Origin: Pelosinus propionicus DSM 13327
GTDB lineage: Bacteria; Bacillota; Negativicutes; DSM-13327
Reading direction: 5' to 3'
Assembly: GCF_900114615.1 (NCBI RefSeq)
Contig: NZ_FOTS01000054.1
Span: 1 to 35,860 of the forward strand
Length of the DNA: 35,860 bases
Shown: positions 1-35,860 of the stretch, one piece after another
Position numbering within the stretch: the stretch's first letter is position 1
Layout of the letters: every line of letters starts with the position of its first letter
Translations under genes and position numbers: made by a program
The notes under the pieces: model-generated
Database searches by the model: none
Told to the model about the DNA's origin: nothing
What the model saw: only the letters and a program-made list of their open reading frames with translations

Positions 1-926
1 AGTTGTTCCCTCGTTGGATATCCATCATAATCCCCTCTGACCATTACAGCCATGGAACCAATAGCATTTCCCCGCGTAACGGCTTCGCCCAAAGATAGAC
101 CTTCACGCATGGCCGATAATAAGCCAACAGCAAAACCATCGCCAGCACCAACCGTATCAACAACTGTCTCCACTTTAAAACCGTTTTTGTAACCTTCTAT
201 TATAGAGCCATCCCTTTCACGAATGGAATAATAAGCACCATCGGCACCATTTTTCATGATAACAAATTGATTGCCTTTCTCATGAAAAAACTTCGAAACC
301 TGTTCCCAGTTAGTTGTTCCTACCAATAATTCAGCTTCATGTAATCCTGGTAATATTAAATTCGACATTTCAGCAATTTCCAGCAGTGTTTCCTTTGCTT
401 CTTGAGCCGTCCAGAGTTTTAGGCGGATATTAGGATCAAAGGAAATCATAAGCCCATGTTTTTTTGCCATCTTGATGGCGGTGAATAGAGCGTCTTTACT
501 ACTAGGGCTAAGGGCTGGAAAGATGCCTGTTATATGAAGTATTTTTCCATTCTCAAAATAACTCTCTTGCAGCATCTCTGGTGTGAAATTAGCTGCAGCT
601 GAATCTTTCCGATAATAATACACTTGGGGATCTCCCCCATTATTTCGTTCTTTCACAAGCATACCTGTAGAATGCACCAATGATACAGTTACAGCAGATG
701 TATCAACACCTTCACCAGAAATGGTATTACGTATATACGTGCCAAAAGGATCATTACCAATTGCACTTATCCATCCAGTCTGATGCCCTAATCTAGCTAA
801 ACCAATTGCAACATTAGATTCCGCCCCAGCGAGATGGCGGGAAAAATCTGAAACTAATTCCAGTGATTTTCCTTGGTTTGCAATCAACATAACCATACTT
901 TCTCCGATTGTTATCACTTCCGGCAT
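1..926 (-). CDS. kdgK: 2-keto-3-deoxygluconate kinase (PfkB family), 3' end beyond window
   Basis: Phosphorylates 2-keto-3-deoxygluconate (KDG) to KDPG, the last activation step before KDPG aldolase in uronate breakdown; cytoplasmic. Reading the minus strand from the ATG at 926 gives 308 codons without a stop before the window edge. The N-terminus (MPEVITIGESMVMLIAN) is the usual PfkB start, an AGAESNVAIGLARLG segment forms the sugar-binding region, and the anion-hole and catalytic-base motif GAGDGFAVGLL lies near residue 257. A GGAGGTG ribosome-binding site sits 11 bases upstream. It follows the SDR and RpiB-family genes in the same direction, which supports KDG rather than another sugar as substrate. 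Only the last part of the protein is missing. Confidence 0.88.
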   Translation of the reverse strand, partial: MPEVITIGESMVMLIANQGKSLELVSDFSRHLAGAESNVAIGLARLGHQTGWISAIGNDPFGTYIRNTISGEGVDTSAVTVSLVHSTGMLVKERNNGGDPQVYYYRKDSAAANFTPEMLQESYFENGKILHITGIFPALSPSSKDALFTAIKMAKKHGLMISFDPNIRLKLWTAQEAKETLLEIAEMSNLILPGLHEAELLVGTTNWEQVSKFFHEKGNQFVIMKNGADGAYYSIRERDGSIIEGYKNGFKVETVVDTVGAGDGFAVGLLSAMREGLSLGEAVTRGNAIGSMAVMVRGDYDGYPTREQ

Positions 927-950
927 GATTTTTTAAACACCTCCATAAAC

Positions 951-976
951 CAATTTTAATTAATTAATTAAAATTG
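951..976. promoter_or_regulatory. 26-bp perfect AT-rich palindrome upstream of kdgK
   Basis: Each half-site reads CAATTTTAATTAA and the two halves are exact reverse complements with no spacer. It lies 25 bases before the kdgK start, so a bound protein would block the promoter or early transcription. Perfect symmetry of this length suits a dimeric repressor operator, but a weak AT-rich cruciform cannot be excluded. The regulator is unknown; the AraC gene of this locus is one candidate, although AraC proteins usually bind direct repeats. Confidence 0.5.
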
Positions 977-1035
977 ATAATATCACCTTCTAACTATTTA
1001 TCAAGCTCTTGCTTATGATTTATTGTTAAACAAGT

Positions 1036-1275
1036 CTATTTTTTAAATTCTTTCATCATTTCTCCATATCTTCTATCACTTAAAGTATATCAAATCCCAA
1101 TTACAAGCGCTGCGCAAGATATGGCCACTGCTAGATAAAGCAACAACCCCTTGATTCGCCTAGAGCTTTTTCCGTCTGCTGCACATTTGGTACATAACCC
1201 ACAAGAGACAAACCAATACCAGAAGCGAAACCAGAAACAGATTGTGCTATTTGCTTAATCCTTCTCTTCATTCAC
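1036..1275 (-). pseudogene. C-terminal remnant of a GPH-family sugar:cation symporter
   Basis: No open frame spans this stretch, but minus-strand frames carry recognisable pieces of the C-terminus of glycoside-pentoside-hexuronide (GPH) transporters: QIAQSVSGFASGIGLSLVGY, then VPNVQQTEKALGE, then KGLLLYLAVAISCAALVIGI in a shifted frame, then LSDRRYGEMMKEFKK and a stop at 1036-1038 in a further frame. At least two frameshifts separate the pieces and the N-terminal ten or so helices are absent. It lies between the DhuI-like gene and kdgK, where an uronate operon would carry its transporter. Assignment to GPH is by motif recognition only. Confidence 0.6.
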
Positions 1276-1445
1276 CTGTTTTCCATTCACTTAATCAATG
1301 AAATCAGAAATAAAAGCCCATATAATATATTCTGATTTTTCTCACTCTCATCGTCAGTAAATAGTTGCTTATTATCCCAATAAAAATGTAGTTTAGGACT
1401 CTTAATTCTTCCATCTCTCGGGACTTCGAGTGCTTTCAAATGAAA

Positions 1446-1485
1446 AATGCCCTAAAATTCATTAGGATCTGAACATTAGGGCATT
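1446..1485. terminator. Inverted repeat downstream of the isomerase gene
   Basis: AATGCCCTAA (1446-1455) pairs with TTAGGGCATT (1476-1485) across a 20-base loop. It lies about 100 bases past the isomerase stop codon on the minus strand and could end or attenuate the first part of the operon. There is no strong U tract, so this is tentative. Confidence 0.35.
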
Positions 1486-1500
1486 ACTATAAGTTACCAT

Positions 1501-1536
1501 ATTTATGTATATTTATGTATATTTATGTATATTTAT
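1501..1536. repeat. 10-bp tandem repeat, 3.6 copies
   Basis: The unit ATTTATGTAT occurs three times head to tail and is followed by a partial copy (ATTTAT). It sits just downstream of the isomerase gene. Copy number could vary by slippage. No function is evident. Confidence 0.85.
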
Positions 1537-1580
1537 TATTTTGTGATCGGTGCGTTTTGTCCTGTTTACTTGTTTAATAG

Positions 1581-2219
1581 TTAAGATAATACATGCTTGA
1601 TATAATCTGCAATTTCGTCATTTTTGCAATTTGCAAAGAAGTATTCTTGAAATCTTTCTCCACTTACTGCACCTTTTAATAACTCTTGATCAATATTTTT
1701 TAAAATCGTCATCATATCTTGATGAGTAACTTTCTTAACTTCATCCAAGATTTTCTTGTTGCGTTGTTCTGGGATAACTCTATCTTTTGGATAACCTTGT
1801 CCGCTTTCGCCTAGAAATAATTTTTCAAAAACATATTCGAGGTTTAATTCAGCACCCCAGCCAAATCCTTTGGCAAAGGGTAAAGAAATTGCATTTCCGT
1901 CATTGATTTGAGCAAACATATAGGCATCGGATGGATCGACCACATGTCCACATAAAACTCCCGGAAAGGAATTGCACGATAGCATAGCACCTTCTCCTGT
2001 GCCACATCCTGTTATAACATAATCTACTGCTTTTGAGTTTAACAAGATCGCTGCCAGAATTCCATTTTGTACATAAGTCAATTGTTGCTTATCCTCAGCA
2101 CCATACATTCCGTAATTGAATACTTCATGTCCCATAGGTTCTACCACTTTTTTAAAAGCGGAGCAAATCATTTCATTTTTAGCTGCTTGGCTATTTTCAT
2201 TGATTAATGCAATTTTCAT
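1581..2219 (-). CDS. RpiB/LacA/LacB-family isomerase, DhuI-like
   Basis: A 212-residue member of the RpiB/LacAB aldose-ketose isomerase family. The family motif GCGTGEGAM spans residues 71-79, with the Cys at the position of the RpiB catalytic cysteine, and NDGNA (106-110) replaces the HNNAN segment of classical RpiB. It is about 60 residues longer than RpiB, with an extra helical C-terminus. Together with an SDR reductase and kdgK, this matches streptococcal DhuI, which isomerises 4-deoxy-L-threo-5-hexosulose uronate formed from unsaturated uronic acids. The gene lies 31 bases after the SDR and is probably co-transcribed. Substrate is inferred from neighbours; the fold is secure. A pentose phosphate isomerase role is less likely given this operon. 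Confidence 0.8.
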   Translation of the reverse strand: MKIALINENSQAAKNEMICSAFKKVVEPMGHEVFNYGMYGAEDKQQLTYVQNGILAAILLNSKAVDYVITGCGTGEGAMLSCNSFPGVLCGHVVDPSDAYMFAQINDGNAISLPFAKGFGWGAELNLEYVFEKLFLGESGQGYPKDRVIPEQRNKKILDEVKKVTHQDMMTILKNIDQELLKGAVSGERFQEYFFANCKNDEIADYIKHVLS

Positions 2220-2250
2220 ATTTTCACGCCTCCATAATCCAATTCTAAAG

Positions 2251-3036
2251 TTACGGTTGTTTTCCTATATAAGCTAAGATACCGCCATCTACATAAAGAA
2301 TATGTCCGTTAACGAAATCAGAAGCATCGGATGCTAAAAATACTGCAGGGCTCTGTAAATCTTCAGGTGTTCCCCAGCGGGCAGCCGGTGTTTTTGCAAT
2401 AATAAAGCTATTGAATGGATGTCCGTCTTCTCTTAGAGGTGCTGTTTGCGGGGTTGCAATATAACCAGGTCCAAGGCCATTACATTGGATATTATACTGT
2501 CCATATTCAGATGCAATATTTCTTGTCAACATCTTCAATCCGCCTTTAGCGGCCGCATACGCAGATACTGTTTCACGACCAAGTTCACTCATCATCGAAC
2601 AGATGTTGATAATTTTCCCATGACCTTTTTTAATCATTGAAGGTATTACTGCTTTTGCTACGATAAATGGTCCATTTAAATCAATGTCAATTACTTGACG
2701 AAATTCTGCCGCTGACATTTCATGCATCGGAATACGTTTAATAATACCAGCGTTGTTTACAAGAATGTCAATGATACCAACCTCTTGTTCCACTTTTGCT
2801 ACCATGGCTTGTACTTGATCTTCCTTTGTTACGTCAGATACATAGCCAAAAGCATTGATTCCTGCTTCTTTATAAGCTTTGATTCCTTTATCCACCAAAT
2901 CTTGATTTATATCATTAAAAACAATCTTTGCACCTGCCTCAGCATAAGCACTCCCAATTGCAAAACCTATTCCATACGATCCGCCAGTTACTAATGCAAC
3001 CTTTCCCTCCAGGGAAAATTTTTTTAAAATATCCAT
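2251..3036 (-). CDS. SDR oxidoreductase, DhuD/KduD/gluconate 5-dehydrogenase type
   Basis: A classical short-chain dehydrogenase/reductase of 261 residues. The nucleotide motif TGGSYGIG is at 17-24, NNAG at 94-97, and the catalytic Ser147, Tyr160 and Lys164 are in place (YAAAK). The C-terminal DASDFVNGHILYVDGG is typical of the family. In uronate loci this enzyme reduces 3-deoxy-D-glycero-2,5-hexodiulosonate to KDG, feeding kdgK. It is the first gene of the minus-strand operon, with a clear AAAGGAGG site before ATG 3036, and is divergent from the AraC gene. Sequence alone does not separate this from gluconate 5-dehydrogenase; the neighbours favour uronate use. Confidence 0.85.
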   Translation of the reverse strand: MDILKKFSLEGKVALVTGGSYGIGFAIGSAYAEAGAKIVFNDINQDLVDKGIKAYKEAGINAFGYVSDVTKEDQVQAMVAKVEQEVGIIDILVNNAGIIKRIPMHEMSAAEFRQVIDIDLNGPFIVAKAVIPSMIKKGHGKIINICSMMSELGRETVSAYAAAKGGLKMLTRNIASEYGQYNIQCNGLGPGYIATPQTAPLREDGHPFNSFIIAKTPAARWGTPEDLQSPAVFLASDASDFVNGHILYVDGGILAYIGKQP

Positions 3037-3203
3037 TCTAATTTACCTCCTTTTATTTTAAACCCCTACTGCTAGATTCTCGCTTATCTTACCTACAAAA
3101 GCAGTATATCATACTAATATTTCATAATCTCGTTATTTTTTCTTATAAATATTGCATATCTTGAACAGGCCAATTATAATTAGCTATAGAAAGGATGTGC
3201 ACT

Positions 3204-4064
3204 ATGGAGAAATTCACATCTTGCAAGTTAGCAATCTTGGAATGTCTGAAAAACAAATATTATGCAATCGCGCATTTACACAAAGAAGAGAAAATCATGG
3301 ATATGCATATCCATGATTGTTATGAAATCTATTATTCCATTTCAGGTGGAAAACAGTTTCTGATCGATAATCGGTTTTATGATATTAATCCAGGAGATTT
3401 ATTTATTATCAATCAATTTGAGAGCCATTATTTGACCCAAATCAATAACATGGTTCATGAACGTATCATTATTTCGATCTACCCTGATTTCTTAAAGGAA
3501 ATTTCAACGACAAAAACGGACCTTAACCATTGTTTCACCGAGCGTAATCAACTATTCAACCATCGTATTTCATTAAACAAAGAGCAGCAGCATCGCTTTC
3601 TTTATTATATTGGCAAAATAACGACATTGAATGAATTTGGCAGTGATATACTCGAGCGGGTAGCTTTTATGGAAATGATGGTTATGATCAATAGTCTATT
3701 TATCAATAACCATAGCTCAGAAATAGCGGATTCCAACTTTCAGTACAATCAGCAGGTACAAGAAATCCTAACCTACATCAATCAGCATATTACTGAGGTG
3801 ATTACTGTAGAACAGCTGGCAAAGCAATTCTATATCAGTACCTCTTATATCTGCAGAATTTTCAAGGCAACTACAGGCACTACGATCAACAAATACATTA
3901 ACGCCCGCCGTATTACCATCGCAAAATCTTTATTAACTATGGGACTCGGAGTCGGCGAAGTATGTGAAAAATGCGGCTTTAATGATTACAGCAATTTCTT
4001 AAAAGCGTTTACAAAAGCAGTTGGCATATCGCCGAAAAAATATGGCCAATACAGTGCAAGTTAA
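3204..4064 (+). CDS. AraC-family transcriptional regulator
   Basis: A 286-residue regulator with an N-terminal cupin-like sugar-sensing domain (IHDCYEIYYSISGGKQFLID, then the PGDLFII turn) and two C-terminal helix-turn-helix motifs (VEQLAKQFYISTSYICRIFK and VGEVCEKCGFNDYSNFLKAF). I place the start at ATG 3204 because AAAGGA ends 8 bases upstream; an ATG at 3195 overlaps that site. Divergent from the uronate operon with about 167 bases between them, it is the probable activator of that operon. Lactate- or pectin-type AraC regulators of other pathways cannot be excluded. Confidence 0.88.
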   Translation: MEKFTSCKLAILECLKNKYYAIAHLHKEEKIMDMHIHDCYEIYYSISGGKQFLIDNRFYDINPGDLFIINQFESHYLTQINNMVHERIIISIYPDFLKEISTTKTDLNHCFTERNQLFNHRISLNKEQQHRFLYYIGKITTLNEFGSDILERVAFMEMMVMINSLFINNHSSEIADSNFQYNQQVQEILTYINQHITEVITVEQLAKQFYISTSYICRIFKATTGTTINKYINARRITIAKSLLTMGLGVGEVCEKCGFNDYSNFLKAFTKAVGISPKKYGQYSAS

Positions 4065-4283
4065 CGATAGCATACAGGCACTAGAATGGGCATGGGGAAG
4101 ATTATTTGTCCCTATTAGAAATGCTAACTTTAATTGTCCATATTTCTCGCTATGTCAATCTAAAGGGACTATCATACTAAAAATACTTCCCTTTCAAAAA
4201 CAGTTTTTTTACTTTCACTGCCTACCTTAAGGACAATGTCATTAAGGTAAGTACTATAAACGAGCAAATTTACTTACAAATAT
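4065..4283. other. Intergenic, no gene recognised
   Basis: Non-coding in all frames as far as I can see. The only structure is a short inverted repeat, TACCTTAA (4223-4230) with TTAAGGTA (4242-4249), too weak to call a terminator. The AraC gene ends just before it. Confidence 0.5.
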
Positions 4284-4442
4284 TCACAGTTTAATAGCAG
4301 CACCTTCGACTATTACTCCTTATTTAAGCCTTATGATTTGGCGCTCGCTGATTCCCAAACTAAAAGCAGCTTCAGCGATGGTCATATGACCACCTATTGT
4401 TTTTGAAATTACGGAAAATCTATTCAATTATTTTTCGGACAT
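4284..4442 (-). pseudogene. N-terminal relic of an ISNCY-type transposase
   Basis: One minus-strand frame from ATG 4442 reads MSEK-stop-LNRFSVISKTIGGH, MTIAEAAFSLGISERQIIRL, K-stop-GVIVEGAAIKL and a stop. This is the start and first helix-turn-helix of ISNCY/IS1202-like transposases. Two in-frame stops have appeared without frameshift, and everything beyond about 50 codons is lost. An old insertion scar. Confidence 0.65.
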
Positions 4443-4481
4443 AGATAACGCACCTCTTTGTTCATACTGACGTTATCACAA

Positions 4482-4513
4482 GTCAAGATACAATCTATAC
4501 ATTATATCTTGAC
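4482..4513. repeat. 9-bp inverted repeat near the transposase relic
   Basis: GTCAAGATA (4482-4490) and TATCTTGAC (4505-4513) are exact inverted copies 14 bases apart. They could be an operator for the downstream Fe-S protein gene or the eroded end of the insertion sequence. The rest of 4514-4739 shows only AT-rich leader sequence. Confidence 0.4.
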
Positions 4514-4739
4514 AGCAAAACAGATTGCGAATATAATAAATCATCAGTGTATATGCACGTTTTTTTTTACATTAAGAAACCTTCACTACAACATAGATTT
4601 TTTACATTGCTAATTCGTATAAAGGTAAGAATATCTTATTTTTGCTCTTTTACGTGTATATACACTATATCATTTTAGAAGAGAACAATCAAACGAGGCA
4701 ATGGCTTGAAATAAAGTACTGAAATGAGGAGAATCACAT

Positions 4740-5858
4740 ATGTCACTTACCAAAAAAATTAAAGAATTTGCTCTCGATATCGGTTACAGTAAAGTCGGTA
4801 TCATCCCCGCTGATAGCTTTTCGGACTATCTTGCGGATATCAGCAATCGCTCCGAGATGTATTCCTTTTTTTTGAAAGGAGCCTCGCGGGCAGCTGATCC
4901 ACGCTCCCAAATGCCTACTGCAAAGTCAATCATTACTACTGTCTACGACTATTCCCAAAAGAATTTTCCACAGGAACTGACCGATAAAATAGCGCGGATC
5001 TATCAAGCAAGGTGCTATAATGCACCGCCTGATCGCATCCATGGTGCCAGGCCTCAACTACTAAGACGGTTTTTAGAAAACGCAGGGTGCGAAGTCGGCA
5101 TCGGAACCATAGTGCCTGAAAGAATCGCTGCAGCCAAAGCAGGGATTGTAAACTTCGGCAGAAATAATTTTGCTTATGCTAACGGCATTGGCTCCTTTAT
5201 TTACCTTACCTCTTTTCTTGTCGATCAAGAATTAGAATACGATGCTCCAACCCTTGAAGTAGGCTGTCCTGAAGGCTGTAGGGCATGTATAAAGGCATGC
5301 CCTACACAAGCAATCTACGAACCCCAAAAGCTAAATCCTCTTCGCTGTATCGCCTATAACAACTTTTTCAGACAAGATGAAATGCCCGGTGGCAGCTTTG
5401 TTCCTTATGACATTAGAGAGAAAATCGGGACCAAAATACATGGATGTGACATTTGTCAGGAAGTCTGCCCGCGCAACCGCAAGAAAGTAACCGCACAGAA
5501 AGCAGATGATGAATATCTAACACAGATTGCCAAGGATTATACTTTAACCAACTTCCTCCATATGACAGATGACTTCTACCAGACAAGAGTACAGCCACTG
5601 ATGCACAACTATATAAAGCACAAAAAATACTTCCAGCGCAACGCAGCCATTGCACTTGGCAACCTGGCAGATCCTGCAGCGATACCGGACCTGGCACTCG
5701 CTATGGCAGACACTGAGGAATTGGTCCGCGAATATGCAGCATGGGCTTTAGGTAAAATTGGCTCAAATCCCGCCAAACAAGTCCTTGAGGTTAGCTTAGC
5801 CAGTGAGGTCTCCCCAGCAGTCCAGCGCGAAATTACAGCAGCCCTGCTAGCGATGTAA
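4740..5858 (+). CDS. QueG-like double 4Fe-4S protein with HEAT repeats
   Basis: A 372-residue protein built like epoxyqueuosine reductase QueG: an N-terminal flavodoxin-like/cobalamin-binding half, two 4Fe-4S clusters (Cys176, 180, 183, 187, and Cys236, 239, 243 with Cys203 the likely fourth ligand), then HEAT repeats from about residue 295 (QRNAAIALGNLADPAAIPDL). The AG-GRNNFAY-GSF region (about 134-153) matches the QueG nucleotide/cobalamin segment. The canonical QueG ARGxDYH segment is not recognisable: residues 83-106 read differently. It may be a paralogue with another corrinoid-dependent or electron-transfer role. GAGGAGA precedes ATG 4740 by 7 bases. It stands alone, followed by a bidirectional terminator. 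Confidence 0.72.
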   Translation: MSLTKKIKEFALDIGYSKVGIIPADSFSDYLADISNRSEMYSFFLKGASRAADPRSQMPTAKSIITTVYDYSQKNFPQELTDKIARIYQARCYNAPPDRIHGARPQLLRRFLENAGCEVGIGTIVPERIAAAKAGIVNFGRNNFAYANGIGSFIYLTSFLVDQELEYDAPTLEVGCPEGCRACIKACPTQAIYEPQKLNPLRCIAYNNFFRQDEMPGGSFVPYDIREKIGTKIHGCDICQEVCPRNRKKVTAQKADDEYLTQIAKDYTLTNFLHMTDDFYQTRVQPLMHNYIKHKKYFQRNAAIALGNLADPAAIPDLALAMADTEELVREYAAWALGKIGSNPAKQVLEVSLASEVSPAVQREITAALLAM

Positions 5859-5974
5859 CATTACCGACAATTTCTTTAGTATTTTCCAGGAAATATTCCC
5901 CATAATCTGCAATGATAGCAGGCAAAATCATTCGCGATATAAGCAATTGCTTCACTTGTGCTGTTGCAAAAAAA

Positions 5975-6008
5975 CTCCTATGGATAGGTCTTGACCTATC
6001 CATAGGAG
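5975..6008. terminator. Bidirectional terminator, 16-bp perfect stem
   Basis: CTCCTATGGATAGGTC (5975-5990) pairs perfectly with 5993-6008 around a 2-base loop. The run of A at 5969-5974 gives a U tract for the minus-strand barrel gene, and the plus strand also has a T-rich tail (GGGTTTACTTTT) for the QueG-like gene. Confidence 0.8.
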
Positions 6009-6066
6009 GGTTTACTTTTGACTTTATTCGAAAAGATATGACACATATCTTCTTCAAACCGTAATA

Positions 6067-6558
6067 TTAGAATTTGTAGCTCGCACCGACTTCAAACCGA
6101 CTTTCATTGCGATAGTGATCAGGTCTAAAGTTGCGATAGTTAGCATTCAAGTCAACTGCGCTCGTTAATTCCAAAGTTGCGCCAACTTGATATTCAACAA
6201 AATCGTCACTGCCAATTACAGAAGCATAGCCATTGACTCTAGGAGCCAGCCCCTCACTTACGGATAAGCCTATGTAGGTTGAACCAGAACCAAGATCCCG
6301 GTGCCCCAAGATGGCTCGAACACTACTAAATGGCAATTGATACTGAGCATAAAAATCATCCATGTCACTACCATGCTTGCGATCTACATTCTGATATCCA
6401 ATAGTAAGATCTTTGCCAATTTTGTTCTCTACGTAAATGGTGTCAGTCAGCACGCCGACTGCAGTCTGTCCTCTGTCCAAATCGTTAATAGGAGCAGCTA
6501 AACCTGTCCCTACACTAACTGATAGAAGTAAACCTACGCCCAATAAAACTTTTTTCAT
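6067..6558 (-). CDS. Small outer-membrane beta-barrel protein
   Basis: A 163-residue exported protein: Lys-Lys start, hydrophobic segment and an AxA-like signal peptidase site (TGLAAP, cleavage near 22), then alternating-residue amphipathic strands such as YIGLSVSEGL and VDLNANYRNF, ending ASYKF. A C-terminal Phe with alternating hydrophobics is the BamA recognition signature. The size suggests an eight-stranded barrel. Function is unknown; it resembles uncharacterised porin-like proteins of diderm Firmicutes. RBS AAAGGAGG precedes ATG 6558. It is monocistronic, with its own strong promoter and terminator. Confidence 0.75.
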   Translation of the reverse strand: MKKVLLGVGLLLSVSVGTGLAAPINDLDRGQTAVGVLTDTIYVENKIGKDLTIGYQNVDRKHGSDMDDFYAQYQLPFSSVRAILGHRDLGSGSTYIGLSVSEGLAPRVNGYASVIGSDDFVEYQVGATLELTSAVDLNANYRNFRPDHYRNESRFEVGASYKF

Positions 6559-6611
6559 GATGCAACCTCCTTTATTTTTACTGTTCCTTGTTGATAATTG
6601 TTATTAATTGA

Positions 6612-6640
6612 ATTATAGTATGATTCAAATTATGTGTCAA
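6612..6640 (-). promoter_or_regulatory. Consensus sigma-A promoter of the barrel gene
   Basis: On the minus strand TTGACA (6635-6640) and TATAAT (6612-6617) are separated by exactly 17 bases, a perfect consensus match. The 5' UTR would be about 45 bases. A weak Fur-box-like sequence, TGATAATTGTTATTA (6592-6606), lies in the UTR. Confidence 0.8.
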
Positions 6641-6791
6641 TGCCGCATCTTATTTTTATATTTATTAATAAATATAGCAGCTGAAATGCATGATTTCTTA
6701 TAACATGTTGATAAATTCCCATAGTGAAATATACAAATACAGCAAAAATAGAGTACCTTCTGCTATAAAGTTCATTATAAACGCCTTGAAC

Positions 6792-6827
6792 ACTCCTATG
6801 AATCTGCACTGTTATATTCATAGGAGT
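6792..6827. terminator. 12-bp hairpin between the barrel and MarR genes
   Basis: ACTCCTATGAAT (6792-6803) pairs with ATTCATAGGAGT (6816-6827), with a 12-base loop. It lies just past the end of the MarR gene and likely terminates it. The stem shares ACTCCTATGRAT with the hairpin at 5975-6008. The 6641-6857 interval holds nothing else recognisable. Confidence 0.5.
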
Positions 6828-6857
6828 ATTTACAATTCTTTAAAAGCAATTGCTTTT

Positions 6858-7331
6858 TTATTTCTGCTCGGAATCTTCATTCAGATGTCCGTCAATATGT
6901 TCTTCCACCAGATGCAGGATATTGAATAAAGATGTCCTCTGCTCCCCTGTCAGTCTTTCAAGCTCTTTAGTAACGTCGGCAGACAATTTCTCGAAATGTG
7001 CTTCTTTTTCATTATAAATCGTCATTCCTGCAGCCGTTAATGATAAAAGTACTTCCTTCTCATTCTCCTGCGTTCTCGACTTCTTCACCAGCTCTTTCTG
7101 AACTAATTTTTTAACCATCTTTGAAATGGCACCTTTAGTCGCACCATATTTTACTGCCAATTCAGTGACCTTAATATTCTCAAAATCCCCAATTAATGTC
7201 ATAAGGCTTAGCTCAGAAAAACTTAATTTGCCCACTGGAGTAATATCGCTGGCATGTCTGCTTAGTTCTGCCATTTTGACAGTGAGGCGTTTTAGCGTAT
7301 TCAAAAATTCTTTCATATCATCTTTTTTCAT
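6858..7331 (-). CDS. MarR-family transcriptional regulator
   Basis: A 157-residue winged-helix regulator. The recognition region (VTELAVKYGATKGAISKMVK) and the wing (SRTQENEKEVLLSLTAAG) follow the MarR pattern, flanked by dimerisation helices. I prefer ATG 7331; TTG 7349 and GTG 7346 are in-frame but have no better ribosome-binding site. It is divergent from the cyclase-family hydrolase gene, and the shared region carries an inverted repeat over a promoter, so it probably represses that gene and itself. Confidence 0.85.
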   Translation of the reverse strand: MKKDDMKEFLNTLKRLTVKMAELSRHASDITPVGKLSFSELSLMTLIGDFENIKVTELAVKYGATKGAISKMVKKLVQKELVKKSRTQENEKEVLLSLTAAGMTIYNEKEAHFEKLSADVTKELERLTGEQRTSLFNILHLVEEHIDGHLNEDSEQK

Positions 7332-7379
7332 AGTCTTATTATTCACCAAAATACAGATAAAATCAAGATAATTACACCC

Positions 7380-7422
7380 TTGACTTTTTTGTTTACTTAT
7401 ATTACAGTTTCCTTAGTAAACA
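7380..7422 (+). promoter_or_regulatory. Hydrolase promoter overlapped by a MarR-type operator
   Basis: TTGACT (7380-7385), a 17-base spacer and TACAGT (7403-7408) face the hydrolase gene. An inverted repeat, TGTTTACT (7390-7397) and AGTAAACA (7415-7422), spans the spacer, -10 and probable start site, as expected of a repressor operator. The MarR gene starts 50 bases to the left. Confidence 0.6.
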
Positions 7423-7453
7423 AAATTAAAATCACAAATAAGGAGCGATCATT

Positions 7454-8035
7454 ATGCTAATCGATTTAACTCTCCCGATTGATGAACAAGACAAAAATAA
7501 TCCTTTTTTTAATCACAAAGATGGGATCAATGTCGCACGGTTAGGACACTTAGGCACTCACTTGGATATTATGAACGCCGCAAACTTAGATATAAACAGA
7601 TTCATTGGTACGGCAAAGATCGTCCATGTGGAAAATATCTTTGGCCGTGAGATTGAACCTGCCGACTTTGAAAATACGACCGATATTCAAAAAGGTGATT
7701 TTATGATCTTTAAAACCGACTGGCTGCCAACGTATTATGAAACCGATTTCTATGTCACAGGACATCCTCAGTCAGGTCATCCAGAGTTATCAGATACGAC
7801 CCTCGAATATTTAATTCAAAAAGAAGTTAATTTTATTGGCATCGATGCTGCCGGAGTAAAACGAAAAGAAGGTCACCGAAAAGCAGATATGTACTGCGCA
7901 GACCACAATATTTTCGTCATTGAAAATATCATTAACCTCAATCAATTACAACAAGATACCTTTAAGTTCTACTGCTTCCCTCTTCCCTTAAAACATTCCA
8001 GCGGCCTGCCCGTTCGCTTGCTCGCAGAAATATAG
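7454..8035 (+). CDS. Cyclase-family (kynurenine formamidase-like) hydrolase
   Basis: A 193-residue protein of the putative cyclase family, metal-dependent amidohydrolases that include bacterial kynurenine formamidase. The metal motif HLGTHLD is at 32-38, followed by IGIDAAGVKRKEGHRKADMY and FVIENIINLNQL, matching the conserved C-terminal blocks. The PxH part that normally extends the HxGTHxD motif is replaced by IMNAAN, so one metal ligand may be missing or substituted. RBS AAGGAG precedes ATG 7454. Substrate unknown; no tryptophan-degradation genes are nearby. Controlled by the divergent MarR. Confidence 0.75.
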   Translation: MLIDLTLPIDEQDKNNPFFNHKDGINVARLGHLGTHLDIMNAANLDINRFIGTAKIVHVENIFGREIEPADFENTTDIQKGDFMIFKTDWLPTYYETDFYVTGHPQSGHPELSDTTLEYLIQKEVNFIGIDAAGVKRKEGHRKADMYCADHNIFVIENIINLNQLQQDTFKFYCFPLPLKHSSGLPVRLLAEI

Positions 8036-8039
8036 TCTT

Positions 8040-8112
8040 TTTGTCATTGCGAGCACAGCAAAGCAATCCCCCACTTGTTAGGAGATTGCTTCGCTGTGCT
8101 CGCAATGACAAA
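8040..8112. repeat. REP/MITE-like hairpin (GTCATTGCGAGC type)
   Basis: The left arm begins TTTGTCATTGCGAGCACAGC and the right arm (8092-8112) is its inverse; the inner AAGCAATC/GATTGCTT also pairs, with one mismatch at 8060/8092. This GTCATTGCGAGC...GAAGCAATC hairpin is a dispersed repeat type known from many bacterial genomes. It sits between convergent genes and may act as their terminator. The apparent ORF across it is an artefact. Confidence 0.8.
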
Positions 8113-8138
8113 TTTATGCATCTTTACAAAGCAAAAAC

Positions 8139-9095
8139 TTACTTATTTACCACATTAATTGGATTACCTTCCATGAAGACTGCAAGATTATTCACGGCAA
8201 TATCCATTAGACGTTTGCGGCTTTCTCTTGGAGCCCAGGAAATATGAGGAGTAATGATGCAATTCTTTGCCTTAAGCAAAGGATTATTCCCTTGGATCGG
8301 CTCGGTAGACACAACATCCAAGCCTGCAGCATACACCTTGCCGGAATTTAATGCGTCAGCTAAATCCGCTTCATGAATCAGCGGTCCTCTGGAATTATTG
8401 ATAATGATAACGCCGTCTTTCATCTTCCCGATATTCTCTTTATTAATAATGCCTTCTGTTGCCGGGAATAATGGACAATGCAAAGAAATAACATCTGACT
8501 GAGCAAATAACTCATCCAGAGAAACATATTCGGCAATTGCAGAGCCAGAATCATTTTGATACTCATCATATGCGATCACTTTCATGCCCAGTGCTTTTGC
8601 AATGCGGCCTGTTCCTTGACCAATACGGCCAAAACCAATGATCCCCATTGTTTTTCCTGCCAATTCAATTAACGGATAATCCCAAAAGCACCAATCGGCA
8701 TTCTTTTCCCAGCGTCCTTCGTAAACAGCCTGACTATGATGCCCCACATGATGGCAAACTTCCAATAGCAGCGCAATAGCAAACTGCGCAACTGCATCGG
8801 TTCCATATGTAGGAATATTGCAAACTGCAATTCCTTTTTCTTTAGCCGCATGTACATCCACCACATTATATCCAGTTGCCAGAACTCCAATAAATCGAAT
8901 GCTAGGGCACGCTTCCAGTGTTGCTTTATCAATGGGTGTCTTATTGACAATAACGGCTTCGGCATTACCGATGCGCTCAATAATTTGTTCACGAGGAGTT
9001 CGATCATAAACGGTAAGTTCCCCTAATTTTTCAAAGCCATCCCAGCTTAAATCTCCAGGATTTTCAGTATAACCATCTAAAATTACAATTTTCAT
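8139..9095 (-). CDS. D-2-hydroxyacid dehydrogenase (glycerate dehydrogenase-like)
   Basis: A 318-residue NAD(P)-dependent D-isomer-specific 2-hydroxyacid dehydrogenase. The Rossmann motif GFGRIGQG starts at 154, and the catalytic Arg236 (NNSRG), Glu265 (LDVVSTEP) and His284 (TPHISW) are all present. The length and the H-S-W ending suit the glycerate/hydroxypyruvate reductase subgroup. It is the last gene of the seven-gene minus-strand cluster, 117 bases after the aldolase with a long hairpin between. It could reduce the 2-oxo acid released by the aldolase or oxidise an incoming 2-hydroxyacid. Confidence 0.85.
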   Translation of the reverse strand: MKIVILDGYTENPGDLSWDGFEKLGELTVYDRTPREQIIERIGNAEAVIVNKTPIDKATLEACPSIRFIGVLATGYNVVDVHAAKEKGIAVCNIPTYGTDAVAQFAIALLLEVCHHVGHHSQAVYEGRWEKNADWCFWDYPLIELAGKTMGIIGFGRIGQGTGRIAKALGMKVIAYDEYQNDSGSAIAEYVSLDELFAQSDVISLHCPLFPATEGIINKENIGKMKDGVIIINNSRGPLIHEADLADALNSGKVYAAGLDVVSTEPIQGNNPLLKAKNCIITPHISWAPRESRKRLMDIAVNNLAVFMEGNPINVVNK

Positions 9096-9128
9096 ATGCT
9101 GCTCCTTTTTTAATAAAGTGTAGCTTTA

Positions 9129-9192
9129 TTTGAAAACAGCATAACTGAAGTCGGATCTATTTCATTTTCCGTCCAGTTACGCTGTTTTCAAA
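9129..9192. repeat. 19-bp imperfect hairpin between aldolase and dehydrogenase genes
   Basis: TTTGAAAACAGCATAACTG (9129-9147) pairs with 9174-9192 with one mismatch and a 26-base loop. It lies inside the cluster, between two same-strand genes. On the minus strand no U tract follows, so it is more likely an mRNA-stability or partial-termination structure than a full terminator. Confidence 0.75.
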
Positions 9193-9212
9193 CTTTTTTC
9201 GTTTATTTTGTA

Positions 9213-10037
9213 TTACGCTTTTTTAGCATCGCTTTCCAAATCATGAAGCATTTCAACCGCTTCTTTCACACCAAGATTTTCATGAATTACGCTGCGCAGT
9301 GTTTTAACCAGGGAAGTGATATCTTTATATTCCCAGACAAATCTTCCGAAAGTAACCCCGCCAACACCGACATCTAATGCTTCACGAGTCATTTTAATAT
9401 ATTCTTCAGCGGTATTTCCAACATCTCCGCCTTGAATTACAACACGAGCTGGGCAAGATTGTACTACTTTTTCCATGGTTTTAGGATCTCCGGTATATGT
9501 AGTTTTTATAATATCTACACCCAGTTCCGCACCGGCTCTGACACAATATGCAATGTTTTCCCATTTCGTTCGATCTTCTACAGAAACGGATTCTCCTTTA
9601 GGATACATATGTCCAATCAGCGGCATCCCAGCAGCCATACATTGTTTGGACATCAAACCGATATCGCGAAGTTGTTCTGCCTGATGAACCCCAAGCATCA
9701 TAGCTCCCACAGATACAGCATCCGCACCCATTCTTACGCCTTCTTCTACGTCGCCGAAACATACATCATACGTAGGCTGTACTGGTGAATAGCTGGAGCA
9801 TTTTAACAATATGGAAACTTTGCCCGCATGCTTAGGAAGGCATAGTTCTGCAATACCTTTCGTTACAGTAATAGCATCAGGACCGCCTGCAACAATTTTA
9901 TCAATCGTATCCTGAATGGGAACCAAGCCTTGCATAATACCTCTTGAAATCGAATGGTCAACGGTAATTGCCATCATTTTATTACTTTTTGGGTTAACGA
10001 GCCTGCTCATACGTACTGCTTTTCCTAACATAGCCAT
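9213..10037 (-). CDS. Class I aldolase, DhnA/FbaB (LsrF-like) family
   Basis: A 274-residue TIM-barrel aldolase of the DhnA/DeoC-LacD group. The first strand AITVDHS (23-29) holds the conserved Asp, Lys178 in DIIKTTYTG is the Schiff-base lysine, and GGD (203-205) with GGVTFGRFVW (226-235) forms the phosphate-binding loop. I chose ATG 10037 because AAAGGGGA lies 9 bases upstream; an ATG at 10058 adds seven residues without a site. The family includes archaeal-type FBP aldolase, LsrF and YihT; which sugar phosphate is split here is unknown. An FGGY kinase upstream could supply the phosphorylated ketose. Confidence 0.82.
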   Translation of the reverse strand: MAMLGKAVRMSRLVNPKSNKMMAITVDHSISRGIMQGLVPIQDTIDKIVAGGPDAITVTKGIAELCLPKHAGKVSILLKCSSYSPVQPTYDVCFGDVEEGVRMGADAVSVGAMMLGVHQAEQLRDIGLMSKQCMAAGMPLIGHMYPKGESVSVEDRTKWENIAYCVRAGAELGVDIIKTTYTGDPKTMEKVVQSCPARVVIQGGDVGNTAEEYIKMTREALDVGVGGVTFGRFVWEYKDITSLVKTLRSVIHENLGVKEAVEMLHDLESDAKKA

Positions 10038-10107
10038 GTTTTTATATCCCCTTTTCATTTCATTTTTTAAAATTTTAAGTAGTCTGCTGTTATATATTCT
10101 AAAGCCT

Positions 10108-11148
10108 TTACGGCTCGATCAGCACTTTTAAACCATCTCCGCTTTTACATACCTCATAGGCATCTTGGAATTCTTCAATTTTAAAAGTATGTGTAACAAT
10201 CTCTTCAAGGTTCACTTTTTGATTGATTACCATTTGCGCTGCTTCAAGATAGTCTTGCCGTTTATAAGCGGTAGACCCGTTGACATTAATCTCTCCATAG
10301 TGGATCGTATTGACCTCAATTGTGCATTCGCCAGTACCGGCAAAACCAGCAAATAAGTTCACTGTTCCGCCTTTTCGGCATAGTTTGATGGTCGAATTAA
10401 CGATTTGCGGAACGCCAATCGCTACAATAATCACATCTACCCCTAGCCCATCGGTTTCTTTCATAACGATGTCATGCAAGTTCTCCGTCATGGGATCTAC
10501 AATAAGATCGGCACCTAGCTTTGCTGCCTTTTCACGCCTGGAAGCAATCGGTTCACTAATAATCACTTTACGTGCACCAACAATTTTTGATAACTGTAAA
10601 TGCATCAGACCGATCGGCCCCGCACCTACAATCAATACCGTATCATTGAATCCTGTTCCCGCATTTTTTAATCCGCGGATACAACAAGCCAGCGGTTCAA
10701 TTAACGCGCCTTCGGCAAAAGAAACGTGCTCTGGCAGTTTAATTACATTGCCGCTTTCAATGGCAATACCGGGAATCAGCACATATTCAGCAAAACCGCC
10801 GTTAAACTCATAGCCAATGGCCTTCCGGTTTAAACAAGCGTTCTCTCTGCCGTTAAGACAACTATGGCAAGAATGACAAGGAATCACATTGGCAATCGCA
10901 ACTTTATCTCCTGGATTAAATCCTTGTACCTGTTTGCCAACTTCCTTAATGATCCCGCACATTTCGTGCCCGATCACTGATGGATAGCGAACATCTTTGG
11001 TCTTCTTTCCTTCTAAAATTCGGATGTCGGTTCCACAAATTGCAGCCTTCTTCATCTGCAGTACAATATCATGCTCACCGACCTTTGGCATTTCAATCTG
11101 TCCTGGTTTAAAATCATTAGGTCCTGCTAAAACAACAGCTCGCATCAT
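10108..11148 (-). CDS. Zinc-dependent medium-chain alcohol/polyol dehydrogenase
   Basis: A 346-residue MDR dehydrogenase of the sorbitol/threonine dehydrogenase group. Catalytic zinc ligands Cys38 and His61-Glu62 and structural zinc cysteines 91, 94, 97 and 105 are all present; the NAD motif GAGPIG is at 175-180. It oxidises a secondary hydroxyl of a polyol or sugar acid, probably making the ketose for the FGGY kinase of this cluster. A second ATG lies one codon in. It sits 31 bases after the RpiR gene and 70 before the aldolase. Confidence 0.85.
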   Translation of the reverse strand: MMRAVVLAGPNDFKPGQIEMPKVGEHDIVLQMKKAAICGTDIRILEGKKTKDVRYPSVIGHEMCGIIKEVGKQVQGFNPGDKVAIANVIPCHSCHSCLNGRENACLNRKAIGYEFNGGFAEYVLIPGIAIESGNVIKLPEHVSFAEGALIEPLACCIRGLKNAGTGFNDTVLIVGAGPIGLMHLQLSKIVGARKVIISEPIASRREKAAKLGADLIVDPMTENLHDIVMKETDGLGVDVIIVAIGVPQIVNSTIKLCRKGGTVNLFAGFAGTGECTIEVNTIHYGEINVNGSTAYKRQDYLEAAQMVINQKVNLEEIVTHTFKIEEFQDAYEVCKSGDGLKVLIEP

Positions 11149-11179
11149 AAATCACTTGCACTCCTTTCCTAGCGTATAG

Positions 11180-12028
11180 TTAAAATTTATTATCGGAAGT
11201 AGCCTTTCTGGTTTGCTGAATCGCATGATAGGATTTGTCATAGTCCCCTAACGCTACCATGGCAACTAAGGCATCTACCAACGCCAGCTGAGCAATACGC
11301 GCAGTGGCCGATTCAGATTTAAAGGCTGTTTCCTTGGTTGCTGTGAATAAAACCACATCAGCAAATTTTAATAATGGTGATTTTCCTTGGGTCGTCATGA
11401 CGATGGTAGTCGCACCCTGCTGCTTCGCCAGCTGCATACAGCAAACTACATTTCGATTGCTTCCTGAATGAGAAATACCGATAGCCACATCCTCTGTACC
11501 AAGTAACGATGCAGACATCGCCTGAATATCAGCATCACAGTGAACAAAGCTTTTTATACCAACCTTCAAAAGCTTGTGCTGAGCATCCATTCCCACTAAA
11601 GCACTGCCGCCGCTGCCAAAAATCTCAATGCGGTTAGCACCAACAATTGCTTTTGCCGCTTTTCCCAGCATTTTCATATCCATTAATGCCAATGTGTCTT
11701 TTAACACTGCAATCTCAGAAAGAAAAATCTTTTCGCATATTTCTCCTGGTGAATCTTCACGATCAAGCTCTGGATCCAGCAGCTTGTCGGCAGGAGCAAT
11801 ATCCCTTGCCATATTGATCTTGAAATCCTGATATCCCTTGTACCCAATGCTTCTACAAAAGCGAATCACAGACGCATCGCTGGTCTCAACCTTTTCTGCT
11901 AATTCGGTAATGGTATAGTTTAGAATCTGGTTATAATGCTCTAAAACATAATGGGCAATTTTTCGTTCAGAATTCGTAAAAAACTTCAGCTGATTTTGGA
12001 TTTTTACAAAGCAGGATTGATTTGTCAT
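11180..12028 (-). CDS. RpiR/MurR-family regulator with SIS domain
   Basis: A 282-residue regulator with an N-terminal HTH (YTITELAEKVETSDASVIRF) and a C-terminal SIS phosphosugar-binding domain (IEIFGSGGSALVGMDAQHKL, GISHSGSNRNVV). The start is ATG 12028, with AAAGGGA 9 bases upstream; the frame is open further but the extra 16 residues lack a site. It lies in the middle of the catabolic cluster, with its own promoter, and probably senses a phosphorylated intermediate. Confidence 0.87.
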   Translation of the reverse strand: MTNQSCFVKIQNQLKFFTNSERKIAHYVLEHYNQILNYTITELAEKVETSDASVIRFCRSIGYKGYQDFKINMARDIAPADKLLDPELDREDSPGEICEKIFLSEIAVLKDTLALMDMKMLGKAAKAIVGANRIEIFGSGGSALVGMDAQHKLLKVGIKSFVHCDADIQAMSASLLGTEDVAIGISHSGSNRNVVCCMQLAKQQGATTIVMTTQGKSPLLKFADVVLFTATKETAFKSESATARIAQLALVDALVAMVALGDYDKSYHAIQQTRKATSDNKF

Positions 12029-12076
12029 GTAATTTTTTCCCTTTATTACCATTTTTGTGATTTCAACCGTATTCAC

Positions 12077-12105
12077 AGTATACTCATTTTGAAGAAAAAA
12101 TTCAA
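12077..12105 (-). promoter_or_regulatory. Promoter of the RpiR gene
   Basis: On the minus strand TTGAAT (12100-12105), a 17-base spacer and TATACT (12077-12082). A symmetric TTGAA-N7-TTCAA sequence (about 12089-12105) covers the -35 region and may be an autoregulatory site. It means the distal half of the cluster can be transcribed separately from the DeoR-kinase-MFS half. Confidence 0.55.
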
Positions 12106-12221
12106 TATATTTTTATTTTTTTGTAGAAAAACTTCAAAAAAAGATAAAAATATATTGCGCACCAAAAGAAGATGCGACATATTCAATCCTGCTTTGTAAA
12201 TCAAAGAAATGTTATGTTAAC

Positions 12222-13565
12222 TTATGCTTCATTGACAGGCTCATCAATGGTGAGCAATATGATAAACGCCAATGCTGCGGCTACCCCAAAATAGATAAAT
12301 ACATTGGTAAAGGAACTAAATTTGTCTAACAGCAGCCCCGCAATCATTGGTGAAAAGAATCCCCCCAAATTGCCTCCTGTATTGACCAAGGAAATGGCTA
12401 CAGGATACGTGCTGTTTGAGGCCAATCCCATAGGATAAGCAGTAAATGCCGGCCAGCCTACATTGATCAAGAAGCCAGTCATAAATAATGCAATGGCAAC
12501 GGCATTTGCATCGTTTGGAATATTAATCAACACAACCATCATAATCGCCGTCGACAAGGTGGTAATAATCATCGTTGGTTTACGCCGTTTCAGGAAAATC
12601 TTATCAGAAAGCCATCCGCCTGTGATAGACCCAATAAATCCGCCGATCCAAGGCGCTGCTGCAACCAATCCCATTTTCATAAAGGAAAAACCTTTTTCCT
12701 TCACCAAATAAGAAGGAATCCATGTTAATAATCCGTAGAGAACACTTACCATCAAGAAATATGCTATGCAAACGCCCCAAATATTCCGCGACTTAAACAC
12801 TTGCGCATTGGTATCTACAATTGCTACCTTTTTGGCTCGAATAAAAGAATCGATCCATCCAAGGCTCTTTTTGACAGTAACCTGTACTTTTTCGGTAACC
12901 GTACTATCTGAATCCCGAATATAGGCTAATTCACTTGGTGATACATGCTCGCTTTTTTCCGGACTGGATTTTACAAAGAGATACCACACGATCGCCATGA
13001 TAAACCCTGGAACCGCAAACCAGAAGAACACACTTCTCCAACCATACTCAAGAGCAATCCAGACCACAAGAGGCGGTACAAGAATGGGTGCAAACATTGT
13101 CGAAGCAATATAAAGCCCCGTCGCTGTTCCTTTTTCCTTTGCAGGAAACCAATTATTAATCGTAGATACGCAGCCAACAGGCGTAGGTCCTTCACTAACA
13201 CCCAGTAAGAATCGGTACACTTTAATCATAAATGGTGATGAAGACGTACCAATCAAATAGGTGCATATGGAAAATCCTAAGATTGAAAGAGAAACCAGTC
13301 CACGGGTACCAAATTTACTGAAGAAGAAACCCGCCGGAATCTGGGATGCAGCATACCCTAAGAAAAAAGTACTCGCAAGGGCACCGGCTTCAAAATTACT
13401 TAAGCCAAACTCTTGAGAAATAAAAGGAAGTACAACACCGATATTCGTTCGATCCATGTAATTGATCGCATAGGTTACAAAAATGATTCCCATGATTACC
13501 CATCTGAAATGGGATCGTATCGGAATGGGCTGACTTGCAGTATTGATCTGTGAATTTTCAGACAT
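12222..13565 (-). CDS. MFS transporter, anion:cation symporter (hexuronate/glucarate) type
   Basis: A 447-residue 12-helix permease. The motif MDRTNIGVVLPFISQEFGLS and the following STFFLGYAASQIPAG are characteristic of the ACS subfamily, which imports sugar acids such as galactonate, glucarate or tartrate with protons. The start is ATG 13565, with GGAGG 8 bases upstream. Its position between the FGGY kinase and RpiR genes suggests that the pathway substrate is an acid. Confidence 0.85.
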   Translation of the reverse strand: MSENSQINTASQPIPIRSHFRWVIMGIIFVTYAINYMDRTNIGVVLPFISQEFGLSNFEAGALASTFFLGYAASQIPAGFFFSKFGTRGLVSLSILGFSICTYLIGTSSSPFMIKVYRFLLGVSEGPTPVGCVSTINNWFPAKEKGTATGLYIASTMFAPILVPPLVVWIALEYGWRSVFFWFAVPGFIMAIVWYLFVKSSPEKSEHVSPSELAYIRDSDSTVTEKVQVTVKKSLGWIDSFIRAKKVAIVDTNAQVFKSRNIWGVCIAYFLMVSVLYGLLTWIPSYLVKEKGFSFMKMGLVAAAPWIGGFIGSITGGWLSDKIFLKRRKPTMIITTLSTAIMMVVLINIPNDANAVAIALFMTGFLINVGWPAFTAYPMGLASNSTYPVAISLVNTGGNLGGFFSPMIAGLLLDKFSSFTNVFIYFGVAAALAFIILLTIDEPVNEA

Positions 13566-13610
13566 ATCAATTTCCTCCAAATTATTTTTACTTCATGTTG
13601 GTCAATCCGT

Positions 13611-15125
13611 TTATAGAACATCTCCATTAAGATAGCTATATTGCATTCGCATCAGTTCCTTCAAATTTGGATACAACTGACGATAAATTTCGCTATGCTT
13701 TTCGAAGAAGCTCACATTATCATGATTAGGTTCCACAATTTTCCCATAATCTTCAATGCAGGGAACGTCTTCAATCCGGGTATAAACTCCTGCTGCCAGT
13801 GCTCCAAGCATGGCCGCCCCATATGCTGCTGTATTGCTGGACTGAATTGTGCGAACTTGCTTGTTCAGCACATCGGCTCTAAGCTGAATGGCAAGCGCAC
13901 TCTTTGAAGCACCGCCAACACATTTGATATAGTCAGGAGAAACATTCCAGCGCTCACTGCCAATCTTGTAGATCTGCTGCATCCCATAGGCAACGCCTTC
14001 ATAAACAGCACGGATGATGTCTGCCTTGTACGTATTGATATTCAGGCCAAAGAACAGACCCGATGCCCGAGTATCAAATACGGGACTTCTCTCACCGCAC
14101 AAATAAGGCAGAAAGACCAAGCCATTTGCTCCCCGCGGCGAGGATTGCGCAAGATTCTCTAATTCCTTTTCCGAGCAGCATTCCGGGAAAATATTTTTTA
14201 GTGCCCATTGTATCGAAGCACCTGCCGTGCTCATTGCACCATTCGACAGCCACAAGCCTGGAATCACATGCCCGCGATTCATAAAAGCAGGACTAAAATT
14301 AGGCGTATTTAGGCAAAACGTAATCACTTCTGAAGTGCCCATACTTTGAAATACGTCTCCATGCTTGTGCACGCCTAAGGCAAAGCTGGTTGCCGCTGTA
14401 TCTGCAGCACCGATCGCAACAGGAATTCCCGCCGGCAGCCCGATTTGATCGGCAATACCTTTCTGCAGGACTCCGACCTTGTCAGCAGATGATAAAATCT
14501 CTGGCAAATAGGCTTCATGAATGTCAAAAATTTCTAAAAATTCAGATTCCCAAAGATATGGATTTCTGACGCGCATTAACCCCGAATAAGAGGACACCGT
14601 TGGGTCCACGGCAATATTACCGGTTAATTTCGCGCCTAAATATGTATTTAAGAATCCAATTTTATCTGTTTTACTCCAAGTGCCTGGTTCATTGTTTCGA
14701 ATCCAATTCACCGTAGCTGCCACGCAAGTAGAAGGACTAGGATTATTGCCAACTCTGGCAAAATACATATTGTCCCCGCCGAATTTTTCGACACCTTCCT
14801 CTACTTCCTTGATGCTCCGGTTATCTAAATACACAATACCAGGGCGTATTGCATCGCGGTTGCTATCAAAAAAAATTAAGGTAGGAGAAGTCACACTCAA
14901 TCCAATGCCTTGCACTTGGTCTTCAAAGTCAACTACAATTTCCTTAATCACTGTAATTAATTTTTGAAAAAGAAATTCTACATCAATTTCAAATTGATCC
15001 TTAGCAGGGCTTAAGACATGAACAGGAAAAGACATTTCCCGGATCAACGTGCCCTCCAAAGTAAACAAACTCGTTTTTACACTGCTTGTGCCTGCATCAA
15101 TTCCTAATACTACACCGTTTTTCAT
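13611..15125 (-). CDS. FGGY-family carbohydrate kinase
   Basis: A 504-residue sugar kinase of the xylulokinase/gluconokinase type. Phosphate loop GIDAGTSSVK at 8-17, LDNRS at 100-104, catalytic Asp242 in GAADTAATSFALG, and the C-terminal adenosine motif CVGGASKSALAIQLRADVL. Full length. It phosphorylates the substrate imported by the adjacent MFS, or its oxidised form. Subgroup is uncertain: it does not look like glycerol kinase. Second gene after DeoR. Confidence 0.87.
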   Translation of the reverse strand: MKNGVVLGIDAGTSSVKTSLFTLEGTLIREMSFPVHVLSPAKDQFEIDVEFLFQKLITVIKEIVVDFEDQVQGIGLSVTSPTLIFFDSNRDAIRPGIVYLDNRSIKEVEEGVEKFGGDNMYFARVGNNPSPSTCVAATVNWIRNNEPGTWSKTDKIGFLNTYLGAKLTGNIAVDPTVSSYSGLMRVRNPYLWESEFLEIFDIHEAYLPEILSSADKVGVLQKGIADQIGLPAGIPVAIGAADTAATSFALGVHKHGDVFQSMGTSEVITFCLNTPNFSPAFMNRGHVIPGLWLSNGAMSTAGASIQWALKNIFPECCSEKELENLAQSSPRGANGLVFLPYLCGERSPVFDTRASGLFFGLNINTYKADIIRAVYEGVAYGMQQIYKIGSERWNVSPDYIKCVGGASKSALAIQLRADVLNKQVRTIQSSNTAAYGAAMLGALAAGVYTRIEDVPCIEDYGKIVEPNHDNVSFFEKHSEIYRQLYPNLKELMRMQYSYLNGDVL

Positions 15126-15206
15126 GCTATTATCACCACTTTTACTGCTTACTGTTTCTCATCCGATGGATCAGAAACGCTTCATTTGTTCTTACTCATT
15201 GTTCGT

Positions 15207-15989
15207 TTATACAACGATTACTTTGATGCCGCTTTCTTCAAAAGACTGCTTCAGACCAGGGGATATACCCGTATCTGTAATTAACACATCGACAAGATCC
15301 GCCGGGCATACACTAACAAGACCGTCAGCTTTAAACTTGCTGCTGTCGGCAATACACATGATTTGAATGCTAATCTCAAGCATTTTTTTTCGCAGAGACA
15401 ACGACTCGATTTCATGTTTTGTCAGACCACTCTTCAAAGAAAATCCGATTGCTCCCATCACACAAATTTGTGCATGCATACTCTTCAAGAACTCTTCGCC
15501 GAGTCCATCGTAAAGATTGCATGTCCCTTGCTTCAGCAAACCACCTGTCATGATTACGATTACGTTTTCTCGATTGCGCAATTCATAGGCAATTTCGATA
15601 CTATCCGTAATCACTCGCAATACTTTCCTCGGATACAGATTGCGTGCGACTTCTAATGTAGTGGTCCCTGCATCTAAGATGATGCATCCTGCATCGCAAA
15701 CCAGCTCAGCAGCTTTTTGAGCAATTCGACTTTTTTCCTCATGCCTTTCAACGGCGCGTATGTTCAGCCCTGTATCCAAAGCCAGATTATGCTTTGTGGT
15801 ACTAGCCCCGCCTCGCGTACGAACAATGAGTCCTTCTTCCTCTAATTCAATTAAGTCCCGTCTTACTGTTGATAAAGAAATATTGAGATTATCTGCCAAA
15901 TTTCCTGCAGATATGTATTCCGCATTGGTAACCATGCTTAATATTTCTTGTTTACGTGCTGCCGGTATAATTTCAATCTCCCCTTTCAT
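15207..15989 (-). CDS. DeoR-family transcriptional regulator
   Basis: A 260-residue repressor with an N-terminal winged helix (AGNLADNLNISLSTVRRDLI, then EEEGLIVRTRGGA) and a C-terminal DeoR sensor domain (GCIILDAGTTTLEVARNL, VMGAIGFSLKSGLTKHEIES). Such regulators bind phosphorylated sugars. It is the first gene of the cluster and probably controls the kinase and transporter as well as itself. Confidence 0.88.
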   Translation of the reverse strand: MKGEIEIIPAARKQEILSMVTNAEYISAGNLADNLNISLSTVRRDLIELEEEGLIVRTRGGASTTKHNLALDTGLNIRAVERHEEKSRIAQKAAELVCDAGCIILDAGTTTLEVARNLYPRKVLRVITDSIEIAYELRNRENVIVIMTGGLLKQGTCNLYDGLGEEFLKSMHAQICVMGAIGFSLKSGLTKHEIESLSLRKKMLEISIQIMCIADSSKFKADGLVSVCPADLVDVLITDTGISPGLKQSFEESGIKVIVV

Positions 15990-16117
15990 TAAAAATTTTA
16001 AACTATCGACCTAAGAAAAGCTTTTCGGATATACATATTCGTCCTATCTTTTCATTTTCCTTCTTTATTGTTCAAAATAATTTATTTTTTTCAGATTAAT
16101 TCAAACATAAGTTCTTT

Positions 16118-16190
16118 TTCGTTCATTTACTTTCTTAAATCTTCTAATTCATTCATATTTCGGCTCATTTTCAGCTGATTTGTGAACGAA
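16118..16190. promoter_or_regulatory. Candidate DeoR operator pair
   Basis: TTCGTTCA (16118-16125) and TGAACGAA (16183-16190) are exact inverse copies about 57 bases apart in the upstream region of the DeoR gene. Spaced sites of this kind suit DeoR looping. Otherwise the interval 15990-16218 is AT-rich with no coding content. Confidence 0.3.
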
Positions 16191-16218
16191 TCATTCAAAA
16201 TTCATTGTTATAACTCAA

Positions 16219-16257
16219 AAAGGTTCAACTTCAGTCATTTCTGATCGTTGAACCTTT
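16219..16257 (-). terminator. Terminator of the helicase gene
   Basis: AAAGGTTCAAC (16219-16229) pairs with GTTGAACCTTT (16247-16257). On the minus strand the hairpin follows the helicase stop and continues into TTGAG after the U-rich stem end. Confidence 0.6.
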
Positions 16258-16274
16258 CATGTAACTTTGAAAAA

Positions 16275-17705
16275 TTATTTTTCTTCAGAGTTTGCCAAGC
16301 TCTCAATCTGTTCCCATGTCCATCGGCGAAAACTTGACTCGTTCGTCAGCGTCAATTCTTTTTCTGCACGAGTAGCGGCCGTATAGAGCCAGCGGGGATT
16401 ATCCCTGAAAGCATCCTGATGAACAAAGACCTTTTCCCATTGGCTTCCTTGGCTTTTATGAGCCGTAATGACATAACCATAGGTCGCGATGGCTACCTCT
16501 TTGGACAGTTCAAATTGATGGGTGATTGGATTCTTATTGTACCAGTCATCAGGAAAATACTCCTTGACCTCAATAAATTGTGCATGATAAACAGAAGACT
16601 TCTCTATAGCGGGCAGGAGAAGAATCTTGTGATTATAATTCCTGATAAGATAAGCCCGAACAAAGCCGGGAGTATCTTTGGAAGCTCCTTTAATCGGAAG
16701 AACCATCCCTGCAACACTGGTCACTTGCTCCAACGTCATCCGATCACCATTGACGAAATAAGTACCATTACCGATGAAGAGGATTCGATCCCCTTCCCGC
16801 GGTTCATCCGTTACGGTTTTACCAAATTTGGCCTCACGGGCTTTTTGATTGAGAATCAGCCTTGCCTTGTTGGTGCCAACAATGAAAATGCTGTCTTGAT
16901 TCTGAATAACAGACTGGAGAAAAGCTCTGGCAGCAGCCTGCTTGCCTACGATCTGGACTTCTCCTCGCGACGCATTGGGAATCACCACTTGCTTTCGATT
17001 TCTGAGGCAGGTTGCATACAGCAGAATTTCACTGCCAGCTCCCTGCCGTTTGACCTCCGTGAGTTCAAAATTCTTGTTGGCTAATACCTTCGGGTCATCG
17101 CCCACAGGTTCGAGTTGGAAGCTGTCACCAAAGAAAATGACCTTGGCATGGGCCGACTGAACCTCCTTAATAAGATCCGTATAGACGGTTTTACTGATCA
17201 TAGAAGATTCGTCAACAAGAATGACATGGTATGCTTTGAACTTGACGCTGGCAATCCATTCACCAGTATCCGCATCCGGAGAACCATACAAGGTGGAGTG
17301 AAGAGTCTTAAAAAGAACCTTGATTTCGCCGAATTTCTCCTTGAGCACCTTGACGGCTTGATTGGTAGGCGCTGTTATAATGCACTCTTTGCCTTGAGCC
17401 AGCCCATATTTGACGATGTTTTCAGCAATGGTCGTTTTGCCAGTCCCGGCATAACCGGAAAGAATATATACCGATTCTTTATTGCTGCATAAGAAGACAG
17501 CAATTTCTTTTAGCGCTGTTTCTTGATGGGCTGTATAGGCTATCGGATGTTTGCGAAGGTCGAGAATATTATCCGTTGGCACAATTGGGGGAGGGAGTTC
17601 TTCTCTAACTTGTTCTTCCTTTTCAGCAGCAGGTTTGGCACTGGCTCGTTTTCGCGGCTTCGGTTCAGAATCAAAGGGCAGGGAAATAAGCTCAATCTGC
17701 TTCAT
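16275..17705 (-). CDS. RecD-like superfamily 1 DNA helicase
   Basis: A 476-residue SF1 helicase. Residues 12-45 are a basic, Pro/Lys/Glu-rich linker; Walker A GYAGTGKTT is at 84-92, Walker B VDES at 164-167, GDSFQLEP at 193-200, and the C-terminal UvrD_C_2-type motif TAHKSQGSQWEKVFV is followed by TAATRAEKELTL. It lacks the long N-terminal domains of RecD2, so it resembles short RecD-like/Pif1-like ATPases found in phages and genomes. GGGAGG precedes ATG 17705. It starts 13 bases after the MarR gene and is likely co-transcribed with it, an unusual pairing. Confidence 0.82.
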   Translation of the reverse strand: MKQIELISLPFDSEPKPRKRASAKPAAEKEEQVREELPPPIVPTDNILDLRKHPIAYTAHQETALKEIAVFLCSNKESVYILSGYAGTGKTTIAENIVKYGLAQGKECIITAPTNQAVKVLKEKFGEIKVLFKTLHSTLYGSPDADTGEWIASVKFKAYHVILVDESSMISKTVYTDLIKEVQSAHAKVIFFGDSFQLEPVGDDPKVLANKNFELTEVKRQGAGSEILLYATCLRNRKQVVIPNASRGEVQIVGKQAAARAFLQSVIQNQDSIFIVGTNKARLILNQKAREAKFGKTVTDEPREGDRILFIGNGTYFVNGDRMTLEQVTSVAGMVLPIKGASKDTPGFVRAYLIRNYNHKILLLPAIEKSSVYHAQFIEVKEYFPDDWYNKNPITHQFELSKEVAIATYGYVITAHKSQGSQWEKVFVHQDAFRDNPRWLYTAATRAEKELTLTNESSFRRWTWEQIESLANSEEK

Positions 17706-17718
17706 ATCGTCCTCCCTT

Positions 17719-18168
17719 TCAAAAATGATGATCGATCATCTGCTGTGCTTTTTCTAAAAACACACTGACTGCTTCTAACTCTTCTGCGCTTAAGCCCTCC
17801 AAATGCGCAAAGATATAATCATCTTTCTCCAAGTGAAATGTATTATGTGCCTGATATGCGGCCTCTCCCCGCTCCGTCAGGTAGACTTGAATCCGCTTCT
17901 TATCTAAAGGGTCTATCACTTTGCGCACATAGCCGCTCTTTTCGATTTTCAAAACACTTTTCGAAACAACAGCACGGGTAACACCAAAATATCGTGCAAT
18001 TTCAGAAATAAACATGCCTGGCCGATCGCCAATTGCCCGAATCATGTGAATCTCCCCTCGATACAGAACGATCCCATCACCAAAATCCAGCTGTTTCATT
18101 TTGCTGTTCGCAATGGTTTCAATTAATCGCATAAACTTACTCATCGCTGCATAAGATTTTTTCTTCAT
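17719..18168 (-). CDS. MarR-family transcriptional regulator
   Basis: A 149-residue winged-helix regulator: HTH FISEIARYFGVTRAVVSKSV, wing KVIDPLDKKRIQVYLTERGE. The frame is open to a GTG at 18216, but that would overlap the promoter; ATG 18168 is preferred. Only a poor Shine-Dalgarno precedes it and the -10 element is six bases away, so the transcript may be leaderless. It is divergent from the cobalamin operon and co-directional with the helicase. Confidence 0.82.
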   Translation of the reverse strand: MKKKSYAAMSKFMRLIETIANSKMKQLDFGDGIVLYRGEIHMIRAIGDRPGMFISEIARYFGVTRAVVSKSVLKIEKSGYVRKVIDPLDKKRIQVYLTERGEAAYQAHNTFHLEKDDYIFAHLEGLSAEELEAVSVFLEKAQQMIDHHF

Positions 18169-18174
18169 GACCCT

Positions 18175-18203
18175 ATTGTATCGGAATTCAGTACGTATAA
18201 CAA
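18175..18203 (-). promoter_or_regulatory. Promoter giving a probable leaderless MarR transcript
   Basis: On the minus strand TTGTTA (18198-18203), a 17-base spacer and TACAAT (18175-18180). Transcription would start about 7 bases downstream, at the A of ATG 18168. Confidence 0.55.
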
Positions 18204-18267
18204 CTGCTGCTTCCACATGATAAAAAACCTAAGAAAGATCTTTTACTTTGTAGAGCATAGCATCTCA

Positions 18268-18296
18268 TTGACAAACAGATTATGATTTGTTACGAT
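18268..18296 (+). promoter_or_regulatory. Promoter of the cobalamin-riboswitch operon
   Basis: TTGACA (18268-18273), a 17-base spacer, then TACGAT (18291-18296). It starts transcription just before the riboswitch. Confidence 0.75.
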
Positions 18297-18317
18297 GAGA
18301 ATGAATTTCATACTGTT

Positions 18318-18475
18318 GAGATAGGTGCCCTTAGGGGCTTAATAGGGAAGTCCGGTGAAATACCGGCGCGGTCCCGCCACTGTAATGAGGAGCAAACCCG
18401 AAAAATACCACTGGAGCGTAAGCTCTGGGAAGGTTTGGGCAAGCGATGATCCAGAGCCAGGATAACTGCCTTTCT
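18318..18475 (+). promoter_or_regulatory. Cobalamin (AdoCbl-type) riboswitch
   Basis: The conserved core is present: GGGAAGTCCGGTGAAATACC followed by GGCGCGGTCCCGCCACTGTA, a peripheral stem, and the B12-box segment AGCCAGGATAACTGCC (18455-18470). It lies between the promoter and a hairpin terminator in the leader of the methyltransferase-TonB-S-component operon. Bound cobalamin should switch these genes off. The edges are approximate. Confidence 0.93.
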
Positions 18476-18520
18476 AGCAATCACCGTTTTATGAACCTAC
18501 GAAGGATAGGGAGGGGATTT

Positions 18521-18532
18521 ATGAGAAAATGA
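18521..18532 (+). CDS. Three-codon leader ORF (MRK) in the riboswitch leader
   Basis: ATGAGAAAATGA is preceded at close spacing by a very purine-rich AGGGAGGGG (18508-18516). It lies after the aptamer and before the terminator. The AAATGA/TCATTT palindrome overlaps its end. It could be a translated leader that affects terminator folding, or the G-rich run may be part of an anti-structure. Low certainty. Confidence 0.3.
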   Translation: MRK

Positions 18533-18545
18533 TTTCATTTCATCC

Positions 18546-18570
18546 CGGCTTGGTAGAAGCTGTTTTTTTT
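18546..18570 (+). terminator. Expression-platform terminator of the riboswitch
   Basis: CGGCTT (18546-18551) pairs with AAGCTG (18557-18562, one G-U) around a 5-base loop and is followed by eight T residues. It stands 51 bases before the first gene, as expected for transcriptional control. Confidence 0.75.
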
Positions 18571-18621
18571 TATTCTTTTTGTATGCTAGGCATACAAACA
18601 AATTAGAGAGAGGTGTTTATC

Positions 18622-19653
18622 ATGGAATATCCTACCCATAGTCCCAGAAAATTTCTTGGAATGCTGCAGCAATATAGAGAAACACAGCTCTTATTCGCGG
18701 GCATTTCCCTCAAGGTATTTGATTTTCTAAAACACGATACATCGGCAGAAAAAATCGCGTCCCTGACTGGATACGATGAAAGAAACCTTACACTCTTTCT
18801 AAACAGTCTGGCAGCCATCGGTCTACTCGAAAAAAGCAATCACCAATATCGAAATACTCCAGAAGCAGAGCTGTACCTTAATCAAAGCAGTTCTTCTTAC
18901 CTAGGAGGATATCTGACCTTCTGGAACCAGATGACAGGACTCGACCAAGTGGAAGAACTGGTACGCCTCGGACCCGATCCAGCCATTCTAAAGCAGAACG
19001 AAGGCAAAGAGCTCTTTGATTTCTGCAAGCTGGCACGCTTAACGGCAGTTGAGGTTCGTACAGGCCGTGTTCAATCCTTTTTGCGCGCTGCCGCACAATT
19101 AGCAGAGCCTGCTGCCCCTCTTCGGATATTAGATCTTGGCGGAGGATCAGGAATGATGGCCATTGAATTTGTCCGCCAGTTCCCTTTGGCATCCGGCGTC
19201 ATTTTTGAGCAGCCTGGAGTAGCCGATGTTCCTGAAGAATTGGTAGCAGAGGAGCATCTGGAGCATCGACTAACCATCATGCGCGGCGACTTTATGACAG
19301 ATCCCATCGGTAACAATTACGATCTGATTATTGCATCGGGAATCTTAGACTTTGCCAGCGCAAACCTAAAAGAGCTGACCACGAAAATGGCACAGGCTCT
19401 CACCCCTTCCGGTTATCTTTATCTGGTCAGCCACAAAGTAAGCGACGACTATATCGCGCCAAAAAAATCCATTGTCGGCTGGCTGTCAAGTCATCTTGCT
19501 GGCCTTGACATCTTACAAACCAGATCGAATATTGAGCTTGCCCTTACCAGTGCAGGTTTTCGGAAAATGGAAATCAAGCCACTAGATGGTGCGATCCAAA
19601 GTCTAATGGGCGAATTTTATACAAAAAGACATATTACAGGAGGCATTTCGTGA
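18622..19653 (+). CDS. SAM-dependent O-methyltransferase (Methyltransf_2 type)
   Basis: A 343-residue methyltransferase. Residues 1-90 form a winged-helix dimerisation domain (DFLKHDTSAEKIASLTGYDE), then a Rossmann domain with the SAM motif ILDLGGGSG (169-177) and later LYLVSHKV. This is the architecture of plant-type and antibiotic O-methyltransferases. The start is ATG 18622 with GAGAGAGG 8 bases upstream; an upstream in-frame GTG at 18613 lies in that site. As first gene under a cobalamin riboswitch it could methylate a cobamide lower-ligand precursor, in the manner of BzaC, but this is inference. It overlaps the TonB receptor by 4 bases. Confidence 0.82.
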   Translation: MEYPTHSPRKFLGMLQQYRETQLLFAGISLKVFDFLKHDTSAEKIASLTGYDERNLTLFLNSLAAIGLLEKSNHQYRNTPEAELYLNQSSSSYLGGYLTFWNQMTGLDQVEELVRLGPDPAILKQNEGKELFDFCKLARLTAVEVRTGRVQSFLRAAAQLAEPAAPLRILDLGGGSGMMAIEFVRQFPLASGVIFEQPGVADVPEELVAEEHLEHRLTIMRGDFMTDPIGNNYDLIIASGILDFASANLKELTTKMAQALTPSGYLYLVSHKVSDDYIAPKKSIVGWLSSHLAGLDILQTRSNIELALTSAGFRKMEIKPLDGAIQSLMGEFYTKRHITGGIS

Positions 19654-21590
19654 ATAAAAAAATATTACTCCTTCTCGTCCCTTTGCTCTTATCCACTGGA
19701 AAAAGTTATGCTGAAGCAACAGATTCCTATGAATTTGACATGCCGGAAGTCGTCGTTACCGCAACAAAAACGGCAATGAACATTCAAGATGTTCCTGCTG
19801 CCGTTGAAGTGATCACCGCAGAAGACATCAAATCCTACGGAGCCCATGTCCTAAAGGATGTGATCGGATCTGCAGCCGGGGTTAGCATCATGAGAGTAAA
19901 CGGGCGAGAAGCGCTTTCCATTCGAGGATTTGACGCCCGGTACTCAATGATCTTGATCGACGGAAAACGAATTCCTGCTGAAACAGAACCTCTTTACGAG
20001 CTGGATCGAATCTCCCTGGAAAATGTAGAACGCATTGAAATCGTTCGCGGGCCGGTAACATCCCTATACGGTGCCGATGCCCTTGGCGGCGTAGTGAATA
20101 TCATTACAAAATCCGCATCCAAACAAGCCTTTACACTGCGACTCAATCAAGGTGTTCTGTCTCGTACAGGTGATAGAAACGGGCGTTATTCCTTTACCTA
20201 TGACTCCGGGAAACAAGAGAAATTGGGCATGACTCTTTCTGGCTCTTATTCTGATTCGGATGCATCCCTTAAGAGTAATGGAACGACCTATTCGCCTTTC
20301 GGCGAACGAAAGAATATCAATGCCCGCTTTGACTACTCTCCTACGGACAAAGAAAAACTTACCTTTACCGCCTCCCGTATGGACGAAGACACGCGCGAAT
20401 ATGCGATCCTGCAAACCGCTATGGGGAGCGTTCGCACCGATGTTCGTGATAATAATGACCGCAGTCAATATGCTCTCAGCTATACGAAAGACCTGTCTGA
20501 TGGTGAACTCTATTTCAATGCCTACCGCTCTGTTTGGAATAAATACAATGACACGGTTAACCGGACAAGCGGTCAATACATAAACTCGGTCTATGGCTAT
20601 ACCACCATATCCGGTCTGGAAGGCCGTATTAGTAAAAAAGTATCCAACGATCATCTGCTAACCTTCGGCGGTGAATTTCGCCCCGAATTGTTCCGCGGCA
20701 CGGGAATTCAGACAGGACAAGGAACCTTCACCAAAGTATTTCATGGCAAAGTCTATGAAGGCTCTGAAGTCAAAACCAACTACTCTGCCGTCTATCTGCA
20801 GGACCAATGGACCGTATCGCCGAAACTCCTTGCCGTAGCATCGGCTCGCTATGACGACAGCAACAAGTTTGAAAGCAATGTGAGTCCGAAAGTCGGCTTG
20901 ACCTATACTCCCGAACCCGGCTGGCGCGTGAAGTTTAACACCGGGCAAGGTTTCCGGGTTCCCTCACCCAATCAATTGTACCTAAAACTGAATGTCACCA
21001 GAAACGGAAAGTTGGTCAGTCTCCTTGGAAATCCTTCCTTACAACCGGAAGACTCCACCTTCTATGATCTATCTGTTGAACGGGATGTGGGCAATGTGAA
21101 AAGCAAGCTGACCTTCTTCTCCAGCAAAATCACAGACATGATCGATGAGGCTTGGGTCGACTCTGCTACAGTCCAATACCAGAATATTAACCGTGCAACG
21201 ATTCAGGGAATCGAAGGCGAAATCTCTGTACCATTATCTGACCGCGTATCCTGGTCCGGCACTTATACCTATCTGGATGCTGTCAATGACTTGACGAATA
21301 CCCGGCTCTACAACCGTGCTCGTCACAAGCTCTCTTCCCGTGTTACTTATCGCCAGTCAGAAACGCTGACGGCAAACCTATGGGCGGATTCCTATCTGCA
21401 TTATTGGTTCCAGCCTTCTGCCAATGTATCAACCAATACATCCTATACCCTGTGGAATGTGAATGTAGAAAAACAGCTTACCGAAGATCAAACGATCTTG
21501 CTCGGCATTGACAATCTCTTCAATCACAAAGACGATGCCCTTTCCTTGCCTGGAACCTTTATTCACGTTGACGTAACGATGAAATTATAA
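19650..21590 (+). CDS. TonB-dependent receptor, BtuB-like
   Basis: A 646-residue outer-membrane receptor. Signal peptide 1-21 (cut after SYA), TonB box around PEVVVTATK (32-40), plug domain with SIRGFDARYSMILIDG and EIVRGPVTSLYGADALGG, then a 22-strand-type barrel ending VDVTMKL. It takes up cobamides or related corrinoids across the outer membrane, as its size, BtuB-like plug and riboswitch control suggest. The start is GTG 19650, overlapping the previous stop (GTGA), with AGGAGG 6 bases upstream. The last residue is Leu rather than the usual Phe. Confidence 0.9.
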   Translation: MNKKILLLLVPLLLSTGKSYAEATDSYEFDMPEVVVTATKTAMNIQDVPAAVEVITAEDIKSYGAHVLKDVIGSAAGVSIMRVNGREALSIRGFDARYSMILIDGKRIPAETEPLYELDRISLENVERIEIVRGPVTSLYGADALGGVVNIITKSASKQAFTLRLNQGVLSRTGDRNGRYSFTYDSGKQEKLGMTLSGSYSDSDASLKSNGTTYSPFGERKNINARFDYSPTDKEKLTFTASRMDEDTREYAILQTAMGSVRTDVRDNNDRSQYALSYTKDLSDGELYFNAYRSVWNKYNDTVNRTSGQYINSVYGYTTISGLEGRISKKVSNDHLLTFGGEFRPELFRGTGIQTGQGTFTKVFHGKVYEGSEVKTNYSAVYLQDQWTVSPKLLAVASARYDDSNKFESNVSPKVGLTYTPEPGWRVKFNTGQGFRVPSPNQLYLKLNVTRNGKLVSLLGNPSLQPEDSTFYDLSVERDVGNVKSKLTFFSSKITDMIDEAWVDSATVQYQNINRATIQGIEGEISVPLSDRVSWSGTYTYLDAVNDLTNTRLYNRARHKLSSRVTYRQSETLTANLWADSYLHYWFQPSANVSTNTSYTLWNVNVEKQLTEDQTILLGIDNLFNHKDDALSLPGTFIHVDVTMKL

Positions 21591-21613
21591 AAATAAAATA
21601 GCGAGGTAAAACC

Positions 21614-22129
21614 ATGCATCAGAAAGTTGTGCGAACGGCCCTGCTGCTAGCCTTAATGATTGTGCTGCAGTCGCTTCGGCTTCTAGTCCCCGTTCCGCCG
21701 TTTATATCTATGTTTGTAGTGGGCAGCGCGATCAATGCCTGCCTCCTGATCGCATTGGAAGTCACAGGATCAAAAGCAGCTCTCGGCATGGCTGTTCTGG
21801 CTCCCATTGTAGCGTTTTTTCAGCAAGCCCTGCCCCTACCCGTCTTTATTCTGCCCGTGGCGTTCACCAACATGGCATATGTGCTGATTTACCAGATGAC
21901 CTTATCCTACAATCGATGGCTGGCGATCCTCCTTTCCTCCATCGGCAGAATGCTGATTCTTTATTTTTCAAGCTCATGGGCCTTTTCCATTGTCGCTCTT
22001 CCAGAAAAGCAGGCGACGATATTAAAAGCCCTCATGAGCTGGCCACAGCTAGTCACTGGAATCATTGGCGGAATCCTTTGTATGCTCCTGTTAAAACGAT
22101 TAGCAAGTACAATAAATCGATCAGCCTAA
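21614..22129 (+). CDS. ECF transporter S component (vitamin/corrinoid precursor uptake)
   Basis: A 171-residue integral membrane protein with five to six predicted helices (TALLLALMIVLQSLRLLV, PFISMFVVGSAINACLLIAL, GMAVLAPIVAFFQQALPLPV and others), the usual S-component size. The substrate-binding subunit works with a shared EcfAAT module, which is not in this window. The cobalamin riboswitch points to cobalamin, cobinamide or a lower-ligand precursor; it may be CblT-like. Its RBS GAGG lies 24 bases after the receptor stop. Confidence 0.75.
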   Translation: MHQKVVRTALLLALMIVLQSLRLLVPVPPFISMFVVGSAINACLLIALEVTGSKAALGMAVLAPIVAFFQQALPLPVFILPVAFTNMAYVLIYQMTLSYNRWLAILLSSIGRMLILYFSSSWAFSIVALPEKQATILKALMSWPQLVTGIIGGILCMLLLKRLASTINRSA

Positions 22130-22134
22130 AATAT

Positions 22135-22178
22135 AAGAATCCTGCATCACTTCACGTAAGTAATGCAGGATTCTTTTT
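22135..22178 (+). terminator. Terminator of the cobalamin operon, copy A of a repeated hairpin
   Basis: AAGAATCCTGCAT (22135-22147) pairs with ATGCAGGATTCTT (22163-22175), followed by TTT. A near-identical copy lies at 24134-24172. Confidence 0.85.
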
Positions 22179-22220
22179 ATGAATGATGGCGAAATTCGAT
22201 TACAACATTCTTCGATACTA

Positions 22221-23420
22221 CTATAGATTGTTAAGTTCTTTGCCAAACACCTGATAGATAATCCAAAAAATAATGAACAGCAAAATGGAACTCATATACA
22301 TCGTTTTATAACTTGTCAAAGTGACTAAAAATCCTAACAAAATAGCGCCTATACCAATCCCTAAATCAAAGAAGTTAAAAAAGGTCCCCATTGCATGCTC
22401 GCGTCGATCCACCGGCACAACATTGATACACCAAGCTTGCAGTGCAGGAAATACAGCCCCCATACCGGTTCCATATAAAGCAGCGGCAATGATGAGGGAA
22501 GTAGTGGTAGAAGCTGTGGCCAACAAAAAGGTGCCCGCACTGCAAAGAATCGCAGACGCTCCGATAATAACTCTTGGTCCTCTCTGATCAAATATTTTAC
22601 CCGCGACAATACGCACAAGTAATCCAGCTAAGGCATTCACAAAAAAGAAATAGGCAACATTAGGGATTGCTGCTTCTTTGGCATATAAGACAATAAAGGA
22701 CAGAATTCCTGCGAAAGATATGCCAAGAAGTAAGGCAAGGCCAGATGGCACCAACACACGCTTTTCGATGAAGATATCAATCATCGAATCTTTTTTTTGT
22801 CCTTCCTGCGGGGAGTGCTTTACTTCCTCTTCAGTCGTCAGTGGGTAGGAAACGCCCAACGTAATCAACGTAGTAACCAGCAAGATAAGTGTGCCAACTC
22901 CAAAAACGCTGTCAATACCATGCTGATTCATCAGCCAGACCCCAACTAAAGGACCGACGGAGATCCCCATCGTTTCCCCCACACCAAAATAACCAAGCCC
23001 TTCGCCCCGCCGATCTGCCGGGATGAAGGCAGCGGCAAACGTGGCATATAAAGTAGTTGCTACGCCGAATCCTAAACCTTGCAGCAGGCGAATGGCGAAA
23101 GTGGTTAGACTGGTGGCACTCCAATAATAAAAGCCGGTAGCCAGCATACAACCAATAACCCCCAAGACAAGCAGCGTTTTTTTATTAATAACATGGCCCA
23201 TTCTGCCGATGAGCAAACGGATACATATCGCTGAGAATGTAAATGCTCCCATAATCAGTCCGACTTGTGAATTGCTTCCCCCATTATTGGATATAAATAC
23301 TGGCAATGTAGGCATTAGCATTTCAAAAGCCATAAATAGTAATAAGTTGCCCAAGGCTAAAATGATAAAATCTTTATTCCATAAAGTTTGCCTTTTTGCC
23401 ATCGTATCAGCATAGTACAT
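22221..23420 (-). CDS. MFS efflux transporter
   Basis: A 399-residue 12-helix transporter of the drug:H+ antiporter type (GRMGHVINKKTLLVLGVIGC in loop 2-3, then LLQGLGFGVATTLYATF). The start is ATG 23420, with AAAAGGG 8 bases upstream; the in-frame GTG at 23429 overlaps that site. It lies 19 bases after the TetR gene, and the pair looks like a self-regulated drug-efflux unit. Confidence 0.82.
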   Translation of the reverse strand: MYYADTMAKRQTLWNKDFIILALGNLLLFMAFEMLMPTLPVFISNNGGSNSQVGLIMGAFTFSAICIRLLIGRMGHVINKKTLLVLGVIGCMLATGFYYWSATSLTTFAIRLLQGLGFGVATTLYATFAAAFIPADRRGEGLGYFGVGETMGISVGPLVGVWLMNQHGIDSVFGVGTLILLVTTLITLGVSYPLTTEEEVKHSPQEGQKKDSMIDIFIEKRVLVPSGLALLLGISFAGILSFIVLYAKEAAIPNVAYFFFVNALAGLLVRIVAGKIFDQRGPRVIIGASAILCSAGTFLLATASTTTSLIIAAALYGTGMGAVFPALQAWCINVVPVDRREHAMGTFFNFFDLGIGIGAILLGFLVTLTSYKTMYMSSILLFIIFWIIYQVFGKELNNL

Positions 23421-23439
23421 ATGAATCACCCTTTTTTGA

Positions 23440-24009
23440 TTATTCTAGTTTGACAAGCCCGCTCCAGTAAATGTCCCAGAATATGCGCAACGAGTTGTCA
23501 AAGTCTTCCGGAGTCTCATAAATGAGCTGTGTGAATAAGCCATCCATTAAAGTAATGAAAGAAGTTGGCCCATCATCCAGTTTAATGCGTAAATTTGACT
23601 CGCCCAGGAATTTCACCCTTAACAACGCTTTTAGCTGCTTGAGGTACAAGTGATAATTTTGCCCAAAATGGCTTTTCAGCGGAGCCGGAGGGATAAAAGT
23701 TAATAAGAACATGAAACCAGTATTGTTATTGGCAAGGTAGCGGCTTTTGTACGCAAGCAGTAAAGTATATAGGGTGTCTTTTAAAGATGTAGCTGCGTTT
23801 TCATCAAAAAAAGCCTCTAAAAAACTGATCTCTTCATCGAGAATCATTTTATTAACCTGTAATAATAAATCATCTTTGTTTTTGAAGTGGAAATATAGAG
23901 ATTGTTTTTTCATTCCAGCTTCCTGGGCAATATGAGAAAGTTTGGTTCCTTCATAGCCGAATTTAGAAAAATGCTTAACGGCTATTCTCTTTAAGTTTGG
24001 TTCGCACAT
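23440..24009 (-). CDS. TetR-family transcriptional repressor
   Basis: A 189-residue repressor with the TetR helix-turn-helix TKLSHIAQEAGMKKQSLYFH and a larger ligand-binding domain. The start is ATG 24009 with GGAGGA 6 bases upstream. A long palindrome covers the promoter start region, so it represses itself and the MFS gene. Confidence 0.88.
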   Translation of the reverse strand: MCEPNLKRIAVKHFSKFGYEGTKLSHIAQEAGMKKQSLYFHFKNKDDLLLQVNKMILDEEISFLEAFFDENAATSLKDTLYTLLLAYKSRYLANNNTGFMFLLTFIPPAPLKSHFGQNYHLYLKQLKALLRVKFLGESNLRIKLDDGPTSFITLMDGLFTQLIYETPEDFDNSLRIFWDIYWSGLVKLE

Positions 24010-24024
24010 AAATCCTCCAAATTC

Positions 24025-24084
24025 AATCAGTTGCCTGACCACAGTCAGGTAACTGATTATAGCATAAATACTATAATTTATCAA
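24025..24084 (-). promoter_or_regulatory. TetR promoter and palindromic operator
   Basis: On the minus strand TTGATA (24079-24084), a 17-base spacer and TATAAT (24056-24061). Immediately downstream a palindrome of 15-base arms (24025-24039 and 24044-24058, one mismatch, 4-base centre; core GTTACCTGAC) would cover the start site. Confidence 0.8.
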
Positions 24085-24133
24085 TTGGACTCATCAGAGG
24101 ATTGTGCTTAACGGCTCCCTAGAATCACAAATA

Positions 24134-24172
24134 AGAATCCTGCATCACTTCGCGTGAGTAATGCAGGATTCT
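24134..24172. terminator. Hairpin terminator, copy B
   Basis: AGAATCCTGCAT (24134-24145) pairs with ATGCAGGATTCT (24161-24172). The whole 24131-24176 segment matches 22132-22177 apart from a few substitutions, in the same orientation. It follows the PNPOx gene on the minus strand. Confidence 0.75.
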
Positions 24173-24195
24173 CTCTATCAATTATAAAAATTGTA

Positions 24196-24591
24196 TTACA
24201 AGACAATGGCTCTGGAGGCCCCCTTCCTATCATGAAAAGTTGCTTCACCCTCTTCGGCATAAAATAGTTCAAAAATAGAATCGTCAACACTGTACATCTT
24301 ACTAAGAGCAGGCATTGCATCCAAGGCAGCCTGCTTGGTTTTCGAATGGGAATGAAATACAGCCTTCCCTTTCAGGCGCAGCCACTCACCAGTTTGGGAA
24401 GTAGTGCTGACTTCAAAGTTCGGATTTGCTTTGAGCTGCTGATAAACTTTCTTCTGATTGTTCGTGCAGAAATAGAGTTTGCCTTCCAGCTCCATAGCAA
24501 AGCCAAAGGGCCGGACCTTCGGAATATCCCCTTCAACAGTTGCAATATAAAAGATCTTGTTATCTAGTAAAAACGTAAGAACTTCATTCAC
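24196..24591 (-). CDS. Pyridoxamine 5'-phosphate oxidase-like flavin-binding protein
   Basis: A 131-residue split-barrel protein: FYIATVEGDIPKVRPFGFAM and KLYFCTNNQKKVYQQLKANP are the conserved FMN-binding blocks. Members are small redox or heme/F420-related reductases; the substrate is unknown. The start is GTG 24591 with AAAGGAG 9 bases upstream. It lies 14 bases after the rubrerythrin gene, suggesting one oxygen-defence transcript. Confidence 0.82.
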   Translation of the reverse strand: MNEVLTFLLDNKIFYIATVEGDIPKVRPFGFAMELEGKLYFCTNNQKKVYQQLKANPNFEVSTTSQTGEWLRLKGKAVFHSHSKTKQAALDAMPALSKMYSVDDSIFELFYAEEGEATFHDRKGASRAIVL

Positions 24592-24605
24592 AATATACCA
24601 CTCCT

Positions 24606-25007
24606 TTATTGATGCGACTTAATCAATTCTTCCAATACAATTCCATGCCGTCCTTCATCTTTGGCCGCGGCTTCAATTTCCTCGGCAACTTTCTCTAAAC
24701 CCAATTGACGAGCCTTCTGTGCGAACTCCTTAATTTTTCCTTCCCCTGCCGTTTCTGCTTTGGCAACTTGACTCAGTACAGCAAAGAGATCTTGGGAAAC
24801 ATGACCGTTTAAAACGGAGTACAATCCAGCATGGCGAGCTTCATCATTTGCAATTTTCAGCAAAAGCTCTGCAACATCATGCAGTCCTTTCTCCTCGGCA
24901 ATCCTTGCTAGCCCATAGTACATCACTGTTCCCTGTGCTTCCGCTTTCAAATATTGTTCCACCTGTTCTTCCAGCTCTGTTCCCTTCGTAATACCAAGTA
25001 AACTCAT
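24606..25007 (-). CDS. Rubrerythrin-type ferritin-like diiron protein
   Basis: A 133-residue four-helix diiron protein, without the rubredoxin tail of classical rubrerythrin. Ligands are visible in YLKAEAQGTVMYYG, NDEARHAGLY (ExxH), AKAETAGEGK and KDEGRHGIVL (ExxH). It detoxifies peroxide in anaerobes. The start is ATG 25007, with AGGAGG 6 bases upstream; GTG 25013 overlaps this site. Confidence 0.88.
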   Translation of the reverse strand: MSLLGITKGTELEEQVEQYLKAEAQGTVMYYGLARIAEEKGLHDVAELLLKIANDEARHAGLYSVLNGHVSQDLFAVLSQVAKAETAGEGKIKEFAQKARQLGLEKVAEEIEAAAKDEGRHGIVLEELIKSHQ

Positions 25008-25150
25008 ATACACCCTCCTATGTTATAGTGATCGATCGGCAGCAGTGTACTCCTTTGCCCCTCTCGATCCCGACTAAAGATTCCCTTATCTATTATGACT
25101 CGATTCCAGCGAATTTATTGCACAGGACATTTAAGCCTTCATCTATACGC

Positions 25151-25186
25151 AAAAGTCCTGTAAAGCATCTGCTTTACAGGACTTTT
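25151..25186. terminator. Strong bidirectional terminator, 16-bp perfect stem
   Basis: AAAAGTCCTGTAAAGC (25151-25166) pairs perfectly with 25171-25186 around ATCT. The arms end in A4 and T4, giving U tracts on both strands. It ends the LysR transcript on the minus strand. Confidence 0.88.
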
Positions 25187-25237
25187 CCTTCTTATATAGC
25201 GAGACAACTGCTTGTCCCTGTGTCTTTGGGTAAGAAT

Positions 25238-26113
25238 TTAAAAATATAACGTTTTAAAATTCATGCTCTGAATAAATTCATAAAAGGCTTGAACCAGCTT
25301 TAATTCCATCGTGTCTTTATGGTAAAACATCCATGTATTACGAGTTAGCGGTTTGCCAGACCGATAAACCATTTCATGCGTACATATATCTTTACAATTA
25401 TTAAGAATCATTTCCGGCAAAAAGGCATAACCCAAACCTTTGATAACCATTTCCTTACAAGTGTCTACCCGGTCTACTTCCATACCGATTTGAGGGGGTG
25501 CGGAATAATTCTCATTCCACCATTTATCAACCAGCAGCTGCACCGAGTATTCACTTCGGTAATCCACCCTCGGCCGGTAGGGCAAATCAATAAAACGCAG
25601 CGGCTCTTTTGATGAAACATACATTTTTTCCGTAAACAACAGCATTTTCTCTCCTGAAAAGCTATAATCCCCGCGAACAAAACCAATATGCACATCATTA
25701 TTATATACAAGATTGACAATTTCTCGACTCCAGCCCGTAGTGACTTTAAACTCAATGCCTGGATAATCCACTTTGAAACGCCGGAGCAATTCCGGCAGCA
25801 AATATTTAGTGAAGAAGGTAGAAGCACCGATCCGCAAAATTCCGGTAGGCTGTTCATGCATATTTTGAATATTTTCTTCAAAAATTCGCATCTTCTGCAG
25901 CATTTCGTAAGACGCTCTGACTAAATATTCACCCTCAGGAGTGAATTGCACCCCTTTTTTCCCCCTTACCGCAATGACCGTTCCAAATCTGGACTCGATA
26001 TGCTGCAGACGGCTGGACAAAGCAGGCTGGGAAATAAACAGCGCCTCTGCCGTTTTCGTAATGCTCTTTTTTTCATACAATGTCTTCAGGATAAGCCAAT
26101 CCCGTTCATCCAT
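25238..26113 (-). CDS. LysR-family transcriptional regulator
   Basis: A 291-residue regulator: HTH TKTAEALFISQPALSSRLQH, then a substrate-binding domain beginning LRIGASTFFTKYLLP. The start is ATG 26113 with GGAGG 8 bases upstream. It lies downstream of the CitF-like gene on the same strand, and may once have controlled a citrate or tricarboxylate locus. Confidence 0.88.
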   Translation of the reverse strand: MDERDWLILKTLYEKKSITKTAEALFISQPALSSRLQHIESRFGTVIAVRGKKGVQFTPEGEYLVRASYEMLQKMRIFEENIQNMHEQPTGILRIGASTFFTKYLLPELLRRFKVDYPGIEFKVTTGWSREIVNLVYNNDVHIGFVRGDYSFSGEKMLLFTEKMYVSSKEPLRFIDLPYRPRVDYRSEYSVQLLVDKWWNENYSAPPQIGMEVDRVDTCKEMVIKGLGYAFLPEMILNNCKDICTHEMVYRSGKPLTRNTWMFYHKDTMELKLVQAFYEFIQSMNFKTLYF

Positions 26114-26234
26114 ACCATTTACCTCCAAGCAACAATAAACCGCAATCCATTTGCTATGGTTATTGTATCATCACAAGCGTTACAAAACCAGCCAGGACAG
26201 TCATTGCTGCTTGAGGGGGCGTGACTGCTTAGAA

Positions 26235-26888
26235 TCATCGATCATCGAGTTTCACGATGTAATCTGCCTGCCGCTGAGAACTATGGATCGGACAGATCGG
26301 ATGATCTACAACATTGTCCGTAATCACTACAACAGTATCTGCCGTAACAGTATTCATAAAAGCACCAGCCTCTGCTCCTTGAAGCCCGTTTATATTGCCA
26401 TAGATATCACAACTGAGTGCAGCTATAAACGCAACATCAACCTTTGCTTCATTACTCTTACTGGCAGACACTCCACCATCCTGGGAACCAATAGGGATTG
26501 GCTTTTTTATGTTATTGGCATTAAAAAAATGTTCCAACTTATTTTGCAGACCACTCGTCTGATCGGCTACAATCACTCCCTTTAGAAAAAAAGGATGTAA
26601 TAACGTATCTTTTATATGCAAAGAAGAACTGACAGCCAGCGTCAAACCTTTCATTCCCTTATGTGCCATCATCTTTAATACCGTATTCATCATCTCGTCG
26701 CCATTGGGTAAGCCGTAATGGAAGGAAATCTTCATACCATTTTTTAAGCCAGAGGCATCGATTGCCTCTTCAATCGACTGTAACAGTTTCGCAGCAGTAC
26801 CTGAATGTACTGTCTTCAGCTTTGCTCCAGCCTTGCAACTGTCTACTAGCGATTGAGCAGCAACTTCTGTTTCTGCTTCACTACGCAT
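26235..26888 (-). CDS. Truncated citrate lyase alpha subunit (CitF)-like protein
   Basis: 217 residues that align by eye with the first half of CitF, the citrate:acetyl-ACP transferase subunit: TVHSG, NGMKISFHYGLPNGDEMMN, DVAFIAALSCDIYGNINGL, TDNVVDHPICPISQ-like residues and DYIVKLD. CitF is about 500 residues, so the C-terminal half is missing. The frame ends cleanly and AGGAGG lies 7 bases before ATG 26888, so it may still be made. No citD, citE or citC is present. It may be a deletion derivative or an independent short CoA-transferase-like protein. Confidence 0.7.
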   Translation of the reverse strand: MRSEAETEVAAQSLVDSCKAGAKLKTVHSGTAAKLLQSIEEAIDASGLKNGMKISFHYGLPNGDEMMNTVLKMMAHKGMKGLTLAVSSSLHIKDTLLHPFFLKGVIVADQTSGLQNKLEHFFNANNIKKPIPIGSQDGGVSASKSNEAKVDVAFIAALSCDIYGNINGLQGAEAGAFMNTVTADTVVVITDNVVDHPICPIHSSQRQADYIVKLDDR

Positions 26889-26978
26889 AACATTCCCTCC
26901 TTTTGTGCAGTTACATTATATATGCATTTTTTATTATTACGGTAATAGTAAAAATCTTTGGTTATCTATAGAAAAAAC

Positions 26979-26990
26979 AAATACGTATTT
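26979..26990. promoter_or_regulatory. 12-bp perfect palindrome between GntP and CitF-like genes
   Basis: AAATACGTATTT (26979-26990), flanked by A- and T-rich arms (ATAGAAAAAA to the left, TTTTCTAT to the right) that extend the symmetry. It could be an operator for the CitF-like gene or the end of the GntP transcript. Confidence 0.4.
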
Positions 26991-27016
26991 TTTTCTATTA
27001 ACCTGTATCCCATTCC

Positions 27017-28336
27017 TTATGAGATCACGTAATGGATCAGCAGTACGCCAGCCAGCCCCATAAAGGAAATGGCGGTCTCCATCACGCACCAGGAGCGTAT
27101 GGTTTCCTTTACGGAAAGATTGAAGAATTCCTTAAACATCCAAAATCCCGGGTCATTGGGAGGCCCTGCCATGACACTGCCTGCCCCGGTCGCCAGAACC
27201 ATGAGCTCGGGACTGACGCCCGTTGCTGCAATGAGAGGCAGTACCATGCCCCCTGTGGTTAAGGCAGCTACCGTTGCTGATCCTACAGCAAGGCGTAGAA
27301 CCGCGGCAATCATCCATGCCAGCACTAAGGGGGAAAGCTGGGAGCCTGCCATCAAAGAGGCAATGTATTTTCCCACGCCGCTGTCAATGAGCACCTGTTT
27401 AAAGGCACCACCGCCCCCTACGACTAACAGAATCATGGCAATGGTCATGGCGGACTGCTGCACGGACTCCATCATGTCTGCCATGGTCTTTCCCCGCTTT
27501 ATACCAAAAGTATAAAAGGCAACGAGAACAGCAAGAAGCAAGGCCATATCCGCATTGCCCACAAAGGCAAAGAACTGGGTAATGTACGATTCCTTGGGAA
27601 GTGTTAACTTGGTAAGAGAAGCGGCTGCCATTAAGAATACAGGAATCAAGGTGGTAAACAGACTAGATCCAAAACTAGGCATGTCCTCTTCTCTAAAAGA
27701 CTGATGGCTGTGCAGTCCTTGGGGTACAGCAGGATTGAGATCCTTCATGGTTTCATAGAAGAAGGGTCCAGCTACAATAATCGTCGGGATGGCAATGAGA
27801 AAGCCATAGACTAAAGTGAGTCCCAGATCAGCATTAAAGATAACCGCAATGGCCGTAGGCCCTGGATGGGGCGGTAAAAAGCAATGGGTCACGGATAAGG
27901 CGGCTGCCATGGGTATACCCACTTCCAGTAAGGGCACTTCTGCCGATAGGGCAATGGTAAAGACCAAGGGAATGAGAAGGACAAAGCCAACTTCATAGAA
28001 TAAGGCAATCCCTACAATGAAGCCTGTTAAACAGACTGCCCACTTTACATACTTCCTGCCGAATCGATCAATGAGGTGCATGGCAATGCGCTGGGCTCCC
28101 CCGCTGTCTACCATGAGTTTTCCCAGCATGGAACCTAGGCTAATGACTAAGGCCAAATGCCCTAAGGTTCCTCCCACACCGCTTTCAATGGAATCTACTA
28201 CTTTTAACAAGGGCAGTCCTTCTGCCAAGCCGACTCCCAGAGATACGAGAATCAAGGAGAGAAAGCTGTTGAGCTTCACACCGATAATGAGGAGAAAAAG
28301 GAGGACAATCCCTAAGGCTAAGATGACTAACGGCAT
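27017..28336 (-). CDS. GntP-family gluconate:H+ symporter
   Basis: A 439-residue permease of about 12 helices. The family signature is clear: LPPHPGPTAIAVIF, VGSATVAALTTGGMVLPL and the GPPNDPGFWMFKEFF near the C-terminus. It imports gluconate or a related sugar acid. The gene overlaps the end of iolC by 10 bases, so the two are translationally coupled. Confidence 0.9.
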   Translation of the reverse strand: MPLVILALGIVLLFLLIIGVKLNSFLSLILVSLGVGLAEGLPLLKVVDSIESGVGGTLGHLALVISLGSMLGKLMVDSGGAQRIAMHLIDRFGRKYVKWAVCLTGFIVGIALFYEVGFVLLIPLVFTIALSAEVPLLEVGIPMAAALSVTHCFLPPHPGPTAIAVIFNADLGLTLVYGFLIAIPTIIVAGPFFYETMKDLNPAVPQGLHSHQSFREEDMPSFGSSLFTTLIPVFLMAAASLTKLTLPKESYITQFFAFVGNADMALLLAVLVAFYTFGIKRGKTMADMMESVQQSAMTIAMILLVVGGGGAFKQVLIDSGVGKYIASLMAGSQLSPLVLAWMIAAVLRLAVGSATVAALTTGGMVLPLIAATGVSPELMVLATGAGSVMAGPPNDPGFWMFKEFFNLSVKETIRSWCVMETAISFMGLAGVLLIHYVIS

Positions 28337-29382
28337 GATCTCCCTCCTTCAATGGACTGATCCCAGGGAATTTCCGCAATGACCTTCCCTTTTTCCTGGC
28401 TATCATCAATAAAATCCATGATTTCCTCGGCAGTAGACATGGCATCGGAACAGCTATGACTGGCGACAACCCTTGCCGCAGAAGCTGCCGCAAGCTCTAA
28501 GGATGGAGCCAGTTCCCAACCTTCTAGGATGCCATAGAGAAAGGCGGAAGCATAGGCATCCCCACCGCCAAAAGATTTTAAGAGCTTTACTGGAAAGGAG
28601 CCTACCTGATAGGCTTTGCGGTCACTGCTATAGGCAAGGGAACCGTTCTTGCCATGTTTGATAATGACAATCTGATTCCCATGGAAAAGATATTGATCCG
28701 CTAAACAAAAGTCGGGAATGTCATTATCCTTGTCCAGCTTTTCCATGAGTTCAAACTCTTCCCGGGAGCCCATGAGGATATCACTGCGCTGTCCTGCCAA
28801 AGAGTAGTACACGGCTACTTCCTCCTTCGACTTCCAAGTATACCTGCGGTAGTCAATATCAAAGATAATCTTGGTATCGTGCTTCTTAGCATAGGTCATG
28901 GCTAAAAAGCAGGCTTCCCGGGAAGGACTGGCTGCCAAGGCAGTACCAGAAATTAAGAGGAATTTAGCACGTTTAATATAGTCTTCGGAAATATCGGTAG
29001 GAGCTAAAGCCAGATCGGCAACACCTTCCCGGTACATGAGAATCTGACTTTCGGTGGGACTGGAGATTTCCGTAAAGGTCAGACCTAAGACTTCTCCGTT
29101 TGAGGATGGGGTCACATGGAATACATCAATGCCTTTTTCGATAAAGTAATCGGTGACGTACTTGCCAAAGGCATCATCGGAAACCTTGCCGATAAAGCCG
29201 ACCTTCTTGCCAAGACGGGCTAAGCCTACAGCAATATTGGCAGGGGAACCGCCTACGTATTTGGTAAAGGTATTAACCTTATCTAAGGTACGATGGATTT
29301 CATTGGGGTTTAAATCAATGGCTATGCGCCCTACCGCAATGACATCGATGTCTTTCTCAGAGGCAAAGGTAAACTTTTTCAT
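28327..29382 (-). CDS. iolC: 5-dehydro-2-deoxygluconokinase (IolC-type PfkB kinase)
   Basis: A 351-residue PfkB kinase. GGSPAN (44-49) is the substrate motif, DIDYR (175-179) is typical of IolC, and FGGGDAYAS (271-279) carries catalytic Asp275 with GGGD in place of the more common GAGD. IolC phosphorylates 5-dehydro-2-deoxygluconate in inositol breakdown, yet no other iol gene is here. It sits between a Zn dehydrogenase and a GntP permease, suggesting another source of the same intermediate. A related sugar acid as substrate is possible. Confidence 0.82.
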   Translation of the reverse strand: MKKFTFASEKDIDVIAVGRIAIDLNPNEIHRTLDKVNTFTKYVGGSPANIAVGLARLGKKVGFIGKVSDDAFGKYVTDYFIEKGIDVFHVTPSSNGEVLGLTFTEISSPTESQILMYREGVADLALAPTDISEDYIKRAKFLLISGTALAASPSREACFLAMTYAKKHDTKIIFDIDYRRYTWKSKEEVAVYYSLAGQRSDILMGSREEFELMEKLDKDNDIPDFCLADQYLFHGNQIVIIKHGKNGSLAYSSDRKAYQVGSFPVKLLKSFGGGDAYASAFLYGILEGWELAPSLELAAASAARVVASHSCSDAMSTAEEIMDFIDDSQEKGKVIAEIPWDQSIEGGRSCR

Positions 29383-29411
29383 AATTACAATCTCCTGTTT
29401 TTGTTTTTTAT

Positions 29412-30428
29412 TTACAGCACTGCTACCACTTTGACAAACTTGTCCGGGAAGCCAGCCATGTTCATGACGGCATCGGGAATCTCGTCAAAGGTCACTACAC
29501 GGGTGATGATCTCACGTACCTGTACCTGCTTGTTCTGCAGTAAGGCAATGGCTTCGGGAAATTCCTTGACACTGGTGCGAGAACCGACGATATCTAATTC
29601 TTTCTTGGTAATCACGGCAGTAGGAAGAGGCGTTTCTCCATTAGGCCAGCCGACTAAGGCGATGCGTCCGGCAGCAGATACATAGTCAAACATGCCATAA
29701 ATGGCTCCTTTGGCTCCCGATGCTTCAATGACCACTTCTGCCATGCGTCCCTTGGTAATGGCAAAGAGTTCCTGAATCACCTTTCCCTGCGCAGGATGCA
29801 GGGTATGGGGTATGCCAATCTCTTTTGCCAGTTCTAACCGTTTCTCTTCTACATCGACTACAATGGGAACCGCTCCATAGACCATGGCGACTTGAGCAGC
29901 TAATAGCCCAATGGCTCCCGCCCCGATGATGAGAACATGCTCCCCTTCCTTGACTCTAGACCGATGATTGGCATGGAGGGCAATAGTCAAGGGCTCAATC
30001 ATGGCAACCTCCTGCCATTCCATTTCACGAGGTACCAGATGCACTAAGTTCAACGGATGGGTCACATACTCCGCCATGCCTCCATCCGTCTGTACTCCTA
30101 AGACTTTTAACTGTTCGCAGCAGTTGGTTCTGCCCATGCTGCAAGGGTAGCACTGATAGCAAGGCAGATAAGGTTCTAGGACGACTCGATCTCCTACGAT
30201 AATTCCCTTGCTGTTATCTGAAATAGACACCACTTCCCCGCCGATCTCATGACCGATGATTCGTGGATAGCTTACAGTAGGATTGACACCCCGATAGGCA
30301 CCAATATCTGATCCGCAGATGCCAAGGGCACGGACTTTGATGAGGACTTCGCTGTCATTCTTGCGCTCTGGTATGGGGATGTTTTTGATACCGATTTTGA
30401 GAGGGGAATCTATGGTTATGACTTTCAT
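29412..30428 (-). CDS. Zinc-dependent sugar/polyol dehydrogenase
   Basis: A 338-residue MDR dehydrogenase. Catalytic zinc at Cys38 and His60-Glu61, structural zinc at Cys90, 93, 96 and 104, and the NAD motif GAGAIG about residue 170. It resembles L-iditol/L-gulonate 5-dehydrogenases. It is the first gene of the dehydrogenase-iolC-GntP operon, 29 bases before iolC, and may oxidise the acid imported by GntP at C5. It differs clearly from the other Zn dehydrogenase at 10108. Confidence 0.85.
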   Translation of the reverse strand: MKVITIDSPLKIGIKNIPIPERKNDSEVLIKVRALGICGSDIGAYRGVNPTVSYPRIIGHEIGGEVVSISDNSKGIIVGDRVVLEPYLPCYQCYPCSMGRTNCCEQLKVLGVQTDGGMAEYVTHPLNLVHLVPREMEWQEVAMIEPLTIALHANHRSRVKEGEHVLIIGAGAIGLLAAQVAMVYGAVPIVVDVEEKRLELAKEIGIPHTLHPAQGKVIQELFAITKGRMAEVVIEASGAKGAIYGMFDYVSAAGRIALVGWPNGETPLPTAVITKKELDIVGSRTSVKEFPEAIALLQNKQVQVREIITRVVTFDEIPDAVMNMAGFPDKFVKVVAVL

Positions 30429-30570
30429 GTGTTTTTGTCTCCTTTTGATTTAAGATTTAGATGGTATGAGCGGGACTAAATGCAAATCTTATTTTCGAGA
30501 ATAAAAAGCAGAATTTTACAAATATTGCTGGTATAATCTAGGTAGTGGGATTTTAGAAGTCTTGTCTTTG

Positions 30571-30639
30571 CTACTGGCAGGTGGAAGGACTTCTGATTGT
30601 TACTTTTCTTTCTGGGCATGATTGAGCATTAGAAAACAA
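30571..30639 (-). CDS. 22-residue ORF with perfect Shine-Dalgarno
   Basis: TTG 30639 starts a 22-codon frame with the sequence MFSNAQSCPERKVTIRSPST plus CQ, ending with TAG at 30571. Its leader AAGGAGGTGATAA (30641-30653) matches the 16S anti-SD perfectly over 11 bases, at 7-base spacing. It lies just downstream of the XRE regulator gene on the same strand. An inverted repeat (AGAAGTC 30555-30561 with GACTTCT 30588-30594) overlaps its end. No homologue recognised. Confidence 0.45.
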   Translation of the reverse strand: MFSNAQSCPERKVTIRSPSTCQ

Positions 30640-30703
30640 TTTATCACCTCCTTAAGTGGCTTTGGATTTATGATTTTTTGATTAATTGTCGCTTTACGCT
30701 ACA

Positions 30704-30895
30704 TTAATCATTAAAAAAAAGCTCCCAATCAAAACTCAGAGTAAATGCTATTCTTTTCGCAACTTTTGGACTGGGATTCCTTATTCCCAATTCGATCTGA
30801 GTATAATAAGGACGCTTTATATTAGCCTTGTCGGCTACCTCTTGATGAGTTATCCCTTTTTGATTTCGTAATTCTAATAGCCAGATCCTTACCAT
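30704..30895 (-). CDS. XRE-type HTH regulator, 63 residues
   Basis: Almost the whole protein is one Cro/CI-type HTH domain: GITHQEVADKANIKRPYYTQ and IELGIRNPSPKVAKRI. The start is ATG 30895, with AAGGG 8 bases upstream; earlier GTG and ATG codons overlap that site. It is divergent from the second XRE gene. A Cro-like partner of the switch. Confidence 0.82.
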   Translation of the reverse strand: MVRIWLLELRNQKGITHQEVADKANIKRPYYTQIELGIRNPSPKVAKRIAFTLSFDWELFFND

Positions 30896-30929
30896 CCTCA
30901 TCACCCTTGTTCTTTTTCGCTACATTTTT

Positions 30930-30958
30930 ATTATAGTAGCGTTTCGCTACTAAGTCAA
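30930..30958 (-). promoter_or_regulatory. Leftward switch promoter with operator inside the spacer
   Basis: On the minus strand TTGACT (30953-30958) and TATAAT (30930-30935) are 17 bases apart. The operator TAGTAGCG-TTT-CGCTACTA (30934-30952) fills the spacer, so the repressor must compete with RNA polymerase. A further half-site, CGCTACA, lies at 30919-30925. Confidence 0.8.
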
Positions 30959-31000
30959 TAATATTTATAATCATTTGTGCCTTATCGCTACAATATATTT

Positions 31001-31026
31001 TAGTAGCAAACTGCTACATATATAAT
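31001..31026 (+). promoter_or_regulatory. Rightward switch promoter with matching operator
   Basis: The -10 TATAAT (31021-31026) faces the plus-strand XRE gene. The operator GTAGCA-AAC-TGCTAC (31003-31017), with the same 3-base centre as the leftward operator, occupies the spacer. The -35 is poor (about 30998-31003), so this promoter may need activation or be weak. A half-site ATCGCTACA lies at 30984-30992. Confidence 0.65.
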
Positions 31027-31053
31027 AAGTGGTAAGAAAGGTTGTGATAAGCT

Positions 31054-31431
31054 TTGTTAGGTAAAAGACTAAAAGAATTAAGAACTGCCAAAGACTTAAC
31101 ACAACAGAAATTAGCAAATATCTTGGGTATTCCCCGCGGGACATATGCCCATTACGAAATAGGAAAGCGTGAACCAGATAATGCTACCCTTTTGCAGTTT
31201 GCTAAATTTTTTAAAGTTACAGTTGATTATTTATTAAACAATGATACTACCGGATTACAATCTGTCCAACCAAGAACAGAACCTCCTTCTGACTTAATCA
31301 AGTTTCTTGATCAGTCAGAAGTATTACTTGATGGCATGCCACTAACTAAAGAAGATAAATCCAAAATTAAAGCGTCACTTGATATTATATTTTGGGATTC
31401 AAAACAGAAAAAAAAGCAGGAAGAATCGTAA
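31054..31431 (+). CDS. XRE-family repressor, CI-like
   Basis: A 125-residue regulator: HTH LTQQKLANILGIPRGTYAHY and EIGKREPDNATLLQFAKFFK, then a linker and a short helical tail (SDLIKFLDQSEVLLDGMPLT, ending KKKQEES). It starts at TTG 31054 after AGAAAGG. It lacks an S24 protease domain, so induction would not be by RecA-driven cleavage. Likely binds the TAGTAGCR operators. Confidence 0.85.
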   Translation: MLGKRLKELRTAKDLTQQKLANILGIPRGTYAHYEIGKREPDNATLLQFAKFFKVTVDYLLNNDTTGLQSVQPRTEPPSDLIKFLDQSEVLLDGMPLTKEDKSKIKASLDIIFWDSKQKKKQEES

Positions 31432-31448
31432 ACCGATTTTTCCTGCTT
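31414..31448 (+). terminator. Terminator overlapping the XRE gene end
   Basis: AAGCAGGAAGAATCG (31414-31428) pairs with CGATTTTTCCTGCTT (31434-31448), mismatched at one internal position; the stop codon lies in the loop. Confidence 0.6.
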
Positions 31449-31701
31449 ATTCTCTTACTATATATCTTATATTTTTATAAGCATATAAAATAATTTACAC
31501 TGATGGTAATACTTATGGAAATTAACAAAACAGTCTTTGGCAGGATACCCCACTAAATGCTCCACAACGATGGTATCATGCTGTTTACCTTAACAATCTA
31601 ATTACAATCTCATCGATATCGCTTACCATAAATTCAATAAACATCCATACTGATGAATAAGTGATCTAACATGTCTAAATTATAGAAAGATGACGTTTAA
31701 C
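31449..31701. other. Intergenic with a coding-like fragment
   Basis: No intact gene. A minus-strand frame of about 40 codons ending at 31467 reads HDTIVVEHLVGYPAKDCFVN, then FHKYYHQCKLFYMLIKI. It looks like the tail of a lost gene, but I do not recognise it. Confidence 0.3.
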
Positions 31702-31949
31702 GTAAGCGTCAAACAACCAAGTGGATAGTTTTCAAGCTAACTCCATGAGATAATATTTCCAAATTAGAGTTTTTCAAGTTTTTAGAGCTACTTGAAAAAC
31801 TCCAAGGAGGAGTTTTCTTGGATACTCAAAAAATCAAACAGGCTTACCGATTAAATCAATGGACTGAAATTGTCCGACAATGCCGTAGTAGTGGGCAAAC
31901 GGTTGCTGCTTTTTGTAAAGAACAGAATTTGAATCATTATAGTTTTTAG
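31702..31949 (+). mobile_element. IS66-family left end with truncated tnpA
   Basis: Begins with the IS66-like terminal sequence GTAAGCGTCAAA at 31702 and carries a hairpin (31767-31779 with 31790-31802, GAGTTTTTCAAGT arms) before the first gene. The accessory tnpA starts at TTG 31818 after AAGGAGGAG and reads 43 codons (SSGQTVAAFCKEQNLNHYSF) before the element breaks off in the haemagglutinin sequence. The tnpB and tnpC genes and the right end are lost. Confidence 0.78.
31818..31949 (+). pseudogene. tnpA: IS66 TnpA accessory protein, 3' truncated
   Basis: 43 residues of the usual ~100: QAYRLNQWTEIVRQCRSSGQ and following match the IS66 TnpA N-terminus. The stop TAG arises at the breakpoint, where intact copies continue with YYW. 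The protein is almost certainly non-functional. Confidence 0.75.
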
Positions 31950-33198
31950 GAAAGACGAGAGAAGAAAGATAGGCGAGGCCACCAACCACTAAGCCAATTA
32001 AAGGATTATTCAGTCCCTCCGCATAATCGTTATTCTTCGTCCCACTTGCTGCCGTCGAACCACCAGTTTGAGCATCGCCTCCAACTGCCTTGGCTGCTAC
32101 AACTCCTACAAATACACTTGCCCATTGGTGTAAAGCGGGGTCTTGAATTTTCGATAATTCCCCTTGAATAGCTTCATTGAATCCGGCTCCAGTGGCGCCT
32201 GCCAGGACATCACCGCCGCCTAAACCGGACATTAGGCCACCAACAAATGCATGCAGTGCAATTTTTTCGATACTGCCCTCAGCCCAGCCATTCTTTTCAC
32301 TAATAACATGAACCAACTTATAGGCTTCTTCCCCAAATCTTTGGGATAATTCTTGTTTTTCTTTAACTGTTGTTTTATCAAAGATTTTCCCCAATGTTTG
32401 GGTCGCTGCGGTAGCATCGCGGCTGAGATCATCAAGGTTAATGGTTTCACCGCTAGGAGTCTATATGGTTGCTGCTGAAATTGCAGACTGTGTCGTGCTT
32501 TGGGCATCGCCAGATGCTGGCATTCCAATATTGGGTGTTATACCCTTTTCATTTAGTTTAGCGTCAGCAGATGTATCAATATTTACCCCTACACTACTTG
32601 CGCTGTATTCTGCCTTGTTCTCAAGATTTGAATAGGTCAATGTATCAGTAGTCAGCTTATTCTTATCGGCATCTGCCGTGCTGACAATGACCGCACCTTT
32701 TAGGTCGGTGTTGCTGACGATGGTAATGTCAAAGCCACCTGTTCCGGCACTTATCGATGTTTGCTCTACCACGCTGCTATAGGTGGAATCAGTCTTGTTT
32801 TTTGTCATAGAACCATCAACACCATCTACACTGACGTCGAGGCCGATATCGATTCTTCCATCCGTTGAGGTCTTATTCGCCCTATAGTTATCCGTATCCT
32901 GCTGGCTTTCTAAGGTAAGATTTCCGCCAATTGTAGCAACTACGCTATCTCCTTGTACTTGGGCACCCGTTAGGCTGGTATCTTGACCACTTTTTATAGT
33001 TAATGTATTCTGTGCGGTGATTTGGGTTTCGGTGTGGGTGGTGGCATCGGTATTTTCTGTACCACTCGATTTACTGGAACTTGCGTATAGACCAGTTACT
33101 GCCCCGCTTGGGTTTAAATCCACACCATAACCGCTGGATTTACTGCTCGTTACTGTATCACTGGTACTGGTATTTTCAGCTGCTGTTAATTCAATATT
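31834..33198 (-). pseudogene. Filamentous haemagglutinin/CdiA-type protein, C-terminal region, broken
   Basis: The minus strand carries a haemagglutinin repeat region (GGNLTLESQQDTDNYRANKT, SKSSGYGVDLNPSGAVTGLY) followed by the conserved pre-toxin part (ALHAFVGGLMSGLGGGDVLA) of two-partner-secreted or CDI proteins. An amber codon at 32461-32463 interrupts one continuous frame (SAISAATI-stop-TPSGETINLDD). The N-terminus is missing from about 33198 upward, and the toxin end is replaced by antisense IS66 sequence (KQQPFAHYYGIVGQFQSIDL). No immunity gene or TpsB partner is visible. The last 25 codons exist only through the IS fusion. Confidence 0.82.
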
Positions 33199-33264
33199 GT
33201 GACGGCTAAGACGGCAGCAGATCAAACTACAGCAAGTGATGAAAGCCAAGGGAATATCCTCAAT

Positions 33265-33912
33265 TCAGCTTGTTCTTTTTACCGCTACCGTTAAACCATC
33301 CCCTATTGGCAGCAAAGTACTCTCAAATTGCGGACAATCCGCAATTTTTTTATTGAATGTATCTAATGACTCACACCACATTTTGGTCGAATCACCAAAC
33401 GCAGAACCAAAATCAACTACAGGAAAGAGTGTGTCCTCCGCAAGTAGCAATCCTCCTGGTTTAAGCACCCTAATATAGTCCTCAAGCATTTCGCCATACA
33501 GCTTTTTATCACCGACATCCTGGAAAATAAGATCAAACTCTTCATTCATACCTGAGATTACGGTGCACGCCTCACCAATTATAACCTCAATCTGTTCTTC
33601 TACTCCTTCACGTTTAAAATTTTCAATCGCTTGTCTGGCCACTTCCGCGTCCATTTCAATGGTAATTATTTTACCGCCATAATGCTTAATCACTTTTGCC
33701 ATTGAAACAGTTGAAAAGCCAATACTTGTACCGATCTCAAGAATCTTTTGCGGTTTGACCATCGTTATTAACACTTGCAACATTCTGGCAACATCGTCAT
33801 CCACAACCGGTACAAAATCCTTCAGCTCTGTATCCTCAGTATATTGTTTCTGCGTTAATTTTCTTTTTTCATATAAGCTTTCAATATAGGCACTAGCCTT
33901 TTTAAAGTCCAT
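33265..33912 (-). CDS. Class I SAM-dependent O-methyltransferase
   Basis: A 215-residue small O-methyltransferase of the catechol/caffeoyl-CoA type: ILEIGTSIGFSTVSMAKVI is the SAM loop, then IEMDAEVARQAIENFKREGV, DLIFQDVGDKKLYGEML and GGLLLAEDTLF. The start is ATG 33912 with GAGGAGG 9 bases upstream. Substrate unknown. It is intact although both neighbours are decayed. Confidence 0.83.
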   Translation of the reverse strand: MDFKKASAYIESLYEKRKLTQKQYTEDTELKDFVPVVDDDVARMLQVLITMVKPQKILEIGTSIGFSTVSMAKVIKHYGGKIITIEMDAEVARQAIENFKREGVEEQIEVIIGEACTVISGMNEEFDLIFQDVGDKKLYGEMLEDYIRVLKPGGLLLAEDTLFPVVDFGSAFGDSTKMWCESLDTFNKKIADCPQFESTLLPIGDGLTVAVKRTS

Positions 33913-34038
33913 CTTTCTATTCCTCCTCATTATGTTTTTAAATATTTAGTGGTATCATCTGCCTTCTGCTCTTTTGCAAATCCAGTTTCGGGGTCTATCG
34001 GGAACAATTATAGGATTCTCTGGATGTTGCGGTGAGTC

Positions 34039-34170
34039 TTAAAACCTCACTATTAGTGATTGGATACCTTTTTTCACTTCTTCTTCCATAAGGATAAAAA
34101 ACGATGCTAATAAACCGAAGCATAAGCAAAGAGCCAAAGCCAAAAAGGTTAATATCTTAGAAACTTAACT
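34039..34170 (-). pseudogene. C-terminal stub of a membrane transporter
   Basis: A 43-codon minus-strand frame reads KILTFLALALCLCFGLLASF, then FILMEEEVKKGIQ and a stop at 34039. It has the shape of a last transmembrane helix and basic tail of an MFS-type permease. It lies downstream of the MarR gene, where an efflux pump would be expected. The rest is missing; the remaining 33931-34290 shows no other coding signal. Confidence 0.4.
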
Positions 34171-34294
34171 TTCGCATAGCAAGAATAGATATAAAATTTT
34201 ACATATCCTTATACCTTCAGACTTGCTCTAACAGCATGCCCATCAATAGTTGCGCTATCAGTAGATATGTCGTTGCAATAATTCAATGCTAACA

Positions 34295-34309
34295 ATTAGC
34301 CAGGCTAAT
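34295..34309. promoter_or_regulatory. MarR operator site 1
   Basis: ATTAGC-CAG-GCTAAT, a perfect 6-base inverted repeat with a 3-base centre. Same motif as at 34357-34369. Confidence 0.55.
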
Positions 34310-34355
34310 CACTAGCGATAAAAATAAAAATTATCATCTCCTTTATAATTAAAAA

Positions 34356-34370
34356 GTTAGCTAGGCTAAT
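34356..34370. promoter_or_regulatory. MarR operator site 2
   Basis: GTTAGC-TAG-GCTAAT, perfect TTAGC/GCTAA half-sites (34357-34361, 34365-34369) and a 3-base centre, just past the MarR stop codon and 61 bases from site 1. Confidence 0.6.
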
Positions 34371-34405
34371 TAAAAAAGAAATAAAAACGGTCTATATTTT
34401 TATAT

Positions 34406-34852
34406 TTATAGATCGATTTTTATAAGCAAATTAAGTAAAGAAACGGTCTCTTCATCCGTTAATTTTTGAGTGAGATTAGAGCAAGTTTGCCAGTAGTGCG
34501 GTAAAACGCGGTTTAGAAGATGATAACCCTCTTTGGTTATTGTTACATTAACCATTCTTTGATCTTCAAGACATATAGTTCTTGTAATCAACTGATGTTC
34601 TTCCAACCAAATTAACTGCTTGGTTACAGATGCTCGTCGTATTCCAAGCATATCAGCAATTTCTGAAGGCTGTAATTGTTGGTCCGTGTTTGTATTGAAT
34701 AGCAGTAAAAGTAAAGCAAATTTACTTTCGGAAATATGGTATTCTTTCAGTGCATTATTTATAGCATCTAAAACATCATCGGATATCTGTAACAACAATT
34801 CTCCTAACCGTGCTCTTGTGTTAGGGGGAATTATGATAGTATTTTTTCCCAT
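34406..34852 (-). CDS. MarR-family transcriptional regulator
   Basis: A 148-residue regulator: HTH SEIADMLGIRRASVTKQLIW, wing TRTICLEDQRMVNVTITKEG. The ATG at 34852 has AAAGGAA upstream. Two perfect palindromes downstream and a related site upstream suggest it once controlled both itself and a transporter now reduced to a stub. Confidence 0.87.
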   Translation of the reverse strand: MGKNTIIIPPNTRARLGELLLQISDDVLDAINNALKEYHISESKFALLLLLFNTNTDQQLQPSEIADMLGIRRASVTKQLIWLEEHQLITRTICLEDQRMVNVTITKEGYHLLNRVLPHYWQTCSNLTQKLTDEETVSLLNLLIKIDL

Positions 34853-34875
34853 AAGTAAATTCCTTTTAAAATTAG

Positions 34876-34890
34876 TTTCCCTAGCTAATT
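34876..34890. promoter_or_regulatory. MarR operator site 3, degenerate
   Basis: GTTTCCCTAGCTAAT matches the reverse complement of site 2 at 10 of 15 bases and keeps one perfect GCTAA half. It lies 24 bases before the MarR start, so autoregulation is likely. Confidence 0.4.
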
Positions 34891-35042
34891 AATAGTATAA
34901 TAACTAAAGAAAATAATGTCAATAGAGAAATGACCATGCAATTAATTTTTTCCAACACATTGACTACGGTTTCGCCTTTAATTGATTTATCGGCATAAAT
35001 ACATAAAAATTCTAGGGAGAAAGTCAGCCTATAAAAAAACAA

Positions 35043-35071
35043 CCTCAATCCCTGTGTTACAAGGATTGAGG
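35043..35071 (-). terminator. Terminator, minus strand
   Basis: CCTCAATCC (35043-35051) pairs with GGATTGAGG (35063-35071); on the minus strand it is followed by TTGTTTTTT. It ends a transcript coming from the right, where only fragments remain. Confidence 0.7.
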
Positions 35072-35367
35072 ACTCTTTCGCCATTATAAATGGTACGGTT
35101 CTGTGTATCGGGTCAAACGGCGAATTTTTCATTTATAGCGGTTATAGTAAGATAGTAGCCCATCATTAAAGTGAAGCTTTACCTCTGGGCAGTACATCTT
35201 GACATATTCCTCTGATATTACACTCTAAGTCTATCCGATCTGTTAGCTCGTAATATTTAAAGATTAGATCTCAATTTATTACGTGAGAGCCACTAACTGA
35301 TTTTGCATTTTTTATTTTCATCTCCAGAAAAGTCCCAGCTGTTGATGATACACTATCCTGTTAATAA
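35072..35367. other. Decayed region without an intact gene
   Basis: Two short minus-strand frames look coding-like: one ending KMYCPEVKLHFNDGLLSYYN and another YYELTDRIDLECNIRGICQD. They lie in different frames over the same stretch, consistent with a frameshifted tail of a lost gene or chance. I recognise neither. Confidence 0.25.
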
Positions 35368-35526
35368 CTATAGATCGCAATCTTTAAGTATTTTTTCGAT
35401 TGACTCCCAAATCGAAAGAGATGGGTTTTCTCTGTAATACCGATACCCTTTGTATTGATGCAATACTAAGCCATTTTCTTTATTTCGTTGCATTATAGCT
35501 TTAGATCTCTCAATTGCCAAATTCAC
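35368..35526 (-). CDS. Short ORF just downstream of the group II intron
   Basis: 52 codons from GTG 35526 (or ATG 35493, 41 codons), reading IMQRNKENGLVLHQYKGYRY then YRENPSLSIWESIEKIL. Composition is protein-like. A stop codon 12 bases after the predicted intron end shows the frame is not continuous with the intron boundary. Family unknown; possibly the tail of a gene split by the intron. Confidence 0.35.
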   Translation of the reverse strand: MNLAIERSKAIMQRNKENGLVLHQYKGYRYYRENPSLSIWESIEKILKDCDL

Positions 35527-35540
35527 TTAAATAGACAGAA

Positions 35541-35860
35541 GTCGAGTAGAGGCAGACCTCACGATCTAGCCCCCCTCACGGAACCGGACGTGCCCTATTA
35601 AGGCATCCGGCTCTTCATAATAGCATTCACCTATGTTTAGCCATATATATTGATATAAATTCTTGCCCTAGCAAGTGGAAATCGTTTCTCAAGTTTTGCA
35701 AAGCCTTCCCAAGTCAGACTCTTCTTCTGACTTCTACGGTTGAGCACTTCAAACATTTTACGGCGTATTCGATAGCCAAACGCACGTATTGCGTTACTGT
35801 TGTCGGTCACTCCATAGTAGTGGTAGTGCCCAATTAACTTGGCATTTACCTCTTTGATTA
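35541..35860 (-). mobile_element. 3' end of a group II intron
   Basis: Downstream of the reverse-transcriptase stop, the minus strand carries the domain V hairpin (35581-35613, GAGCCGGATGC...GCACGTCCGGTTC) and a domain VI region (GTGAGGGGGGCTAGATC), ending CTACTCGAC at 35541, the usual bacterial 3' terminus. The 5' part lies beyond the window. Confidence 0.85.
35637..35860 (-). CDS. ltrA: Group II intron reverse transcriptase/maturase, C-terminal part
   Basis: 74 residues of the maturase (X/GIIM) C-terminus: EVNAKLIGHYHYYGVTDNSN, RIRRKMFEVLNRRSQKKSLT and the end RIYINIYG. No HNH endonuclease tail follows the maturase domain. The start lies beyond the window edge. It assists intron splicing and retrohoming. 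Confidence 0.9.
   Translation of the reverse strand, partial: IKEVNAKLIGHYHYYGVTDNSNAIRAFGYRIRRKMFEVLNRRSQKKSLTWEGFAKLEKRFPLARARIYINIYG

Follow-up and report, generated by a model that had tools for sequence, protein, structure and literature searches.

Organization of the locus

The window, i.e. the whole stretch of DNA analysed here, comprises 35,860 nt of Pelosinus propionicus DSM 13327 (contig NZ_FOTS01000054.1, positions 1 to 35,860 of the forward strand). It harbors a three-gene operon behind a cobalamin riboswitch and a divergent regulator gene, with the elements arranged as follows.

17719-18168, minus strand: MarR-family regulator gene, divergent from the operon (Pfam MarR_2 domain recognized at 40.2 bits; the reading frame could start at 18216)
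18268-18296, plus strand: promoter (TTGACA, 17-base spacer, TACGAT, TG before the -10 element; 10 of 12 consensus matches)
18306-18487, plus strand: cobalamin riboswitch aptamer (RF00174)
18546-18571, plus strand: riboswitch terminator (short hairpin at 18546-18562 followed by a T run)
18579-18597, plus strand: predicted MarR operator, a 19-base palindrome past the riboswitch terminator and 24 bases before the methyltransferase start codon
18622-19653, plus strand: SAM-dependent methyltransferase of the Methyltransf_2/Dimerisation type, denoted MT (Pfam, fold, alignments A1 and A3)
19650-21590, plus strand: TonB-dependent outer-membrane receptor
21614-22129, plus strand: ECF transporter S component, from its predicted fold
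22135-22175, no strand assigned: inverted repeat past the last gene, likely the operon terminator (18-pair stem, listed for the minus strand only)

The aptamer scores 119.7 bits (cut-off 31.5), the highest value among the 21 RF00174 riboswitches of the genome. Since the scan returned 7 promoter-like sites with 8.8 expected by chance, the assignment of the promoter rests on its position; counts were near chance in most scans, and scan matches alone were not taken as proof. The promoter stretch is kept among Pelosinus relatives. The folding energy of the terminator stretch is unremarkable (z -0.58), and a stem with a T run is seen repeatedly at this position in relatives. The first-pass annotation of this DNA, which described a cobalamin riboswitch with its own promoter and terminator ahead of a methyltransferase, a receptor and an S component, is thus borne out in its overall observation.

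The methyltransferase

MT belongs to the Methyltransf_2/Dimerisation family, as had been proposed, with both Pfam models above their cut-offs (48.6 bits for Methyltransf_2 and 46.9 bits for Dimerisation), a fold matching 2r3s (Z 26.7, 3.4 Å for 314 residues) and a glycine-rich SAM motif conserved in the MT alignment. The O-methyltransferases of this family employ a catalytic histidine, which is missing in some further members. In MT, Asp243 is located opposite a histidine of 3mcz, the best solved match; this aspartate is invariant in all nine orthologues and present in 10 of the 11 sequences of alignment A3. The best NCBIfam model, BchU (TIGR02716), reaches 34.3 bits with a cut-off of 276.1.

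The reported 4-base overlap between MT and the receptor gene is present in the window (19650-19653) but is not general: judged by the longest open reading frames, the two genes are separated by 43 bases in JBW45 and by 24 bases in G114, and in G275 an overlap of 4 bases is possible if an internal start is used.

The importer genes

The receptor possesses a TonB plug (Pfam, 85 bits) and barrel (159 bits), both above cut-off. Its previous designation as BtuB-like proved too specific, because the NCBIfam models TonB-hemin (209.5 bits) and TonB-B12 (170.5 bits, TIGR01779, cut-off 599.7) both remain below their cut-offs and because among solved structures the colicin I receptor CirA, by its NCBIfam name a catecholate receptor, outscores BtuB (165 versus 93 bits). 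Models and solved matches thus favor heme or catecholate receptors over B12 receptors.

These matches bear on a metallophore reading, in which the importer would take up cobalt or iron on a catechol- or phenol-type chelator, MarR would sense the free chelator, and MT would methylate it and thereby stop metal rebinding. MarR proteins often bind phenolics, the MT family is rich in O-methyltransferases, CirA heads the solved matches of the receptor, and versions of the module behind a Fur box as well as behind a riboswitch occur. However, MT carries an aspartate where its best solved match has histidine, and we know of no siderophore among the large cargos of ECF transporters. Those named in the parts of the literature consulted are cobalamin and heme (PMC5997447; PMC7299338). 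We regard this reading as doubtful.

The protein encoded by the third gene has no Pfam or NCBIfam match itself, and PF12822 (ECF_trnsprt) matches 4 of the 19 members of its family at E up to 1 (best 5.7e-11). As the family profile gave no match up to E 1 among sequences of solved structures, a fold search was needed. In this search, the predicted model (pLDDT 88.4) superposes on 3p5n (Z 16.9, 2.7 Å for 155 residues) and TmRibU (Z 16.6), and the 20 best-ranked rows, with 3p5n and 4huq_S among them, are ECF substrate subunits; Foldseek returned no match for the model at E up to 0.001. The predicted structure accordingly has the S-component fold, in agreement with the previous assignment. An ECF module is available in the genome, which contains three T-component genes, one of which (contig C56) lies with two ATPase genes beside ribosomal genes, as judged by eye.

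Matches to the S-component family are found in 172 of 300 class genomes. The S components of the trio carry arginine (7/7) at a position where the 12 other aligned family members all have lysine. A cobalamin link for the whole family was rejected, since none of the 11 loci that carry paralogues or solitary copies has a cobalamin riboswitch.

Genomic neighborhoods

Thirteen genomes of the class Negativicutes have an MT orthologue, and in 10 of them the genes for MT, receptor and S component lie side by side. Neither receptor nor S gene nor riboswitch accompanies MT in G004, G027 and G009; in G004 MarR is its only companion, and in G009 MT is frameshifted. The trees of MT and receptor agree broadly.

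Outside the class, MT is found beside BtuC/FecCD-type ABC importers in two genomes, behind a cobalamin riboswitch twice and a perfect Fur box once. In G714 a promoter with an operator on its -10 element is followed by the cobalamin riboswitch, binding protein, permease, ATPase, MarR and MT, with two further operators before MT. The first copy in G681 consists of cobalamin riboswitch, binding protein, MT, permease and ATPase, the second of binding protein, permease, ATPase, MT and MarR with a perfect Fur box and an operator upstream. The permeases score best to BtuC, below cut-off, and the binding proteins allow no clear assignment (IsdE, for heme, below cut-off; solved matches including nickel, iron and unnamed binding proteins). 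Furthermore, G126 contains a receptor 70% identical to that of the window beside two operators, an MptD-type ECF S-T-A set preceded by a perfect Fur box, and a CydD-like ABC protein. The unexpected methyltransferase of the import operon is therefore a real and recurring partner of importers, within and outside the class.

Among 13 loci of MT or the receptor, three (L218, L234, L236) have a perfect Fur box, as does one of 17 other loci (L071, away from MT). L236 encodes a relative of 27% identity with no importer adjoining by eye and the perfect Fur box upstream. The counts do not include weaker matches in the phylum, namely L237-L242 from five genomes, with 25-31% identity; these show no MarR orthologue, operator within 2 mismatches, perfect Fur box or cobalamin riboswitch, and L239-L242 are located, by eye, near ABC importers of other kinds. 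That all importer-near MT relatives are cobalamin-linked was ruled out by eight loci of distant relatives (L081-L088) with no cobalamin riboswitch.

Alternatively, MarR and MT might form an independent detoxification pair, with receptor and S gene added to it through an accident of gene order. This would suit G004, with MT and MarR and no importer, and G027, with MT and no importer. It is nevertheless unlikely, as two unrelated importer types (TonB plus ECF; ABC) adjoin MT across the phylum, the operator also accompanies a lone receptor gene in G126, and the two gene trees broadly agree.

The predicted MarR operator

The first-pass annotation omitted the palindrome at 18579-18597 and the divergent MarR gene. 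The palindrome is the only perfect site in the genome; at up to 3 mismatches 0.11 matches are expected in the window by chance, and 2 of 100 shuffles reach 2. MarR orthologues (E up to 1e-20) occur in 10 of 380 class genomes, in all ten at the MT locus. Of the 13 genomes that have an MT orthologue, 10 thus have the MarR gene at this locus; in G126 it adjoins the trio at its far end. Exact operator matches are present in eight genomes, seven of which carry the MarR orthologue (Fisher p 4e-12, uncorrected for relatedness). With one mismatch permitted, 45 of 380 genomes contain operator-like sites, a large part of which is background.

At up to 2 mismatches the operator accompanies 10 of 12 MT loci with a MarR orthologue and none of the five MT loci where it is missing (L236 was counted only among the latter), and all matches in these 17 loci sit at MT or its importer. 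The conserved palindrome thus tracks MarR. The aptamer core is gone from two Pelosinus genomes, JBW45 (G024) and G051, both of which retain the operator.

As RNA, the palindrome can form a hairpin (z -4.5) just ahead of the ribosome-binding site and might therefore act on translation rather than as a MarR site. This is quite improbable, as copies lie on promoter elements in G004 and G714 and the five MT loci with no MarR orthologue have no copy at up to 2 mismatches. At the MT locus of G004 no riboswitch was found, and two operator copies cover the -35 and -10 elements of a promoter with 11 of 12 matches, which marks the palindrome as a DNA site there. From these sequence comparisons, it appears to serve the divergent MarR as its operator. 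Metal sensing by MarR, considered on account of a histidine motif, was dropped, since the motif pattern is shared by the solved fatty-acid regulator with which MarR was aligned.

MT and lower-ligand synthesis

It had been suggested that MT methylates a lower-ligand precursor in the manner of BzaC, with the importer bringing in the base or a corrinoid. BzaC methylates a 5-hydroxybenzimidazole lower ligand; both enzymes are SAM methyltransferases considered in a cobamide context. In favor of this proposal, a cobalamin riboswitch lies ahead of MT, and the genome contains tandem CobT homologues like ArsAB as well as, by eye, cobamide synthesis genes. BzaD was found above cut-off in none of 150 class genomes, including G000 and ten other MT-bearing ones, with weak sub-cut-off matches in 146. 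This absence is weak evidence and by itself not excluding, because the control genomes likewise gave no positive and bzaD is missing from Moorella-type bzaAB-cobT-bzaC operons. No ThiC-type cysteine motif was found in the 511 kb searched, which covered the loci of MT, of riboswitches and of cobamide genes. In the loci read, MT was not seen beside cobT or bza genes; instead it travels with MarR and importers, one module copy lies behind a Fur box, and Asp243 replaces the histidine. Passages of a review place genuine bzaC genes in bza-cobT operons (PMC8123684), a precedent for bzaC among cobamide genes and at the same time a context not seen for MT in the loci read. The BzaC-like proposal is consequently very improbable. 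The phenolic-cobamide background invoked with it is supported by the tandem CobT homologues and by the same passages, which list Pelosinus fermentans among predicted phenolyl-cobamide makers (PMC8123684).

Proposed mechanism

A riboswitch and a dedicated repressor seem to control one importer-MT operon in Pelosinus and some other Bacillota. Transcription would start near 18296. With ample cobamide the riboswitch would stop it before the MT gene; at low cobamide RNA polymerase would read on and meet MarR at 18579-18597, where it would be blocked until the MarR ligand arrives. The TonB receptor and the S component, the latter via the shared ECF module of the genome, would then import a scarce metal-bearing compound. 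The cargo is probably a corrinoid-like metal compound, the leading candidates being corrinoids and related tetrapyrroles. In the cytoplasm, MT may chemically modify the imported compound or a ligand set free from it. For such a doubly gated operon, in which riboswitch and MarR gate both importer and MT, the chances are about even. A MarR-gated module for import and processing, plugged into either cobamide or iron control and with MT acting on the cargo, is the best reading.

More specifically, and only tentatively, MT could be an anaerobic metallo-tetrapyrrole processor that methylates imported heme or corrinoid, or the metal-free ligand, and thereby frees or reroutes the metal; MarR would sense the macrocycle, and one MT-MarR module would be placed under Fur to serve iron supply and under the cobalamin riboswitch to serve the supply of cobalt or corrinoid. 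If the double gate is right, cobamide shortage alone would be insufficient, and a second signal, read by MarR as a protein roadblock just past the riboswitch terminator, would be required, making the control region a two-key gate and a simple natural two-input device. The occurrence of MT beside two unrelated importer types, behind cobalamin riboswitches or a Fur box, points to an uncharacterised step in the handling of imported metal compounds, and the operon offers an entry point to the cargo of an S-component family that is widespread and still an orphan. No description of such an MT-importer pairing was found in the open-licence PubMed Central literature, judged mostly by its listed entries.

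Comparison with known systems

BchU, the bacteriochlorophyllide C-20 methyltransferase, is a tetrapyrrole enzyme with the same fold as MT; MT, however, scores far below the TIGR02716 cut-off, and no chlorophyll genes are seen near it by eye. With the cobalamin-riboswitch import operons (btuB, btuFCD) the operon shares riboswitch, promoter, terminator, receptor or ABC importer and the expected repression by cobamide. In contrast to these, the first or an internal gene encodes a methyltransferase, a second and probably protein-based gate follows the terminator, and the receptor of the window lies below the B12 cut-off. Among the heme ECF systems (LhaSTA; siaD-H of S. pyogenes), as far as described in the parts of PMC7299338 and PMC6593403 consulted, the sia genes resemble in kind the G126 arrangement of receptor, ECF S-T-A set, CydD-like ABC protein and Fur box, whereas the S component of the window belongs to another family, would use a shared module, and is preceded by a cobalamin riboswitch instead of Fur control.

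The riboswitch operon and its setting

The riboswitch operon of methyltransferase, receptor and S component pointed out in the first-pass annotation proved real on re-check, and the identification of the riboswitch, the genes and the fold is secure. The gene divergent from the operon is a regulator of the MarR family that the annotation had missed.

17719-18168, minus strand: MarR regulator gene
18306-18487, plus strand: cobalamin riboswitch (RF00174), terminator behind
18579-18597: 19-base palindrome, predicted MarR operator
18622-19653, plus strand: methyltransferase gene
19650-21590, plus strand: TonB receptor gene
21614-22129, plus strand: ECF S component gene

The contig that makes up the window belongs to a 5.4 Mb genome whose closest named relatives are Pelosinus fermentans. 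This genome holds 21 cobalamin riboswitches above cut-off, several of which, judged by eye, precede cobamide synthesis and salvage genes and TonB receptors; the setting is thus cobamide-rich and the trio is one among several import loci. Elsewhere in the genome, on C69:1-16000, cobalamin riboswitches enclose two nitrogenase-like genes together with genes resembling CbiK, CbiZ and CobO, and one such riboswitch is followed immediately by another nitrogenase-like gene, the third there (all by eye). A 113-bit cobalamin riboswitch at C27:1792-1973 has its next picked gene on the opposite strand, and three consecutive ones at C70:12566-13631 are followed at some distance by very large genes, one of them, by eye, with sequence resembling a TonB receptor. 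A group II intron domain matches window positions 35541-35615 (43.2 bits).

Models of the methyltransferase and the S component

The methyltransferase model (pLDDT 82.2) depicts a classic two-domain methyltransferase fold, with Asp243 aligned to a histidine of 3mcz that we take to be the usual catalytic one. Since the fold search returned many matches (Z about 24-27), the substrate cannot be named from the fold alone. The third gene product is, judging from its model, clearly an ECF S component, with 3p5n (presumably RibU) and TmRibU as nearest solved structures. At one position in helix 5 all seven trio S components carry arginine, whereas the 12 other aligned family members all carry lysine, a replacement which suggests an altered ligand.

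Paralogous receptor and S component genes are found at five loci (L119, in the window's genome on C50, and L120, L121, L155 and L156) beside an iron-sulfur protein weakly resembling FeFe hydrogenases and a gene that by eye resembles FmdE. At L119, L155 and L156 an ABC protein comes next, similar to BacA by eye; the L119 receptor is divided between two frames. No cobalamin riboswitch was found at L119-L121.

Distribution in the Negativicutes

Methyltransferase orthologues (identity at least 44%) occur in 13 of 300 class genomes: five of the window's genus (G000, the window's own; G024, P. fermentans JBW45; G051; G061; G066) and G114, G034, G027, G126, G275, G004, G009 and G238. A search for the same trio across the class, as had been proposed, recovered receptor and S genes behind the methyltransferase in ten of them, the exceptions being G027, G009 and G004. 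The gene is frameshifted in G009 and apparently disrupted in the metagenome assembly G066. In the methyltransferase tree G027 is adjacent to G034, so its lone gene may be a derived loss.

The riboswitch is intact at seven loci (G000, G061, G066, G114, G034, G126, G275), has lost its core at two (JBW45, G051) and was not detected at four (G238, G027, G009, G004). In the JBW45 and G051 leaders the aptamer core is deleted, but the promoter, the stem of the terminator with its T run and the MarR operator are still there: nature has here separated the operon from cobamide control. Decayed methyltransferase copies are seen in the window's genome (C110:7270-7389) and in G114, there as a 116-residue fragment behind a second cobalamin riboswitch.

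The MarR regulator and its predicted operator

MarR orthologues (E 1e-20 or better) are present in ten of 380 class genomes, every one at a methyltransferase locus; the gene adjoins the methyltransferase in nine, and in G126 it stands at the trio's other end. Leader comparison places the 19-base palindrome between terminator and methyltransferase start in the window, JBW45, two Pelosinus metagenome assemblies, G051, G114 and G126. Its exact pattern occurs once in the window's genome and in eight of the 380 genomes, seven of which encode the regulator (p = 4e-12, a value that overstates independence because five of the ten MarR genomes belong to one genus). With one mismatch allowed, operator-like sites appear in 45 of 380 genomes, many of them background. 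In G004, where no riboswitch was found at the locus, MarR follows the methyltransferase gene, and two operator copies lie on the -35 and -10 elements of a promoter with 11 of 12 matches.

Among 17 methyltransferase loci examined closely, the operator (at most two mismatches) is present at ten of the 12 with MarR (five of the window's genus, G114, G126, G004, and G714 and L234 of G681, both outside the class) and at none of the five without (G034, G027, G009, and L235 and L236 of G681); no equally good match lies elsewhere within these loci. G275 and G238 possess MarR, but their palindromes differ. The palindrome is very probably the MarR operator. As the promoter scan found no promoter-like site between terminator and methyltransferase in the window, the simplest reading is that MarR on its operator would act as a roadblock to polymerase arriving from the upstream promoter.

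Methyltransferase modules outside the class

Of 398 phylum genomes searched by profile (E 1e-30), eight matched, the window's included. In G714 (methyltransferase and MarR both 47% identical to the window's), a promoter whose -10 carries the operator and a cobalamin riboswitch (107.9 bits) precede genes for binding protein, permease, ATPase, MarR and methyltransferase, with two further operators ahead of the last. G681 has three copies. At L235 (35%), a cobalamin riboswitch (110.6 bits) is followed by binding protein, methyltransferase, permease and ATPase. At L234 (42%, MarR 47%), promoter, perfect Fur box and operator precede binding protein, permease, ATPase, methyltransferase and MarR, and no cobalamin riboswitch was found. 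L236 (8238 and 8440-9462) holds a distant methyltransferase (27%); a perfect Fur box lies ahead of it, and no importer is seen by eye next to it. The names of the importer proteins in G714 and G681 were assigned by eye; for the permeases the top score is to BtuC, below cut-off, and the binding proteins match ambiguously. The five remaining genomes, with weaker matches, show no MarR, operator, Fur box or riboswitch, and some of their loci lie near other ABC importers (by eye). Perfect Fur boxes, scanned with what we take to be the consensus, occur at three of 13 methyltransferase or receptor loci, against a chance expectation below 0.001 per locus.

Taken with the class loci, the methyltransferase accompanies importers of two unrelated designs behind two metal-linked controls, and it probably acts together with an import system. 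More distant relatives (25-32% identity; L081-L086) lie among mostly FecCD-type ABC importer, radical SAM and FmdE-like genes, in some cases also TonB receptor genes (all by eye), with no cobalamin riboswitch there.

Substrate and cargo

The first-pass reading of a BzaC-like enzyme acting on a cobamide lower-ligand precursor is not borne out, as no context of benzimidazole-route genes was seen in the loci examined and one copy of the module stands behind a Fur box; the distinction from BzaC is drawn from gene context. Phenolic cobamides, to which that reading appealed, are likely in Pelosinus, but ArsAB makes them, and no finding here links the methyltransferase to them. That the enzyme modifies the imported cargo, or a ligand freed from it, is an evenly balanced proposition. 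The cargo itself may be, with rather less assurance, a corrinoid or tetrapyrrole and not another chelate.

A second operator pair in G126 (L218, C5:219000-233000) stands ahead of a receptor that shares 70% identity with the window's and is the nearest to it of the receptors compared from beyond the genus; G126's own trio receptor reaches 55%. Next to the receptor at L218 come an S component of the MptD family (96.1 bits against a cut-off of 76.45), T and A genes and a gene for a CydD-like ABC protein. The A gene and a divergent regulator gene have a perfect Fur box between them, and no cobalamin riboswitch was found at the locus. An ECF heme importer is proven in Staphylococcus lugdunensis (PMC7299338). 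Heme-like tetrapyrroles are therefore retained as candidate cargo beside corrinoids, the kinds of genes at L218 being the same as in the S. pyogenes heme operon, siaD to siaH (PMC6593403).
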